Shown one piece after another: positions 1 to 64,000 of a stretch of DNA of 64,000 bases. The stretch is from Saprospiraceae bacterium (lineage in GTDB: Bacteria > Bacteroidota > Bacteroidia > Chitinophagales > Saprospiraceae): NCBI GenBank assembly GCA_025056735.1, contig JANWVR010000117.1, positions 1-64,000 on the forward strand. Reading direction: 5' to 3'. Positions within the stretch are counted from its first letter, which is position 1. Every line of letters starts with the position of its first letter. A program made the translations under genes and the position numbers. A model generated the notes under the pieces. It was not told where the DNA came from. It saw only the letters and a list, made by a program, of their open reading frames with translations, and did not search any database.

Positions 1-1
1 A

Positions 2-226
2 ACGCCCAATCCGGCGTCTTCGAGCCTTTGCCTGCAGGTAAAGGAGGAATGGCCGCATGGGCTTCGCCTGTGGAGCGCCGATGGGCGGTTGGTGTTTTCG
101 GAACAAGCGAGCGTCGCCACTTCCTGCTTCGACCTTCCGGCAGCGCTGCCTGCTGGCGTGTATGCAGCCGAGGTTGTTTTTGCCGACGGTTATCGGGTCG
201 TCCAAAAGGTGATTGTAGTCCGTTAG
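2..226 (+). CDS. C-terminal end of a T9SS-secreted protein (5' end outside window)
   Basis: The reading frame is open from the window edge and stops at TAG 224-226, leaving the last 74 residues of a larger gene. They match a type A T9SS sorting domain. It starts with PNPAS, has a central GLRLWSADGRLVFSEQ strand pair, then LPAGVY, and ends in the short basic tail VQKVIVVR. In Bacteroidota this domain sends exported proteins through the outer membrane and is then removed. The cargo part lies upstream of the window, so its function cannot be told. Translation in the two other frames gives no such pattern. A palindromic repeat cluster follows directly. Confidence 0.85.
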   Translation, partial: TPNPASSSLCLQVKEEWPHGLRLWSADGRLVFSEQASVATSCFDLPAALPAGVYAAEVVFADGYRVVQKVIVVR

Positions 227-236
227 CACCAAAGTC

Positions 237-391
237 CCGCCGAACTCCAGTTCGGCAAAACCAGTACCGCCGAACTCCGGTTCGGCCATCAAGCAACTGT
301 CCGTACCTTTCGCCGCTCTTTGCACTTTGAAGGCTACCGTCCCTCAAGGACTGAATCGGGCAGATAGCGCCGCTGAACTGGAGTTCGGCGG
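237..391. repeat. Three copies of a 20-nt palindromic repeat
   Basis: CCGCCGAACTCCAGTTCGGC at 237-256 recurs with one change at 267-286, and a third copy lies in reverse orientation at 372-391 with one further change. Each unit folds into a GCCGAACT/AGTTCGGC-type stem with a two-base loop. The segment 264-278 is an exact 15-nt inverted match of 380-394, so the whole stretch could also form one large stem-loop. The position just after a stop codon fits a REP-like dispersed element or a transcription end. No poly-T tract follows, so a terminator role is uncertain. Confidence 0.75.
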
Positions 392-415
392 TACAGAGTT
401 TAGCGGTAAGGCTTT

Positions 416-970
416 ATGGTACGGGCTGCGTGGTCTATGGGTTTACTGGTGCTGCTCCTGATGCCGTTTTTAGGCACGCAGGCATGGTACGGGTGGGAGC
501 GCTGGCAGTTGCGCCAACGTGTTCGCGCGCAGCTGTTTGCAGAGTTGCCCGACTCTGCGTTAGAGTGCCTGCGTTTTTCGGTCGGCGAGGCACGTGCGCG
601 CCTGCGCTGGGAGCGCGACGACGAGTTTGTACTCGACGGGCAGTGGTACGACGTGGCACGCCGGGCATGGCAAGGCGACACACTCCTTCTCTGGTGCGTG
701 CCCGACCACGCCGAGACGGCCATAGAAAAAGCGCAGCAGCAGCAACTTATGGAGGCTCTGGCCGATCATACGCCCTTGCGCAAGACGCTTCAGCGCATGT
801 GGCTCTTCTTTTTTGGCCTTTTTGAGCAAAAAGCCGAAGTGTTGTTAAACGCGGGCGTTTTTTCTATAAAACAAAAACCTGTTGAAACAGTGCAGGCGAA
901 CCACGCCCAGCTGCGCTGTGCTCCGCCCTCGCCGCCGCCCGAAGGCGGCTTGCTTCTAAAGATGCGTTGA
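416..970 (+). CDS. Small membrane-anchored protein of unknown function
   Basis: A 184-residue protein with one hydrophobic segment at about residues 8-25, followed by a soluble part and a proline-rich tail (PPSPPPEG). The middle, with GQWYDVARRAWQGDTLLLWC and an acidic stretch, resembles small anchored proteins often found beside TonB-dependent receptors in Bacteroidota; this is from memory of the family and gives no function. A second in-frame ATG at 437 would remove seven residues and place the hydrophobic segment at the very N-terminus. It lies about 95 nt upstream of the receptor gene on the same strand and may be co-transcribed with it. Confidence 0.6.
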   Translation: MVRAAWSMGLLVLLLMPFLGTQAWYGWERWQLRQRVRAQLFAELPDSALECLRFSVGEARARLRWERDDEFVLDGQWYDVARRAWQGDTLLLWCVPDHAETAIEKAQQQQLMEALADHTPLRKTLQRMWLFFFGLFEQKAEVLLNAGVFSIKQKPVETVQANHAQLRCAPPSPPPEGGLLLKMR

Positions 971-1065
971 CCGCGCCGGCGAGTCATCAGGCGTAGATGC
1001 CTGCTTGCCGGCAAGGCGCAGCTGTGTTTTTCCCTGTTTTTTCACCTAAAAAGATGCTCTCGAAC

Positions 1066-3480
1066 ATGAGAAAGATACTCGTGCTCGGGCTGCTGCTGTT
1101 GGGGCGCAGCCTGGGCTTTGCTCAAACTCTGACGGTTTTAGACCTCGAGACCAACCACCCGGTAGAAGGTGCGCGGATTGAGGCAGCTGGAACGGGTCGC
1201 TTCGTTCTGTCGGGCGCCCATGGGCAGGCTGATATCGCTGTGTTGGGTCGCCCAGATAGCGTGTTCATCGGCCGCGTGGGCTATGAAATGCGCACCTATC
1301 GGTGGGCCGAGCTGCAAAGCGCTGGCTTTACGGCCTACCTGACGCCGATCGCCTTTTCGCTCGATCGCGAGGCTGTGGTGTCGGGTTTTCGCTGGCAGCA
1401 GCGGCGGCGCGAAACGCCCGCTCGCATCGCGCGTATTACGGGGCGCGATGTGGCGCTGCAAAACCCGCAGACCGCTGCCGACCTGCTGGGCACTTCGGGC
1501 GAAGTGTTTATCCAGAAGAGCCAGCAGGGCGGCGGCAGCCCAATGCTTCGCGGCTTTGCCACCAATCGGGTGCTGCTGGTCGTGGATGGCGTGCGCATGA
1601 ATACGGCCATCTTTCGCAGTGGCAATGTGCAAAACGTCATATCGCTCGACCCTTTTGCTCTTGAGCAAACCGAAGTGCTCTTTGGCCCTGGCTCGGTGGC
1701 CTATGGCAGCGACGCCATTGGCGGCGTCATGTACTTCCAGACGCGCGCCCCGCAGCTCTCCGACGGTGAGGGCGTGCGTGTTCAGGGCCAGGCTGTTGGG
1801 CGCATGGCCTCTGCCAATAGCGAGCGCACGACGCACTTCCACGTCGGCGTTGGTGGCCAAAAGTGGGCCATGCTGAGCAGCGCCTCTTTCCACCATTTCG
1901 GCGACCTGCGCATGGGTACGCGCGGCCCGGCCAAAAACTATGTGCGCCCTTTTTATGTACAGCGCATAGATGGGCGCGACGTGGTGGTCATGAACGAAGA
2001 CTCGCTCGTGCAACGCCCTTCAGGGTATGAGCAAATCAACTTCATGCAAAAGGTGCGCTTTCGGCCCAACGAGCGCTGGGACGTGCAGTACGGCCTGCAC
2101 TATTCAACCACGACCAACTACGCGCGCTACGACCGCCTGCTGCGCGTACGGCCCAACGGCCTGCCCAACAGCGCCGAATGGAACTATGGGCCCCAGGTGT
2201 GGAACATGCACCAGCTGAACGTTGCTCACGCGCGCTCCACCGCCCTGTTCGACGAGGTGGTGCTGCGCGCGGCGTATCAGTTTTTTGAGGAGAGCCGTAT
2301 TGACCGCAACTTCAACGCTGCCGTGCGTCGCAGCCGCGTGGAAAAGGTGGATGCCTATTCGGTCAATGCAGATTTGGCCAAACGCTGGGGCGACCGCCAT
2401 GCGCTCTACTACGGCGCCGAGGCTGTGTTCAACCGCGTGCGTTCAACGGGTACGGATCAGAACGTGAACACGAATGTAACCGTGCCCGGCCCGTCGCGCT
2501 ACCCGCAGGCCGAATGGACGTCGTGGGCGGCCTTTGCGCACTACGAGTACCGGCCTTCGGCGCGCTGGCTGCTGCAGGCCGGAGCGCGCTACAACCTGTA
2601 CGGCATAGATGCGCGCTTCGACACTGCGTTCTATCCTTTCCCTTTCACTACAGCCACCTTGAACCAGGGCGCCCCGACGGGTTCGGTGGGCGTCATCTGG
2701 ATGCCCACCGACCGCTGGACGCTCTCGGCGCGTGCGGCCACAGGCTTCCGCTCGCCCAATGTGGACGATATGGGCAAGGTGTTCGACTCACAGCCAGGCG
2801 CTGTCGTGGTACCCAACCCAGACCTGCGCGCTGAATATGCCTACAACGGCGAGGTGGCCCTTGCGCGCCAGTTTGGCCAGCGCGTGCGCGTGCAGATCAA
2901 CGGCTACTACACGCTGCTGCAGGATGCGCTGGTGCGCCGGCCTTTCACGCTTAATGGCGAAGACAGCATTGTTTACGCTGGCCAGCTCAGCCGCGTGTTG
3001 GCCATTCAAAACGCCGCTAAGGCCACCGTCTATGGTCTGCAGGCCGACGTTGAGGTGCGGCTGCCGGCGGGCTTTGGCTTCGCTACGAAGTTCAACTACC
3101 AGAAGGGAGAAGAGGAACTCGACGATGGCAGCACAGCGCCCTTGCGCCATGCTGCGCCCTGGTTTGGGCTCAGTCGCCTGACGTACAATACCGGTGCGCT
3201 GGGCTTAGACTTCTACGTCGTTTACAATGGCGAGGTGCCGCACAGCGCCATGCCCACCGAAGAGATAGACAAGGCGTACCAGTATGCTGTGGATGCCAAT
3301 GGAAAGCCCTATGCTCCCGGTTGGTACACGCTCAATTTCAAGGCAATATACCGGCTGAACAACCTGTGGACGCTCAGCGCCGGGGTGGAGAACCTCACCG
3401 ACCAACGCTACCGACCCTACAGCTCGGGGCTTGTGGCGCCCGGACGCAACGCGATTTTGGCCCTGCGGGCAAATTTTTAG
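1066..3480 (+). CDS. TonB-dependent outer-membrane receptor (heme/siderophore type)
   Basis: An 804-residue outer-membrane receptor that should import a scarce ligand using TonB energy. The start at 1066 is preferred over 997 and 1054 because it gives a clean signal peptide (MRKILVLGLLLLG, cleavage near FAQ). A short carboxypeptidase-regulatory-like beta domain follows, then the plug (SPMLRGFATNRVLLVVDGVR, LFGPGSVAYGSDAIGG) and a beta-barrel ending in the usual terminal aromatic, NF. The plug resembles hemoglobin/heme/transferrin-type receptors. FRSPN and NPDL segments recall the FRAP and NPNL motifs of heme receptors, but no histidine lies between them, so the ligand stays open. A strong hairpin at 3501-3534 ends the unit. 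Confidence 0.9.
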   Translation: MRKILVLGLLLLGRSLGFAQTLTVLDLETNHPVEGARIEAAGTGRFVLSGAHGQADIAVLGRPDSVFIGRVGYEMRTYRWAELQSAGFTAYLTPIAFSLDREAVVSGFRWQQRRRETPARIARITGRDVALQNPQTAADLLGTSGEVFIQKSQQGGGSPMLRGFATNRVLLVVDGVRMNTAIFRSGNVQNVISLDPFALEQTEVLFGPGSVAYGSDAIGGVMYFQTRAPQLSDGEGVRVQGQAVGRMASANSERTTHFHVGVGGQKWAMLSSASFHHFGDLRMGTRGPAKNYVRPFYVQRIDGRDVVVMNEDSLVQRPSGYEQINFMQKVRFRPNERWDVQYGLHYSTTTNYARYDRLLRVRPNGLPNSAEWNYGPQVWNMHQLNVAHARSTALFDEVVLRAAYQFFEESRIDRNFNAAVRRSRVEKVDAYSVNADLAKRWGDRHALYYGAEAVFNRVRSTGTDQNVNTNVTVPGPSRYPQAEWTSWAAFAHYEYRPSARWLLQAGARYNLYGIDARFDTAFYPFPFTTATLNQGAPTGSVGVIWMPTDRWTLSARAATGFRSPNVDDMGKVFDSQPGAVVVPNPDLRAEYAYNGEVALARQFGQRVRVQINGYYTLLQDALVRRPFTLNGEDSIVYAGQLSRVLAIQNAAKATVYGLQADVEVRLPAGFGFATKFNYQKGEEELDDGSTAPLRHAAPWFGLSRLTYNTGALGLDFYVVYNGEVPHSAMPTEEIDKAYQYAVDANGKPYAPGWYTLNFKAIYRLNNLWTLSAGVENLTDQRYRPYSSGLVAPGRNAILALRANF

Positions 3481-3500
3481 GTAGTATTTTAGCAAAGGTA

Positions 3501-3534
3501 TGTCTGGGCGAGGGAGGCCTCGCCCAGACATTTT
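3501..3534. terminator. Bidirectional terminator between TonB receptor and leuS
   Basis: A 13-bp perfect stem (TGTCTGGGCGAGG with CCTCGCCCAGACA) has a 4-nt loop and is followed by TTTT. It sits between two convergent genes and can serve both. Confidence 0.85.
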
Positions 3535-3561
3535 CTATGCGTTGAATATGGACAGATGCCC

Positions 3562-6500
3562 TCAGGCGACGATGTTGACGATGCGCCCGGGCACGACAAT
3601 GATCTTTTTCACGCTGCCATTGCCCACGTGGCGCAGTACGAACTCCTGCTGCAGGGCGAGTTGTTCGATTTCTTCCTTGGTCGCAGTGGAGTCCACCTCG
3701 ATGTTGCCGCGGTGTTTGCCGTTGATTTGTACCGGATAAGTAACCTTATCGGCCTCGAGGAGGCGTTCGTCCCAGGTGGGCCAGGTGGCATCGCATACGG
3801 TGGTTTCGTGGCCGAAGCGATGCCAGAGTTCTTCGGCTAAGTGGGGTGCGAAGGGCGCCAGGAGCACGGTTATCGGCTCCAAAACGGCTTTTTTATGGCA
3901 CTTAAGCGCGCGCAGTTCGTTGGTCAGCGTCATGAAATGGCTGACACAGGTGTTTAGCGAGAAGCGCTCGATATCGTCGGTGATTTTCTTGATGGCAACG
4001 TGCAGGGCGCGCAGTTCCTGGCGCGAGGGTTCAGCGTCCTGCACGAGCCAAGTGTCGCCAGGACCTACGTAGAGGCTCCACAAGCGTTTGAGGAAGCCCT
4101 GCACACCGGTGATGCCTTTGGTGTCCCAGGGTTTGCTGTCCTCAATAGGACCGAGAAACATTTCGTACATGCGGTAGCAGTCGGCGCCATACTGTTCGAT
4201 GACGTCGTCAGGGTTGACCACATTGTACTTCGATTTGGACATTTTTTCTATCTCGAAGGCGCACAAAAAGCGCCCTTCTGGCCCGACTTTGAAGTTGGCC
4301 TTGTGGAACATAGGGCGCTGACGGGCGGCGTCTACGTTAAGCACGTCATCCGTAACCAGCGAGACGTCTACGCGCAGGCGGCTGAAACTATCGGGCGAGT
4401 ACTTAGCAGTCAGGTCGTAGGAGACGAACAGTTGCTCAATGTCGGGTACGTGGTCGCTCATGAAGAACGGTTCGCGGCTTTGGAGCGCCTGTCGTATTCG
4501 TCCGGCAGTTTTTTCGGGGTGATTGATGTGAGCAGCCAGTTCTTCGGTAAAAAGTACGAGCAGGCGCTTGCCATCGGTTTCGGCGGTTTGGCGCACCTGT
4601 TCGATTTTGTCGGCATTTTTCCAGGAGACGACTTCGATGGCTAAGTCGTTGACGGCGAAGGCAAAGTCGTAGGTGAAGGACTCTTCGGCGCGGTTTTTGG
4701 GAATGGGCATGGGGCCGAATTCGTCTAAGTAAGGTTTGAGTACTTTGATCCAGAGGTACTCTTCGTAGAAGGACTCTTTGGCTCGGAAGACGATGCTGGA
4801 GCGTCCCTGGATCATGCCCTGATTGGTGAGTTTTTTGGCGAACTCGCGCTCGGGCACGAGGCCGAGATCGTAGAGGAAATGGTTCCAGAATCGGCTGTAA
4901 AGGAGGTGGCCTACGGCGTGTTCGGCGCCGCCGATGTACCAGTCTACGCAGCGCCAGTATTCGAGGGCTTCTCGGCTGCAGAAGGCCTCGCTGTTGTGCG
5001 GGTCCATGTATCGGTACCAGTACCAGGAAGAGCCAGCCCAGCCAGGCATGGTGCTGTACTCATACTCATAGGCTTCGTCGGGCGAGGGGCGGTATCGCCA
5101 GTGTTGGGCGCGCGCCAGAGGGGGCTCGCCGGTTTCGGTCGGCAAGTATTTATCAATTTCGGGCAGTAATAAGGGCAGTTCGCTTTCGGGCAGCAGGTAT
5201 GGCACGCCCTCTTTCCAATAGATAGGGAGCGGTTCGCCCCAGTAGCGTTGGCGACTAAAGATAGCGTTACGCAGTTTGTACTGGATGCGCGCCTTGCCTA
5301 AGTTTTTTTCTTCCAGCCACTGGAGGAGTTTGGGCACGGCTTCTTCGTAGGTGAGGCCGTTGATGATGCCGGAGTTGATGTATCGGCCCTCTTTGGTGGG
5401 ATCGGCAGCCTGGTCGAGGTTTTTCTGGCTGTCTAAGATGGGCACTATGGGCAGGTCGAAGGCCTTGGCAAAGTTCCAGTCGCGCTGGTCGCCGCTGGGT
5501 ACGGCCATGATGGCGCCGGTGCCGTATCCGGCCAGCACGTAGTCGGCGATATAGATGGGGATGGCTTCGCCGGTGAAAGGATTGATGGCAAAAGCGCCTG
5601 TGTTGGCGCCGGTAACGCGCTTGACCTCAGAAATGCGTTCGCGCTCGGAGCGGGAGGCAGTCCATTTGGTATAGGCCTGTACCTCTGCCCATTGGGCCAG
5701 TGTCGTGATGGTGGACACGAGTTTGTGTTCAGGGGCCAATACCATGAACGTGGCGCCGTAGATGGTGTCTATTCGAGTCGTGAAGATTTCGATGAACAGC
5801 CCGTCGTGTCCCTGTACGGGAAAGCGTACGAGCGCGCCTTGCGAGCGGCCTATCCAGTTGCGTTGCTGGTCTTTAATGGCTTCGGGCCATTGGATTTCCT
5901 CCAGCCCGCGGAGGAGACGTTCGGCGTAGGCGGTGATGCGCATGCTCCACTGTTTCATGCGCTTGCGTTCTACGGGGTGGCCGCCGCGCTCGCTGACGCC
6001 GTCTTTGACTTCGTCGTTGGAGAGTACGGTGCCCAAGGCCGGGCACCAGTTAACGAAAGACTCCTCTGGAAAGGTCAGGCGGTACTTGAGTAAGAAGAGT
6101 TGCTTCTCCTTTTCGGAAAAAGCGTTCCACTCCTGCGCCGTGATGGCAGGCGTATCTTCATCGCAGGCGGCGTTGATACGGGTGTTACCCTCTTGTTCGA
6201 GGCGTTGAACCAAATGTTTTATAGGCAAAGCCTTATCGGCGTCGTAGTCGTAGTAATGCTCGAAGAGCAGGGAAAAGATCCACTGCGTCCATTTGTAGTA
6301 TTTAGGGTCGCAGGTGCGTATTTCGCGGCTCCAATCGAAGCCCAGGCCAACGTTGTCTAATTGTTGGCGATAGCGCCGGATGTTTTCCTCGGTAGAGACG
6401 GCCGGGTGGATGCCCATTTCGATGGCGTATTGTTCGGCGGGCAGGCCAAAAGCATCGAAGCCCATGGGGTTGAGCACGTTGAAACCGCGCAGGCGCTTGT

Positions 6501-6690
6501 AGCGCGCCACGATGTCGCTGGCAATGTAGCCCAAAGGATGCCCCACGTGCAAGCCGGCGCCCGAGGGGTAGGGGAACATGTTGAGGATGTAGAATTTAGG
6601 CTTATTGGGAACTTCTGAAACTCGATAGACTTGGTGTTTTTTCCACCATTCGCTCCATTTTTGTTCGATCGCGCGCGGTTCGTATTCCAT
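3562..6690 (-). CDS. leuS: Leucyl-tRNA synthetase with a large extra insertion
   Basis: Charges tRNA-Leu with leucine in the cytoplasm. The class I signatures are intact: HVGH at residues 48-51 and KMSKS at 816-820. The CP1 editing domain is present, with TTRIDTIYGATF at about 304-315 and GTGAIMAVPSGDQRDW at about 390-405, including the conserved editing aspartate. At 1042 residues it is roughly 100 longer than the 920-950 I expect for Bacteroidota. The excess lies at about residues 637-768, between the GMIQGRSS segment and the RVDVSLVTDDVLNVD segment, just before KMSKS, where bacterial LeuRS has its leucine-specific domain. That block looks like a degenerate nuclease fold (see findings). The frame is continuous. 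dnaN lies 130 nt upstream on the same strand; no promoter box is visible in between, so co-transcription is likely. Confidence 0.95.
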   Translation of the reverse strand: MEYEPRAIEQKWSEWWKKHQVYRVSEVPNKPKFYILNMFPYPSGAGLHVGHPLGYIASDIVARYKRLRGFNVLNPMGFDAFGLPAEQYAIEMGIHPAVSTEENIRRYRQQLDNVGLGFDWSREIRTCDPKYYKWTQWIFSLLFEHYYDYDADKALPIKHLVQRLEQEGNTRINAACDEDTPAITAQEWNAFSEKEKQLFLLKYRLTFPEESFVNWCPALGTVLSNDEVKDGVSERGGHPVERKRMKQWSMRITAYAERLLRGLEEIQWPEAIKDQQRNWIGRSQGALVRFPVQGHDGLFIEIFTTRIDTIYGATFMVLAPEHKLVSTITTLAQWAEVQAYTKWTASRSERERISEVKRVTGANTGAFAINPFTGEAIPIYIADYVLAGYGTGAIMAVPSGDQRDWNFAKAFDLPIVPILDSQKNLDQAADPTKEGRYINSGIINGLTYEEAVPKLLQWLEEKNLGKARIQYKLRNAIFSRQRYWGEPLPIYWKEGVPYLLPESELPLLLPEIDKYLPTETGEPPLARAQHWRYRPSPDEAYEYEYSTMPGWAGSSWYWYRYMDPHNSEAFCSREALEYWRCVDWYIGGAEHAVGHLLYSRFWNHFLYDLGLVPEREFAKKLTNQGMIQGRSSIVFRAKESFYEEYLWIKVLKPYLDEFGPMPIPKNRAEESFTYDFAFAVNDLAIEVVSWKNADKIEQVRQTAETDGKRLLVLFTEELAAHINHPEKTAGRIRQALQSREPFFMSDHVPDIEQLFVSYDLTAKYSPDSFSRLRVDVSLVTDDVLNVDAARQRPMFHKANFKVGPEGRFLCAFEIEKMSKSKYNVVNPDDVIEQYGADCYRMYEMFLGPIEDSKPWDTKGITGVQGFLKRLWSLYVGPGDTWLVQDAEPSRQELRALHVAIKKITDDIERFSLNTCVSHFMTLTNELRALKCHKKAVLEPITVLLAPFAPHLAEELWHRFGHETTVCDATWPTWDERLLEADKVTYPVQINGKHRGNIEVDSTATKEEIEQLALQQEFVLRHVGNGSVKKIIVVPGRIVNIVA

Positions 6691-6820
6691 TCCTGAAGGT
6701 CGTTGTGCAGGTGTTTGCAGGTTTTAAAAAGCGTCTGGCTATGCTGTTCATTTCGGGCAGCAAGCGGCTTCCCGTACGTAAGGATCAAGCGTGCTAATGA
6801 AGATGTGGCGCGTAGGTGGC

Positions 6821-7939
6821 TCAGGCGTTTAGCATGACCGGCATAACGAGCATGAGGATTTCGCGGTCTGAGTTAGCCTCTTCTATAGGCGTCAGGATAC
6901 CAGCGCGCGAGGGCGTGGACAGTTCGATTTTGACCTCTTCGGAGTCGAGGACGCCAAGCATTTCTATGAGAAACTTGGCATTAAAAGCAATGCGCATGGG
7001 CATTCCTTCGTACGAGCAGGGCATTTGCTCGGTAGCCTCGTTGGAGAAATCCAAATCCTGGGCCGAGATAGTGAGGTTGCCATGCGAGAGGTCTAAGACG
7101 ACCTGGTTGGTCGTTTTATTGGCAAAGATGGCGATGCGTTTGAGCGAGTTTTGGAAGTCAGCGCGCTGGACGATGAGGCGGTTGGGATTGTCCACCGGGA
7201 TGACGGCGTTGTAATCGGGATAGCGGGCGTCAATAAGGCGGCACACTAAGTGGACATCTCCGAAGGTAAAGAAAGCGTTGGCCCGATTGAACGCGATTTC
7301 GACGGTAGCATCGGTAGGCAGGGCGCTTTTGAGGAGATTGAGGGCCTTTTTCGGGACAATGAAAGAGGTGGCTACTTCGCCCACCAGATGAGGTGTAGTG
7401 AATTTGACCAGCTTGTGCGCGTCGGTAGCAACGCAGGTAAGTTTATTAAAATCCACCTGGAAGTAGACGCCCGTCATGGCAGGGCGCAGCTCGTCATTAG
7501 AGGTGGCAAAAGAGGTTTTGGTAATGGCCTCCAGCAGGTATTTGCTTCCTATTTTAACAGCATCCACATTTTCCGGCTGAGGGACTTCAGGGAAATGCGT
7601 TGCCTTTTCGCCGGCTACTTTGTACTTGCCGTAGGAGGAGGTTATCTCAATAGCCAGGTTTTCGTCGTTGACCAAGAGCGTAATAGGCTGCTGCGGCAAT
7701 GCTTTTAGGGTATCCAAAAGGATTTTAGCCGGCACGGCTACCGCAAAGTCCTCGTCGGCCTGTACTTCTAAAGTGGTGGAAATGGTGGTTTCCAGGTCGG
7801 TAGCGCAGATGGAAAGCTGCTTACCGCTCACCTGGAAGAGGAAGTTTTCCAGAATGGGCAGTACTGGATTGGAACCTAAAGCGCCGGCAGCAACCTGGAC
7901 ATGCCGGAGGAGGTCGGAAGAGGAAACGGTAAACTTCAT
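6821..7939 (-). CDS. dnaN: DNA polymerase III beta subunit (sliding clamp)
   Basis: The ring-shaped clamp that tethers the replicative polymerase to DNA. The 372-residue length is normal. The start MKFTVSSSDLL at 7939 is chosen over a longer frame (to 8023) because it matches the family N-terminus and lies downstream of a TAnnTTTG box on the minus strand at 8078-8085. Typical clamp segments include LPILENFLF near the start, IDARYPDYNAVIP in the middle and LVMPVML at the end. leuS follows in the same direction. No dnaA or recF lies nearby, so this is not the classic origin cluster. Confidence 0.95.
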   Translation of the reverse strand: MKFTVSSSDLLRHVQVAAGALGSNPVLPILENFLFQVSGKQLSICATDLETTISTTLEVQADEDFAVAVPAKILLDTLKALPQQPITLLVNDENLAIEITSSYGKYKVAGEKATHFPEVPQPENVDAVKIGSKYLLEAITKTSFATSNDELRPAMTGVYFQVDFNKLTCVATDAHKLVKFTTPHLVGEVATSFIVPKKALNLLKSALPTDATVEIAFNRANAFFTFGDVHLVCRLIDARYPDYNAVIPVDNPNRLIVQRADFQNSLKRIAIFANKTTNQVVLDLSHGNLTISAQDLDFSNEATEQMPCSYEGMPMRIAFNAKFLIEMLGVLDSEEVKIELSTPSRAGILTPIEEANSDREILMLVMPVMLNA

Positions 7940-8077
7940 AACGACGGTAAGGATAAAGTGTGAGACTGATGGCGCCGAGTCATTGCTGCCAGCAATCGTT
8001 TCTTTTTGCGGCGGCTCTTCCAAAAAGGGGGCGAGCGCTACGCCCGATAGAAGCCGACTTCAAAAAGAAATTCGGGG

Positions 8078-8085
8078 CAAAAGTA
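8078..8085 (-). promoter_or_regulatory. -7 promoter box of dnaN-leuS
   Basis: TACTTTTG on the minus strand matches the Bacteroidota TAnnTTTG box. It would give a leader of about 135 nt before the dnaN start at 7939. Confidence 0.55.
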
Positions 8086-8145
8086 ACGCGAGGCCTCGTC
8101 GTTTGTGCGCAAAAAAACCAACATGCGCATAAAAAGAGAGTGTTT

Positions 8146-8153
8146 TACCTTTG
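8146..8153 (+). promoter_or_regulatory. -7 promoter box of the M16 gene
   Basis: TACCTTTG, an exact TAnnTTTG match. It lies inside the longer upstream reading frame that begins at 8105, which supports the later start at 8231. The dnaN promoter on the other strand is only about 60 nt away. Confidence 0.6.
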
Positions 8154-8230
8154 GCCGCCTTCTGTCGGCTTTCGGAAATGCCGGAGGCGTCGGGCGGTTG
8201 GACTTTTTGTACTGGTTTGCTGTGCGCAAT

Positions 8231-9541
8231 ATGAAGCCTCCGAGTCGTCGTTCTTCGAAGCGAAATGCCCCGCTGATTCGGCCGGTTGGCCCGCTGAGGC
8301 TGCCTCGTCCGGAGCGGCTTTTTTTGGACAACGGTATGCCACTGTATGTGCTGCATTTTCCGGAGCGAGAGATTCTAAAGGTAGAAGTGGTCTACCGCGC
8401 GGGTCGGCCTCAAGAGTCCAAACCCTTAGTGGCGCGCGCCACCTCGCGCTTAGTGCGCGAGGGTACTCGCCATCGCAGCGCTGCCGAACTGGCCGAATAC
8501 CTGGACTTTTACGGCGCCGGCCTGGGCATACCCGTTAACTTAGATTTTAGCGCTTACGCCCTCTTCGGCCTGCATCGCTACCGACGCGAACTGCTGCCTG
8601 TATTTGCCGAAATGTTGCACGAGCCCGCTTTCCCGGAAGAAGAGCTGGAAACGTTCAAGCGCAATAACATCCAGGAACTGCTCATCGAGCTGGATAAGCC
8701 AGAAGTGATGACCTATCGCTGCCTAACGGAATGTATTTTTGGCGCTGAGCATCCTTACGGCTACAACTCTTCGGCGGAGGGCTATGCTGCCCTACAACGC
8801 GATGACCTGGTGCAGCACTTCGAGCGCTGGTTCACGCCTGCCAATGGGCTACTCATCGCGTGCGGCCACGTAGATGACGACGTCTTGCGCCTGCTCAATA
8901 ATACGTTTGGACAACAGCCGGCTCGACCTGCCCCGCCACCGACCCGCTGGACGGTAACAGAGCGCCCGCCTCAATCAGTGCACTTGCCGCAGCCTAAGGC
9001 CCATCAAACAGCAATAAAGGTGGGGCGGCGCATGTTCAACCGGCGCCATCCGGACTACAACGCTTTTGTCGTGCTCAACATCGTGCTGGGCGGTTATTTC
9101 GGCTCGCGCCTGATGACCAACCTGCGCGAAAAACGCGGCCTCACCTATGGGGTCTACTCCAGCCTCGATGCGCTGGCCTTAGACGGTTACTTCTATATCG
9201 CCGCCGAAGTCCACGACCAAAAGGCACCGGTAGCTCTGCGAGAGATTTTCGCCGAAATGCAACGCCTTCAGGATGAGCCTATCCCTGAAGCAGAATTAGA
9301 TATGGTGCGCAATTACCTGTCGGGCATGTTGCTCAACGGCATAGACGGCCCACTTAACATCTCTGATCTGGTGCGCACGTTCGTGGCTGAAGACCTTCCG
9401 TTTGATGCCTTCGATGCGCAGGTACAGGCCATTCAAACCATAGACGCCCAGACCCTACAACACCTGGCCCAGCAGTACCTTAATCCTAATGATTATTGGG
9501 TGGTTACTGCGGGGAAGCATCCCGTTTATACCCGGAAATGA
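8231..9541 (+). CDS. M16-family protein lacking the zinc site
   Basis: A 436-residue protein with the two-lobe M16 (pitrilysin/insulinase) layout. Active members carry HxxEH in the first lobe; here the equivalent stretch is ARATSRLVREGT, with no histidines or glutamate in the right spacing. The second lobe keeps LREKRGLTYGVYS, which holds the Arg/Tyr pair that inactive subunits contribute to a partner's active site. This pattern is typical of the non-catalytic subunit of a two-gene M16B protease, yet no catalytic partner is adjacent. The start at 8231 is preferred because a promoter box lies at 8146-8153. There is no evident signal peptide from that start, so it may be cytoplasmic. Confidence 0.8.
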   Translation: MKPPSRRSSKRNAPLIRPVGPLRLPRPERLFLDNGMPLYVLHFPEREILKVEVVYRAGRPQESKPLVARATSRLVREGTRHRSAAELAEYLDFYGAGLGIPVNLDFSAYALFGLHRYRRELLPVFAEMLHEPAFPEEELETFKRNNIQELLIELDKPEVMTYRCLTECIFGAEHPYGYNSSAEGYAALQRDDLVQHFERWFTPANGLLIACGHVDDDVLRLLNNTFGQQPARPAPPPTRWTVTERPPQSVHLPQPKAHQTAIKVGRRMFNRRHPDYNAFVVLNIVLGGYFGSRLMTNLREKRGLTYGVYSSLDALALDGYFYIAAEVHDQKAPVALREIFAEMQRLQDEPIPEAELDMVRNYLSGMLLNGIDGPLNISDLVRTFVAEDLPFDAFDAQVQAIQTIDAQTLQHLAQQYLNPNDYWVVTAGKHPVYTRK

Positions 9542-9599
9542 CGAAAAAAAATGCCGGCTCTGCCTTTGTGCCTGTACCATTCAATCGAAAAAACGTGCG

Positions 9600-9607
9600 T
9601 AGTTTTG
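9600..9607 (+). promoter_or_regulatory. -7 promoter box of the mre operon
   Basis: TAGTTTTG, an exact TAnnTTTG match 52 nt before the TTG start of mreB. Confidence 0.55.
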
Positions 9608-9659
9608 CGCGCCTTTTACCGACAAGACGCCTTTCTAAGCCTTTAAATCGCGAGTTACG

Positions 9660-10691
9660 TTGAGCCTTTTCAAATTTTTTAAGCAGGAGCTGGCCGTTGA
9701 CTTGGGCACGGCTAACACGTTAATCATGATGGACGGCCAGGTGGTCGTAGATGAGCCTTCCATCGTAGCCATTGACCGACGTACGGGCCAAACGATTGCC
9801 GTAGGGCATCGGGCCATGCAGATGCACGAGAAAACCCACGAGCACATCAAAACCGTGCGTCCGCTCAAAGACGGCGTTATTGCCGACTTCCAGGCTGCCG
9901 AAGCCATGATCGAAGGAATGATCCGCATGGTTGGGCGGCGCAATTCGTTTTTCAACCACCTCAAGATGGTCATTTGCATCCCCAGTGGCATCACAGAGGT
10001 GGAAAAGCGCGCCGTGTTTGACTCGGCTGACCACGTGGATAGCAAAGAGACTTACCTCATCTACGAACCGATGGCCGCTGCGTTGGGCATCGGGCTAAAC
10101 ATAGAAGAGCCCGTAGGTAATATGGTCATTGATATTGGCGGTGGTACGACGGAGATCGCTGTTATCGCTCTATCCGGTATCGTTTGCGATCAATCCATCC
10201 GCATTGCTGGCGATGAAATGACCAACGACATCATTGACTACATGAAGCGCGAGCACAACATTCTTATTGGCGAGCGCACGGCCGAGCAAATCAAAATTCA
10301 CGCTGGCTCAGCCTTGGAGGAATTAGATAATCCTCCTGAGGACTATGCCATCAGCGGACGCGACCTGATGACGGGCATCCCTAAGCAAATTCGCGTTGGC
10401 TACAAGGAAGTAGCACGCGCGTTGGATAGCAGCATCGCCCGTATTGAAGAGGCTGTACTCCGCGCTTTAGAGAGTACGCCCCCTGAATTGGCTTCCGACA
10501 TTTATAAAACGGGCCTATACCTAACGGGTGGCGGAGCGCTCTTGCGCGGCCTTGACCAGCGCCTTCATCAAAAAACAAAGTTAAAGGTGCATGTTGCCGA
10601 AGACCCGCTGCGTGCCGTCGTGCGAGGTACCGGCCTGGCATTAGAGCGTTCGGAGCAATACTCCTTCCTTATTGACCGCAAAAGCGTCTGA
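9660..10691 (+). CDS. mreB: Rod-shape actin homologue MreB
   Basis: A bacterial actin that forms membrane-bound filaments directing lateral cell-wall synthesis. The 343 residues show the actin-fold nucleotide sites: VDLGTANTL near residue 14, IDIGGGTTEIAV near 158 and TGGGALLRGL near 290. An N-terminal amphipathic start (SLFKFFKQ) fits membrane binding. The start codon is TTG at 9660. No ATG or GTG lies upstream in frame, and the next Met falls inside the nucleotide site, so the alternative start is well supported. It is the first gene of mreB-mreC-mreD-mrdA. Confidence 0.96.
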   Translation: MSLFKFFKQELAVDLGTANTLIMMDGQVVVDEPSIVAIDRRTGQTIAVGHRAMQMHEKTHEHIKTVRPLKDGVIADFQAAEAMIEGMIRMVGRRNSFFNHLKMVICIPSGITEVEKRAVFDSADHVDSKETYLIYEPMAAALGIGLNIEEPVGNMVIDIGGGTTEIAVIALSGIVCDQSIRIAGDEMTNDIIDYMKREHNILIGERTAEQIKIHAGSALEELDNPPEDYAISGRDLMTGIPKQIRVGYKEVARALDSSIARIEEAVLRALESTPPELASDIYKTGLYLTGGGALLRGLDQRLHQKTKLKVHVAEDPLRAVVRGTGLALERSEQYSFLIDRKSV

Positions 10692-10784
10692 ATAGGCAGC
10701 GCATAACAGGGCGTTACGGCTCCCTTCAGGCACAAGATAGACGGCCGGCCTTTCGGGCTGCTGAAAGCCTCTTATTGAACGCTT

Positions 10785-11645
10785 ATGTATTCCATCGTCC
10801 AGCTGTTCGTGCGCCATGGTGGGCTGATCACATTGGTGATTGCCCAGGTCATTAGCTTTTATTTGATGACCTCGCAGAACACTCCTCAGCGAGAGATCGC
10901 GCGCTTAAGCTGGGGTTGGTATTCCAACTGGCTCTTAGAATGGCGCAATCGCTGGTTAGATTACCTGTCGCTGCGGGACGAAAACATCCGTTTGAAGATG
11001 GAGAACGCGCAATTGCGCACGCAGTTGGCCAACCTGCGCGCCTCCGAAACGCCCATGCGGGATACCGTGCGTCGGCAGGAAGCGCCGGATAGCCTGGGCA
11101 AAAAACTGATACGCCCTGAATACGTCGTCATCAGTGCACGCGTCGTAGGCAACACGTTTAGCGGACGCCACAACTGGCTCATTCTCAATCGTGGCGCCAA
11201 AGACGGAATACGTCCTAATAGCGGTGTTATTTCGCGTTCCGGCGTGGTAGGTATCGTCCGGGATGTATCTGACCACTTCTCTTTAGCCATGTCGGTGCTA
11301 CATCCGCAGACGAAAATATCGGCCATGGTCAAAGGCTATGCTTTTTATGGGTCGCTGTATTGGGACGAAAAAGATCCGCGCTATCTGACCCTTTCCGACA
11401 TTCCATACCACCTGCCCATCCGCCGGGGCGATACCGTACAGGTGAGCAACTACTCGCTCATCTTCCCAGAAGGGCACACGGCTGGCATTGTGGACACGGC
11501 TTATCGGCCTCAGGGCAGTAGCTTTCTACACATACGGGTGCGGCCCACTCAATCACCGGCCAGTGTGCGCGAGGTGTACGTCGTTACCAACCGATACGCT
11601 GAGGAATTGGATAATCTGACCCGAGCTACCCAGGAAAAGCGATGA
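10785..11645 (+). CDS. mreC: Rod-shape determining protein MreC
   Basis: A periplasmic scaffold that links MreB and MreD to the wall-synthesis enzymes. It has one N-terminal membrane segment at about residues 10-27, a coiled coil at about 60-90 (IRLKMENAQLRTQLANL) and the MreC double beta-barrel domain, with NRGAKDGI, GVVGIV and the IRRGDTV stretch. The 286-residue length is normal. It lies 93 nt after mreB and overlaps mreD by 4 nt (ATGA), indicating translational coupling. Confidence 0.93.
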   Translation: MYSIVQLFVRHGGLITLVIAQVISFYLMTSQNTPQREIARLSWGWYSNWLLEWRNRWLDYLSLRDENIRLKMENAQLRTQLANLRASETPMRDTVRRQEAPDSLGKKLIRPEYVVISARVVGNTFSGRHNWLILNRGAKDGIRPNSGVISRSGVVGIVRDVSDHFSLAMSVLHPQTKISAMVKGYAFYGSLYWDEKDPRYLTLSDIPYHLPIRRGDTVQVSNYSLIFPEGHTAGIVDTAYRPQGSSFLHIRVRPTQSPASVREVYVVTNRYAEELDNLTRATQEKR

Positions 11646-12166
11646 AGGGCAACTGGTTTTTCCCCAATTTATGGCGATTCCTGTCGCTACTGGCCGTGCA
11701 AGGGCTGATACTCTCGGGCATCTCTTACAACACCGACGGTTACATAAGCCTCCTGTTGTACCCGCTCTTTATTCTGCTGTTGCCCATCCTTATGCCAATT
11801 CCTATAGTTGTCTTAGCTGGCTTCCTAATAGGTGTCTTTGTAGACTCCTTTACCGGTACACTAGGGCTACATGCCAGTACAGGTGCCTTTTCGGGTTATG
11901 TGCGGGCGCTCATCCTTGACCGTTTTGCTCCACAGGGCGGCTATACGGGTAAAGAGCCTATCGCTTCGCCGGCATATTTCGGTTGGCGCTGGTTTTTAAG
12001 TGTGTCGGGCGTTTTTTTTGCCGTGCATCTACTCTGGTATTTCTCTGTAGCGTATTTTACGCCCGTTTATTTCTTCAATAAAATACTACCGCAGGCTGCG
12101 CTTAGCTGGCTCTCTACAATGCCGGTGGTGATGGTGCTCATGCGTTTGTTTTATCCTAAAAATTAG
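11642..12166 (+). CDS. mreD: Rod-shape determining protein MreD
   Basis: A 174-residue integral membrane protein with about five hydrophobic segments and GVFVDSFTGTLGLHA, which fits the conserved 'D..tg.lG' stretch of MreD. It completes the MreCD membrane complex of the elongasome. The start codon overlaps the mreC stop (ATGA), and mrdA begins 11 nt after the stop. Confidence 0.88.
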   Translation: MKGNWFFPNLWRFLSLLAVQGLILSGISYNTDGYISLLLYPLFILLLPILMPIPIVVLAGFLIGVFVDSFTGTLGLHASTGAFSGYVRALILDRFAPQGGYTGKEPIASPAYFGWRWFLSVSGVFFAVHLLWYFSVAYFTPVYFFNKILPQAALSWLSTMPVVMVLMRLFYPKN

Positions 12167-12177
12167 GAAAGCGGCCC

Positions 12178-14166
12178 ATGCTGGATAAACTTCGCGAACG
12201 GCAACGAACGATTCAGATCGTCTTCCTCTTCAGTGCACTGGTGCTGCTGCTGAAAGCCGCTCAGCTGCAGCTATTTGACCCTTCGCTTAGCCAACGCGCC
12301 GACGCCACCACTATCCATCGCATGACCGAGTACCCTCCACGCGGGCTAATCTACGACCGCAATGATAGCCTTTTGGTTACCAACAACGCGGTATATGACC
12401 TTATGGTTACGTACAACCAGATCAGCCCTCGGATGGACACCTTGAAGTTCTGCCGGTTGTTGGGCATTACGCGCGAAGAATTTAAAGCCAATCTGCGGAA
12501 AGACTGGAAGAGCGGAAAGTTCTCTCGCTCGGTGCCGTTTGTTTTTCTAAAAAAAGTTCCAACTACTACCTATGCTCGCTTGCAGGAATGCCTGTATGAG
12601 TTTCCGGGCTTCTTCGTACAGTCGAGAAACATACGCGCTTATCCCTACCACGCCGGCGCACACGTGCTGGGTTACATCAACGAAGTGGACCAGCGTGACA
12701 TCGAGCGCGGCGGCGGCGTCTATGCCTCCGGAGACTACATCGGCGCCACCGGCGTGGAGGCGCAATACGAAGCGCGCTTGCGCGGGAGGAAGGGCTTCAC
12801 CTTCTCGCTCAAAGACAACTTAGGACGCATCGTAGGCCGCTATGCCGATGGGAAAGCGGATACCACGCCTTTTAGCGGCGACGATCTCATCCTGTCCATT
12901 GACGCTCGCCTGCAACAGTATGGCGAGGCGCTCATGGCCAACAAGTCGGGCAGCATCGTGGCCATTGAGCCTTCGAGCGGCGAGATACTGGCCATGATCA
13001 GCGCGCCTACCTACGACCCCAACGAGCTGGCGATGACTAACGATCGCGGCCCAGTATTTCAGCGGCTGCACAGCGACCCTCTTAAGCCCTTCTTCGACCG
13101 AACCGTCATGGCTAAATATCCGCCCGGCTCTATATTCAAAACCGTGGTCTCGCTCGTGGGCCTTCAAGAAGGCACGCTCAATCCCGACGCCGGGCGAGGC
13201 TGTGGCGGGGGATATTTTTATGCTGGCCGCCTGTACAAATGCCACGCTCATGGCGGCATTGGAGGCGTCGTGGACGCCCTCACCTACTCTTGCAATACCT
13301 ATTATTTCAATGAATTCCGCAATATTGTAGATAAATACGGCTTCCACAACCCGCATAAGGGCTTGGACAAATTTTATCAATATTGCTACGAATTAGGTCT
13401 GAGCCGACGACTGGGCGTGGACTACCCCAACGAAAGCGCTGGCAACGTTCCTGACTCGCGCTACTACGACCGCATCTATCCCAAACATCTGGGCGGTTGG
13501 CGCTCGCCTACCATCATGTCGCTGGGCATTGGGCAGGGTGAAATCCAGATGACCACGCTGCAGATGGCCAACCTCGCCGCCTGTATCGCCAACCGCGGCT
13601 ACTGGTATCCGCCTCACTTGGCCAAAGGCTTCAAAAGCGGTGGCGATATCCCTCAGCAATACCGTCAGCGTCAGACCGTTAGCATTGACCGCAAGTACTT
13701 CGAACTTGTCGTGGAAGGCATGGCCCAATGCGTTAACCGCGGCACCGCGCGCTCTTGTGCCATACCGACCATACAGGTGTGTGGTAAAACAGGCACCAGC
13801 CAAAACCCGCACGGCGACGACCACTCCGTCTTCTTTGCCTTTGCCCCCAAGGACAACCCAAAAATCGCCATCGCCGTATATGTCGAAAACGCCGGCTGGG
13901 GGGCCTCCTACGCTGCACCCATTGCCAGCTTGATGATCGAAAAGTATCTTAACGACACCATCGCTGCCGAGCGCAGATTCTTAGAGGAACGCATGCTAAA
14001 GGCTAACTTAGTCGAAAAATACCTCCAAAACCGCCGGCAGGCCGCTCTCAAGCCCGTAAGGCGGCCGGTGGCGCCAACCATGCCTTCCCCCGACATACCT
14101 ACTGACGACCCCCCTGGACAGACGCCTGCTACCACGGCCACCCAAAATGAACGCAAACGGCGCTAA
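12178..14166 (+). CDS. mrdA: Penicillin-binding protein 2 (elongasome transpeptidase)
   Basis: Cross-links peptidoglycan during rod elongation and is the target of mecillinam in other bacteria. The 662 residues have one N-terminal membrane anchor (about 12-30), a dimerisation/pedestal domain and a transpeptidase domain. The penicillin-binding motifs are complete: SxxK as S318-IF-K321, SxN as S371-C-N373 and KTG at 537-539. The tail after about residue 620 is basic and proline-rich. It follows mreD by 11 nt, and its TAA overlaps the ATG of the next gene. In most genomes rodA, its glycosyltransferase partner, comes next; here it does not. Confidence 0.95.
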   Translation: MLDKLRERQRTIQIVFLFSALVLLLKAAQLQLFDPSLSQRADATTIHRMTEYPPRGLIYDRNDSLLVTNNAVYDLMVTYNQISPRMDTLKFCRLLGITREEFKANLRKDWKSGKFSRSVPFVFLKKVPTTTYARLQECLYEFPGFFVQSRNIRAYPYHAGAHVLGYINEVDQRDIERGGGVYASGDYIGATGVEAQYEARLRGRKGFTFSLKDNLGRIVGRYADGKADTTPFSGDDLILSIDARLQQYGEALMANKSGSIVAIEPSSGEILAMISAPTYDPNELAMTNDRGPVFQRLHSDPLKPFFDRTVMAKYPPGSIFKTVVSLVGLQEGTLNPDAGRGCGGGYFYAGRLYKCHAHGGIGGVVDALTYSCNTYYFNEFRNIVDKYGFHNPHKGLDKFYQYCYELGLSRRLGVDYPNESAGNVPDSRYYDRIYPKHLGGWRSPTIMSLGIGQGEIQMTTLQMANLAACIANRGYWYPPHLAKGFKSGGDIPQQYRQRQTVSIDRKYFELVVEGMAQCVNRGTARSCAIPTIQVCGKTGTSQNPHGDDHSVFFAFAPKDNPKIAIAVYVENAGWGASYAAPIASLMIEKYLNDTIAAERRFLEERMLKANLVEKYLQNRRQAALKPVRRPVAPTMPSPDIPTDDPPGQTPATTATQNERKRR

Positions 14167-15017
14167 TGGAAAAGCCTGAACCTTCAGCTACCGCCAAAAC
14201 GCCGCTAACCGACTACCGACTCGAGGCCATTTACCTGTACCCTATTAAATCGCTGGGCGGTATAGCGCTCTCCGAGGCGCGCCTCGAGGCCCGAGGCCTG
14301 CAATACGACCGGCGCTGGATGCTGGTCAATGCCGAAGGAAAGTTCGTCAGCCAGCGCGAATACCCCGCCCTGACCCAGTTGGGCACGACACTGCGCCAGG
14401 ACAACCTGGTCGTTTTTGAAAAGCAGAACCCGCAAGTCCACCTCCAACTCTCCCTCACCCCACCCGCCCATCTACCGCAAACGATGGTGGAAGTGTGGAG
14501 CGACCGCTGCCAGGCCTGCCTATACGGCAACGATATCAACGAATGGTTTTCTGACTTCCTCAAGGCGAACGTGCGCTTGGCCTACATGCCTGACAGCATA
14601 TTTCGCCGCGCCGACGGGCGCTACGCACCACCTCGAACACCCGTAAGCTTTGCCGACGGCTTTCCTTACTTGATTATCGGTCAGGCGTCGTTGGACGACC
14701 TAAATGCCCGCCTTTCGCAGCCCGTGCCCATGAGTCGCTTCCGGCCCAATTTCGTCTTCAGTGGTGGCCAGCCCTACGAGGAAGACCACTGGAAGCGCTT
14801 TTGTATTGGCTCCGCCCAATTCTTGGCCGTCAAGCCCTGTGCCCGCTGCATCGTGGTTACTACCGACCAGGACACCGGCGTGCGCAGCGCCGAACCGTTG
14901 CGCACATTGGCCACCTATCGCCAAAAGGGCCATCGCATTCTCTTCGGCCAGAACGCCATTTGGTCAGGTGAAGGAGAGGCCTTCGTCCGCGTAGGCATGC
15001 CGCTGACGCTCAGATAG
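14166..15017 (+). CDS. MOSC-domain protein (YcbX/mARC-like)
   Basis: A 283-residue protein with an N-terminal MOSC_N beta-barrel (LYPIKSLGGIALSEARLEARG, split by family from a C-terminal MOSC domain). The likely molybdenum-cofactor ligand cysteine is C225 in KPCARC, followed by VVTTDQDTG as in YcbX and mARC proteins, which reduce N-hydroxylated compounds. No ferredoxin domain is fused, unlike in E. coli YcbX, so it would need a separate electron donor. Its ATG overlaps the mrdA stop (TAATG), so it is transcribed with the wall genes, although no functional link is known to me. Confidence 0.85.
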   Translation: MEKPEPSATAKTPLTDYRLEAIYLYPIKSLGGIALSEARLEARGLQYDRRWMLVNAEGKFVSQREYPALTQLGTTLRQDNLVVFEKQNPQVHLQLSLTPPAHLPQTMVEVWSDRCQACLYGNDINEWFSDFLKANVRLAYMPDSIFRRADGRYAPPRTPVSFADGFPYLIIGQASLDDLNARLSQPVPMSRFRPNFVFSGGQPYEEDHWKRFCIGSAQFLAVKPCARCIVVTTDQDTGVRSAEPLRTLATYRQKGHRILFGQNAIWSGEGEAFVRVGMPLTLR

Positions 15018-15293
15018 CACACGTAAGGCTATAGAAAGCAACGCTACTCCTCTACTTTTACGCACTGCCGGTGTGTGCTTCCTGGCGGTTATCGCTATGG
15101 CCCTCTTAGCCATCGGGCTGGCATTCGATCTACAGCCCCGGTATCGGACGGTAGGAAAAAATGCAAAACATAAACGCTGGACAGATCAAACAGGCGCTGC
15201 GTGTCTGTCCTATTCATGCTTTTTCTAATAAAAAGGGCTATTTTGATTTTTCGCCTTAAATTGGTCATCAAAATAAACTTCTTGCATAAACTT

Positions 15294-16469
15294 ATGGCGA
15301 AAAAGCAAAAACCGAGAAGCCTTGCTTCGCTGCTAGCTCAGGCTTATGACCTGTTGTTCAAGGTATTCTTTGATGATGCTAGCGTTGTGCGAGCCTTTGT
15401 TCGCTACTGCCTTCCCGAGGAAGTGCGCCAGCTGATTCAGACGTCTTACCTGCATAAGGCTGAGTCTGCCTACGTCAGTCAATACTTTGGCGCCGCGCTG
15501 GCTGATGTGGTTTACAAGGTCCGTTTGCGTTCGGGCGCCTGTCGTATTCCGGCGCTTCTGCTCTTCGAGCATAAAAGCAGCCAGCCTACCACGCCTATCC
15601 ATATCCAGCTGCTTGCCTATATGCTGCCTGTATGGCGGAAAAACGAACGCGAGCGGAAACGTATGACTCCAATAATTCCCGTTCTCATTCATCATGGAAA
15701 GTATCCGCTAAAAAAGCGGCATCTTCGAGAACACCTTCCCTGTAAAATTGCCGTCCTGGAGCGCATGACACCTGACTTTGAGTTCGTTCTTTTTGACCTC
15801 AATACGGTGTCGGTGGTAGAACTTCGAGAACACAAGGAGTTAGAATTTTTGGGCGTTTTGCTGCTGACGCTTAAATTTGCCCGCAGATGGGAGGAATTGG
15901 CAAAGCACATGCCGGATATCCTGTCGTTCATTGAAGGTCGGCCCGTAGGCGCCCGTGAAGAGCGGTTGCTGCGCGCTTGGGCTATCTTTATTCAAAAAGT
16001 ATTGGCCATGAATAAAATAAGATCAGAGGAGTTCAAGGCGAAGATACCGCGCACCGGCCAGGAGGCGTATGAAATGATGTTGGAATTGTACGGCCCTGAG
16101 GCCGCAGAAATGATCGCAGACCTCAAGGTGGCGAGAATACGCAAGCAGATTCAAGAGGAAGCCCTAAGAAAAGGTAAAGAGGAGGGTCTGCGCGAGGGCC
16201 GTCAAGAGGGTCTTCGGAAAGGCCGTCAAGAGGGTTTCCGGGAGGGCCGTCAAAAGGGCCTGCAAAAGGGCCTGCAAAAAGGCCGTCAGCAAGGAAAGGA
16301 GGAAGCGCTGGAAGAAGTGGTGGCCCATCTCTTGCGAGCATTCCCGGGCTGGAGCGCGGCCAGGGTGGCCGCCGCTGCTGGGGTGAGCAGGACTCTTGTT
16401 TCTAAGGTGCGTCGCAAACTGGTTGAAGCGTCGAATAACGGCCACAATGGAGAGGACGTGGCCCGTTGA
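15294..16469 (+). CDS. Rpn-family PD-(D/E)XK nuclease with repeat-rich tail
   Basis: A 391-residue member of the Rpn/transposase_31 family, associated with recombination-promoting DNA cleavage. The nuclease core shows D71 and E92-x-K94 (LLFEHKSS), the expected metal-binding triad. After about residue 290 comes a highly charged repeat built on GLREGRQE-like 8-residue units, typical of these proteins. A short helix-turn-helix-like end follows (ARVAAAAGVSRTLVSKVRRK). The start at 15294 (MAKKQKPRS) is chosen over 15201, which adds a non-homologous hydrophobic leader. The upstream region is more AT-rich than its neighbours, which may mean mobility. No inverted repeats or target duplications are visible around the gene. 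Confidence 0.85.
   Translation: MAKKQKPRSLASLLAQAYDLLFKVFFDDASVVRAFVRYCLPEEVRQLIQTSYLHKAESAYVSQYFGAALADVVYKVRLRSGACRIPALLLFEHKSSQPTTPIHIQLLAYMLPVWRKNERERKRMTPIIPVLIHHGKYPLKKRHLREHLPCKIAVLERMTPDFEFVLFDLNTVSVVELREHKELEFLGVLLLTLKFARRWEELAKHMPDILSFIEGRPVGAREERLLRAWAIFIQKVLAMNKIRSEEFKAKIPRTGQEAYEMMLELYGPEAAEMIADLKVARIRKQIQEEALRKGKEEGLREGRQEGLRKGRQEGFREGRQKGLQKGLQKGRQQGKEEALEEVVAHLLRAFPGWSAARVAAAAGVSRTLVSKVRRKLVEASNNGHNGEDVAR
16171..16295 (+). repeat. In-frame tandem repeats in the Rpn tail
   Basis: Degenerate 24-nt units (about five, some as 12-nt halves), each coding roughly GRQEGLRK, cover this part of the Rpn gene. Unit length is a multiple of three, so copy-number change would keep the frame. 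Confidence 0.75.
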
Positions 16470-16506
16470 ATGATGGCTTGATTTAATGAAAATTACATGA
16501 GAAAGG

Positions 16507-17700
16507 GTGTTGGGCGGGCATCAAAGGTTAGGTCATAGCCAGATCGTGTCTGCTCAGCAGCGCATTTGGGAGACTTTCCAGCAAATATATGGCCGGCGAC
16601 CAGTTGTTGGCGTGCGCTCGCCAGGCCGTATCAATCTCTTAGGGGAACATACCGATTACAACGGAGGCCCAGTGCTGCCCGCCGCTATTGATAGAGCAAT
16701 CTGGCTGGCTGCAGCTCCACGTGCAGACGGACGTTGTCGGCTGTGGGCCTGTGATTATGGCGAAGGATGCGACATCGAGTCTATGCCAAATGGCCCCGTT
16801 GCCCAACCCAGCTGGGCCAATTACCTGCTGGGCGTACTGGCCGAGATGCGCTGGCCCGGCGGTGTGGATGTCGCCTTCGGCGGCGATTTGCCCATCGGTG
16901 CGGGTGTTTCTTCGTCGGCAGCGTTGGAGAATGCTACCGCGTTGGCCGCTAACGAGCTCTTTAGCCTGGGATATACGCGCTTAGACCTCCTTCGAGTAGC
17001 GCATCGGGCGGAAAACCACTTTGTAGGTGTGTCCTGCGGCATCATGGATATGCTCGCTGGCATGATGGGCCGAAAGAACACCTTTATACACTTAGATTGC
17101 CAGACGCTCACCTGGGAATATCTGCCTTTTGAAGCACCTGACCTGGCCTTTGTGTTGTGTCACTCGGGCGTAGAGCGACGGTTGGTGGCCTCCGAATATG
17201 GAGTACGCCGGCGCGAATGCGAACAAGGGCTAGCCATTTTGCGAACGTTAGACCCCGGCCTGGAAGCCCTCAGCAAGGCTACGCCTGCGCTACTGGAGGT
17301 GGCAAAAGACCGCATGCCAAAGGTTGTTTTTCGCCGCTGTCGCTACGTCGTAGAAGAAGTTGCCCGCGTTGCTGCTGCTGTCGAGGCCTTGCGCCACAGC
17401 AACCACAGCACTTTGGGAACATTTTTATATCAAACGCACGAAGGGCTGCGCACCGACTTCGAGGTCAGCTGCCGTGAATTGGACTTTCTCGTAGAACAGG
17501 CCACCCGGCATCCTGGCTGTCTGGGCGCCCGACTCATGGGGGCAGGCTTCGGCGGCTGCACGCTCAACCTGGTGCACCAAAGTGAGGCTCTCGGCTTTAT
17601 TGCACAACTTTCAGAAGCCTATGCGCGGGCCTTCAGCCGCCCCTTACCCACCTGGGTGGTGCGGCCGAGTGATGGCGCGGAAGTCGTTTTTTCAGACTGA
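16507..17700 (+). CDS. galK: Galactokinase
   Basis: Phosphorylates galactose with ATP in the Leloir pathway. GHMP-kinase motifs are all present: GRINLLGEHTDYNGG at about residues 40-54, the phosphate loop LPIGAGVSSSAAL at 128-140, the catalytic aspartate in CGIMDMLAG (D181) and MGAGFGGCTL near the C-terminus. The start is either GTG 16507 (397 residues) or GTG 16546 (384 residues); the shorter one is nearer the usual length. No galT, galE or transporter is adjacent. It ends at the base before the convergent pntB with no visible terminator between. Confidence 0.93.
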   Translation: MLGGHQRLGHSQIVSAQQRIWETFQQIYGRRPVVGVRSPGRINLLGEHTDYNGGPVLPAAIDRAIWLAAAPRADGRCRLWACDYGEGCDIESMPNGPVAQPSWANYLLGVLAEMRWPGGVDVAFGGDLPIGAGVSSSAALENATALAANELFSLGYTRLDLLRVAHRAENHFVGVSCGIMDMLAGMMGRKNTFIHLDCQTLTWEYLPFEAPDLAFVLCHSGVERRLVASEYGVRRRECEQGLAILRTLDPGLEALSKATPALLEVAKDRMPKVVFRRCRYVVEEVARVAAAVEALRHSNHSTLGTFLYQTHEGLRTDFEVSCRELDFLVEQATRHPGCLGARLMGAGFGGCTLNLVHQSEALGFIAQLSEAYARAFSRPLPTWVVRPSDGAEVVFSD

Positions 17701-19095
<1,395 letters not shown>

Positions 19096-19097
19096 GG

Positions 19098-19385
19098 CTA
19101 TTTGTCTTTTTTCCGGAACATGCCGAGCATACGGTTGGTTACCAAGTAACCACCCACCACGTTGATGGTCGCAAAGGCAACGGCTACACCTCCGATGAGG
19201 GCGGCAGTGTCTTCGCCTTCTCCTAAGCCAGCGGCGATGAGGGCCCCTACGATGGTTACGCCTGAAATGGCATTGGAGCCGGACATCAGTGGCGTGTGGA
19301 GCAGAGAAGGCACCTTAGAAATGACTTCGAAGCCCAAAAAGATAGCCAACACTAAGATGAAGAGCAAGAAAATGAGTACTTCCAT
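19098..19385 (-). CDS. pntAB: NAD(P) transhydrogenase, alpha-2 membrane subunit
   Basis: A 95-residue protein with three membrane helices that completes the transhydrogenase proton channel. MEVLIFLLFILVLAIFLGFE at the N-terminus and PLMSGSNAISGVTIVGAL are family hallmarks. The start at 19385 is chosen over 19427, since the longer form adds residues not typical of the family. It is a separate gene, as in Rhodospirillum, not fused to the soluble domain as in E. coli PntA. Confidence 0.92.
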   Translation of the reverse strand: MEVLIFLLFILVLAIFLGFEVISKVPSLLHTPLMSGSNAISGVTIVGALIAAGLGEGEDTAALIGGVAVAFATINVVGGYLVTNRMLGMFRKKDK

Positions 19386-19436
19386 GGACAGAAGCGTTTG
19401 GCGAGTGAACAATACAGCAAAAGGCAAACAGAACCT

Positions 19437-20552
19437 TTAGAGTTCGCGGCGGATTTTCCCTTCGTGAGCGATAAGACAGCCCTGGAGGATGTCGTCTTCC
19501 AGGTTTAGCACTATGCGCTTGTTTTCCTTGTCCCAGAATTCGTCCACGAAGTTGTACAAGTTGGCTGAGTACATCTGGCTGGCGGCAGCAGCCACGCGAC
19601 CGGGCATGTTTTCCAGGCCGAGAATGCGCACGCCGTTGACCTCGACTTCCTGGCCCAGCACAGCGCCTTCCGTGTTGCCGCCGGTTTCGATGGCTAAGTC
19701 CACGATGATACTGCCTGGGCGCATGCCGGCTACCATTTCGCGGGTGATGATGATGGGTGCCTTTCGGCCAAAAACCTGGGCGGTCGTGATGACAATATCG
19801 CTCACCGCGCACTGGCGAGCCATCGCCTCGCGCTGGAGGCGCAGCTGCTCTTCCGTAAGCGCTTGCGCGTAGCCGTCTTTCGTCTGGCCCGTTTCGCCCA
19901 GGTCCACCTCGACGAAGCGCGCGCCTAAGGAGCGCACCTGCTCGGCTACCACTGGGCGCGTATCGAAGGCGTCCACGCGCGCGCCGAGGCGTTTTGCCGT
20001 GGCAATAGCTTGCAGACCGGCTACCCCGGCCCCAATAACAAACACACGCGCCGGATTGATAGTCCCTGCTGGCGTGGTCATCATCGGCAACACGCGGTCA
20101 GTGCGTTCAGCCGCCAGAATAACGGCCGCATAGCCCGCTAAACTGGCCTGGGAACTCAAAGCATCCATCTTCTGGGCGCGCGTCGAACGTGGAATGAGCT
20201 CCATGGCCACCGCGCTGACGCCCTGCTCAGCCAGGGCCGCTATGAGTGCTTTTTCATTAAAAGGATCTAAATAGCTGATATGCAGGCTGCCCGGCTTGAG
20301 CAAACGCACCTCTGCGATGTCGGGCTTGCGCAGTCGAAGGACGATGTCGCTACCCGTAAGCAATCCGGCCCGGTCTGTGGTTACCGTCGCCCCAGCCTTC
20401 TCGTAGTCAGCATCGCTCATGCGAAGACGGGCACCCAGCCCGGATTCCACGACAACGGTAGCGCCCAGCCTAACCAAACGCGCCACATCGCCGGGTATCA
20501 ACGGCGTGCGGGTCTCCGCAGGATGTGTTTCACGCGGTACTCCTATCTGCAT
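19437..20552 (-). CDS. pntAA: NAD(P) transhydrogenase, alpha-1 NAD-binding subunit
   Basis: A soluble 371-residue domain I protein that binds NAD(H). MQIGVPRET is the typical start; the Rossmann motif is VIGAGVAGLQAIATAKRLGA and the mobile loop region is DIVITTAQVFGRKAP. It ends after the NAD-binding domain, so the membrane part is supplied by pntAB, which begins 51 nt downstream. First gene of the pntAA-pntAB-pntB operon. Confidence 0.94.
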   Translation of the reverse strand: MQIGVPRETHPAETRTPLIPGDVARLVRLGATVVVESGLGARLRMSDADYEKAGATVTTDRAGLLTGSDIVLRLRKPDIAEVRLLKPGSLHISYLDPFNEKALIAALAEQGVSAVAMELIPRSTRAQKMDALSSQASLAGYAAVILAAERTDRVLPMMTTPAGTINPARVFVIGAGVAGLQAIATAKRLGARVDAFDTRPVVAEQVRSLGARFVEVDLGETGQTKDGYAQALTEEQLRLQREAMARQCAVSDIVITTAQVFGRKAPIIITREMVAGMRPGSIIVDLAIETGGNTEGAVLGQEVEVNGVRILGLENMPGRVAAAASQMYSANLYNFVDEFWDKENKRIVLNLEDDILQGCLIAHEGKIRREL

Positions 20553-20635
20553 AACAAAAAAAGCAATGTTTACACGGTTAGTAATAGGCTTCCTGAGGAG
20601 ACCGCATCGGCTCAGAGCAGCTATTCGTGGCGCTT

Positions 20636-21235
20636 CTAACGAATACGCGGCATTCGACGCTTACTACCACCGCGCTGCATCAAGCCGATCATACTCGGAT
20701 TGGATACCTGACTCAACAATTTGAGCTGCTTCTCCAAATCTTTGATCTGCTCTTTGAGCATGGGCTCAGTGATGTTCAGCTTCTTCAACTCGTTAAAGTG
20801 CGTCTGGGCCAACTGCCGATGGTTCTTCGAGGCCGCAATCATAGTAAGCTGCAAAAGCACTGCGCCACGCTCATTGTCAGAAGGCAACCCTACCTCCAAA
20901 GCTCTACGCAGCCACTTCTCGCCCGTCGAAAGGTCTTTTCGCTGGACAGCGATAACGCCTTTTGTCATGTAATATACGCCCTTGTACCCCATCAGCAGCA
21001 AATTCGGAAAAAAGGTGAGGGCTAAGCGCTTTTCCGCTTCGTCAAACTGAGCCTTGCTCAGCAGCATCGAGGACGACACCAATGTACCCAGCAATAGATA
21101 GCCCGCCAGCAAAAAAAGCCCAACCAACAGAAACGGAAAGCCGTACCAAAAGCCATAGGCTATCCACAGCCCAATACCGCCCAGAATACCGAGAGCGATG
21201 AGCGCAAATCGCAAGTAAATATTGATAGTAAACAT
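20636..21235 (-). CDS. Membrane protein with TPR-like helices
   Basis: A 199-residue protein with two adjacent hydrophobic helices at about residues 8-55, then an alpha-helical soluble part. AQFDEAEKRLALTFFPN, AVQRKDLSTGEKWLRRALEV and AASKNHRQLAQTHFNELKKL read as loose tetratricopeptide-like helix pairs. The tail is basic. It is likely anchored in the inner membrane, with the repeats as a protein-binding surface; no specific function is recognised. It lies 83 nt upstream of the pnt operon, in the same direction, with its own promoter box at 21275-21282. Confidence 0.7.
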   Translation of the reverse strand: MFTINIYLRFALIALGILGGIGLWIAYGFWYGFPFLLVGLFLLAGYLLLGTLVSSSMLLSKAQFDEAEKRLALTFFPNLLLMGYKGVYYMTKGVIAVQRKDLSTGEKWLRRALEVGLPSDNERGAVLLQLTMIAASKNHRQLAQTHFNELKKLNITEPMLKEQIKDLEKQLKLLSQVSNPSMIGLMQRGGSKRRMPRIR

Positions 21236-21274
21236 ATATGCTTAAATGTGCGCAAGAGAGGAAACCCGGTCGCG

Positions 21275-21282
21275 CAAAAGTA
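21275..21282 (-). promoter_or_regulatory. -7 promoter box of the TPR-like gene
   Basis: TACTTTTG on the minus strand, 39 nt before the start at 21235. It may also serve the pnt operon downstream, where no other box is seen. Confidence 0.55.
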
Positions 21283-21414
21283 AAACATCCTGCAAAAGCC
21301 TTGCGGTTTTAAAAGAAAATGGAGCTGGAAAAAATCAAGTGCCTGCTCATCGAGCGTTTGTTTTCGCTTGTAGGAGAAAGTTGCAGGCATGCGAACAACG
21401 TAAAGCCCTGTCGT

Positions 21415-22623
21415 TTAAGCCTTTTCTAAGATGACAGCATATCCTTGCCCTACGCCGATGCACATGGTGCACAAGGCGTAGCGGGCATTGCGATGATGCA
21501 GCTCGCGTGCGGCTGTCAGCAGCAGACGCGCGCCCGACATGCCCAGCGGATGCCCCAGCGCAATGGCGCCTCCGTTAGGATTGAGGCGTTCGTCATCATC
21601 AGCTAAGCCCATTTGGCGCGTGCAGGCGAGCACCTGAGCGGCAAAGGCCTCGTTGAGTTCAATAATATCCATGTCCTCCAGACGCAAGCCTGCTTTTTGC
21701 AGGGCCTTTTGCGAGGCGCCGACAGGCCCAATGCCCATGATGCGCGGCTCAACGCCGACCACAGCAGAAGAGACGATGCGTGCCAACGGCTGTAAGTTAT
21801 GCGTGTGCATCGCGTTTTCAGAAGCGATGAGCAAAGCCGCTGCGCCGTCGTTAAGACCCGAAGCGTTGCCTGCTGTTACTGTACCGCCTTTGCGGAACGC
21901 CGGGCGCAAGGTAGCCAGCACCTCTAAAGTAGTATCGGGCTTGATGAATTCATCCTGGCTCACTGCGATAGGATCGCCTTTCTTGGCCGGAACGAGCACC
22001 GGCGCAATTTCTTCAGCCAGCCGTCCGCTCTGGCGCGCTTGGGCGGCCTTTTGCTGGCTCCAATAGGCGAAGCGATCCTGGTCTTCGCGGCTTATGCCGT
22101 ACATGTCCACCAGATTTTCTGCGGTTTCCCCCATCGCCTCTGTGCCGTACAGCTCTTGCATGCGCGGGTTGATGAAGCGCCAGCCGAAGCTGGAGTCGTA
22201 CAGTTGGGCGTCGTTGCCAAAAGGGCGGCTGCTCTTGCTTAGTACGTAAGGGCCGCGCGTCATGTGTTCAACGCCACCCGCCAGAAACACCTCACCATCG
22301 CCATTGCGGACAGCTCGATAGGCATGTACTGCGGCAGCCATCCCACTGGCGCACAGGCGGTTGACCGTCTCGCCTGGTACGGTGTAGGGTAACCCGGCCA
22401 GCAGCAGGGCCATGCGCGCTACGTTGCGGTTGTCTTCCCCGGCCTGGTTGGCACAGCCCAGAATCACGTCGTCTATAGCCGCGGGGTCTAAGGCAGGCTG
22501 ACGCTCCAAAAGTCTTTGCAAAACGTGCGCCGCTAAATCATCCGTCCGGACAGGCGCTAAACTCCCACCAAAGGCGCCTATAGGCGTGCGAATTCCATCA
22601 ATAATGTAGGCTTCCTGACTCAA
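21415..22623 (-). CDS. Thiolase (acetyl-CoA acyltransferase)
   Basis: Cleaves 3-ketoacyl-CoA with CoA, or condenses acetyl-CoA. All three active-site blocks are present: the nucleophile in NRLCASGMA (C91), IELNEAFAAQ plus GHPLGMSGAR with the histidine, and the second cysteine in ALCTMCIGVGQG. Two in-frame TTG codons can start the gene. 22623 gives MSQEAYIIDGIRTPIG and the usual length of about 402; 22647 would place the start inside a promoter-like TTTG, and a stop lies just before it. The protein resembles FadA and PcaF/PaaJ thiolases, so it could serve beta-oxidation or phenylacetate breakdown. It is divergent from an acyl-CoA dehydrogenase. Confidence 0.92.
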   Translation of the reverse strand: MSQEAYIIDGIRTPIGAFGGSLAPVRTDDLAAHVLQRLLERQPALDPAAIDDVILGCANQAGEDNRNVARMALLLAGLPYTVPGETVNRLCASGMAAAVHAYRAVRNGDGEVFLAGGVEHMTRGPYVLSKSSRPFGNDAQLYDSSFGWRFINPRMQELYGTEAMGETAENLVDMYGISREDQDRFAYWSQQKAAQARQSGRLAEEIAPVLVPAKKGDPIAVSQDEFIKPDTTLEVLATLRPAFRKGGTVTAGNASGLNDGAAALLIASENAMHTHNLQPLARIVSSAVVGVEPRIMGIGPVGASQKALQKAGLRLEDMDIIELNEAFAAQVLACTRQMGLADDDERLNPNGGAIALGHPLGMSGARLLLTAARELHHRNARYALCTMCIGVGQGYAVILEKA

Positions 22624-22725
22624 AGCGTCGTTCTTTTTGGAGCACAAAGGTCAGGAGCGTTGGCCGAAATTAGCCAAACCGCATAAAAAAAGCCCGTTAT
22701 TTTTTGGACTTTAAGTAAGTCCTCT

Positions 22726-22733
22726 TACCTTTG
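22726..22733 (+). promoter_or_regulatory. -7 promoter box of the acyl-CoA dehydrogenase gene
   Basis: TACCTTTG, with a T-rich TTTTTTGG tract about 20 nt upstream that can act as the -33 element. It lies 44 nt before the ATG. Confidence 0.65.
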
Positions 22734-22777
22734 GAGCGAAAATTCGCTATATTATCATTCACCATAAAAAAGTAGCC

Positions 22778-24580
22778 ATGGGAGATACAACAGTCGGATT
22801 GGCCGTTTTAAAAGGCGGCGAGTTTTTAGTGCGTGATACGCGCCCTGAAGAAGTTTTTATTCCAGAAGACCTCAATGAAGAGCAGCGTATGGCGCGCAAA
22901 ATGGTGGAGGATTTCTTAGAGCAGGAAATCTACCCCAATACCTCCAAAATCGAGAAGCAGGAGGACGGCATCGTCGTGCGTCTGCTAAAAAAGACGGGTG
23001 AGTTGGGTTTGCTGGGCGCCCACATGCCGCCAGAATACGGTGGTATGGCGTTAGACACCAACACCAACTCGGTGATTTCGGAGGCCTTTGGGCCGGCAGG
23101 GTCATTCATCGTGGCATTCGCCGCCCATACAGGCATCGGTATGCTCCCTATCCTGTATTTTGGTACGGAAGAGCAGAAGCGGAAGTACCTGCCCGGCCTC
23201 ATCAGCGGCGACCTGAAGGCGGCCTATTGCCTCACCGAGCCTGGCAGCGGTTCTGATGCCTTAGCCGCCAAAACGCGCGCCGACCTGAGCGCCGACGGCA
23301 AACACTACATTCTCAACGGCCAGAAGATGTGGATATCAAATGCCGGCTTCGCCGACATCTTTATTGTCTTCGCTAAAATCGGCGGCGAGAAGTTTACGGG
23401 CTTCATCGTCGAACGCAATACACCGGGCCTGACGCTTGGCGCCGAAGAGGATAAAATGGGCATCAAAGGCTCTTCGACGCGCCAGGTGTTTTTTGAAAAC
23501 GTGCATGTACCGGTAGAGAACGTACTGGGTGAAATTGGCAAAGGCCATCTCATCGCCTTCAACGCGCTCAACATCGGCCGCTACAAGCTGGGCATCATGT
23601 GCCTGGGCGGGTGCAAAAAGGTCATCGAAATGGCTACGCGCTACGCTAACGAGCGCCATCAATTTGGACAGCCCATCGGCAACTTTGGCGCTATCCAATA
23701 CAAGCTGGCCGAGATGGCCATCCGCACCTTTGCTGGCGAAAGCGCCGCCTACCGCACCTCGCAGCTCATGCAGGACCGCAAAGAAGCCGCCGAAGCGGAA
23801 GGTAAATCCTATGGCCAGGCCATGCTGGAAGCCGCCGAAGAATACGCCATCGAGTGCTCTATTTTAAAGGTATATGGCTCAGAGGCATCGGACTATTGCG
23901 TGGACGAAAATGTGCAAATCCACGGTGGCATTGGCTTTAGCGAAGAGTACCCGGCCGCACGGGCATATCGGGATAGCCGTATCAACCGCATCTACGAAGG
24001 TACCAACGAAATCAACCGCATGCTTATGATTGACCAGCTGTTCAAGCGCGCTATGAAGGGCCACTTCGATCTTGTTGGACCTGCTTGGGCAGTGCAAAAA
24101 GAGCTGGCCGCCATGCCTTCGTTTGAAAAATTAGAAGGCCCTTATGCCGAAGAGAAGCGCGCTGTGGCTGATTTCAAAAAAATCATCCTTATGACGGCTG
24201 GTGCCGCTGCCAAGATGCAAATGGACGGCAAATTGAATTTGAAAGAGGAGCAGGAAATCCTGATAAACTGCGCCGATATGCTCATAGATCTCTTCCTGGC
24301 TGAGTCTATGCTCCTGCGCGTGCAGAAATTAGCCGAGCGAACCGATAAGCCGCAACCCCAAGAGGTGTACGATGCTATGCTCCAGGTCTTTTTGCACGAC
24401 GTTACGGCGCGAATGACCAAGAATGCCACCGATGCACTCACCTCATTTGCCGAAGGCGATTTGCTCAAAACCTTCCTCATGGGTTTGAAACGCTTCACGA
24501 AGTATCCACCTGTCAACGTCAAGCAAAAGCGCCGCCTCATTGCTCAGGCGCTGCGCCAGGCCAATGGGTGGTGCTTCTGA
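22778..24580 (+). CDS. Acyl-CoA dehydrogenase (long, two-domain type)
   Basis: FAD enzyme that makes the 2,3-enoyl-CoA in fatty-acid beta-oxidation. At 600 residues it belongs to the long class, with an extra C-terminal helical domain beyond the usual 380. It has AYCLTEPGSGSDALA and GQKMWISNAGFADIFIVFA for substrate/FAD binding, GIGRYKLGIMC-like helices in the middle and the catalytic glutamate region IYEGTNEINRML. The extension after about residue 430 contains a helix-rich block. It is divergently arranged with the thiolase, which suggests joint use in acyl-CoA breakdown. A hairpin terminator lies at 24659-24695. Confidence 0.93.
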   Translation: MGDTTVGLAVLKGGEFLVRDTRPEEVFIPEDLNEEQRMARKMVEDFLEQEIYPNTSKIEKQEDGIVVRLLKKTGELGLLGAHMPPEYGGMALDTNTNSVISEAFGPAGSFIVAFAAHTGIGMLPILYFGTEEQKRKYLPGLISGDLKAAYCLTEPGSGSDALAAKTRADLSADGKHYILNGQKMWISNAGFADIFIVFAKIGGEKFTGFIVERNTPGLTLGAEEDKMGIKGSSTRQVFFENVHVPVENVLGEIGKGHLIAFNALNIGRYKLGIMCLGGCKKVIEMATRYANERHQFGQPIGNFGAIQYKLAEMAIRTFAGESAAYRTSQLMQDRKEAAEAEGKSYGQAMLEAAEEYAIECSILKVYGSEASDYCVDENVQIHGGIGFSEEYPAARAYRDSRINRIYEGTNEINRMLMIDQLFKRAMKGHFDLVGPAWAVQKELAAMPSFEKLEGPYAEEKRAVADFKKIILMTAGAAAKMQMDGKLNLKEEQEILINCADMLIDLFLAESMLLRVQKLAERTDKPQPQEVYDAMLQVFLHDVTARMTKNATDALTSFAEGDLLKTFLMGLKRFTKYPPVNVKQKRRLIAQALRQANGWCF

Positions 24581-24658
24581 GGAAGAAGAAGACAAAAGTA
24601 GACGCATAGAAATAGAAAAGGTTGTGGGCGGCCAACCGTCCGCGTACACCAAAAGCCG

Positions 24659-24695
24659 GCAGCCGTTCAGCCGTCAGGTTTGAACGGCTGCTTTT
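24659..24695 (+). terminator. Terminator after the acyl-CoA dehydrogenase gene
   Basis: Stem GCAGCCGTTCA with TGAACGGCTGC, a loop of about 11 nt, then TTTT. Confidence 0.8.
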
Positions 24696-24780
24696 GTTGT
24701 GGCCAATAATTTTTTCTCGAAGAGGCGAAAAGCCAGAGAATACTTAGCGTTTTGCCTCCTTACAACCGACGTTCTCGCTC

Positions 24781-24788
24781 TACCTTTG
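24781..24788 (+). promoter_or_regulatory. -7 promoter box of the PKD-protein gene
   Basis: TACCTTTG, 32 nt before the ATG at 24821. It falls inside a longer open frame from 24752 and so argues for the later start. Confidence 0.6.
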
Positions 24789-24820
24789 CGCAATTCACAG
24801 CTTACGCACTTACATGGCAT

Positions 24821-25321
24821 ATGGCAAATTTGACCTATCCTTTTGGTTCTAAGCGGGAAATGTTCCTGCTGTTGGCCCTTGTGGTCATTGGGATTGCCGG
24901 CTTAGTGGCGCTTCAGCTGGCTCAGCGTGCTTCAAGCGCCCGTCCTGATGAGCGCACGATGGTCCAGTCGGCAGCACAAAAAACCGAGGCGCCGGCGCCT
25001 TTATCGGCGCCTATCCAGCGCATTACGGGTGATTTAGTCAACCGCGATGAAGAGTATCCCGAGGTTGGGCAGCCCTTCACCTTCCGCCTGACAAATTACT
25101 CCCAGGGGGCTGTTTTTGAACTCGACCTTGGCGATGGCAGCCCTCGCCGCGTCTTCAAAGACGGCCAGCTGCGCTACACGTACAAAAAGGCGGGCGACTA
25201 CCAGATTTCTCTATGGGCAAAGTACAAAGGCGAAGAGGTCAAGTTGAAGACCATCACGAAAAAAGTAAAAGTGCCTCCGCCCACCTCGCGTGAGCACATA
25301 GGCACCATTGTCGAATTTTAA
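24821..25321 (+). CDS. Membrane-anchored PKD-domain protein
   Basis: A 166-residue protein with one N-terminal membrane helix (about 14-33), a short linker rich in Ala, Pro and Glu, and a single PKD-like beta-sandwich at about residues 80-150. Characteristic parts are FELDLGDGSPRRVF and YTYKKAGDYQISLWA. It is likely held in the inner membrane with the PKD domain in the periplasm, where such domains mediate protein or glycan contacts. The ATP-grasp-like gene follows 39 nt downstream and probably shares the transcript. No function is assigned. Confidence 0.8.
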   Translation: MANLTYPFGSKREMFLLLALVVIGIAGLVALQLAQRASSARPDERTMVQSAAQKTEAPAPLSAPIQRITGDLVNRDEEYPEVGQPFTFRLTNYSQGAVFELDLGDGSPRRVFKDGQLRYTYKKAGDYQISLWAKYKGEEVKLKTITKKVKVPPPTSREHIGTIVEF

Positions 25322-25360
25322 AATCACCTCTATTTATAAGACGGATTAAAAGCGAAAAGC

Positions 25361-26389
25361 ATGAAAAAAATCGGAATTTTACATGGAAAAGAAACTTCCT
25401 TCCCGGAAGCTTTTGTAGCGCGCGTAAATAGTAAGAACGTTCAGGGTGTCCATGCTGAACCGGTCTTTGTGGACGAGCTCATTCAGGGCAATCCCACACC
25501 GTATGCCGTAATAATTGACCGCATTAGCCAGGACGTACCTTTCTATCGGGCCTATTTGAAAAACGCAGCGCTCAACGGTACGGCTGTGCTCAACAACCCA
25601 TTCTGGTGGAGCGCTGATGAGAAGTTTTTCAACAACTGCCTGGCTACCAAAATCGGCGTACCTGTGCCGCGCACTGTGCTGCTGCCCTCTAAAGAAATGC
25701 CGCCTGACACCAGCGCGCGCAGTTTCCGAAACCTCAAGTTTCCGTTGGAGTGGGAGAAAATCATCGAATACTTAGGCGGCTTTCCGCTCTTTATGAAACC
25801 ACATTCGGGCGGCGGTTGGAAAAACGTGTACAAAATACACAACTTCGACGAGTTTTTCAAGGCTTATAACGAAACGGGCACTTTAGTCATGATGCTGCAG
25901 GAGGCCATTGAGTTTGATAGCTATTTCCGTTGCTACTGCTTGGGCGGCAAGCACGTGCGCATCATGGACTATGAGCCGCGCAACCCACACCACCTGCGCT
26001 ATGTGGCCGACCACAAGGTACCCCAGTCGCTGCGCGATCAAATGCACACCTACGTGTTGCGCCTCAACGAAGCGCTGGGCTATGACTTCAACACAGTGGA
26101 GTTCGCCGTGCGCGACGGTATTCCGTACGCGATTGACTTCTGCAATCCGGCGCCTGACGCTGCTGTGGACTCGGTGGGTGAGGAGAACTTCGAATGGGTC
26201 GTCGAGACTGCCGCTAACCTTGCTATCGAGCGCGCTTTGGCGCACCGCGACGGGGCTAACAACCTCACCTGGGGCACGTACGTTAGCGGGGCCACAGAAG
26301 GTCGTCTACCCGTCAATCCAGTGGAAATGCCTAACGCAGACGCGGTAAAAAAGGCCACTCGGAAGGCGCCGACCGTTAAAAAGGCATAG
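25361..26389 (+). CDS. ATP-grasp-like protein of unknown substrate
   Basis: A 342-residue cytoplasmic protein. The N-terminal third resembles the pre-ATP-grasp fold (KKIGILHGKETSFPEAFV). The centre, with GGFPLFMKPHSGGGWKNVYK, MMLQEAIEF and later TVEFAVRDGIPYAIDFCNPA, fits an ATP-grasp core: a lysine-bearing glycine-rich loop and a metal-binding acidic/Asn segment. Such enzymes join a carboxylate to an amine or thiol through an acyl phosphate. The basic Lys/Ala tail is unusual. No partner enzyme suggests the substrate. It follows the PKD gene by 39 nt and ends at a strong terminator. Confidence 0.75.
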   Translation: MKKIGILHGKETSFPEAFVARVNSKNVQGVHAEPVFVDELIQGNPTPYAVIIDRISQDVPFYRAYLKNAALNGTAVLNNPFWWSADEKFFNNCLATKIGVPVPRTVLLPSKEMPPDTSARSFRNLKFPLEWEKIIEYLGGFPLFMKPHSGGGWKNVYKIHNFDEFFKAYNETGTLVMMLQEAIEFDSYFRCYCLGGKHVRIMDYEPRNPHHLRYVADHKVPQSLRDQMHTYVLRLNEALGYDFNTVEFAVRDGIPYAIDFCNPAPDAAVDSVGEENFEWVVETAANLAIERALAHRDGANNLTWGTYVSGATEGRLPVNPVEMPNADAVKKATRKAPTVKKA

Positions 26390-26422
26390 ACGCCCGCCCT
26401 TTGGCACATCGTTTGGAAAATG

Positions 26423-26459
26423 AAAGCCCGTAAGCGCGAATCTGCTTACGGGCTTTTTT
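26423..26459 (+). terminator. Terminator after the ATP-grasp gene
   Basis: AAAGCCCGTAAGC pairs with GCTTACGGGCTTT across an 8-nt loop, followed by a T run. Confidence 0.9.
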
Positions 26460-26553
26460 AATCTAAGCGGCAAAATTCTCGGTCTGCCCAACCGTTCATA
26501 CGAATGAGCCGCCTCAACTTCAAACCATCTAATCCAACAACCGATTTTGTGCT

Positions 26554-27228
26554 ATGAAATCAATCTTCTTAATCCCGGTCTTCTTCCTGCTGCTTATCCA
26601 CACGGTTAGCGCCAACACCAGCAGCTTCGACACTCACGGCGACGGGCCCACATTCCAGGATTTCCTGGCGCAGTTTCCAAAGGCTTCGCTGCCTTACGTC
26701 TTCGAGGCTGAACAACTGCAAGCCGAATTGGGCAACAGCGCCGCTCGCCCTAAGGCTAAGCGCTTAAGCTGGGAGTACTACTCCTTCCTGCCCATGCTCG
26801 AAGAAATCGCCAGCATCAACCGCATGCCAGTGCACCCCGAACCGGTGGCCGCCTTCGAGACTCAAGAGTTCTACGCCGTGCTCTACAATACGGGTCGTCA
26901 ATACACCCAGAACCTGAAGAGCTACCACATCAGCGTGTTCGATAAAGCCGGCAATCACTTAGCCACGCACTTTGTGGCCGGTGTGAATGCCCAAACCATC
27001 ACCGAAGCCACCATCACGGAAAACTTAGTGGCTGACGTGCAGTCCTACTTGGTGAATTGGGCTAAGCCCTACCAGAAAGGCGCCAACGATGGCAACCTTG
27101 TCGTGGGCCTTACGCCAGCAGGCCGCCAGAGATTCGCTCTCACCCATGGCAATGTCGTAGAGCAGGTGCGCTGGGCCTATAATAGCTTCAATTCCGCCGA
27201 TAACGCGCTGACTGCCGATGCGCGCTAA
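26554..27228 (+). CDS. Secreted protein of unknown function
   Basis: A 224-residue protein with a clear signal peptide (MKSIFLIPVFFLLLIHTVSA, cleavage near SAN). The mature part is acidic to neutral with no membrane segments, and I recognise no domain. FYAVLYNTGRQY, YHISVFDKAGNHLATHFVAG and DGNLVVGLTPAG look like beta strands of a compact periplasmic or exported domain. There is no T9SS tail and no lipobox. It is flanked by terminators at 26423-26459 and 27256-27300, so it is probably a single-gene unit. Confidence 0.75.
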   Translation: MKSIFLIPVFFLLLIHTVSANTSSFDTHGDGPTFQDFLAQFPKASLPYVFEAEQLQAELGNSAARPKAKRLSWEYYSFLPMLEEIASINRMPVHPEPVAAFETQEFYAVLYNTGRQYTQNLKSYHISVFDKAGNHLATHFVAGVNAQTITEATITENLVADVQSYLVNWAKPYQKGANDGNLVVGLTPAGRQRFALTHGNVVEQVRWAYNSFNSADNALTADAR

Positions 27229-27255
27229 TTGAAAAAACGCCCTTGCAGAAAAGAA

Positions 27256-27300
27256 AAATCCCCGTCCAGCACTGCGGCTCCTGGGCGGGGATTTCGTTTT
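27256..27300 (+). terminator. Terminator after the secreted-protein gene
   Basis: AAATCCCCGTCCAG pairs with CTGGGCGGGGATTT (one mismatch), loop about 11 nt, then a T-rich tract ending at 27300. Confidence 0.8.
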
Positions 27301-28186
27301 TGCCCCTCCCCTTTTACAGACCATGGTGCTGATTGCAAAGCCTCGTTTTTAGAGGGCGAGGTGCGTACCTCTTCTTTTGAAAGTGCGCGGCTCGCAATGA
27401 CCTGTTCTGTGGCGCATGTAGCCCAAAGGCCGAAGGGACGCCTTCCGTGCGCGCAGGAGGCTAGCATCCTGAAAGCATTTTATGAGTCGCAGGGCTACGG
27501 CTTCGATGAAGCCATCTTCGCGCAACCGGCTGCAAAACATTGCTGATGCCATGTAGCGCAGACCGCCGACGTATGCCTGTTTGAAGTTGGCCTCAGCATG
27601 TACCTCGGCAACAAGGGCGTATAGCCTCCTGCGTGTTGCCAAAGTTACCTCAAAATACACTTCGGGCTCATCGCCTCGTAGGTGGCCAGGCGCAGCGGCG
27701 AGAGGAGGCACTCAGCTAGCCTCGATGTGATATCGGTGCGTCGGAATATCCAACTCGGTCGAGAGGATTTTTTTACCGGGCTCGAAGAGACACTCGTTCT
27801 TCCTTATAAAAACCTGATGAAAGTTCTTTGACCCTACAAAAAAAATAATGTGGCCAATCTTCAAACGCTCTGCCGCCCGAAAGCGCAATCCAGCGTGCAG
27901 GTGGACAGGTAGATGAAAGTAATTCGAGTAGGTTTTAAGGCATCTTTCCCTCTGCGACTTTAATCGTAGGAGCAGCAACCCAATGCCCGCCTACACAAGT
28001 GGTTTCAACCGTCTCGCCTCTCCACAGGCAAAAACCATAAATGCAGTTTGCGGCTCTCCGTATAGCGCTAAGTCCCATGACTTAAGTCATGGGTTAGTAC
28101 CCTAAGCCTCTCTTCCCTGGCTTTATTTCGTCATTTTATAAAACTCAGGCCGATTTTTTAGTCAAAATGTATTCTTTTGAAATAAT
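27301..28186. other. Gene-poor region with no convincing gene
   Basis: Short open frames exist on both strands (for example 27349-27711 and 27712-27978, both minus), but none has a plausible start with a promoter, a recognisable domain or normal codon use. The segment around 27385-27450 resembles repeated non-coding sequence of a kind common between bacterial genes. The region contains the palindrome at 28074-28093 and becomes AT-rich towards 28190. It may be decayed mobile or repeat sequence. Confidence 0.5.
28074..28093. repeat. Perfect 20-bp palindrome
   Basis: CCCATGACTTAAGTCATGGG is its own reverse complement and is followed by GTTAGTACCC. The form resembles REP-type hairpins handled by Y1 (IS200-like) transposases, but no such transposase gene is present in the window. 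It could also be a protein-binding operator. Confidence 0.6.
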
Positions 28187-28224
28187 AAAAAACTCCGCGG
28201 GTAAAGAGAACCGCGGAGTTTTTT
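28187..28224. terminator. Bidirectional terminator
   Basis: AAAAAACTCCGCGG and CCGCGGAGTTTTTT form a 14-bp perfect stem with a 10-nt loop. On the minus strand it lies downstream of mltA and likely ends it. Confidence 0.85.
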
Positions 28225-28404
28225 CAGGGCATTTTCTATTGTATGAAGTTAGGCTTCCCTTAAGAAGGTGTAGTGGGCTCCGAAGCGACGGGCCATTCCA
28301 CCGGGGCGCAACTTTTGACAAGAGGATGAGCTATTTCCCTTGCGCAAGCGGATGAGAAAAAGGTGGGAGAGATGGGTTGCACATGCAAACCTGAGGGAAC
28401 GCCC

Positions 28405-29466
28405 TTACTGCTTTGGCAGCATTAGCCATAGGCGGCCGTAGCCATTGATCTTGCGGGCCTCTCGCAGGCCTTTTTTGCCGATACCGCTATAGAGGTCTAA
28501 GCGTTTAGTGGTGAGAATGGCGCCACCGCGGTCTTGGGCGAAGAGGATGCGGTAGATGTAGCCCTTCAAGCGTCCATTTTCGTCCACGTCAGGCAATTCA
28601 GCCAGCAGCGTGGCACCCAACGGGATGTACCGAGGGTCAACGGCTACAGAATAGCCGGCCGTAAGAGGGAAGAAACCCGCTCCGACAACCTCTGGGCTGC
28701 CCATTTTTTGAAAGAACACGTACTTGCCACCGCGCCCTTTAATGGAGCTGTGAAAGCCAAAGTGTTCGCGCTTACCGTCTGGATATTCCACCCAGCAAGA
28801 GCCTTGCAGTTGAGCATCGGCCAATTCGCTTTTGCTGCGAATCCAGGCCAGTTCTAAGCCTTTGCCCTCGAGAGCACCTTCTTCAATGGCTGCTGGCGAA
28901 GGCACATGGCCATCTGGACGGCGCAGAATGGGCACGGAGAACTCTGGAGTACGTACGCGGCTGGCCGGTATAATAGGCGTGTAATAGCCCGTGATGCGCA
29001 CGCGGTCGTCCTTGAGTTCGGTTTTTACGGTGTAAAAGTCAAAGCGATCTACCAAGGCTTCTGGTTGGAGTACCTGGCATGCCTGGAGCAGTTCCAGCGT
29101 ACGAGACATTTCCAACTTGCTGATGCCTTTCACAGGATAGTCGGGAACGTCGGGACGCTTCAGATAGTTGGCTTGTTCGTAAAGTGCCTGAAGCATATCG
29201 CCGTCGTAGGGCAGGTAAGGCAGTGTATCGGGTGCCGTGTGGTGCAACACTTGTGGATTAACCTGACGGCGCAGAATCAAAGGCTTGACGCGAGCAGGAG
29301 GGGCCATTAAGGCAATACGCGCCAGCGCTTCGGAACTGAAACCTTCGGAAGAAACGATGCTGGCTTTCGCTGCAGACGTAGTGGATACTGACTTGCTCCC
29401 CCAATCCAACATCAACAGTATGGGCGCTGAGAGCGCTAAAGCGAAAAACAATACTTTTCGTATCAT
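28405..29466 (-). CDS. mltA: Membrane-bound lytic murein transglycosylase A
   Basis: Cuts peptidoglycan glycan chains to 1,6-anhydro-muropeptides. The 353 residues have an N-terminal hydrophobic signal/anchor (about 4-22) without a lipobox, the MltA substrate domain (VRITGYYTPIIPASRVRTPE, residues 156-175) and a C-terminal 3D domain. The catalytic aspartate is D312 in FAQDRGGAI, equivalent to E. coli D308, with RLDLYSGIG after it and VDPRYIPLG before it. Without the lipobox it may be held by an uncleaved helix or be periplasmic. A promoter box lies at 29582-29589. Confidence 0.93.
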   Translation of the reverse strand: MIRKVLFFALALSAPILLMLDWGSKSVSTTSAAKASIVSSEGFSSEALARIALMAPPARVKPLILRRQVNPQVLHHTAPDTLPYLPYDGDMLQALYEQANYLKRPDVPDYPVKGISKLEMSRTLELLQACQVLQPEALVDRFDFYTVKTELKDDRVRITGYYTPIIPASRVRTPEFSVPILRRPDGHVPSPAAIEEGALEGKGLELAWIRSKSELADAQLQGSCWVEYPDGKREHFGFHSSIKGRGGKYVFFQKMGSPEVVGAGFFPLTAGYSVAVDPRYIPLGATLLAELPDVDENGRLKGYIYRILFAQDRGGAILTTKRLDLYSGIGKKGLREARKINGYGRLWLMLPKQ

Positions 29467-29581
29467 GGCAGAGAACCGATTTTGGGCTGTGGCAGCAACA
29501 AATGCGCCGGAAAAAGCGCGTCTTTGTCTGAAATCGAGGCCATATTACCTTTTGCAACCACGACCTTATTAAAAGAAAGAA

Positions 29582-29589
29582 CAAATGTA
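29582..29589 (-). promoter_or_regulatory. -7 promoter box of mltA
   Basis: TACATTTG on the minus strand; leader of about 115 nt in an AT-rich spacer. Confidence 0.5.
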
Positions 29590-29692
29590 ATGCCGAATGA
29601 ACGTCGTTGACTTTATTTTTATTCTTCTTTTGATAAACGTTAACAGGGTGCGCTTTGATAATCAGTTAGTTGTGTTTTTTATTTACAAATCG

Positions 29693-30259
29693 CTAAAAGT
29701 CCCATTTTCCGTTTCTTTTCCACTCATGAGCAGCGAGTAAGGCAGCTACGGAGAGCGCGTCGGTGATCTGGCCGTTTAAGGCCATTTGTACAGCTTCGTC
29801 GAAGGGTAGCCGGCGCAGTTGGAGCTGTTCGGTCTCCTCTGGCTGTGCCTGTCCTATCTCCAATTCTTGGGCCAAAAACGCGATGGCACGCTCGTCGGTA
29901 ACGCTATTGGAGAGGTGTAGCTCGAGCAGTTGGGTCCAGCGCCCGGCTCGGATGCCGGTTTCTTCCTTCAATTCTCTTTGCGCGGCCACTAAAGGTGCCT
30001 CGTGTACAGAGCCGCCGCCTTCGGGTATTTCCCAGCTGTACTGGTCGAGAGTGTAGCGATATTGCCCTACCAACCAGGTATAGCCTTCGTTGTCCACGGG
30101 TACGATGCCGAGGGCTATGTGTTTGAAGTGCACTACGCCGTAGATGCCAGCCTTTCCTGCAGGCGTGAGTACGTCCCGATGCGTTACGCGAATCCAAGGG
30201 TTGTCATATACCTGACATACGGCTCTGGTCGTCCACGGATTGTATTTTAGTTCAGACAT
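29693..30259 (-). CDS. Nudix hydrolase (ADP-ribose pyrophosphatase-like)
   Basis: A 188-residue enzyme that hydrolyses a nucleoside diphosphate linked to another moiety. The Nudix box is complete at residues 81-103 (Gx5Ex7REUxEExGU), ending RELKEETGI. The flanking YSWEIPEGGG and the N-terminal beta domain (NPWIRVTHRDVLTPAGK) resemble ADP-sugar pyrophosphatases of the NudF/YffH group. The exact substrate cannot be read from the sequence. It is same-strand with mltA but 226 nt away, probably a separate unit. Confidence 0.88.
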   Translation of the reverse strand: MSELKYNPWTTRAVCQVYDNPWIRVTHRDVLTPAGKAGIYGVVHFKHIALGIVPVDNEGYTWLVGQYRYTLDQYSWEIPEGGGSVHEAPLVAAQRELKEETGIRAGRWTQLLELHLSNSVTDERAIAFLAQELEIGQAQPEETEQLQLRRLPFDEAVQMALNGQITDALSVAALLAAHEWKRNGKWDF

Positions 30260-30765
30260 CTTACCTCGCTATTTAGTCCGGTTTTTGTCGTATTGGTCGA
30301 ATGCCCATACAGGCTGGTAGATTACCCCGACTTTAGCATTGCTATTCAAAGCAGCGCACCTTTTATCATATTTCTCCCCTGCAGGTGCCGGCGTTACTCT
30401 CCTTCTCCAAGACGGATTTTGAAAGCCTCATCCTCTGGCTGCTTGTTTTCATCCCGCCTCTTGCCGACCCCCGCTTTTTGTAGGCCAGCAGCGCATGAAA
30501 ACACCGGGGTTCTTTATGCGTGAATCCCATCCGCGTTATCCAATTGTGTCCATGGAAAGCCTTCTGGTAAGGCGACGGTAGCTCGGGAAGACGTTATTTG
30601 AAAGGAGCGATGGCAGGCTACCCGGATGCTTGAAAATCACAACATACTATCTGTTCCAACAACCGGGCCAATTTTGTCCGACTCCCTTTTTCCGTTGAAA
30701 AAAGTTTTTAATCAGTATGCGCCTCCCGCCAATTTTCATTCTTGAGAAAACGAGAATTTGGCGTT
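30260..30765. other. 500-nt intergenic region, no gene seen
   Basis: Divergent spacer between the Nudix and esterase-like genes. The only longer frame, 30293-30523 plus, has poor codon use and ends without context. No hairpin with a T run, RNA gene or exact TAnnTTTG box was found. The last 100 nt are AT-rich, as expected for the esterase promoter. Confidence 0.5.
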
Positions 30766-32202
30766 ATGAAACTGCTGCATCGCATCACTTGCACACTTTT
30801 CTGGGTTTTTGCCCTAGCGCCCTTGTGGCTGAAGGCAGAGTTAACCATCGTGGTTAATTCGTTGCCGGCGAATACGCCCGCGAGCGAACCCATTTACATT
30901 TCGGGGTCGTTCAACGGATGGTTGGCAGCCGAGCCGGCCACAAGGTTGGAGCGGAACATTTCGGGCAAGTTTCAGGTGAAAATACAGCCGCCGGTAGGGC
31001 CGCTGCATTTCACGTTTACGCGCGGTAGCTGGAGCATAGCGGAGGGCAACACTACGGGCGAATACCAGGCTGTTCACGTCGTGCACTACAATGGCCAGTC
31101 ACAGACGCTGACGGTGGACATTCCCAGCTGGCGCATCAGCAATCAGACGGCGTTTAATAGCGATAAAAAGGGCACGGTGGCCGTCGTAAATGACTCCTTT
31201 TTCATGCCACAGCTCAACCGCACGCGGCGCATTTATGCCTACTTGCCGCCGAATTACTATGCCAATAGCAGGCGCTATCCGGTGCTGTACATGCAGGACG
31301 GCCAGACGCTCTTCCAAAAGAGCGCCTCTATGGCCGACGAATGGGAGGTGGACGAGTCGTTGGACAAATTAGTTAACGAGGGCAATTACGGCTGCATCGT
31401 CATTGGTATTGAAAATGGCGGCGTCAACCAGATGAACGAGTACTCGCCCTGGTTCAACTCAATCCACGCAGCCGGCGGCCAGGGGGCTTCTTACATGAGC
31501 TTTATTGTCAACACGTTAAAGCCCTTTGTAGACTTGCACTTCCGCACCAGCCCCGACCGGGAGTACACGGGTATTGGCGGCAGCGGCTTTGGAGCGCTCA
31601 TCTCGCTGTACGGGGCTATGGAGTACCAGCATGTGTTTTCCAAGGTATTGCTCTTCTCACCGTCGTTTTGGTTTAGCGACATGGCCGTGCAAAACCACAT
31701 TCTGGGCAGGGGCAAGCGCAACGCTATGCGGATGTACTTTTTGGTGGGAGAGCAGGAGCCTGTTTATATCTTGCAAAGCACACGAAATGCCATGAACCGG
31801 CTGCGCGAGGTAGGCTTTGGCGACCACGAGATGAACCTCCTAATCCACCCCGACGGGCGTGGTACGATATCGTTCTGGCAGAAGCGCTACCCGGCTGCGT
31901 ACGAATGGCTGTTTGCTGGTCTGACGACGACGTCCACAGACCCTCGCCGTTTCGATGAAAAGAGGGTCTCTGTCACCGTTTACCCTAATCCTGCTACGGA
32001 CTGGGTGCGCGTGCGGACGACGGGCGCCAACGAATGGTTGCAGGTGCAGATCGTCGGTGCAAATGGCGCTGTCGTGCGCGACGTGCTGGCCTATGAAGAG
32101 GAGACTATAGCGGTGTATGACCTGCCGCGAGGCGCCTACTGGGTACGCATTCGCTCAGAAGATGCCGCTCAATGGCAGACGACTTCGCTGATCAAACGAT
32201 AA
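30766..32202 (+). CDS. Secreted esterase-like protein with N-terminal carbohydrate-binding-like and C-terminal T9SS domains
   Basis: A 478-residue three-part protein. A signal peptide (MKLLHRITCTLFWVFALAPL) is followed by a CBM20/48-like beta domain (IYISGSFNGWLAA, about 25-115), a putative-esterase alpha/beta-hydrolase domain (about 125-385; RRYPVLYMQDGQTLF and FSPSFWFSD are typical) and a type A sorting domain from about residue 404 (VTVYPNPATDWVRV to TTSLIKR). The nucleophile is probably S273 in GIGGSGFGAL. The position where I expect the catalytic histidine (DGxH before FW) is G366 (PDGRGTISFW), so activity is doubtful. The start at 30766 is chosen over 30742 because it yields the cleaner signal peptide. 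A terminator follows at 32256. Confidence 0.88.
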   Translation: MKLLHRITCTLFWVFALAPLWLKAELTIVVNSLPANTPASEPIYISGSFNGWLAAEPATRLERNISGKFQVKIQPPVGPLHFTFTRGSWSIAEGNTTGEYQAVHVVHYNGQSQTLTVDIPSWRISNQTAFNSDKKGTVAVVNDSFFMPQLNRTRRIYAYLPPNYYANSRRYPVLYMQDGQTLFQKSASMADEWEVDESLDKLVNEGNYGCIVIGIENGGVNQMNEYSPWFNSIHAAGGQGASYMSFIVNTLKPFVDLHFRTSPDREYTGIGGSGFGALISLYGAMEYQHVFSKVLLFSPSFWFSDMAVQNHILGRGKRNAMRMYFLVGEQEPVYILQSTRNAMNRLREVGFGDHEMNLLIHPDGRGTISFWQKRYPAAYEWLFAGLTTTSTDPRRFDEKRVSVTVYPNPATDWVRVRTTGANEWLQVQIVGANGAVVRDVLAYEEETIAVYDLPRGAYWVRIRSEDAAQWQTTSLIKR

Positions 32203-32255
32203 TTAGGACGTAGTTTTTGCGCACTATATGGAAATACAGCGGGCCTGACCGCAAG

Positions 32256-32289
32256 ACCGCGTATCTGCAAAGGCAGGCGCGGTTTTTTT
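32256..32289. terminator. Terminator between the esterase-like gene and polA
   Basis: ACCGCG pairs with CGCGGT, with an inner CTGC/GCAG pair, then seven T. Convergent genes share it. Confidence 0.75.
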
Positions 32290-32291
32290 GT

Positions 32292-35114
32292 TTAATGCGC
32301 CTCCAACCAGTTTTTGCCTGCGCCCATTTCCACCACGATGGGCACGCGCAGGTCAGGCAGGGCTGAGGTCATTTTCTCGCGGACGAGCGCCTGGAGGGCG
32401 TCCAATTCGTCTTTTCGGGCGTCGAAGACGAGTTCGTCGTGCACCTGCAGGATGAGGTGCGAGCGCATGTGGGCGGCGCGCAAGGCTTTCCAGATGTTGA
32501 CCATAGCCACTTTGATGAGGTCGGCGGCTGTGCCCTGGATAGGGGTGTTGATGGCCATGCGTTCGGCCATGCTTCGGTTCATGCCGTTGCGGCTGTGGAT
32601 GTCGCGCAGGTAGCGGCGTCGGCCTAAGAGGGTCTCGACATAGCCGTTGGTGCGGGCGAAGTCCACGATGGTTTCCATGTAGCGCTTCAGCCCTGGGTAC
32701 TGGGCGAAGTAGTTGTCAATGAGTTCTTTGGCTTCGGTGCGTTTGATGCCCAGCTGATTGCTGAGGTTGACAGCGCCGGCGCCATAGATGATGCTGAAGT
32801 TGACGGTTTTGGCGGCCCGGCGTTGTTCGGGGGTTACCTGCTCGAGCGGCACGCCGAAGACGCGCGCGGCGGTGGCCTGGTGGATGTCCTGGTTTTTTCG
32901 GAAGGCTTCGAGCATGGCCTCTTCGTTGCTGATGTGGGCGATGAGCCGCAGTTCGATTTGCGAGTAGTCGGCCGAGAGGATGAGATGCTCCTCATCCCGC
33001 GGGATGAAGGCTTCGCGCACGCGCCGGCCTTCGGGCGTTCGGATGGGAATGTTCTGCAGGTTGGGGTTTTGACTGCTGAGGCGGCCCGTGGCAGCTAAGG
33101 CCTGGTTGAACGACGAGTGTACGCGCCCAGTGCGCGGGTTGACCAGCGCGGGCAAGGCCTCTACGTAGGTGCTGCGCAGTTTTTGCAGCGCCCGGTGTTG
33201 CAAAATGTCGGCGCATACCGGGTATTCGGTTGCTAACGAAGAGAGCACCTCCTCGTCGGTGGAATACTGACCGCTCTTCATCTTTTTGCCCGGGTAAGGG
33301 ATTTTCAAGCGCTCGAAGAGCACTTCGCCCACCTGCTTAGGGCTGGAAACGTTGAAGGTGTGGCCCGTTTCCTGCAAGATTTTTTGTTCTAACGCCTGTA
33401 TATCAGCAGCCAATACCAGAGAATATTCTTTCAGGAAATGGGTGTCAATGCACACTCCGGCAAATTCCATGTCGGCTAAAACTTTGATAAGCGGGCATTC
33501 GACCCGCTGAAACAGGCGCACGAGGTTGGGGCCGCCGCTTTCTAAGAGCGGCTCAAGGTGATTTTTCAGCTGTAGGGCCAGGTCGGCATCTTCGGCGGCG
33601 TATTCTTTAATTTGCTCTAAGGGCACATCGCGCATATTGCCCTGGGTGGCGCCTTTTTTGCCAATCAGGTCCTCGATCTTGACCGGGCTGTAATCCAGAT
33701 AGGCCTCGGCTAAGTAATTGAGGTTGTGGCGCAATTCAGGTTCGAGCAAGTAGTGGGCGATCATGGTATCCCATAACGGGCCGCGCAGTTCGACATCGTA
33801 ATTTTTAAGGACAACGGCATCGTACTTGAGGTTTTGGCCGATTTTTTCGATGTTTTCGTTTTCGAAGAAGGGCCGGAATTCCTCCACAATGGCCTGAGCT
33901 TGAGCGCGATCGGCGGGGATAGGGACATACCAGGCTTCGTGCGGTTTGAAGGCGAAGGAGAAGCCCACTAAGTCCGCTTGCGTCGGTTCGATGGCGGTAG
34001 TTTCGGAGTCGTAGGCGACGGCAGTGCGCGTCAGCAGGAGTTGGAGGAGTTCAGCCCGGCGTTCGGGCGTGTCGGCTAAGTGATAGTGGTGCGGTGTGTT
34101 GTGGATATTTTTTGAGGCGTGGCGGATTTCGGGAGGCGAGGCGCTTTCGCCAGGGGGCGGCGGGTCATCTTCAAAGAGCGAACCTTGTCTGCCTGACGCA
34201 TCGGCTGCGGGTTTGGGCGATGAAGGCGCTGGCGCTCCGGCGAGCGGGTGTTTAAGGATGTCGTTGGCTAAGGTGCGGAATTCCAGTTCTTTGAAAATAT
34301 CCAACAGGGCTTCCCGGTCGAAAGGCTCTACTTCAAAGGCTTTTTCATCAAATGTTACCGGGGCGTTGGTGTCAATGGTGGCTAACCATTTGGAGAGTAA
34401 GGCTTGTTCACCGTGTTTTGCTACGATTTCGCCTACTTTGCCTTTAATGTTTTGGGCGTTTTTCAGTACATTTTCTATGGTGCCGTATTCGGCCAGCAAG
34501 CGGGTGGCTGTTTTTTCGCCTACGCCGGGCAGGCCAGGGATATTGTCCACGGAATCGCCCATGAGGCCCAGCATGTCAACGACCTGTTCGACGCGCTGTA
34601 TGCCCCAACGTTCGCACACTTCGGCGGGTCCCCAGATTTCTATTTCATTGCCCTGCCGACCGGGTTTGTAGAGGAAAATCCGGTCGGTAACTAATTGGCC
34701 CATGTCTTTGTCGGGCGTAACCAAATACACCTCGTAACCCTGTTCGGCCGCTTGGCGCGCTAAAGCGCCCATGACGTCGTCGGCCTCGTAGTTGGGCACG
34801 ATGACAACGGGCAGGTTCATGGCGCGCACGATTTTCTCGACCCACGGGATGGCGAGGGTGATGTCTTCGGGCTGCTCCTGGCGGTTTGCTTTATAGGGCT
34901 CGTATTGTTCGTGCCGAAATGTGCCGCCCGGCGGGTCAAACACCACCGCCAGATGGGTGGGTTTTTCACGCAGAAACATATCCCACAGCATGCGTACGAA
35001 GCCGTGGATGGCCGAGACGTTCCAGCCTTTGGAGTTAAACAAGGGCCGGGTGATAAACGCATAATGCGCGCGGTAGATCAGCGCGTGGCCGTCGAGGAGG
35101 AAGAGTTTTTTCAT
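32292..35114 (-). CDS. polA: DNA polymerase I
   Basis: Repair and Okazaki-fragment polymerase, 940 residues. The N-terminal 5' nuclease starts MKKLFLLDGHALIYRAHYAF and contains YEADDVMGALA and GLMGDSVDNIPG. The 3'-5' proofreading domain keeps its acidic residues: DSETT, GQNLKYDAV and YAAEDADLAL. The polymerase domain has SADYSQIELR, RRAAKTVNFSIIYGAGA and QVHDELVFDA. A linker rich in Pro, Ser and Asp separates the first two domains (about residues 295-340). The start at 35114 is the family start; the frame extends to 35159 without homology. Confidence 0.96.
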   Translation of the reverse strand: MKKLFLLDGHALIYRAHYAFITRPLFNSKGWNVSAIHGFVRMLWDMFLREKPTHLAVVFDPPGGTFRHEQYEPYKANRQEQPEDITLAIPWVEKIVRAMNLPVVIVPNYEADDVMGALARQAAEQGYEVYLVTPDKDMGQLVTDRIFLYKPGRQGNEIEIWGPAEVCERWGIQRVEQVVDMLGLMGDSVDNIPGLPGVGEKTATRLLAEYGTIENVLKNAQNIKGKVGEIVAKHGEQALLSKWLATIDTNAPVTFDEKAFEVEPFDREALLDIFKELEFRTLANDILKHPLAGAPAPSSPKPAADASGRQGSLFEDDPPPPGESASPPEIRHASKNIHNTPHHYHLADTPERRAELLQLLLTRTAVAYDSETTAIEPTQADLVGFSFAFKPHEAWYVPIPADRAQAQAIVEEFRPFFENENIEKIGQNLKYDAVVLKNYDVELRGPLWDTMIAHYLLEPELRHNLNYLAEAYLDYSPVKIEDLIGKKGATQGNMRDVPLEQIKEYAAEDADLALQLKNHLEPLLESGGPNLVRLFQRVECPLIKVLADMEFAGVCIDTHFLKEYSLVLAADIQALEQKILQETGHTFNVSSPKQVGEVLFERLKIPYPGKKMKSGQYSTDEEVLSSLATEYPVCADILQHRALQKLRSTYVEALPALVNPRTGRVHSSFNQALAATGRLSSQNPNLQNIPIRTPEGRRVREAFIPRDEEHLILSADYSQIELRLIAHISNEEAMLEAFRKNQDIHQATAARVFGVPLEQVTPEQRRAAKTVNFSIIYGAGAVNLSNQLGIKRTEAKELIDNYFAQYPGLKRYMETIVDFARTNGYVETLLGRRRYLRDIHSRNGMNRSMAERMAINTPIQGTAADLIKVAMVNIWKALRAAHMRSHLILQVHDELVFDARKDELDALQALVREKMTSALPDLRVPIVVEMGAGKNWLEAH

Positions 35115-35228
35115 AAAAACGAAGGCGTATGATGCCGCCCATGCCCGCTTAGAGGGCAACTGCGTGCAAAGATGGCGGTTTGGGCCGGCAACATGTTGCG
35201 CCGGTAGTTTCTTTTGCTAAGCGTTTTT

Positions 35229-36746
35229 TTACAAATAGATGCCTGCGCCGAAGCCCAGCGGCAGGTCGAGCACAAGCCAGAGGATCAGCAAAAGCACCCA
35301 ACCGACGCCAAAGACGACAGTGTAAGGCAGCATAGTGGCTACCAACGTGCCGATGCCGGCGCGCGCGTCGTAGCGCTGCATGAGCGCCACAATCAAAGCA
35401 AAATACGACATCATAGGCGATATAATGTTGGTGATACTATCGCCTACACGGTAAGCCGTCTGGGTAAATTCGGGCGAATAGCCCAGCAACATAAACATGG
35501 GAATAAATACCGGCGCCATGATGGCCCACTTGGCTGAGGCGCTGCCCATCACTAAGTTGACCGTAGCCGTTACCAGCACAAAAGCGACAGTGAGCGGAAT
35601 GGCGCCCAGCCCCGATGCTTTGAGGGCTTCGGCGCCTTTGACGGCAATGATCAGGCCGATATTTGTCCAGTTGAAGTAGGCCACAAATTGGGCGGCAAAG
35701 AACACCAGCACGATGTAGCCTCCCAGGGTCTCCATGCTTTTGGCCATGCCTTTCATCACGTCGGTTTCGCTGCGGATGGTTCGCGCGCCCCAACCATAGG
35801 CGATGCCGGTGATGGCAGCCCCCAAAAACAGCAGCGCCACAATACCCGACATGAAGGGCGAGTGCAAGATGTCGCCCGTTTTGGGGTCGCGCAGGTAGCC
35901 ATTCGCCGGCAGCAAACCACCCAGAATAAAGGCAGTAAATAGCCCTGCAGCTACCAGTGCGAAGCGCAGCCCTCGGCGTTCGGCGGCGCTCATAGGCTTT
36001 ACCTCCTCGGCCTTCTCGTCGCCCGTGTATGGCCCTAAGCGCGGCGCCACAATGCGCTCCGTCACCCACGTGCCCAGCAGAGCTATTAGCGGCGTAGAGG
36101 TTGCCATGAAATAGTAGTTGCAGGCCGGATTGACCCTATAGCCAGGCTCCACGATGCGCGCCGCCTCTTCCGAAAGGCCTGCCAGCAGCGGGTCAATCGT
36201 GCCCAACAGCAGGTTGGCGCTATAGCCACCCGACACGCCGGCAAACGCCGCAGCAATGCCCGCTACCGGATGCCGCCCTGCCGCCAGAAAAATGATGGCC
36301 GACAGCGGCACCAGTAACACATAGCCCACTTCGCTGGCCGTGTTCGACATAACGCCTGCGAATACCACTACGAACGTCAGCAAGCGCGCCGGCGACTTGA
36401 GCACCACCAACCGCAAAACCGTACCTATCAGGCCGCTTCCTTCAGCAATGCCAATGCCCAATAGCGACACCAGCACCGTGCCTAAAGGCGCAAAACCGGT
36501 GAAATTCTTTACCATGTCTGTCAGAACACGGTGCAGCCCCTCCACTGAAAGCAGGTTGACCACTCGAACCTCTTTGTGCGTGCCCGGATGCACAACGCTT
36601 AGATCGAACCAGCTGAGCAGCCCGCTAAGCATGATAATAAAAAGAGCAAAGCCCGCGAAGAGCGCCGCCGGATGCGGCAGCGCATTGCCCACGCGCTCGA
36701 CAATGGCCAAAAAGCGATTGACCCAAGAATTAGAGGAGGCTTTCAT
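35229..36746 (-). CDS. AbgT-family transporter
   Basis: A 505-residue inner-membrane protein with about 12 hydrophobic segments. Family traits include [17 protein letters not shown], the re-entrant hairpin region [20 protein letters not shown] and [16 protein letters not shown]. Members move p-aminobenzoyl-glutamate or export antimetabolites such as sulfonamides (MtrF, YdaH); which applies here is unknown. No aminobenzoyl-glutamate hydrolase gene is adjacent. The start at 36746 ([12 protein letters not shown]) is preferred to 36830, whose extra 28 residues do not fit. Confidence 0.88.
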
Positions 36747-37146
36747 GCAAAAGACTTTTCTGAAAAAACACGCTTTTTCGGATAGCGCCCAAATGTACGA
36801 GGGGATTCGGAAAAGGCCTTCCGAAGGCAACAGGATAGGTTTTTCAGGCCGCTGACTGGAGCGCCTGAATATTGCCGTCGGAGGGGCTGTCTTTGCGGAA
36901 AATCCTCAAGTTGACCACCCGTTGCGCGCAAGGCATCTGCGTTCCATGCAGCCAACTGTCTCAACCGGGCATGGCATCGGCTAAATTGGAGCCGTATCCC
37001 TCATATTTCAAACCGCCTCAAACCAAAGGCATCGAAGGGCCGGTGAGGTGCGACTGCTCGTTGTTATCTCTAAATTCTTTCCCTCAAAACAGGTTCAATG
37101 AGGTGCTAACGCCCACCTTTGCCGTCGGATGTGCGTCATTTAAGGT
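36747..37146. other. 400-nt divergent intergenic region
   Basis: Lies between the transporter and porin genes. CACCTTTG at 37114-37121 differs from the TAnnTTTG box by one base and could drive the porin gene 25 nt downstream. No RNA gene or coding frame with support is visible. Confidence 0.45.
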
Positions 37147-39180
37147 ATGAGTGAATTTAGAACGACCCGCAATAGCAGGGAGAGCAGGCGCCTTTTGCGG
37201 CAAAAAGGCGCACTCCAAGCTGTCTTTGCATGGCGAGAATGGTTCTTTACCTGCATTCTGACCTGCCACTGTTTCGCCGTAGTTCAGGCGCAAGTAGGTA
37301 CGGATACGGGTGAAAGGACGGCGCTTCTTCAGGACACGAATGCTGTTTATTACTTGTTTGCTTCGGCGCCCGAGCGTATTCATCCTGACGGAGACACGCT
37401 GCCCGATGCCGCTTTCCGAATGTACGACCCCGCTCGACAGCCGATCATAGACTGGGGGACGCTGGGCAACATAGGCGCTTCGGCGCGCCCTTTGTTTTTC
37501 CAAACAGACTTGCGTCGAGGCGTGCAGACGGGCTATCGCGTGTTCGACCTGTACCATCTGGACGCCGACGATTTGCCGTTTTATCTGGGTAGACGCGCTT
37601 TGACCGACTTGTTTGTCTCCCGCGGGCGCAACCAAAACGACCTGATGGTGCGCGCTAAGTTCTCACGCACGTTTGCTCGAGGCACTAATTTCTCTCTGTT
37701 CCACCAAAATATTGTGAACATCGGCCAATACCAGTACCAGGCCGCCCGGCATATGGCCCTGACCTTTGGCCTCTGGCACCCAATCGGTCGCCGCTTGGAG
37801 AGTTTCCTAATGGCTGCGCGCAACGTCAGCCGTCAGCAGGAGAACGGCGGATTGGCTAACCCAAGCGAAATCACAGGCGGCCTATTTGGCGGCCCTATCA
37901 CCGCCAGCATACGTTTGCCCGACTTGCAAGCGCTAACGCGCCATGCTTCTACCGCCCTGACCTGGCTCAATCACTGGACACCCGTAGGCGACTCTGCTGC
38001 TCGAAAACGCACGCTGCGCCTGACACACCGCACCGAATGGAGTATGGCGCGCTTTAAATTCTCCGATCCCGGAAGCCGCCCAGGGCTCCCGCTGCGCAAC
38101 GACACCGCCTTTTTCGGTACGTTTTTGGTAGACCGGCGCGGCATCCGGCATTACGCTGAACTGGAACGCTTGGAGAATAGCATCGAGCTGGCCACTTTTA
38201 AACGCAAGGAACCGCAATCGCCCTCAGACTTGCTGGCCGTGGGCGTGCAGCATACCTTTTTTCGTTGGCGGCAGGAGCCTTTTGCCGACACATCCCTCCA
38301 AAACCTCTTTCTCACCGGGCGGCTGCTGATAGCGCCCTCCAAACGGTTTGCCCTTTTGGCGACGGGAAGCGCCGGGCTACTGGCTAATTTCGGCGAATAC
38401 CAACTGCACGGTCAGCTGCGCCTGAGCCTCGGCAAGGCTGGCGAACTGCGGGCCGCACTCATTAGTCAGCGTTACCCACCAGCGCTATTGGCACACCGTT
38501 TAGGCGTCAGCCAAAGGCCCTTCTGGCAAAATGCCTTCGAAAAACCCGTGGAAAACATGCTCGCCGCCACTTACGCACTACCGGCGGCAGGGTTATCGGT
38601 AACGGCACAAACGCATCAGGTCAACAACTACCTCTACTTCGACCAGCGCGGCCTGCCCGCCCAAACGAGCGCACCGCTCCAGGTAGCGCAGCTGCTTGTA
38701 CGCGAAAACCTGCGCTGGAAACGCCTGCGCCTCGACCTGACGTTGGCCAGCCAACGCTTCAACCGCACCGACGTGGTGCGCCTGCCCGAATGGTTCGTCA
38801 AAGGCGCTCTTTATCATTCCGGCTACCTGTTCCAAAAACGCCTACTTCTGGAGGCTGGCGCGGATTTCCGCTGGAACAGCGCCTTCCGAGCCGACGCTTA
38901 CCAACCGCTGACAGCGCAGTTTCATCTACAAGACACCTTCATCGCCCAGCCTTATCTGTGGATAGATGTATTTGCGGCGTTCAAAGTGCAAGCATTCCGC
39001 TTCTTCTTCCGCTACGAAAACCTGACTACTCTTTGGGCCGATAACCGCCTTTTCTTTCAAACAGCTTACTACGCTCAGCCCTTTGGCGCCATACGTCTCG
39101 GCGTAGCCTGGCGCTTTTTAGACAGCGAACGCACAGATCCCCCGGCAGCCAGCACTCCGCCCGGCAGAGCGCCGCGTTAG
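37147..39180 (+). CDS. Putative outer-membrane porin (Porin_10 type)
   Basis: A 677-residue protein. A basic n-region and hydrophobic core (about residues 33-48, ending VVQAQV) form the signal peptide. The mature protein consists of alternating amphipathic strands throughout, with family-like openings DWGTLGNIGASARPLFF and QTGYRVFDLYHL, and ends with a barrel strand GAIRLGVAWRFLD. This fits the Bacteroidota putative porin family (PF14121), large barrels of undefined substrate. A hydrophilic Pro/Ala tail follows the last strand, so the C-terminus is not the usual terminal aromatic. The long n-region suggests a later true start, but no in-frame ATG offers one before the hydrophobic core. Confidence 0.8.
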   Translation: MSEFRTTRNSRESRRLLRQKGALQAVFAWREWFFTCILTCHCFAVVQAQVGTDTGERTALLQDTNAVYYLFASAPERIHPDGDTLPDAAFRMYDPARQPIIDWGTLGNIGASARPLFFQTDLRRGVQTGYRVFDLYHLDADDLPFYLGRRALTDLFVSRGRNQNDLMVRAKFSRTFARGTNFSLFHQNIVNIGQYQYQAARHMALTFGLWHPIGRRLESFLMAARNVSRQQENGGLANPSEITGGLFGGPITASIRLPDLQALTRHASTALTWLNHWTPVGDSAARKRTLRLTHRTEWSMARFKFSDPGSRPGLPLRNDTAFFGTFLVDRRGIRHYAELERLENSIELATFKRKEPQSPSDLLAVGVQHTFFRWRQEPFADTSLQNLFLTGRLLIAPSKRFALLATGSAGLLANFGEYQLHGQLRLSLGKAGELRAALISQRYPPALLAHRLGVSQRPFWQNAFEKPVENMLAATYALPAAGLSVTAQTHQVNNYLYFDQRGLPAQTSAPLQVAQLLVRENLRWKRLRLDLTLASQRFNRTDVVRLPEWFVKGALYHSGYLFQKRLLLEAGADFRWNSAFRADAYQPLTAQFHLQDTFIAQPYLWIDVFAAFKVQAFRFFFRYENLTTLWADNRLFFQTAYYAQPFGAIRLGVAWRFLDSERTDPPAASTPPGRAPR

Positions 39181-39277
39181 AGAAAGTTTAATCAACGCGC
39201 TCGCATCTTTGCAAACCTTTTCAGGACTCCTGTGTTTCACCGACCAACTTTTCACCTAATAACAGACCTTGCATATC

Positions 39278-39598
39278 ATGGTACAAACATTCACCGACGA
39301 CAACTTTGAAAGCGAAGTGCTCGGCAGCGATAAACTCACCATTGTTGACCTTTGGGCAGAGTGGTGCGGGCCGTGCAAAATGATGAACCCCGTCATCGAA
39401 GAATTAGCCCGCGAATACGAAGGGCGAGCCGTTATTGGCAAGCTGGATGTGGACAACAATCCGAAGGCGCCCACAGAATATAATGTGCGCGGCATTCCAA
39501 CCTTCCTCTTCTTTAAAAATGGCCAATTAGTGGACCGAATTGTGGGTGCGCGTTCTAAGCAAGATTTCGTGGCTAAAATCAACGCCCATCTCAGCTAA
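39278..39598 (+). CDS. trxA: Thioredoxin
   Basis: A 106-residue cytoplasmic disulfide reductase with the intact active site WCGPC (C30, C33) and the cis-proline loop RGIPTFLFF. No signal peptide. The start at 39278 (MVQTFTDDNF) removes three residues of the longer frame and matches the family. CATCTTTG, one base off the promoter box, lies about 65 nt upstream. A terminator follows at 39624. Confidence 0.94.
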   Translation: MVQTFTDDNFESEVLGSDKLTIVDLWAEWCGPCKMMNPVIEELAREYEGRAVIGKLDVDNNPKAPTEYNVRGIPTFLFFKNGQLVDRIVGARSKQDFVAKINAHLS

Positions 39599-39623
39599 AT
39601 CTACAGCACACAATGGGATTTTA

Positions 39624-39663
39624 GGGCGGCGCTTCGCAAGCAAGAGCGAAACGCCGCCCTTTC
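39624..39663 (+). terminator. Terminator after the thioredoxin gene
   Basis: GGGCGGCG-TTCGC pairs with GCGAA-CGCCGCCC, followed by TTTC. Confidence 0.85.
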
Positions 39664-39681
39664 ATTTGAAGCACCCAGCAG

Positions 39682-39689
39682 TACTTTTG
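39682..39689 (+). promoter_or_regulatory. -7 promoter box of gldC
   Basis: TACTTTTG, 27 nt before the ATG and directly after the thioredoxin terminator. Confidence 0.6.
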
Positions 39690-39716
39690 CCGGTAAGACA
39701 CAATTTCGGCTATAAC

Positions 39717-40076
39717 ATGGATATTACGGAAATCATCAAAGTCAGCGATATCACCCTGCGCGTAGGGTTAGATAAAGAGCGCATCCCCGTCAAAATAGAA
39801 TGGGCCGCTACCGACATGCACGCCCCAGGCCAGATGGACGAATGCAAGGCTATGTCGTTGGCTCTTTTTGATAAAAACAGCCGCGACACGCTGCGTATAG
39901 ACCTCTGGACCAACGAGATGCAAGTCCAGGAAATGGATCGCTTCGTCTATCAGGTTCTCCGCTCGCTCGGGCAGACCTATCTGCGGGCGACAAACAACAA
40001 GGCGCTGGCCGAAGACATTGCGCGCTTTGCCCATTACTTTGGCGAACAGACTGAGATCATCCCCAAGGCGAATTGA
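39717..40076 (+). CDS. gldC: Gliding-motility protein GldC
   Basis: A 119-residue cytoplasmic protein of the GldC family, known from Flavobacterium as needed for efficient gliding. Matching segments are ITLRVGLDKERIPVKIEWAA, TLRIDLWTNEM, MDRFVYQVLRSLGQTYLRAT and a C-terminal FAHYFGEQ. The molecular role of GldC is not established. The start at 39717 is chosen because the promoter box lies just upstream and the longer frame crosses the preceding terminator. It converges with paaZ, 8 nt away. Confidence 0.9.
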   Translation: MDITEIIKVSDITLRVGLDKERIPVKIEWAATDMHAPGQMDECKAMSLALFDKNSRDTLRIDLWTNEMQVQEMDRFVYQVLRSLGQTYLRATNNKALAEDIARFAHYFGEQTEIIPKAN

Positions 40077-40084
40077 GGGCGGGG

Positions 40085-42145
40085 CTATCCTTCCGTCCGA
40101 CGGCGCACCATGGTGAGAATAGTGGCGATGGCCACGGTTTCGCCCGTTTCATCGTACACGTCCACCAACCATTTCACGATGCCGCGTGGGATGGCGGCCA
40201 CACCTTCCCGTGCGGGGTCGTGCTCTTGAGCAATTTTTTCCTTCACCGTCAGGCGCACGCCAATGGTCATGCCTGGATAGACAGGTTTGGTGAATCGGCA
40301 TTCATCTATGCCGTAGTTGAGCAACACTGGGCCTTTGCGCGCATCTACGAAGAGGCCCGCAGCTTTAGAGAGGACGAAATAGCCGTGAGCGACGCGCCCG
40401 GTAAAAGGCGTGCCTTCCAGTGCGGTGGCGTCCATGTGCGCATAGAAATGGTCGCCGCTGACGTTGGCGAAGTTGTGGATATCGGCTTCGCTGACGGTGT
40501 GTTTGGCAGTGGTGAGCGTTTCGCCGATGGCGAGGTCTTCAAAATACTTGCGGAACGGATGCACAGGTGTTTCCGTCTGCTGAGCGCCAGGCTGATATTG
40601 GCGGGTTACATTTGTGATGTCGGAGGGGTGTCCCTGGATGGCCGTGCGCTGCATATAGTGGAGGACGCCGCGAATACCGCCCATTTCTTCGCCGCCGCCG
40701 GCGTGGCCTGGCCCGCCGTGCACGAGCAGGGGCATGGGCGAGCCGTGTCCGGTGCTTTCGGGGGCCGAGTCGCGGTTGAGCATGAGGATGCGCCCGTGGT
40801 CGGCAGCGGCCTCCAGCACGTATTCGCGCTGAATGCGGCGGTCGTAGGTGCAGATGGTAGTTACTAATGAGCCTTTGCCCATACGGACGATTTCGATGGC
40901 CTCCTCGATGGTTTTGTAGGGCATCAAGGTGCTCACTGGGCCGAAGCACTCCATTTCGTGGGTAAGCGTGTGGCGCAGGGGCGCGTCGTTGCGCAACAGC
41001 AGCGGTGGCAGGAAGGCGCCGCGTTCGCGTTCGGCGCCGATGACCTCGAAGGTATCCGGGTCACCCCATACGATGGGGGTGGTTTGAGCGAGCAATTGTA
41101 GTTTTTCGCGCACGCGGGCCAGCTGGTGGCGGTTAATGAGCGCACCCATGCGAACGCCCTGCACCGAAGGATCGCCTACGGATGTTTGCGATAGGCTTTT
41201 GCCCAAGGCTTCCTGCACGGCGTCTATCAGGCTTTCGGGCACGAGAATGCGGCGCACAGCCGTGCATTTCTGGCCGGCCTTGGTCGTCATCTCCCGCCGT
41301 ACTTCCTTGATAAACAGGTCAAATTCTGGCGTACCAGGCACAGCGTCTTCGCCCAGCACAGCGGCGTTAAGCGAGTCGGCTTCCATGGTGAAGGGCACGC
41401 TGTGGGCAATAATGGCCGGGTGGGCGCGCAGCCGGCGGCCCGTCTCGGCACTGCCGGTGAACGTAACGACGTCCTGGCTTTGCACGTGGTCGAGGATGCC
41501 ACGGCCCTGACCCACCAGCAGCTGCAGCGCGCCCTCAGGCAGGATGCCGGAGGCGATGATGTCGCGCATGACAGCTTCGGCCAAAAAGGACGTCTGTTCG
41601 CTGGCCTTTACTACCGCGGGAACGCCCGCTAGCAGGTTGACGGCGATTTTTTCTAACATGCCCCATACCGGGAAGTTAAAGGCGTTGATATGTACGGCCA
41701 CGCCGCGTTTGGGCGTTAGAATGTGGTGGCCTACAAAGGTGTTTTGTTTGGAAAGGCGCACCGTCTCGCCTTCAATGTAGTAGGGCTCGTCTGGGAAGCG
41801 CCTGCGCAGGCTGCTGTAGGCAAACAGGTTTCCAATGCCGCCCTCAATATCCACCCAGGAGTCGGCGCGGGTGGCGCCGGTTAAATGGCTGATGGCATAG
41901 TATTGCTCTTTGCGCTCCAGCAGGTACAGTGCCAGCGCCTTGAGCATGCGTCCGCGTTCGGGAAACGTCATGCGCCGCAGCGCGGGATTGCCCTTGCGGC
42001 GCGCGTATTCCAGAATAGCGCCGTAGTCCAGCCCGGCATCGGAAGCCGTGGAGATGACCTCGCCCGTGTAGGCGTTGTATTGCGGCACGCCATCGCCCTC
42101 GCCGCTCATCCACTGGCCCAGTACATAATTTTGCAGCTTTTTCAT
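40085..42145 (-). CDS. paaZ: Bifunctional oxepin-CoA hydrolase / 3-oxo-5,6-dehydrosuberyl-CoA semialdehyde dehydrogenase
   Basis: Opens the seven-membered ring of oxepin-CoA in phenylacetate breakdown and oxidises the resulting aldehyde. The 686 residues hold an aldehyde dehydrogenase domain (about 1-520) with catalytic E255 (FTMEADSLN) and C294 (AGQKCTAV), and a C-terminal MaoC-type hydratase domain (about 535-680) with D565-H566 in SGDHFYAH and GRVAHGYFV. Both active sites are complete. The start at 42145 ([10 protein letters not shown]) follows a promoter box at 42177-42184. The rest of a paa operon (paaA-E, G, K) is not in the window, though a PaaJ-like thiolase lies at 21.4-22.6 kb. Confidence 0.93.
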
Positions 42146-42176
42146 ACGCTTTTTATCGAAAAATAATTCGTCAGCG

Positions 42177-42184
42177 CAAAAGTA
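42177..42184 (-). promoter_or_regulatory. -7 promoter box of paaZ
   Basis: TACTTTTG on the minus strand, 31 nt before the start codon. Confidence 0.6.
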
Positions 42185-42390
42185 CAACGATAGCCCCTGC
42201 TGGCTTTCTGGCTTTCTATGCCAGTGCGACAACTTTAATCGAGAGTAACCTCATGCCAGCGAAATCCACCCAAAACGAATGGCCCGTCTTAAAGGATTTC
42301 TTCAATCATCCGCCTTTGGCGGCGCTGCATTCGCATCTGACTCGACAACAAAACAGCGTTTATAATGTGCGTTTCACTGCATCTTCGCCC

Positions 42391-42398
42391 TATCTTTG
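42391..42398 (+). promoter_or_regulatory. -7 promoter box of the helical-repeat gene
   Basis: TATCTTTG, 31 nt before the ATG at 42430. Confidence 0.6.
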
Positions 42399-42429
42399 AT
42401 TTGCTTAATCGCTCGATAAATAAGAACTT

Positions 42430-43845
42430 ATGCAAAAAAGCGTCTTGTGGGAAGTGGTGCGCTCGCTCAATAAGAAGGAGGTGCGCGAGCTCAACAAATG
42501 GCTCCAGTCGCCCATTCACAACCAGCGCGAAGACGTATTGCGTCTCTTCGAGTATTTGCACAAGCACCAGCATTCTGACGCTGAAACCGCTACTGAGAAA
42601 AAGCGCGTTTGGAAGGCCGTTTTCCCAGGCGAGACGTATGACGACGCCCGCCTACGGCAAACCATGTTCTTCCTGCTGAAAGCCATCGAGGATTACTTAG
42701 TTTTTAAAAATAGTGTTGAGGATAAGGCGGTCTATTGGAGTACTTTGGCTAAAATATATCGCTCACGCAAGTTGGACAAGGCCTACCGGCAGGTGCACCG
42801 TCAGGGCTTGGAGTGGCTTCAAGAACAGCCCTTGCGCAATGGCTACTACCTGCTGCATCGGTATTTTCTGGAGTTAGAAGAATACAACTACCGCCTGCCT
42901 ATCTCTCAAAACACGCCCGTAAACCTGCAGGAATCCGCCGATGCCTTGGAGAGATGGTTTCTAGCCGAAAAGCTACGCATCGCCTGCGCTATGATTGCGC
43001 ATCGCAATGTGTTCCAAAAAATCAATTACGAACCCGGTCTTCTGCCCGAGTCGCTGGATTATGTGCTGCGCAAAGACCTGCTTAAGGAGCCGGCAATAGC
43101 CGCTTTTTATTACGCTTACATGGCCATCACGCAGCCCAACGACGAGCAATACTTCGACCAGTTAGAAAACCTCATCCACAGCCGCATTGAATGCTTTGAC
43201 CATCCTGAGGCGCGGGTACTTTACATAGCTGCCATCAACTACTGTGTGCCGAAGATCAACCAGGGCAGTGCTGATTACGCCCGACGCGCCTTTTTGCTAT
43301 ACCGCTCTGGTTTGGAGACAGAGACCCTGTTGGAAAATGGCCTTGTATCGCGCTACACCTTTGGTAATGCCGTGGGCGCTGCCCTGCGCATCGGCGAATA
43401 CGGGTGGGCCGAGCAATTTATCGAGCAATTTCAGCACCAATTGGAAGAGCGCGAGCGCAAAAGCATTGTCAACTTCAACCGCTCGCGCATCTACTACGAG
43501 AAAGGCGACTACGACAACGCTCAGCGCCTGCTGATGCGGTTCGAGTATGACGACATGCTGCTCAATATTATTGCTAAAACCATGCTGCTCAAAATTTACT
43601 ACGAGCAGACGGAATTTGAAGCCTTTGAGTCTCTGCTGGAAAGCATGCGCATCTACCTACAGCGCAAGGAAGCCTTAGACCCTGCGCGCAAGACGGCCTA
43701 CAAGAATATGCTGCGCATGATGCGCAAGTTGCTGAGCTGGAACCCCTATTCTAAGCCTCAGACCGAGCGTTTACGTCAGCTCATTGAGAGTACTCACCCA
43801 CTCATGGAGAAGGACTGGTTGCTCAAGCAGATAGACAAGCGATAA
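42430..43845 (+). CDS. Alpha-helical repeat protein of unknown function
   Basis: A 471-residue soluble protein without signal peptide or membrane segment. It is helical throughout, with TPR-like pairs such as RSRKLDKAYRQVHRQGLEWL and RSRIYYEKGDYDNAQRLLMR. The N-terminal part (LNKKEVRELNKWLQSPIHNQ) resembles a domain I have seen at the start of unannotated proteins of Saprospiria and Chitinophagia. It is probably a scaffold or binding protein in the cytoplasm. It stands alone between two minus-strand genes and has its own promoter. Confidence 0.75.
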   Translation: MQKSVLWEVVRSLNKKEVRELNKWLQSPIHNQREDVLRLFEYLHKHQHSDAETATEKKRVWKAVFPGETYDDARLRQTMFFLLKAIEDYLVFKNSVEDKAVYWSTLAKIYRSRKLDKAYRQVHRQGLEWLQEQPLRNGYYLLHRYFLELEEYNYRLPISQNTPVNLQESADALERWFLAEKLRIACAMIAHRNVFQKINYEPGLLPESLDYVLRKDLLKEPAIAAFYYAYMAITQPNDEQYFDQLENLIHSRIECFDHPEARVLYIAAINYCVPKINQGSADYARRAFLLYRSGLETETLLENGLVSRYTFGNAVGAALRIGEYGWAEQFIEQFQHQLEERERKSIVNFNRSRIYYEKGDYDNAQRLLMRFEYDDMLLNIIAKTMLLKIYYEQTEFEAFESLLESMRIYLQRKEALDPARKTAYKNMLRMMRKLLSWNPYSKPQTERLRQLIESTHPLMEKDWLLKQIDKR

Positions 43846-43862
43846 CTTTTCTGCAGACTAAT

Positions 43863-45053
43863 TCACTCGTCGGGGTAGAGCAAATAATCGCGGCGGATTT
43901 TTCGGAAGGCATCCAGGTCGCTTTTCCAGGTGGCGCGGATGTCGGACTCGCTGCTGCCCGCCTCGATCTGCTCGCGAAGGGTGCGTGTGCCGGCTAAGCG
44001 GTCAAAGAATCGGTTTTTGAGAAAGAAGGCCTCCTTGTTTGGGAACTCGCAGTAGATGTCGAGCAAAGGCGCTAAGTTAAGGGTGCGTTGCTCGTATAGG
44101 CTGTCTACCGATAGTGAGCGGAAGTCGAAGCCTCGGCAGTGGCGGCCTTCTAAGGGTGGGTATCGAGAGCCTTTGTTGGGTTTAGGGACGAATTCGATAC
44201 TGGCCGGGCCGGGGTAGTCCGGGTGTCCGACGACCTGGAAAGGCCAATCGGTGCCGCGCCCTACGCTGATAACGGTGCCCTCGAACAAACACAACGATGG
44301 ATACAGCAGAATGGCGCGTAGGTTGGGCAGGTTAGGGCTGGGCGGCAGCGGCGGTGCGTAGCGCGTCTGATGCGTGTAGTGCTCGCACGGCACTACCGTC
44401 AGTGGCGGCGGCTCCGGCCCCGTCCATCGCTCGCCTACAAAAAGGCGGGCTAATTCTCCCACCGTGCACCCATGTACGATGGGCAGAGGCGCTATACCCA
44501 CGAACGAACTCAGGCGCATATCGAGCACAGGCCCGTCCACGTAGTGGCCATTCGGATTTGGCCTATCGAGGACGATAACCGGTATTTGCAATTCTCCACA
44601 AACCTCCAGCACATAAAAGAGGGTAGAAATATAGGTGTAAAACCTTGCTCCCACGTCCTGGATGTCGTAAATCACGGCCTCTACGCCAGCTAAGTCGTCG
44701 GCGCTGGGCTTGTATTTTTTGCCGTAAAGTGAAATGATGGGTATCCCAGTGCGCCGGTCTACGTCATCGGCAATACGCTGACCATCAGGTGCGTCGCCTC
44801 GAAACCCATGCTCCGGCGCCAAAATGCGCAGCACGCACATGCCTGCCGACATGAGCGTATCCACTAAATGCGTCTGGCCCACTCGCGAAGAATGATTGAC
44901 CACGACAGCTATCTGCTTGTCTTCCAACAGCGGGAAATAGACCTCCGTCCGCTCCGCTCCAACGCGCACAGGCGACCGAGCCGCTGCATACGTACACCCG
45001 CCCAACAGCGCGACGAGCCATATCCAGGTATTATTCCAGACACTCCTTTGCAT
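43863..45053 (-). CDS. NamZ-like exo-beta-N-acetylmuramidase lipoprotein (DUF1343)
   Basis: A 396-residue protein of the DUF1343 family, of which NamZ releases N-acetylmuramic acid from the non-reducing end of wall fragments. Family blocks seen are VVNHSSRVG, LAPEHGFRGDAPDG, SLYGKKYKP, YDIQDVGARFYTYISTL, VLDRPNPNG and LCLFEGTVISVGRGTDWPF, with the conserved Glu. The start at 45053 gives a signal peptide with a lipobox (LLGGC), so the protein should be lipid-anchored in the periplasm. The longer frame to 45095 would spoil this. It fits recycling of the cell wall alongside MltA. Confidence 0.9.
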   Translation of the reverse strand: MQRSVWNNTWIWLVALLGGCTYAAARSPVRVGAERTEVYFPLLEDKQIAVVVNHSSRVGQTHLVDTLMSAGMCVLRILAPEHGFRGDAPDGQRIADDVDRRTGIPIISLYGKKYKPSADDLAGVEAVIYDIQDVGARFYTYISTLFYVLEVCGELQIPVIVLDRPNPNGHYVDGPVLDMRLSSFVGIAPLPIVHGCTVGELARLFVGERWTGPEPPPLTVVPCEHYTHQTRYAPPLPPSPNLPNLRAILLYPSLCLFEGTVISVGRGTDWPFQVVGHPDYPGPASIEFVPKPNKGSRYPPLEGRHCRGFDFRSLSVDSLYEQRTLNLAPLLDIYCEFPNKEAFFLKNRFFDRLAGTRTLREQIEAGSSESDIRATWKSDLDAFRKIRRDYLLYPDE

Positions 45054-45266
45054 TTCAGCAGTGAAAAAACAGCGTTTTGACTTCACGAATGACATTTCGC
45101 CACAGGACTTTTGTGCCTGACGCCTTCAGATGCCTCTTGCACCGAACAGCAAACGGCAGATACCTCTGCACTACCTCTCTTCCGAGCCCTCGTGCGTAAA
45201 AAATTTCATGCATCTGCCTGCCAGAAACTTTTGACCTTTTCATTGGCTTTGCTGTTTATTCGCTGC

Positions 45267-46409
45267 ATGAAAATAGGTGTCGTTTGCTATCCGACCTACG
45301 GCGGTTCGGGTGTTGTGGCTACCGAATTGGGACTCGGCCTGGCGCGCAAGGGCCATGAAATCCATTTCATCACCTACCGCCCGCCAGTGCGACTGGGTTA
45401 CTTTCACCAGAACGTTTTCTACCACGAGGTAGATTACGAGGATTATCCGTTGTTCGAGTATCCGCCTTACGACACTGCGTTGGCCTCGACAATTGTGGAT
45501 GTGGTACAATATCAGAAATTAGACCTCCTGCACGTCCACTATGCCATTCCGCACGCGGCTGTGGCGTATATGGCCAAAAAAATCCTGCTCACGCAAGGGC
45601 GTTATGTGCCGGTCATCACTACACTGCATGGGACGGACATCACATTGGTAGGCGCAAACCGCACTTTTGCGCCGGTAGTGGAATTTAGTATCAACAAAAG
45701 CGATGGCGTCACGGCCGTCTCTCAAAGCCTTAAGAACGACACCCTTCGGTTGTTCCATATCCAGCGAGACGTGCGGGTTATTTACAATTTTGTTGACTTT
45801 GAACGCTTTAGAAGGGTCAACAAAGAACATTTTAAAAAAATTATCGCTCCTGAGGGCGAGCGCATTCTGGCTCATACCTCCAATTTTAGAAGAGTTAAGC
45901 GGGTAGAGGATGTGGTGCGCATCTTTCAGCGAGTACGTGAGCGCGTGCCATCCAAGTTGCTTATGATTGGCGATGGCCCCGAGCGGCCCAATGCTGAACG
46001 CCTGTGCCGACAGATGGGCATTTGCGCCGACGTGCGGTTCTTGGGCAAACAAGACGCCATTGAAGAGTTGCTGGCCATTTGCGACCTGTTTTTGATTCCT
46101 TCGGAAAACGAAAGTTTTGGCCTATCCGCCTTAGAAGCCATGGCCTGCGAAGTGCCCGTTATTTCCTCCAACAGCGGCGGCCTGCCGGAGGTCAACATCC
46201 ACGGCGTTACAGGCTACCTGAGCGATCCTGGGAATGTAGAGGAGATGGCCCAGTACGCCATTCAGTTGCTGACTAATGAAACGTTGCATCACCAATTTCG
46301 ACAAAATGCCCTGAAGCAAGCTCGGCGCTTCGATCTGAATCTTATCTTGCCCGAATACGAAGCCTACTACGCAGAAATTCTGGAGAACAGCAAAATCAAA
46401 ATCGAATAG
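45267..46409 (+). CDS. bshA: N-acetyl-alpha-D-glucosaminyl L-malate synthase (bacillithiol pathway)
   Basis: First step of bacillithiol synthesis: transfers GlcNAc from UDP-GlcNAc to L-malate. A GT4-fold protein of 380 residues. The start MKIGVVCYPTYGGSGVVATE is the family signature and fixes the start at 45267; the frame continues back to 45111 without homology. Further marks are LDLLHVHYAIPHA, LHGTDITLVG, SQSLKNDTLRLF and the C-terminal nucleotide site NESFGLSALEAMACE. The next gene starts 10 nt downstream, so the two are likely co-transcribed. bshB and bshC are not in the window. Confidence 0.94.
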   Translation: MKIGVVCYPTYGGSGVVATELGLGLARKGHEIHFITYRPPVRLGYFHQNVFYHEVDYEDYPLFEYPPYDTALASTIVDVVQYQKLDLLHVHYAIPHAAVAYMAKKILLTQGRYVPVITTLHGTDITLVGANRTFAPVVEFSINKSDGVTAVSQSLKNDTLRLFHIQRDVRVIYNFVDFERFRRVNKEHFKKIIAPEGERILAHTSNFRRVKRVEDVVRIFQRVRERVPSKLLMIGDGPERPNAERLCRQMGICADVRFLGKQDAIEELLAICDLFLIPSENESFGLSALEAMACEVPVISSNSGGLPEVNIHGVTGYLSDPGNVEEMAQYAIQLLTNETLHHQFRQNALKQARRFDLNLILPEYEAYYAEILENSKIKIE

Positions 46410-46419
46410 CCTATCCCCT

Positions 46420-47268
46420 ATGTTACGCCTTGCTGTATCGTCCACTCCCGAAGGCCGCTGGCTGGGTAAGCAGGCCGAAGCTGCTTTGAACGCTGCCGGC
46501 GTAGCCTGTTCGCTGCTGGAGTGGCGCGATGCGCCACAGCACGCTCTGCTGCGCGGCGATGCTGACGCAGTTGCCATTTGGCTGAGCGATTGGCCGCCCG
46601 CCCAAGGGGATGAACCCGTTGCCGTTGCCGCCATTCTATCGCGCGCACATCCCTTCGATTTGTTGGTGTGGCGGCCTGAGGCTGCCGACCTGAGGAAGGA
46701 TTTTTTTCTAAAAAAAGAAGCAGTGGTGCTGGGCGCTACAACCCTTCAGCGGGCGCAAATCGCTGAGTTTCGGCCCGATTTGCACTGGGAAGAGCCGCTG
46801 CTCGCCCTGCCTGAAGCGCTGCAACGCCTGAGCCAGGGCGCGGCGGAGGCACTCATTACCTCAGAAGCCGCCTGGCATGCTTCGGGAGCCAACTTAAACG
46901 GATTTCAGCGCGCCGTTTTGCACCCGCGCGAATGCACACCTGCGCCCGGGCAGGGAGCACTGGCTCTGTTGGCACGCCGCGACGACAAACCCACGCGCCA
47001 ATGGCTTCAACGCGCCCATCAGCCTGCGCTCTCGGCCTGCACTAATGTGGAACGGCGTCTCCTTCGAGAGATACAAAAGCACTGGCCCGGAGCTATCTTT
47101 AGCGCATATGTCGAGCAGGGCGCTAACCGCACTTTTCACTTCTTCACTGCAGTGGTCTGGCCAAATGGCTGTTTGCAACGCTATCGCTTGTCGCACAGTA
47201 CGCATGCTGAGTTTGTAGAGCAAACCCTCCGGCATTTTCAGGAGAGCAGCGACTACTCGCGCACTTGA
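46420..47268 (+). CDS. Degenerate hydroxymethylbilane synthase (HemC)-like protein
   Basis: A 282-residue protein aligning along its length with porphobilinogen deaminase, which builds the tetrapyrrole of heme. Matching parts: AIWLSDWPP where HemC has the VHSLKDVP-type motif (D57 kept, Lys changed to Ser), VAVAAILSRAHPFDLLV, GATTLQRAQIAEFRPDL for the SSLRR block (one Arg lost), PAPGQGALALLARRD and NVERRLLREI. The cysteine that binds the dipyrromethane cofactor (GGC near the end) is absent; the equivalent stretch is WPGAIFSAY. The RGN-type arginines are also missing. It is therefore unlikely to be an active deaminase. It starts 10 nt after bshA and overlaps the convergent fni by 16 nt. Confidence 0.75.
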   Translation: MLRLAVSSTPEGRWLGKQAEAALNAAGVACSLLEWRDAPQHALLRGDADAVAIWLSDWPPAQGDEPVAVAAILSRAHPFDLLVWRPEAADLRKDFFLKKEAVVLGATTLQRAQIAEFRPDLHWEEPLLALPEALQRLSQGAAEALITSEAAWHASGANLNGFQRAVLHPRECTPAPGQGALALLARRDDKPTRQWLQRAHQPALSACTNVERRLLREIQKHWPGAIFSAYVEQGANRTFHFFTAVVWPNGCLQRYRLSHSTHAEFVEQTLRHFQESSDYSRT

Positions 47269-48287
47269 AGATAGGCATAGGCCAGCTCCAAGGCCCGCAC
47301 TTGTGACTCTGCGTAGCGATGCAGCATCTCATAGTCCTCGCGGGCATACTTCAAAAAACCCGAAGCCTGCCCATATACCGCTGGTAGCGGGGCGCGTTGC
47401 AGCAGGTAATACCCATCTAAGAAGTCGCGCACGCCGCCCGATAAAATAAGCCCTTGCGTGCGAACGCCACTGCCCAACTCCACACACAGGGCCCGCACGA
47501 AATCGAGCATTTCCTCGGCACTGTGCCCGACCAGTGCAAATTTTTGGAAAATCTGGCGCTTTTCAGGAGCACTGCGCAGCAGTTCCAGCTGGGCAAAGTT
47601 GGTACCGCCTGCTGCGCCAAACTCGATAGCAGCCAGCGGCAACTGCAGCAGGGCCCGCAGGCTGGCCGGCCCCATGCCTTGCCCGACCTCTTTGACAGCC
47701 ACCGGAAACGGCGCGTTCGCTATCAGTTCAGCGATAGTGTCTAAGGGCGGTCGCCGGAAACGGTCGCCTTCGGGCTGCATGGCTTCCTGAAGTGGATTGA
47801 CGTGCACGAATAGCCCATCGGCGCGCAGGCGCTCTACTAAGCGCGCTAACACGTCGGTCTCGTTGCGTTCCAGCAGTGCTTCTACCTGGGCTACGCCTAA
47901 GTTGACCATTAGCGGCAGGTCGTAACCCAAGGCATCGCGCACGTCAAAGTCAGCTAAAAAAGTGTCGCTGTACAACAGTTGGCGGCACGAGCCTAAGCCC
48001 ATACCCATGCCGAAGGCAGCGCACACGCGGGCCAGGTTGTGGTTGATGGTGCGCGCCAGAGTCGTGCCTCCTGTCATTGAGGAGACCCAAATGGGCGTGC
48101 GCAGCGTCTTACCCAGCAACCTGACTGGCGGCAGGCTGCCGGGTGCCGGATGAGCGCTCAACAAGGGCTCGTAATAAAAACGGCGGTCTAAGGCCAGGCG
48201 ATCTACCTGGCTCTGAAACGCCAGTTCGATGTGGTCTTGCTTACGCGACTCGGCCGTGGGGTCTGGGTTGGCAAATTCAGCAGACAT
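47253..48287 (-). CDS. fni: Isopentenyl-diphosphate delta-isomerase, type 2
   Basis: FMN-dependent enzyme that interconverts isopentenyl and dimethylallyl diphosphate for isoprenoids. The 344 residues show SRKQDHIELAF near the start, WVSSMTGGT, the FVHVNPLQEAMQPEGD block with the HxNxxQE motif, AVKEVGQGM, EFGAAGGTNFA and LILSGGVRDFLDG. No neighbour belongs to the isoprenoid pathway. Its 3' end overlaps the HemC-like gene on the other strand by 16 nt. Confidence 0.93.
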   Translation of the reverse strand: MSAEFANPDPTAESRKQDHIELAFQSQVDRLALDRRFYYEPLLSAHPAPGSLPPVRLLGKTLRTPIWVSSMTGGTTLARTINHNLARVCAAFGMGMGLGSCRQLLYSDTFLADFDVRDALGYDLPLMVNLGVAQVEALLERNETDVLARLVERLRADGLFVHVNPLQEAMQPEGDRFRRPPLDTIAELIANAPFPVAVKEVGQGMGPASLRALLQLPLAAIEFGAAGGTNFAQLELLRSAPEKRQIFQKFALVGHSAEEMLDFVRALCVELGSGVRTQGLILSGGVRDFLDGYYLLQRAPLPAVYGQASGFLKYAREDYEMLHRYAESQVRALELAYAYLQVRE

Positions 48288-48387
48288 GCAGCGTGCGGTT
48301 AAAAAAAATTTTCGTTAAAACAAAAACGCTACCCACAGGGTTTTTGAAAGCGACGGGCAGCCCAAAAGCGATTTGCCGCGATTTGTT

Positions 48388-48395
48388 TATTTTTG
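48388..48395 (+). promoter_or_regulatory. -7 promoter box of the PorP/SprF gene
   Basis: TATTTTTG, an exact TAnnTTTG match, about 95 nt before the ATG. Confidence 0.5.
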
Positions 48396-48490
48396 GTTAG
48401 CGCGTCTTTTTCACTTTCGGCGCAAAATGCTTCCATTTGCAGCGGCGAAAATGCGCACCCGCCGGAAAAGGCCAAAAAACGACCGTTTCT

Positions 48491-49483
48491 ATGAATATAA
48501 GACCCTTTATCTGGATGCTCGGACTTTGCCTGCTGGGCTGGAATGCCCGGGCACAAGACCCGATTTTTTCTCAGTTTTATGCAGCGCCTTTGCAGATCAA
48601 TCCTGCCTTTGCGGGCAGCAGCCATGCGCCGCGCGCCGGCTTGGCTTACCGCAACCAGTGGACAGGCTTCAACAACGCTTACCGCACCTATGCTGTTTTT
48701 TACGAGCAGACGCTAGAGCGCCTCAATACCGGCATTGGTTTCAATATAGAGAGCGACGACGCCGGCAACGGCATCTTGCGTACCCTGCGTGCGTCGGCCC
48801 TATTCTCCTATCGCCTCCAGCTAAGCGATCGCGCAGCCGTAAAAATTGGCGCAGAGGCCGGTGTCCATCAAACTGCTTTGGACTGGGACAGACTTGTTTT
48901 TCCTGACCAGATTGACCCCATTCAAGGGCCAGTCATTACCACTTCGGAGTTGCGACCCGACCAGACGAATCGGTCCCTGCTCGATTTGTCGGCAGGCCTT
49001 TTAGTCGTCAGCCAGCGCTTTTGGCTGGGCTTAGGGCTAAAACACCTAAATACACCTGACCAGGGCATCCTTTTCATCAACGACAACCTATCAGGCGGCT
49101 TGCCGCTGCGCTATAATGTGAACGGCGGCATGGAATTGCCGCTGGGGCGCAGCAATAAAGGCGGCATGTCCTCGTTTATTTCGCCGAATTTCTTATTTGC
49201 ATCGCAAGGGCCGTATCGCCAGGTAAACGCCGGAGCATACCTCGCCATAGGACCTGTGTTTGGCGGCGCGTGGTTCCGGCATACCTTAGCCAATGTGGAT
49301 GCAGCCATTTTGTTGATAGGTTTCCGACAGGATATGTTCAAATTGGGTTTCAGTTACGACTTGACTATCTCCGACTTAGCAGCTCGGGCAGGGGGAACGT
49401 ATGAAGTAACCCTGGGTCTTTTTTTTGACCGTGGTCGAAAACGCCCGATAGATTGGAACGACTGCGGAAAAATGTTCCGATAA
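48491..49483 (+). CDS. PorP/SprF-family outer-membrane protein (T9SS-associated)
   Basis: A 330-residue beta-barrel protein of the PorP/SprF family, which helps anchor or export T9SS substrates and adhesins. The signal peptide (MNIRPFIWMLGLCLLG) ends near ARAQ. Signature elements follow: DPIFSQFYAAPLQINPAFAG, YRNQWTGF, TGIGFNIESDDAG and late barrel strands FKLGFSYDLTISDL and GTYEVTLGLFF. The start at 48491 is supported by this signal peptide; the frame runs back to 48437. gldJ follows 123 nt downstream with its own promoter. Confidence 0.92.
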   Translation: MNIRPFIWMLGLCLLGWNARAQDPIFSQFYAAPLQINPAFAGSSHAPRAGLAYRNQWTGFNNAYRTYAVFYEQTLERLNTGIGFNIESDDAGNGILRTLRASALFSYRLQLSDRAAVKIGAEAGVHQTALDWDRLVFPDQIDPIQGPVITTSELRPDQTNRSLLDLSAGLLVVSQRFWLGLGLKHLNTPDQGILFINDNLSGGLPLRYNVNGGMELPLGRSNKGGMSSFISPNFLFASQGPYRQVNAGAYLAIGPVFGGAWFRHTLANVDAAILLIGFRQDMFKLGFSYDLTISDLAARAGGTYEVTLGLFFDRGRKRPIDWNDCGKMFR

Positions 49484-49561
49484 TTGCGCCCGAAAAGAGG
49501 GCTATCGAAATTTAAAAGCGTTAAAATTTACCTGCGCGCACGCCAAACCACGTTCACACTC

Positions 49562-49569
49562 TACATTTG
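49562..49569 (+). promoter_or_regulatory. -7 promoter box of gldJ
   Basis: TACATTTG, 37 nt before the gldJ ATG. Confidence 0.55.
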
Positions 49570-49606
49570 CTGCTCATTTTCTAAAACCGGACAAGTTTTA
49601 ATAACA

Positions 49607-51115
49607 ATGAAGAAAACACTCATTCACGGGTTAAGCCTACTCCTGCTGGGCTTATGGGTTGCCAGCTGCGGTCGCGGCACGGAGCGTTCCTCCACAACCA
49701 ACTGGAAGTACAACGACCAGAAGTGGGGCGGTTTTGAAAAGTTAAACTATGAAGGCCAGGCCACGGGGCCAAACTTAGTGCTCATCCAGGGGGGTACCTT
49801 TGTCATGGGCCGTACACAGGAAGACCCCACATACGAATGGAACAACGTGCAGCGCCGAGTAACCGTATCTTCTTTTTACATGGACGAAACGGAAATCGCC
49901 AACATTGATTATCGCGAGTACCTGTATTGGATGGCCAACGCCTGGGGCGAGAGCTTTCCAGAAGTAGTGCGCAAGGCCCTGCCCGACACCCTTGTATGGC
50001 GCGAAGAACTGGCCTACAACGAGCCATTGGTCGAGTACTACTTCCGCCACCCCTCCTACGACGACTACCCTGTGGTGGGCGTCAACTGGGTGCAGGCCAG
50101 CGATTATTGCGTGTGGCGTACCGACCGTGTGAACGAAATGATCCTCATCGAACGCGGCATTCTGAATCCTACGCCTGACCAGAAAAACGAGAATACGTTT
50201 AACACGGAGGCATACTTAGCCGGTCAGTACGAAGGTTCTGTTCGCAAAAACTTGCCGGACCGTCGCACAGGTGGCGAGCGCCCGGTGCGCTTAGAGGATG
50301 GCATCATGTTGCCGGCATATCGCCTACCAACCGAGGCCGAATGGGAATACGCTGCGCTGGCGCTCATCGGCAATCAGGCGACGAGCAAAGACGAACTTTA
50401 CACCGATGGCCGCATTTATCCGTGGGATGGCAACACGCTGCGTTACCAAAAGCGCAACCGCTATCAGGGTAAAATGTTGGCCAACTTCAAGCGCGGCGCT
50501 GGTGATTACGGCGGTATGGCGGGCGCCCTCAACGACAAAGCCTTCGCTCCCTCGCCCGTGCGCTCCAATTGGCCCAACGATTTCGGTCTGTACAATATGG
50601 CTGGCAACGTCAGCGAATGGACGAACGACGTATATCGCCCGCTGACCTCGCAAGACCTTGTGGACGTGGAGAACATGGACCTCAACCCTTACCGCGGTAA
50701 CATCTTCATGCACAAAGAGCGCGACCCCGAAACCGGCGCGCCTGTCCAGAAGAATGAGCTGGGCCGCTTGAAGTACGTGGTGCAAGATACCACCGAAACT
50801 GCCTTGCGCGACAACTATAAGCGTCCTGAGCTGTACAATTATTTGGACGGCGATAAAGAGTCGGAGGTCGAATATCGCTACGGTATCAGCACGCTTATCA
50901 ACGACCAGGCCCGCGTTATCAAAGGTGGCTCATGGGCTGACCGTGCCTGGTGGCTTTCCCCGGGCTCGCGCCGTTACTTAGACCAGAATAAAGCCAGCAA
51001 AACCGTCGGCTTCCGCTGCGCTATGACGCGCGTGGGCGCCCCAACCGGCAATAACGAGCCCTCGGGCAATCACTTCAAAACGAAGAAAAAACCCGTCAAG
51101 CGCCGCTACAAGTAA
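49607..51115 (+). CDS. gldJ: Gliding-motility / T9SS lipoprotein GldJ
   Basis: A lipoprotein needed for gliding and stability of the T9SS motor in Flavobacterium. The 502 residues start with a signal peptide and lipobox (LWVASC, with the acylated cysteine followed by Gly). The bulk is a formylglycine-generating-enzyme-like fold: VLIQGGTFVMGRTQEDPT, DETEIANIDYREYL, YRLPTEAEWEYAALALIGN, GLYNMAGNVSEW, IKGGSWADRAWWLSPGSRR and KTVGFRCAM. The catalytic cysteines of true FGE enzymes are not evident, as expected for Gld proteins. A basic tail closes the protein. A strong terminator separates it from murF, a neighbour commonly seen in this phylum (from memory). Confidence 0.93.
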   Translation: MKKTLIHGLSLLLLGLWVASCGRGTERSSTTNWKYNDQKWGGFEKLNYEGQATGPNLVLIQGGTFVMGRTQEDPTYEWNNVQRRVTVSSFYMDETEIANIDYREYLYWMANAWGESFPEVVRKALPDTLVWREELAYNEPLVEYYFRHPSYDDYPVVGVNWVQASDYCVWRTDRVNEMILIERGILNPTPDQKNENTFNTEAYLAGQYEGSVRKNLPDRRTGGERPVRLEDGIMLPAYRLPTEAEWEYAALALIGNQATSKDELYTDGRIYPWDGNTLRYQKRNRYQGKMLANFKRGAGDYGGMAGALNDKAFAPSPVRSNWPNDFGLYNMAGNVSEWTNDVYRPLTSQDLVDVENMDLNPYRGNIFMHKERDPETGAPVQKNELGRLKYVVQDTTETALRDNYKRPELYNYLDGDKESEVEYRYGISTLINDQARVIKGGSWADRAWWLSPGSRRYLDQNKASKTVGFRCAMTRVGAPTGNNEPSGNHFKTKKKPVKRRYK

Positions 51116-51144
51116 GCCCAGGCCGCTGTGGGCGATATCCAACG

Positions 51145-51183
51145 GAGCGGGAGCGACGACATAGTCGCTCCCGCTCTTTTTTT
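51145..51183 (+). terminator. Terminator after gldJ
   Basis: Thirteen-bp perfect stem (GAGCGGGAGCGAC with GTCGCTCCCGCTC), 6-nt loop, seven T. Confidence 0.9.
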
Positions 51184-51221
51184 GCGCAAATGCCTATCTT
51201 GCACGCGCTTTCTACCATCCT

Positions 51222-52571
51222 ATGGCCACGCTTGAACACCTATACGCCGTCTATCGGCAGCACCCTGATGTCTGCACGGACTCCCGACGCATCCGGCCTG
51301 GCTGCCTTTTCTGGGCGCTCAAAGGCGAGCGCTTCGACGGTAACCTCTTTGCCCGAGCTGCCTTAGAGGCAGGGGCTGCTTATTGTGTCATAGACCGCCC
51401 CGACTGTCAACACGATGCTGAGCGCTGTCTGCTGGTGCCGGATACTCTTGAGATGTTGCAACTCTTAGCCACCCATCATCGCCGGCACTTAGAAATCCCT
51501 GTTCTGGCCATCGGCGGCTCTAACGGGAAAACGACGACCAAAGAACTCATCACTGCCGTGTTGCGCCAGCAATACGCTTGCGCCGCCACTGAGGGTAACC
51601 TCAACAACCACATCGGAGTGCCGCTCACGCTGTTGGCGATGCCCTTTACTACCGAGGTAGCCGTCGTCGAAATGGGCACCAATCAGCCCGGAGACTTAGA
51701 ACACCTGTGCGCTATTGCCCAACCTACCCACGGGCTGCTGACCAACATCGGCAAAGAGCATTTAGAAGGGTTAGGCTCCATCGAGGGCGTAAAGAAAGCC
51801 GAGGGCGAGTTGTTCGACTATTTAGCTGCTCACGGAGGATGTGCTTTTGTCAATCTCTCCGAAAAATACCTGAAAGCTTTAGCCAAAAAGGTACAACGCA
51901 AGGTTTTTTACACAGAGATTTCGTTTGATGAGGGCTACCTGCCGCGCGGCGTTATTGGTATTCAACGCCTTCCTCCTTCACCGTTTGTAGGCGCCCAATT
52001 TAGTCCTTCGCCAGGCGTATCTGTTTCCATAGAAACCCATTTGCTGGGCCAGCACAATTTCCACAACGTCATGACAGCCATTGCAGTAGGGCTGTACTTC
52101 AAGGTGCCGGCTGAAAAAATAAAGGCAGCCATTGAGGGGTATCGCCCTCAAAACAACCGCTCGCAAGTCATGGTCTGGGGTAGCAACACCGTTTTCTTAG
52201 ATGCCTACAACGCCAACCCCAGCAGCATGCGTGCGGCCTTGGGTGTCTTGCAAGAGGCCAAAGCGTCGCAAAAGATAGCCATTCTGGGGGATATGCTCGA
52301 ATTAGGAGCGGCTGCCGAGGGCGAGCATCGCGCACTTATTCGTTATGTGGAGCGCATGCCTTTGGCTCAGCGGGTATTTGTGGGGCCAATTTTTGGTCGG
52401 TGTCGGCCCAGAGGCAGTCGTTCGCTCTTTTTTCCCGATGTTGCTTCGGCCCGGGAATGGTTGGAAGCGCAGCATTACGAGCGCGCCTTTTTGCTTGTGA
52501 AAGCCTCGCGCGGTATTGGGTTGGAGCGCCTGTTTGCCGGCTCAGGTGAAGCGCTGCAACGCCTGCACTAA
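51222..52571 (+). CDS. murF: UDP-MurNAc-tripeptide--D-alanyl-D-alanine ligase
   Basis: Adds D-Ala-D-Ala to the peptidoglycan precursor in the cytoplasm. The 449 residues show the three Mur-ligase domains: uridine-binding start with DSRRIRPGCLFWALKGERFDG, the ATP P-loop GGSNGKTTTKEL (98-109), GNLNNHIGVPLTLL, NIGKEHLEGLGSIEGV and the late DAYNANPSSMRAAL block with LGDMLELG. TATCTTGC about 20 nt upstream is a two-base-imperfect promoter box. Its 3' end overlaps the convergent arginase-like gene by 30 nt. Confidence 0.95.
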   Translation: MATLEHLYAVYRQHPDVCTDSRRIRPGCLFWALKGERFDGNLFARAALEAGAAYCVIDRPDCQHDAERCLLVPDTLEMLQLLATHHRRHLEIPVLAIGGSNGKTTTKELITAVLRQQYACAATEGNLNNHIGVPLTLLAMPFTTEVAVVEMGTNQPGDLEHLCAIAQPTHGLLTNIGKEHLEGLGSIEGVKKAEGELFDYLAAHGGCAFVNLSEKYLKALAKKVQRKVFYTEISFDEGYLPRGVIGIQRLPPSPFVGAQFSPSPGVSVSIETHLLGQHNFHNVMTAIAVGLYFKVPAEKIKAAIEGYRPQNNRSQVMVWGSNTVFLDAYNANPSSMRAALGVLQEAKASQKIAILGDMLELGAAAEGEHRALIRYVERMPLAQRVFVGPIFGRCRPRGSRSLFFPDVASAREWLEAQHYERAFLLVKASRGIGLERLFAGSGEALQRLH

Positions 52572-53645
52572 GCGTTCGGGCAGTTCCTCGCGGCAGGCTG
52601 CCTGATAGTCCTGAAACGAACACGGCACTAAGTAATGCCGCCCATAATTGGCTGCTGATGCTGAGGGCGTTTGAAGCCACCAGCGTCCGCTGCGCGCGCT
52701 TTTCCAGAAAGTGATTTGAAAGTTCATGCCCGGAAAGTCCACCACGTATTCCTTCAGCCCATCTGTCGAGAACGGGAAGTCGCCCTTTCGATTAAAAAAG
52801 CCATCTAAGAAGTACCAGATCATTTGCGCAACGCCCTGGGCCGTGAGGGAGCAGTCCTCTCGGACGAAGCCGTAGATGCCGAACGAGGTCAGTTTGTCAC
52901 TCATGCCGGCATATCGGCACAGTTGGCAGGCCTCTTCCCAGGTATAGCCCGAAGGTGATGGGCGCAACACTCCGGGGGCTTCGGCTGCTTTGAGGGCACT
53001 CAAGTGGAAGCACAACAGGTCGGCATCGCGCAAGATAGGTTCGGCCTCTTCTAAGGCGGCGCGCGATTTGCCTAAGCGCAGCACGTCGAAATGATGGCTC
53101 ATGAGATAGGATACCTGTTCCTCGGACATTCGATGCGTTTGACAGCCGATGAAACCTGCGTGAAACAGCAATCGGTGGCGCGGGTGCAACAGGGACGTGT
53201 AAATGCGTTGTTCGGGAGACAACGACGGGGCATCGCCTATGCGCAACTGCTCGTCCACTACCGTAATGCTGACAGCGGATTTGGTCTCCTCGTAGGCCAG
53301 GAATTGCATACGGGCCAGCTCGTCGGAGGCAGCCATCACCACGGGCAATATGCCGGCGCTAATGAGCTCGAACAGCACCGATCGCATCGAGGCGGCTTCA
53401 CTACGGCGCAGATTTCCTAAGTCTATCACGGTTTGGGGCGCAAAGGGGTATGCCATGCGATACAACGCTTCGCGCACAGCCTGGGCCTGTGCCTCGCCAG
53501 CGCCCAGTAAGGCTATCTTAACCTCACTAAAATCGGTGTTTTGAGCATCCCATAGGCGTATTTTTTGGCCAAACATGCCATCAGGGAGCGTATGCAGGCG
53601 TTCGCGAAAAGCTTTTGGCAGCGGTTTTACCCAATGGTGGAGCAT
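52542..53645 (-). CDS. Arginase/formiminoglutamase-fold protein without metal ligands
   Basis: A 367-residue protein whose C-terminal half fits the ureohydrolase fold: DLLCFHLSALKAAEAPGVL, then GYTWEEACQLCRYAG, then LTSFGIYGF, in the order seen in arginases and formimidoylglutamases. In those enzymes two Mn ions are held by GG(D/G)H, DAHxD and SxDxD. Here the matching positions read AASDEL, VVDEQLR and FHLSAL, so most ligands are gone and ureohydrolase activity is improbable. Similar non-metal members occur in Bacteroidota (from memory). The start is taken at ATG 53645; a TTG at 53669 would add eight residues. Confidence 0.75.
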   Translation of the reverse strand: MLHHWVKPLPKAFRERLHTLPDGMFGQKIRLWDAQNTDFSEVKIALLGAGEAQAQAVREALYRMAYPFAPQTVIDLGNLRRSEAASMRSVLFELISAGILPVVMAASDELARMQFLAYEETKSAVSITVVDEQLRIGDAPSLSPEQRIYTSLLHPRHRLLFHAGFIGCQTHRMSEEQVSYLMSHHFDVLRLGKSRAALEEAEPILRDADLLCFHLSALKAAEAPGVLRPSPSGYTWEEACQLCRYAGMSDKLTSFGIYGFVREDCSLTAQGVAQMIWYFLDGFFNRKGDFPFSTDGLKEYVVDFPGMNFQITFWKSARSGRWWLQTPSASAANYGRHYLVPCSFQDYQAACREELPERLVQALQRFT

Positions 53646-53764
53646 CGCTTGAGCATATTTTTTCCGCAAAAAACGGACTTTAGCCGCCAGCTATCCAACT
53701 CTATTTTTATCAAAAGGTAGCAAAATAGGTGAAAAAGGTTTGTTTTTAGACTAAAGCGTTTGCC

Positions 53765-53772
53765 TACCTTTG
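53765..53772 (+). promoter_or_regulatory. -7 promoter box of the dehydrogenase gene, very close to the ATG
   Basis: TACCTTTG, with only 8 nt before the ATG at 53781. The transcript would have an almost absent 5' leader. Confidence 0.6.
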
Positions 53773-53780
53773 CCGCGAAT

Positions 53781-55058
53781 ATGGTGGAAATACGAACACC
53801 TGAGCCGGATATCGCCTTAGAACTGGAGGCATTGCTGACTCGCTACAAAGAGAAGCCTCCGGAGATCATCTTCGAATGGCACGATACTGAGACGGCTGCG
53901 GAAGGCTGGATTGTAATCAATTCGCTTCGGGGCGGTGCTGCTGGCGGCGGCACGCGCATGCGCAAGGGATTAACGCGCGACGAAGTAGTCTCGTTGGCCA
54001 AGGTGATGGAGGTAAAATTCAGCGTTGCGGGCCCTCCCATTGGCGGAGCCAAGAGCGGTATTAATTTCGATCCGGCCGACGCGCGCCGCGACGAAGTGCT
54101 GAAGCGCTGGTATCGGGCGGTGCTGCCGTTGCTCAAACACTATTATGGTACAGGGGGCGATCTAAATGTAGACGAGCTGAAAGACGTGGTGCCCATTACC
54201 GAGTCTTTAGGCCTCTGGCACCCACAAGAGGGCATCGTACGCGGCCATCTCAAGCCTTCGGAGGGGCAGCAGATTCGCATACTGGGCCAATTGCGCCACG
54301 GATGTGCTAAGGTAGTAGAAGACCCGCGCTATTTACCCCAAGGCGGATCGCGCCCTTGCGCAGTGGCCGATCTGATTACCGGCTACGGTGTGGCGGAGTC
54401 TGTGCGGCATTTCTACGATCTCTACCACGACGCCTCCCTCGTTGGCAAGACAGCCATCATTCAAGGGTGGGGTAATGTCTCTTCGGCGGCGGCCTGCTAT
54501 TTAGCACAGGAGGGCGTCCGTATTGTAGGCATCATAGACCGGGAGGGTGGGTTAATTCGTCCGCACGGCCTTTCCGCCAACGAGGTTTACGCGCTTTTTC
54601 ACAGTAAGCTGGGCAATCGGTTGAACACGCCCGATATGCTTCCTTTTGATGTGGTCAATCAGGAGATCTGGCATCTGGGGGCTGATATTTTTATCCCTGG
54701 AGCGGCCTCGCGCCTGATTAGTCGCGAGCAGGTAGATGCCCTGCTCGATGGTGGCATCGAGGTCATCGCCTGCGGCGCTAACGTCCCCTTTGTGGATGAC
54801 GAGGTATTCTTCGGCCCCACAGCGCATTACGTCGATCGTTACACGGCGCTAATTCCCGACTTCATCGCCAACTGCGGCATGGCGCGCGTGTTTGCTTACT
54901 TGATGCAGCCCGATGTTTCGGTAACAGATGAGGCAATCTTCAACGACGCCTCCTACACCATTCGCTGCGCACTAAAAGAAATAATAAAAAAACACGCAGC
55001 TCCAAATAACATTTCATCTAACGCCCTATATTTGGCGCTCAAGAAATTGGAAGGCTGA
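53781..55058 (+). CDS. Glu/Leu/Phe/Val-type dehydrogenase
   Basis: An NAD(P)-linked amino-acid dehydrogenase, 425 residues. The catalytic lysine lies in PIGGAKSGINFDP, the substrate loop in GGAAGGGTRMRKG and the Rossmann motif in IQGWGNVSSAAACYLA. The late block VPFVDDEVFFGPTAHYVDR and DFIANCGMARVFAYLM is typical of the Glu/Leu dehydrogenase superfamily. Which amino acid is used cannot be told from the sequence alone. The start at 53781 is favoured because the promoter box lies between it and the upstream alternative 53760. Confidence 0.92.
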   Translation: MVEIRTPEPDIALELEALLTRYKEKPPEIIFEWHDTETAAEGWIVINSLRGGAAGGGTRMRKGLTRDEVVSLAKVMEVKFSVAGPPIGGAKSGINFDPADARRDEVLKRWYRAVLPLLKHYYGTGGDLNVDELKDVVPITESLGLWHPQEGIVRGHLKPSEGQQIRILGQLRHGCAKVVEDPRYLPQGGSRPCAVADLITGYGVAESVRHFYDLYHDASLVGKTAIIQGWGNVSSAAACYLAQEGVRIVGIIDREGGLIRPHGLSANEVYALFHSKLGNRLNTPDMLPFDVVNQEIWHLGADIFIPGAASRLISREQVDALLDGGIEVIACGANVPFVDDEVFFGPTAHYVDRYTALIPDFIANCGMARVFAYLMQPDVSVTDEAIFNDASYTIRCALKEIIKKHAAPNNISSNALYLALKKLEG

Positions 55059-55186
55059 TTTGCCTTGCTTAAAAAGATCTCTGACGGAGCATTTTTGTCG
55101 CTTATTTTTTATAAAGTCGTTGATAATCAATTCATTGACGTTGAACTAAAACTTTTAACATTATCAAATTCTAAAAAAGTCACCCT

Positions 55187-56659
55187 ATGACAGTTAGGAA
55201 CTTGCTTTTGAGCATTCTCTTCATGGCTGCTGCTTCGAGTCTGGTGGCTCAGGATGCGGCTGCCCCGGCAGGCGGGACGTACCGTTCTTTTACGCCCGCC
55301 GACCAGTGGGAAATCGGTCTGAACGCTGGCGTGCCCTTCGTTTCGGGCGATTTGGACAGCAAACTCGGCTTTGGCGGTGGTTTGCATGTGCGTAAAGCCT
55401 TCGACCACGTCTTCTCGCTGCGCGCAGGCGCTCTGTATGCGAAAACAAAGAATGAGCTGCAGGCTTCGCAGAGCTCTTCGGAAATGAGCTGGTTCTCCGG
55501 CTCGCTGCAATTGGTGGCTGCGTTGAACAACATCCGCTTCAACAAGCCCTATCGCAAGGTGCTGGTCAATGCGTTCTTTGGAGTTGGCGCCACTAGCTTT
55601 ACCACCGATTACACCAATGTGTTGCAGGCCGACGGCTCGAACAACGGCCAGTTTAAGAGCGGTCTGTCGCCGCTGATGGAAACAGGTCTGGGCCTGGCTT
55701 TCCGCGTCAGCCCGAAGTTTAACATCGGCGTTGAGTACGGCGTTGGTTTTGTACTGGGCGGCAACGGCGACCTGCTCGATGGCGACGAAAACGTGGGTGC
55801 GCGCACGACCACCTACCGCGACTACCTGCACTATCCGAACCTGCGCCTCAATTTCAACCTCGGCGGCAAGGACAAATCGGGCGCCATGCGCTCCGAGCCG
55901 CTCTACTGGGTGAACCCGCTGGCTCAGGTGAGCGACGCTATCGCCGCTCTGGAAGCCCGCCCGGTACTCGACCTGACCGATACCGATGGCGATGGTGTGA
56001 TTGACATGCTCGACCAGGAGAAAGAAAGCCCAGCCGGCGCCCGTGTGGACACGCGCGGCGTAACGTTGGATAGCGACGGCGACAAAGTGCCCGACTACAA
56101 AGACAAAGAGCCCTTCTCGCCTCCGGGATACAAAGTCAATGCTGATGGTGTAGCTCAAGTGCCGCCCGGATTGACGGAAGCCGATGTGAACCGCATCGTG
56201 GACGCTAAGCTGGCCAACTTCAAACTCCCGACGCAAGAAGGCTTAGCCGACTGGTTCCTGCCGGTGATCAACTTCGCCAACAACAGCTACAATATCGGCT
56301 ATGGCGAATACACCAAACTGTTCCAGGTCGCTCAGGTGATGAAGAACAATCCGAAGATTCGCGTAGCCGTTACGGGCCACACGGACCAGGTTGGTTCGGA
56401 CACCTACAACAATGTCCTCTCGTACAACCGCGCTAAGGCCGCCATCGAGTTCTTGGTGAATCAGCATGGTATTGCGCGCGACCGCTTAGTGCTCGATTGG
56501 GCAGGTGAAAGCAAGACGCTGGTGCCCACTCGCTCTTCGCAAATCAACCGCCGTGTTGAGTTCCGCGTAGCCAAGTCAGGCGAAACCGACAAGCCGCGTC
56601 CGCAAGGTCCTGAAGCCGGCAAGGGCCGCTTCACGGGCGATAAAGCTACGGGCTACTAA
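55187..56659 (+). CDS. OmpA-family outer-membrane protein with type 3 thrombospondin-like repeats
   Basis: A 490-residue protein: signal peptide (MTVRNLLLSILFMAAASSLV, cleavage near AQD), an N-terminal beta-barrel (about 40-230), Ca-binding DxDxDG repeats (TDTDGDGVIDMLDQ and LDSDGDKVPDYKD, about 260-315) and a C-terminal OmpA domain (about 360-465) that grips peptidoglycan, with VTGHTDQVGSDTYNNVLSYN and RDRLVLDWAGES. It should connect outer membrane and wall. A hydrophilic Gly/Pro tail ends it. The 128-nt upstream spacer is AT-rich without an exact promoter box. Confidence 0.92.
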   Translation: MTVRNLLLSILFMAAASSLVAQDAAAPAGGTYRSFTPADQWEIGLNAGVPFVSGDLDSKLGFGGGLHVRKAFDHVFSLRAGALYAKTKNELQASQSSSEMSWFSGSLQLVAALNNIRFNKPYRKVLVNAFFGVGATSFTTDYTNVLQADGSNNGQFKSGLSPLMETGLGLAFRVSPKFNIGVEYGVGFVLGGNGDLLDGDENVGARTTTYRDYLHYPNLRLNFNLGGKDKSGAMRSEPLYWVNPLAQVSDAIAALEARPVLDLTDTDGDGVIDMLDQEKESPAGARVDTRGVTLDSDGDKVPDYKDKEPFSPPGYKVNADGVAQVPPGLTEADVNRIVDAKLANFKLPTQEGLADWFLPVINFANNSYNIGYGEYTKLFQVAQVMKNNPKIRVAVTGHTDQVGSDTYNNVLSYNRAKAAIEFLVNQHGIARDRLVLDWAGESKTLVPTRSSQINRRVEFRVAKSGETDKPRPQGPEAGKGRFTGDKATGY

Positions 56660-56686
56660 TCGGTCTGTAAAAAACACCTTTTTGTC

Positions 56687-56726
56687 GCGGGCGTCTTCTG
56701 CCATCGGGTAGGAGACGCCCGCTTTT
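56687..56726 (+). terminator. Terminator after the OmpA-family gene
   Basis: GCGGGCGTCT pairs with AGACGCCCGC, 16-nt loop, then TTTT. Confidence 0.85.
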
Positions 56727-56796
56727 GACTTAGGTGCAAACTATGCGTATAAATTGTGCGTTAGTAAAAGCATAATTTCCGCAACAAACAACTCGC

Positions 56797-57642
56797 ATGA
56801 CGGACAAGATGAAACCCTGGCTTGCATTTCTTGCAGCTTTTCTTTACGCCGGCGCAGCCTTCTCACAGGCGGCCGTGTCGGCGGTGGCGTTTACAGCAAA
56901 AGGGAATGGCAATAGCTATGCCTTTCAGGCTGGCGAAAAGTTGACATACAAAGTTTATTACAACTGGAATTTCGTTTGGTTGTCTGCCGGCGAAGTCACT
57001 TTCGAGGTTAATGAGGACGACCGCCAATACCATTTTAGAGCCGTGGGAAACACGTACGAGTCATACGAGTGGTTCTATCAAGTGCACGACTCGTACAATT
57101 CGTGGGCGGATAAGAACACTTTACTGCCGCGCTACTCGGAGCGGAGCATACACGAGGGCAACTACCGCATCTTCGAGCGCATTCAATTTGACCAGAGTGG
57201 CCGCAAGGCTACTGTCTGGAGAGCGCCTAAGCGCGGCGATCCGGAAACCCGCACAGAGCACAGCGTGCAGGACCGTGTTTTCGACGTACTGTCGTCGCTG
57301 TACTATTTGCGTACGCTTGACTTTTCGGACAAAGCCGCTGGCGCCGAGCATCCATTCCGCATTTTCATGGACCAGGAGGAATATCCCCTGCGCATGCGCT
57401 ACCTGGGCAAAGAGAAAAATACCAAAATTCGGGGCTTAGGCCGCTTTAATACGTTGAAATTTCAGCCGCAGGTGATTGTAGGTAACATCTTTAGCGACGA
57501 CTCTAAGATGACGGTGTGGGTTTCGGACGACGAAAACCGGATCCCGCTTCTGGTGGAAACGCCAATAGCGGTTGGCTCGGTAAAAATGGTGCTTAAGGAG
57601 CACAAAAACTTGAAATATCCGCTTCAGTCCAAAAAGGAGTGA
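56797..57642 (+). CDS. DUF3108 periplasmic protein
   Basis: A 281-residue exported protein. The signal peptide (KPWLAFLAAFLYAGAAFSQ) is best from ATG 56797 or 56809. The mature part matches the DUF3108 family: GEKLTYKVYYNWNFVWLSAG at its start, then DSYNSWADKNTLLPRYSER, DVLSSLYYLRTLDF and a C-terminal VWVSDDENRIPLLVETPIAV. The family is a beta-barrel-like fold of unknown role, sometimes linked to outer-membrane lipid or polysaccharide handling. It is a single-gene unit ahead of the tRNA. Confidence 0.87.
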   Translation: MTDKMKPWLAFLAAFLYAGAAFSQAAVSAVAFTAKGNGNSYAFQAGEKLTYKVYYNWNFVWLSAGEVTFEVNEDDRQYHFRAVGNTYESYEWFYQVHDSYNSWADKNTLLPRYSERSIHEGNYRIFERIQFDQSGRKATVWRAPKRGDPETRTEHSVQDRVFDVLSSLYYLRTLDFSDKAAGAEHPFRIFMDQEEYPLRMRYLGKEKNTKIRGLGRFNTLKFQPQVIVGNIFSDDSKMTVWVSDDENRIPLLVETPIAVGSVKMVLKEHKNLKYPLQSKKE

Positions 57643-57663
57643 CGCAGAGTAAGCGGGGGCTAT

Positions 57664-57671
57664 TACCTTTG
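57664..57671 (+). promoter_or_regulatory. -7 promoter box of the tRNA gene
   Basis: TACCTTTG ending 18 nt before the first base of tRNA-Met, as expected for a short 5' leader. Confidence 0.65.
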
Positions 57672-57689
57672 CAGCGTTCCAGCCAATAG

Positions 57690-57763
57690 GGGCCCGTAGC
57701 TCAGGCGGTTAGAGCAGCTGACTCATAATCAGACGGTCGCGGGTTCAATTCCTGCCGGGCCCA
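57690..57763 (+). tRNA. tRNA-Met (anticodon CAT)
   Basis: Full cloverleaf of 74 nt: acceptor GGGCCCG/CGGGCCC, D arm GCTC/GAGC, anticodon loop CTCATAA with CAT at positions 34-36, and T arm GCGGG-TTCAATT-CCTGC. CCA is not encoded. The anticodon stem lacks the three G-C pairs of an initiator, so this is an elongator Met tRNA; a lysidine-modified Ile tRNA also has CAT and cannot be fully excluded. The outer anticodon-stem pair is a G-A mismatch. Confidence 0.92.
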
Positions 57764-57774
57764 CACGGATATGC

Positions 57775-57817
57775 AAAGGCCCTCATTAGCAAGTGCTTAT
57801 GAGGGCCTTTCGCTTTT
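57775..57817. terminator. Bidirectional terminator of tRNA-Met and rpsA
   Basis: AAAGGCCCTCAT-AGC pairs with GCT-ATGAGGGCCTTT around a 4-nt loop (one T-T mismatch); a further T run follows at 57813. Confidence 0.85.
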
Positions 57818-57853
57818 TGAAGGCAGAGGTTGCCTGCCATGTGTCTGGGTGTC

Positions 57854-60049
57854 TTATGAACCCTTCTTATCGTCGTCTTCAAGCTGCTTTTTCAGCTGTG
57901 CTAAGGCAGCTAAATCGCCCAGGGTCTCCTTTTCTACTTTCTTCTGGATTTCTCCGATAACGGCCTGAGTTTCGGCTACTTCACGCATCTTTTCCTCTTT
58001 AGCAGCAGCTTCTGCTTTGTGTTTGACGTCTTCCCAGTAGCGGACATGTGAGGCAATAATGCGGCGCTCTTCTTTGTAGAACTCAATGATTTTGACCGTG
58101 ATGGTCTCTCCTACCTCTGGGAGTGAGTTGTCTTCTTTACGCAAGTGCTTAGCCGGGATGAAAGCCTCTACTTCTGCACCGCGCGAGCTGAGCTGCAGCG
58201 TAGCGCCTTTTTCGTCGCGGCGAGTAATGGTGCCCTCGTGATACGAGCCGACCGCATAGATCGTCTCGAACGTATCCCACGGGTTTTCCTCAATTTGCTT
58301 GTGGCCAAGGCTGATCTGGCGCTTTTCGCGGTCAATTTCTAAGACAACGACCTCGATCTGGTCGCCTATTTTAGCGAACTCGCTGGGGTGTGAATAGCGC
58401 TTGGTCCAGCTCAAATCGCTCACGTGCACCATGCCGCCGATGCCATCGCCCAATTCCACAAAGATGCCGTAGTTGGTCATGTTCTTGACCGTGCCGGTGT
58501 GGCGCGAGCCTACCGGGAAGCGCTGGTCTATTTCCGTCCAGGGGTCTGGCGTCAATTGCTTGATGGACAGCGACATTTTCTTCTCAGCACGGTCAATGGT
58601 TACGATGCGCGCTTCTACCTGCTGGCCTATGGTGAAGTACTCGCGCGCATTAACGCTCTGCGAGCTCCAGCTGACTTCACTGATATGGATGAGGCCTTCT
58701 ACACCAGGCATGATCTCTACAAAGGCCCCATAGTCTTCGATATTGACTACGCGCCCGCTGACCGTTGCGCCCTCCGTGATTTCTGGGGGCAGCACATCCC
58801 AGGGGTGCGGTGTCAGCTGCTTCAGACCCAGGCTGATGCGTTTTTTGTTTTCATCAAAATCCAGCACTACAACGTGCAAGCGCTGGTTGATATGCAGCAC
58901 TTCAGAAGGATGCGAAATGCGGCCCCAGCTGATGTCTGTAATGTAAAGCAAGCCATCTACGCCGCCCAGGTCGAGGAAGGCGCCAAAGTCGGTGATGTTC
59001 TTAACAATACCTTCCAGCACTTGGCCGCGCTCTAAGCTGGCCAGAATTTGCTCGCGCTGTTCCGCTAAGTCGCTCTCAATGAGGGCTTTGTGGCTGATAA
59101 CGGCATTTTTAATTTGCTCGTTGATCTTGACCACCTTAAACTCCATCGTCTTGCCCACGTATTGGTCGTAGTCTGTGACGGGCTTGATATCAATCTGGGA
59201 GCCGGGCAGGAAGGTCTCCAGGCCATTGCAGTCCACGATGAGACCGCCCTTAGTCTTGCTGATAACGGTCCCGGTGATGATGGCGCCGTTTTTATACGAG
59301 TCCACGATGCTTTCCCAGGCACGCAGGATCTTGGCTTTTTTGCGCGAGAGTCCAATTCGCCCTTCGTTGTCTTCCTGGCTTTCAATGTATACCTCAACCT
59401 CGTCGCCCTTTTTCAAATCCGGAACATCGCGAAATTCGTTGAGTGACACCAGACCATCGCTTTTGTAGTTGATGTCGAGCACAACGTCGCCCGCAGTAAT
59501 GGCGCTGACTTTACCTCGAATGATTTCATTTTCCGTGATTGCCGTCAGGGTAGCCTCGTATTGCCGGAGCATGCTCTCGCGCTCTTCGGGCGGGTATGTA
59601 ACGGCGCCGCGCTTGTCAATATTCCAGTTGAAATCGTCGTGCGAAGGACCGCCAGCAATCTCCTCGATAGGCAGTTCGAGGTCGTCGTGCGACTCAGGCG
59701 CAATGATAACCTCGTCTTCTCCCTCTCTAACTGTGTCGGGCTCATCTTCTTCGTCTGAGACGTTTTGCGAGACCTCCTCCGACGCTTCGGGTTCAGCGTA
59801 GTGTTCTGAGTCCTCAGCCACGACGGATGGTTGGGCATCAGAGGACTCTGCTTCCGGAAGCGCTACTTCTTCAGAGGCCGCTACTTCTGGGGTTTCTACC
59901 GAGAGAGGCGGGAGATCGTTTTCCACACTTGCCTGCACTTCCTCGGCAGACAGGTTGTTTTGTTCTTCAGGGCTGGGCGTTTTTTCCTCGTCAAAAATCA
60001 TAATGTTAAGTTGGTCTGCCTTTTTGGGTTTTTTTAAAGAAACTACCAT
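57854..60049 (-). CDS. rpsA: 30S ribosomal protein S1 with long acidic N-terminal extension
   Basis: RNA-binding ribosomal protein that helps mRNA docking; important where Shine-Dalgarno sites are weak, as here. The 731 residues contain six S1 domains at about 175-240, 258-325, 345-415, 430-500, 515-588 and 600-670 (for example GIVKNITDFGAFLDLGGVDG and GTVKNMTNYGIFVELGDGIG). About 130 residues before the first domain are strongly acidic and probably disordered, longer than I expect for the phylum. The start is ATG 60049 (MVVSLKKPKKADQ) or ATG 60001 (MIFDEEKT). A promoter box lies upstream of both, at 60117-60124. Confidence 0.93.
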   Translation of the reverse strand: MVVSLKKPKKADQLNIMIFDEEKTPSPEEQNNLSAEEVQASVENDLPPLSVETPEVAASEEVALPEAESSDAQPSVVAEDSEHYAEPEASEEVSQNVSDEEDEPDTVREGEDEVIIAPESHDDLELPIEEIAGGPSHDDFNWNIDKRGAVTYPPEERESMLRQYEATLTAITENEIIRGKVSAITAGDVVLDINYKSDGLVSLNEFRDVPDLKKGDEVEVYIESQEDNEGRIGLSRKKAKILRAWESIVDSYKNGAIITGTVISKTKGGLIVDCNGLETFLPGSQIDIKPVTDYDQYVGKTMEFKVVKINEQIKNAVISHKALIESDLAEQREQILASLERGQVLEGIVKNITDFGAFLDLGGVDGLLYITDISWGRISHPSEVLHINQRLHVVVLDFDENKKRISLGLKQLTPHPWDVLPPEITEGATVSGRVVNIEDYGAFVEIMPGVEGLIHISEVSWSSQSVNAREYFTIGQQVEARIVTIDRAEKKMSLSIKQLTPDPWTEIDQRFPVGSRHTGTVKNMTNYGIFVELGDGIGGMVHVSDLSWTKRYSHPSEFAKIGDQIEVVVLEIDREKRQISLGHKQIEENPWDTFETIYAVGSYHEGTITRRDEKGATLQLSSRGAEVEAFIPAKHLRKEDNSLPEVGETITVKIIEFYKEERRIIASHVRYWEDVKHKAEAAAKEEKMREVAETQAVIGEIQKKVEKETLGDLAALAQLKKQLEDDDKKGS

Positions 60050-60116
60050 TAGGCCTCTCTACACGGGCGAGGCCGTTACCCCTTTCCTCTGGCACCTATG
60101 CTGCCAAAAAGGCGCG

Positions 60117-60124
60117 CAAAGGTA
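60117..60124 (-). promoter_or_regulatory. -7 promoter box of rpsA
   Basis: TACCTTTG on the minus strand, 67 nt before ATG 60049 and 115 nt before ATG 60001. Confidence 0.6.
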
Positions 60125-60284
60125 CGCTTATTCGACATAAAGAAGGCTTAAAGAGAAAGTTTTTTTGAAAATCCTGGATGGGATACGCTTTTTATCGTTG
60201 GGCTCGATCATCTGTGTGCGGAAGGGGCGCGTCGAAGTGGTGGCTCTATGTAAGCACCTTGTGCTTAGATACGCTCGGACGATG

Positions 60285-60292
60285 TACCTTTG
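60285..60292 (+). promoter_or_regulatory. -7 promoter box of the secreted beta-rich gene
   Basis: TACCTTTG, 51 nt before ATG 60344. It rules against the longer frame that begins at 60290. Confidence 0.6.
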
Positions 60293-60343
60293 TCAAGTGC
60301 GCCCTGGGCAAAGGGCATATTGCTCACCTTACAATTTTGTTTT

Positions 60344-61753
60344 ATGTTTACCTTAATTCCGCGTATAGTTCTGGTTTGCCTTCTTTTGCCCGCTTTCGGC
60401 ATGAGTCAGACCGCTATCAACAAAGCGTTTAATTTAGCACCGGGTTATGATGCTGGATGGAGCATTCTGCCGGCAGCCGGCGGGGGATACGCCATTTTCG
60501 GCGTGCAATACCCCAGCATTGGCGCGCGCCCCGATGCGTTTTGCCTCCGCGTGGACGATGCGGGCAATACCGTGTTCCACCGCGTCTTCGGCGCACCCAA
60601 CACCGATGAGGCTTTCGGGCGCGGCGCAGTCGCCCTGGCCGATGGGTGGTTGGTGGCCGGTGCCAAGTCCATCCCAACGAGCCGCGGCTGGATTGTACGC
60701 CTGAACGCCTCCGGCCAGATCGTATGGGAAAATACCTACGCGAACACCACCAAATTCAGCCAGTTGTTCGCCTTGCCTACGGGCGGCTATCTGGCGGTGG
60801 GCGCCTTGGGAGGCGGACTGCTCCTGCTTCAAATAAACACCGATGGATCGGTCGTCTGGCAGCAGAACTATCCTATTCCCGAAGCCATTGACGCCTACCT
60901 TACCGATAGCGGCAATGCCTGCATCGTAATGAGCCGCGACCGCGTGAGCAAAGTACATCTGGGCACCAAGCAAATGGTGTGGTCGCGGATTGTCCAGTTC
61001 CCGGCGCTGCTGCCCGGCGCACCCGAAGTGGCCCAGCTGAACGGCATCGAGCCGCTGAGCAAAGGCCTCTTTGCCATCATCGGCTCAGCCTACCGCGAAT
61101 TGCCCACCGCGCTCTACACTGCTCACTATGCCGCTGTCTGGAACGAACGCGGCGAATTTGTCTGGGACCGCTACTTCCGCGGCGCTGCCCGCGCCGATTA
61201 CGATGAGAACGAGGGCTTTAGCGTAACCTTCCTGTCCAATGCCCAAAACATCCTCTTCACTGGCAAGGTGGGCGACAACATCTCCGTAACACGCACCGAC
61301 CTGAACGGCAATGTGATAGAGCAAAAGGAGATTGCCGCGCCCGGCCCTGTGTATGCTGCGAAGCTCATCCGCGATGGCGCGCGCTACGCCATGACCGGCG
61401 CTGTCTTTTCCAACAGCATGAACACCTACTTCTATCGTTCGGCAGGGAATGCACTGAGTGTGCAAGCCAATGATAATCAGCAGCTTACTCCGGTGGCTGC
61501 AGACAACTGGGACCTGCAGCACGAACCTGCCCAGGGGCGCGCCTGGATTGTGGCCTATACTTCCGAAAATCCGCGTGAAGCCACCTTCCGCCTGTGGGCG
61601 CTCGATGGCTCGCTGGCGCGCGAAGTGCGCCTGTGGCTGACGGAGGGCAAAAACCGCTTCCCGCTCGACCTCAGCGGCCTGCCCGACGGCCTCTACTGGC
61701 TTTCGGAAGCGGGCGAGTCATCGCCGCCGAAAGCGCTGCTTATCCGACACTAA
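60344..61753 (+). CDS. Secreted beta-rich protein, probably T9SS cargo
   Basis: A 469-residue exported protein with a signal peptide (MFTLIPRIVLVCLLLPAFG). The body repeats blades of the type GGYAIFGVQ, DGWLVAGAKS and GGYLAVGALGGG with DDAGNTVFHRVFG and DGSVVWQQNYP, as in delta-60/beta-propeller-like proteins of Bacteroidota. The last 70 residues (FRLWALDGSLAREVRLWL, LSGLPDGLYWLSE, PPKALLIRH) resemble a divergent type A sorting domain, lacking the usual PNP start. The function is unknown; a surface or extracellular protein is likely. A terminator follows at 61771-61809. Confidence 0.8.
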   Translation: MFTLIPRIVLVCLLLPAFGMSQTAINKAFNLAPGYDAGWSILPAAGGGYAIFGVQYPSIGARPDAFCLRVDDAGNTVFHRVFGAPNTDEAFGRGAVALADGWLVAGAKSIPTSRGWIVRLNASGQIVWENTYANTTKFSQLFALPTGGYLAVGALGGGLLLLQINTDGSVVWQQNYPIPEAIDAYLTDSGNACIVMSRDRVSKVHLGTKQMVWSRIVQFPALLPGAPEVAQLNGIEPLSKGLFAIIGSAYRELPTALYTAHYAAVWNERGEFVWDRYFRGAARADYDENEGFSVTFLSNAQNILFTGKVGDNISVTRTDLNGNVIEQKEIAAPGPVYAAKLIRDGARYAMTGAVFSNSMNTYFYRSAGNALSVQANDNQQLTPVAADNWDLQHEPAQGRAWIVAYTSENPREATFRLWALDGSLAREVRLWLTEGKNRFPLDLSGLPDGLYWLSEAGESSPPKALLIRH

Positions 61754-61770
61754 AATGCTATGCGCAAAGC

Positions 61771-61809
61771 AAAAGCGCCGCTGCTTCTTATTGAGGCACC
61801 GGCGCTTTT
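61771..61809. terminator. Bidirectional terminator between convergent genes
   Basis: AAAAGCGCCG pairs with CGGCGCTTTT across a loop of about 19 nt; T-rich on both sides. Confidence 0.8.
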
Positions 61810-61830
61810 CTTTCAGGGCAAATACGCGCA

Positions 61831-63078
61831 TCAAAACGTTACCTCGCGTACCAACGTCTCGTTGCCGCGCACGAAGCGAACGGTAGTGGTGTCGCCTTTT
61901 TGAAACTTGGAGAGCGCCTGCATGTACTCGCGCACAGTGTGCACCTCCATGTCGCCCAGGGCAATAATGCGGTCGCCGCGTTGCAGGCCAGCGCGAGCCG
62001 CGGGCTTGCCCTCGGTAACGCCATCTACGTGCACGCCGTCGCCCTCGAAGGTGTAATCGGGCATGATGCCCAGCGTCACGCGGAAGCGCGGCGTGTCCTC
62101 AGTGTTGGAGCGCGTAGGCTGGAAGGCCAGCTTAGGTTTTTGGTCGAGGGCTTCGATGAGTTGCACAGCAAAATCGAGCACGGCTTTCTGGCCCGAAAAA
62201 TTGACTTTGTCCACATCGTCAGTGGGCTTGTGGTAGTCGGCGTGCTGGCCTGTGAAAAGGAAGAGCACCGGGATGTTCTTCAAATAGAAAGAAGTGTGGT
62301 CGCTGGGGCCGACGCCGCTGCTGTCCGTTTTGATGGAGAGGTTGCCCTTGGGCAGGCTTTGCAACACCGGTACAAAATCGGGCGCCGTGCCTACGCCGCC
62401 CACCACCAAGCGGCGCTCGTCGTTGAGGCGGCCGATCATGTCCATGTTGAGCATGAAATGCGCCTTGCTCAGGTCTATGGTCGGCCGTTCGGTGTATCTT
62501 TTTGAGCCTATCAGGCCGAGTTCTTCGGCGGAGAAACAGATGAAGAGAAAGTTGTTGCGCTCGCGGACGCCGTTTTTGGCAAAATAGCGCGCCAGTGCGA
62601 GGACACCCGCGGTGCCGGAAGCGTTGTCGTCGGCGCCATTGTGGATTTTGCCCTGTGGGTTAGCGTCTAAGGAGTTGCGGTCATGGCCCAGCCCAAGGTG
62701 GTCGTAGTGCGCGCCGATGATGATGGTGTTCGCGGCGCCGTTGTCTAAGAAGCCCACAACGTTTCGGCTCGTCAGCATGGGCGCGTCGGCCGTTTCGATA
62801 CCATGCGGATCGTTCGATTTCCTGAAGGTAAAGGTATGGTACCACGTGCCGTTTTCGCCCATGGGCTTCAGACCCGCTTTCTTGAACTGTTTGGCGATGT
62901 AACGGGCGGCTTTTTGCTCTTCGGGGGTGGCCGTGCCGCGCCCTTTGAGTTTGTCGGAGGCTAAATAAGTTACATCCCGGCGAAGGCGCTGTTCGGAAAT
63001 GGTCGCCTGTGCCAGCACAGAAAGGTGCGCCAACAGTAGCGCGCAAAGGAGCAAAAAAGTCTGAATGTTCTTTTTCAT
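61831..63078 (-). CDS. M28-family zinc aminopeptidase with PDZ domain
   Basis: A 415-residue exported peptidase. The signal peptide is MKKNIQTFLLLCALLLAHLS with cleavage near LAQ. All M28 zinc and catalytic residues are present: GAHYDHLG, NGADDNASG, SAEELGLIG, LNMDMIGR and ADYHKPTDD. A PDZ domain covers about residues 325-410 (PAARAGLQRGDRIIALGDME). It should trim peptides in the periplasm or outside, with the PDZ domain aiding substrate binding. The promoter box lies at 63102-63109, giving a short leader. Confidence 0.93.
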   Translation of the reverse strand: MKKNIQTFLLLCALLLAHLSVLAQATISEQRLRRDVTYLASDKLKGRGTATPEEQKAARYIAKQFKKAGLKPMGENGTWYHTFTFRKSNDPHGIETADAPMLTSRNVVGFLDNGAANTIIIGAHYDHLGLGHDRNSLDANPQGKIHNGADDNASGTAGVLALARYFAKNGVRERNNFLFICFSAEELGLIGSKRYTERPTIDLSKAHFMLNMDMIGRLNDERRLVVGGVGTAPDFVPVLQSLPKGNLSIKTDSSGVGPSDHTSFYLKNIPVLFLFTGQHADYHKPTDDVDKVNFSGQKAVLDFAVQLIEALDQKPKLAFQPTRSNTEDTPRFRVTLGIMPDYTFEGDGVHVDGVTEGKPAARAGLQRGDRIIALGDMEVHTVREYMQALSKFQKGDTTTVRFVRGNETLVREVTF

Positions 63079-63101
63079 GGTGTTTATCTGTTTTTGAAAG
63101 C

Positions 63102-63109
63102 CAAAAGTA
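63102..63109 (-). promoter_or_regulatory. -7 promoter box of the M28 peptidase gene
   Basis: TACTTTTG on the minus strand, 23 nt before the start. Confidence 0.6.
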
Positions 63110-63173
63110 GCGCCCGCGAGGGGCCGGCATTTGTCCTTTTTTGGTCAAAAAAACGGCGCAGGCGCGCTTGGGT

Positions 63174-64000
63174 TCACTTGACTAAGTCGGGGATAGGGTT
63201 ATCGCGCCGCATATAAGGCTTGAGCATGCTATAAGGCACGACGAGGCTGTGCTGGCCATAAACGGCGTGGAAGGGCGTACAGAGTTCTAAACCGTCGCGT
63301 CGGATAATGGCTATAGGAAAGCCCTCTTTGGCCAACCATTCGCGGAAGGGCGGATCCTGGGCGTATTTGGGCAATTTGGGCGACTCTTTGCGGGCGTAAT
63401 CGGCCAGCCATTCGCGGGCATTGAAGTTGCGATTAAACAGGTCTTCGAAGGTGATTTCTTTGCCCGTGCGCAGGTCGAAGTTGAACGCGCGGGCGGTAGG
63501 TGGTTGCTTCCAGGACTCGCTGAAGAAAAGTTGCCCGCAGAAGACGGTTTCCGTCCAGCAGCTGATGCTGTACCAGGCGTTAGCGCGCAACGCATTGCGG
63601 TTTTCGGGTGTGGGCGGTCGCTTTTGGTTGGCCATCGCCGTTTTTATCTGTTCTATCCATTCGGTAGTGATGCGGTCGAGGGTTTGGTTGCAGCCGGAGC
63701 ATTCCGGGCGGGGATACAGGAGGTCGTAGCTGCTTCCGTAATCGGCATACTCTAAGCATCCGCTGGCCAATCGGGCGCGTTGTGTGAGTTTGAAGGTGCG
63801 CTTTTCACCAGAGCCAATCCACAGGCATTCAGGGCCTTGTGGATTTTGCAGGCTGCCTTGCAGATGCGCTGCCACTTTGCCGCCGGGCAGAAACGCCTGT
63901 ACTTCGTAGCGGTCATCGCTGAGCATCTTGCCTCGAAGGGTATAGGTTTTGTTTTCGGCTTCTATCCACAGGTATCCGCTCACCTGAAGGTTGCTTTGTC
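63174..64000 (-). CDS. DUF3298-like protein, N-terminus outside the window
   Basis: The frame is open to the window edge; the codons before the internal GTG at 63983 continue without a stop, so the start is missing. The visible 275 residues hold an opening beta-rich part (LWIEAENKTYTLRGKML), then YSISCWTETVFCGQLFFSES and ARAFNFDLRTGKEITFEDLF, which match the DUF4163/DUF3298 pattern of exported lipoprotein-like proteins such as RsiV relatives. It ends with HAVYGQHSLVVPYSMLKPY, typical of the DUF3298 end. It is probably secreted, but the signal is not in view. Function unknown. Confidence 0.75.
   Translation of the reverse strand, partial: QSNLQVSGYLWIEAENKTYTLRGKMLSDDRYEVQAFLPGGKVAAHLQGSLQNPQGPECLWIGSGEKRTFKLTQRARLASGCLEYADYGSSYDLLYPRPECSGCNQTLDRITTEWIEQIKTAMANQKRPPTPENRNALRANAWYSISCWTETVFCGQLFFSESWKQPPTARAFNFDLRTGKEITFEDLFNRNFNAREWLADYARKESPKLPKYAQDPPFREWLAKEGFPIAIIRRDGLELCTPFHAVYGQHSLVVPYSMLKPYMRRDNPIPDLVK

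Follow-up and report, generated by a model that had tools for sequence, protein, structure and literature searches.

A probable captured DUF559-type nuclease domain within the leucine-specific domain of leucyl-tRNA synthetase in part of the Saprospiraceae

Analysis of the window, that is, the whole 64,000-nucleotide stretch of DNA studied here (Saprospiraceae bacterium, assembly GCA_025056735.1, contig JANWVR010000117.1, positions 1 to 64,000), identified a leuS gene whose product, leucyl-tRNA synthetase (LeuRS), carries an additional nuclease-like domain inside its leucine-specific domain (LSD), just before the KMSKS signature. The features of this gene, with the basis of each assignment in brackets, are:

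3562..6690, reverse strand: leuS, leucyl-tRNA synthetase, 1042 aa (ORF, Pfam and similarity to solved LeuRS)
6538..6549, reverse strand: HIGH-type signature HVGH, residues 48-51 (translation, comparison)
4777..4806, reverse strand: LSD strand ahead of the insert, residues 629-638 (alignment, model)
4435..4776, reverse strand: inserted domain, residues about 639-752 (about 114 aa), DUF559/Vsr-type PD-(D/E)XK-like (alignments, model, profiles)
4666..4668, reverse strand: D675, acidic residue of the nuclease-like motif, in YDFAFA (alignment)
4633..4635, reverse strand: E686, acidic residue of the nuclease-like motif, in LAIEVVS (alignment)
4627..4629, reverse strand: V688, third catalytic position (alignment)
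4606..4608, reverse strand: K695, invariant lysine opening the helix behind the motif (alignment)
4246..4434, reverse strand: LSD remainder behind the insert, residues 753-815 (alignment)
4231..4245, reverse strand: KMSKS signature, residues 816-820 (translation, LeuRS alignment)

The class I catalytic, LeuRS editing and anticodon-binding domains were all detected by Pfam, and the protein resembles solved LeuRS both before and after the region preceding KMSKS; with these domains and the HIGH and KMSKS signatures, it has the full complement expected of a bacterial leucyl-tRNA synthetase. An earlier sequence-only reading of this DNA had described an intact frame of 1042 residues with both signatures normal, and the ORF and its translation bear this out. 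The genome yielded no second LeuRS, the three other matches being partial (31-33% identity, E 5e-8 to 1e-4), and the enzyme of the window must therefore charge tRNA-Leu. Regarding a possible intein, no splicing-domain family was present among the whole-protein Pfam matches up to E 1, and the LSD strands adjoin the insert directly on both sides in the LeuRS alignment.

The insert lies in frame between GRSSIVFRA and LFVSYDL, in the hairpin joining the first two strands of the LSD, which is otherwise complete. The sequence-only reading had placed about 130 extra residues at 637-768; the extra block is real, but alignment with 21 order-level LeuRS trims its borders to about 639-752. The remaining 16 or so residues (753-768) are ordinary LSD, and the block therefore adds to the LSD and does not replace it. 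Nor is it simply the ordinary LSD of relatives, a possibility that the same reading had raised against itself: residues 639-752 have no counterpart in any of the 21 order-level LeuRS covering the site, in which the flanking LSD strands align on either side (23 genomes were sampled and 22 LeuRS fetched, all except that of G042; L059, from G050, does not cover the site). Other LSD expansions, unlike the insert, were seen in the order-level relatives L046, L048, L049 and L054.

Within the genus of the window the insert is fixed, being present in all 34 LeuRS that cover the site (37 genomes including the window's own, with no LeuRS from G004 and G014 and a fragment from G028 that begins behind the site). 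A pattern scan of the species-genome collection returned 37 loci related to the insert, every one of them in a frame with the HIGH-type signature, the KMSKS signature or both. Most of these loci are filed under Saprospiraceae or under a wider group containing Saprospiraceae, and one under Thermoanaerobaculia. The latter, a contig of 7495 bases (L065, JAKLJF010000236.1) filed under a Thermoanaerobaculia MAG, encodes an insert-bearing LeuRS 72% identical to that of the window; its assignment is probably a binning error. Nothing related to the insert turned up in the viral, phage and plasmid collections, and no free-standing relative of the genus-type insert was found in these or in the species-genome collection.

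The motif residues were compared in 38 distinct genus-type sequences, obtained by pooling two overlapping alignments (A1 and A4, sharing for example L034/L092 and L036/L095) and excluding L097, which is cut by a contig end. The translation agrees with the residues named beforehand, D675 in YDFAFA, E686 in LAIEVVS and V688. A PD-(D/E)XK nuclease has a catalytic D and E and a third residue, usually K, two positions after the E. In sequence, D675 and E686 supply the first two and are kept in 38/38; the third residue is missing from all 38, position 688 being T in 29 and V in 9, so that the proposed loss of the third catalytic position holds throughout. Also invariant in all 38 sequences are E639, E643, K695, K708, R709, E716 and N723, and position 691 is K in 35, R in two and E in one. 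Purifying selection acts on the insert, somewhat less strongly than on the N-terminal part of the protein: dN/dS (Nei-Gojobori) was 0.051-0.135 for the insert in 8 of 11 pairs, the other three not being computable, and 0.018-0.063 for residues 1-637, these ratios being rough because several dS values exceed 1. Given its presence in every same-genus LeuRS covering the site and its low dN/dS, the insert is not a product of chance.

Outside the genus, inserts at the same LeuRS site were detected by genus profile, frame-length screen and combined profile, which together found them in 15 of 248 sampled genomes of the family, the LeuRS anchor being detected in 229 of the 248. Four of the 15 belong to the genus of the window (G000, G008, G011, G020); the others are G554 and G632 (g294), G539, G567, G483, G583 and G651 (g223), G473, G456, G523 and G636. 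The genus-type profile recovered the insert in G554, G632, G539 and G567 and, weakly, in G583; with the combined profile, eight further matching genomes match in other frames, either free-standing DUF559 or other proteins. LeuRS frame length was a poor proxy and was abandoned, since of 12 long or contig-cut frames (L107-L118) five have an insert and seven do not. Seven of the genomes, from five genera (G483, G583, G651, G473, G456, G523, G636), have the canonical D...E-x-K motif at this site, for example VDFALPKHKLAIEIKSS, with K at the position occupied by V688 in the window. D, E and K do not vary among the six canonical inserts that were aligned, whose identity to the first of them is 31-49%. 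The Pfam scan covered six of the seven, G636 being left out; four passed the DUF559 cut-off of 20.6 bits (L110, 26.0; L113, 27.3; L104, 30.0; L118, 23.3), L114 fell below it with 17.2 bits and L111 gave no match. None of the four genus-type inserts L100-L103 was matched by DUF559 in Pfam.

These same-site inserts link the domain of the window to DUF559. In hhalign comparisons the genus profile matched the canonical same-site profile with 97.3% probability (E 2e-11 over 68 columns, the motif D and E each aligned with their counterpart), and the canonical same-site profile matched a set of 15 canonical DUF559 domains with 97.8% (E 8.6e-13), as did the combined profile with 96.7% (E 3.7e-10). Compared directly with DUF559 the genus profile gave a weak result in unchanged register (4.7%, E 0.0086), against 0.4% (E 0.14) for the LeuRS editing domain as a single control. 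As the direct comparison is weak and the chain of profiles strong, the DUF559 link of the window copy runs through the same-site intermediates. No match to Pfam DUF559 (PF04480) was obtained for the window insert and the 18 genus members scanned, and none to DUF559 in its own genome at E 0.01; the restriction-endonuclease family DpnII-MboI was matched by 12 of the 18 members at up to E 10, with a best E of 6.5e-4. Scans of the insert against PHROGs, PADLOC and NCBIfam brought up no more than weak, scattered matches. Matches of the genus profile to G420 (phylum-wide, E 0.008) and G595 (family, E 0.004) were dropped as chance, the matched proteins resembling, by eye, adenylosuccinate lyase and an outer-membrane channel protein, respectively.

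Regarding the fold, the combined profile found the homing endonuclease I-Bth0305I first among solved chains (E 0.0092) and the canonical same-site profile found 3hrl first (E 0.0019); the DUF559 profile itself matches 3hrl at 1.2e-30 and I-Bth0305I at 3e-6. The genus profile alone gave three matches to solved structures (E 0.63 to 1), taken as chance. An AF2 model of residues 629-776, built from 37 sequences, had a mean pLDDT of 81.4, with model residues 34-43 below 50, and VIA-align ranked I-Bth0305I first for it (Z 7.6, rmsd 3.0, 81 residues, 22% identity), followed by two T. gondii mitoribosome chains (7.5 and 7.4), BsaWI (5.6), an unrelated phosphotransferase chain, 4tn5 (5.3), and Hjc (5.2). 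A Z below 8 may reflect merely a common arrangement of elements, and unrelated chains in the same list reach at most 5.3; a stronger point than Z alone is that the fold and profile rankings agree. Foldseek gave a best E of 0.36 for the domain model. The full-length AF2 model (mean pLDDT 56.8) was unusable for placing the insert relative to tRNA. The DUF559/Vsr-type origin put forward in the sequence-only reading is thus supported by way of the intermediates, four of six of which are DUF559 by Pfam, but not by a Pfam match of the window copy itself, and structure prediction, in which a confident hit was to count as support, puts I-Bth0305I first at a Z that stays under 8.

A DUF559-type nuclease origin of the insert therefore appears well supported from the profile comparisons, and the domain shares with DUF559 (a Vsr-like PD-(D/E)XK family with 3hrl as solved member) the order of elements and the register of the D/E motif. 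It differs from that family in that the window copy, without a Pfam match, lacks the E-V-D-G..H block of the aligned canonical DUF559 domains and is an internal domain of an essential enzyme. Similarly, I-Bth0305I (3r3p), the catalytic domain of a Vsr-like homing endonuclease, is the best structure match and the best combined-profile match, but is a mobile-intron protein, whereas the LeuRS insert sits in no visible intron or intein. DUF559 is said to be frequent among Vsr-like endonucleases (PMC12907096), and RAP domains are described as similar to it (PMC11079077). FASTKD4, which resembles Vsr and I-Bth0305I, is an RNA-binding protein, and the stability of its target mRNA was unaltered when the putative catalytic residue was mutated (PMC11879112). 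RAP domains and FASTKD4 are Vsr-like folds reported to be inactive and used on RNA (PMC11879112; PMC11079077); they are eukaryotic organellar proteins and are likened to the insert by description. LeuRS structures place the LSD near the tRNA, and its main function is called unclear (PMC6588880); for PMC13114784 the insertion in LeuRS is the editing domain. No account of DUF559 in a tRNA synthetase was found in the open-licence literature, which is weak evidence of absence.

The reading that best fits these observations, with a probability of about 0.57, is that of a captured DUF559 nuclease domain, probably inactive in the window, that has been retained as an appendix with a tRNA-binding or structural role. 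On this view some Saprospiraceae acquired, in frame in the first LSD hairpin of LeuRS, a DUF559-type (Vsr-like) nuclease domain; the lineage leading to the window would then have lost the third catalytic position, probably together with cutting, and retained the domain as a fixed part of the enzyme. Most likely the domain would now serve to bind nucleic acid or to support the structure, as an additional appendix of the LSD, which directly precedes KMSKS and lies close to the tRNA; in this it would be comparable to the inactive Vsr-like domains that bind RNA. The proximity of the LSD to tRNA and the literature on FASTKD4, RAP and DUF559 suggest by analogy that, as the sequence-only reading had proposed, the insert may plausibly touch the tRNA or support the fold. 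Weighing against this are the direct genus-DUF559 match of 4.7%, the Z of 7.6, the Foldseek E of 0.36 and the many close relatives without the insert; so does the constancy of D675 and E686, which folding alone would not be expected to preserve.

This constancy keeps a nuclease in play as a rival explanation, above all where the same-site insert is canonical, with invariant D, E and K. The insert could still be a nuclease, the window type being completed by the neighbourhood of T688/V688, by K691 or by K695 (which, like D675 and E686, is invariant in the 38 sequences), and could cut DNA, for example insert-less leuS alleles in homing without splicing, or RNA. That the nearest solved relative is a homing endonuclease agrees with this, as does the patchy presence of the insert, which on LeuRS trees computed with the LSD region removed needs eight changes, at least four of them forced by well-supported branches. 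Sister pairs are discordant, L101 with and L107 without the insert, and, both in g204, L103 (G567) with and L126 (G464) without; in genus g195 the insert is present in G636, while G455, G561 and G685 have a LeuRS and no combined-profile match. Some leuS genes are also mosaic, taking insert and LSD from one group and the core from another. In L033 and L034 (G018 and G026) residues 275-560 resemble another Saprospiraceae group (mean identity 0.59-0.65 versus 0.43-0.58 to the genus), and the insert, the LSD and residues 870-1042 are closer to the genus of the window; in L101, L102 and L103 a different LeuRS core surrounds an insert and LSD of the genus type. A tree of the insert itself, too short and with long branches, was set aside. 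However, the mosaic and patchy pattern fits both the exchange of insert and LSD as one module and repeated loss when the LSD was replaced, and such loss can produce patchiness too. Position 688 is T or V in every genus-type sequence, fixation in the genus has been long (34/34), and the genus type has no free-standing, viral, phage or plasmid relative in the collections searched; a domain that still cuts is considered unlikely.

DUF559 domains were also detected in frame elsewhere in the phylum, to which the combined profile led with matches in 31 of 395 genomes. In family f24 of the same class, presumably the Flavobacteriaceae, DUF559 was matched in 70 of 179 genomes. Fifteen of these 179 have it within LeuRS at a second site, where the chain enters the editing domain ahead of FTTRPDT (L136, L175, L176, L177, L179, L181, L182, L185, L187, L189, L192, L196, L208, L209 and L210); one more second-site LeuRS (L145, from G212) came from the phylum-wide combined-profile search. 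E-V-D-G is kept in 13 of the 15; its loss from L209 and L210 may parallel what is seen in the insert of the window. Pfam confirmed DUF559 in the frames of methionine synthase (MetH, L211) and RecG (L205), fused to HemD (L184), and in the LeuRS L208, L209 and L210; further in-frame or fused cases, found by family search and by eye, are methionine synthase L180 and L204, RecG L207 and HemD L178, L188 and L195. In the genus of the window itself, the isoleucyl-tRNA synthetase (IleRS) of G020 (L213:173-4279, 1369 frame residues) has a canonical DUF559 domain in frame (118.1 bits, Pfam). These several cases in different proteins show that DUF559 has been gained in frame more than once in the phylum.

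In the IleRS gene a 98-base double palindrome adjoins the DUF559 domain, and a second copy, 87% identical and without DUF559, lies further on in the same open frame; it is not a genome-wide repeat, as its two matches in G020 are both in this gene and four other same-genus genomes have none. In the L187 LeuRS two 41-base palindrome copies, 98% identical (1411-1451 and 1849-1889), flank the DUF559 segment, the only one of four regions checked to be positive, L175, L192 and L204 having no long flanking repeat pair beside DUF559. Rickettsia palindromic elements are likewise inserted in frame into working protein genes and are palindromic, as are the sequences adjoining some DUF559 inserts (L187, L213), but are not known to carry a nuclease. 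That palindromes carry the DUF559 domains is only a suggestion.

The occurrence of in-frame DUF559 in several unrelated proteins also suggests tolerance rather than use, and the insert of the window might be a passenger left behind by an in-frame mobile insertion, which the permissive loop tolerates and whose only constraint is the need to fold. The many relatives without it, and a dN/dS somewhat above that of the N-terminal part, are in keeping with this. A dN/dS of 0.05-0.14 and invariant surface-type residues (E643, K695, K708 and R709 in the 38 sequences) nevertheless ask for more than tolerance, and no loss was seen in any same-genus LeuRS covering the site, which makes a mere passenger improbable too. 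A wider proposal is that DUF559 nucleases home without splicing, as in-frame modules of essential proteins in the phylum (LeuRS at two sites, IleRS, MetH, RecG and HemD), spreading by cutting insert-less alleles and recombining. The LeuRS insert would then still be armed (D-E-K) in g213, g223, g263, g196 and g195, and the window's genus would have domesticated it. If true, the proposal would explain both the patchy presence within genera and the mosaic leuS genes; it is regarded as a speculative and rather unlikely reading. An ordinary, merely enlarged LSD without nuclease ancestry is very improbable, for although the LSD is variable, with the other expansions mentioned above, and the window insert goes unrecognised by Pfam, LSD strands align on either side of it, Pfam assigns same-site inserts from other genera to DUF559, and structure and profile searches agree.

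Thus, on the preferred reading of a captured and probably inactive domain, nuclease domains seem to be built into essential proteins and later kept for other use. The second LeuRS site and the IleRS, MetH, RecG and HemD cases suggest that DUF559, a widespread domain of unknown function, repeatedly enters essential proteins in frame. In the Saprospiraceae, one site of one essential synthetase has both a nuclease-type domain with its full motif and a conserved one in which the motif is broken, and with both states at a single LeuRS site the domestication of a nuclease fold becomes directly testable.
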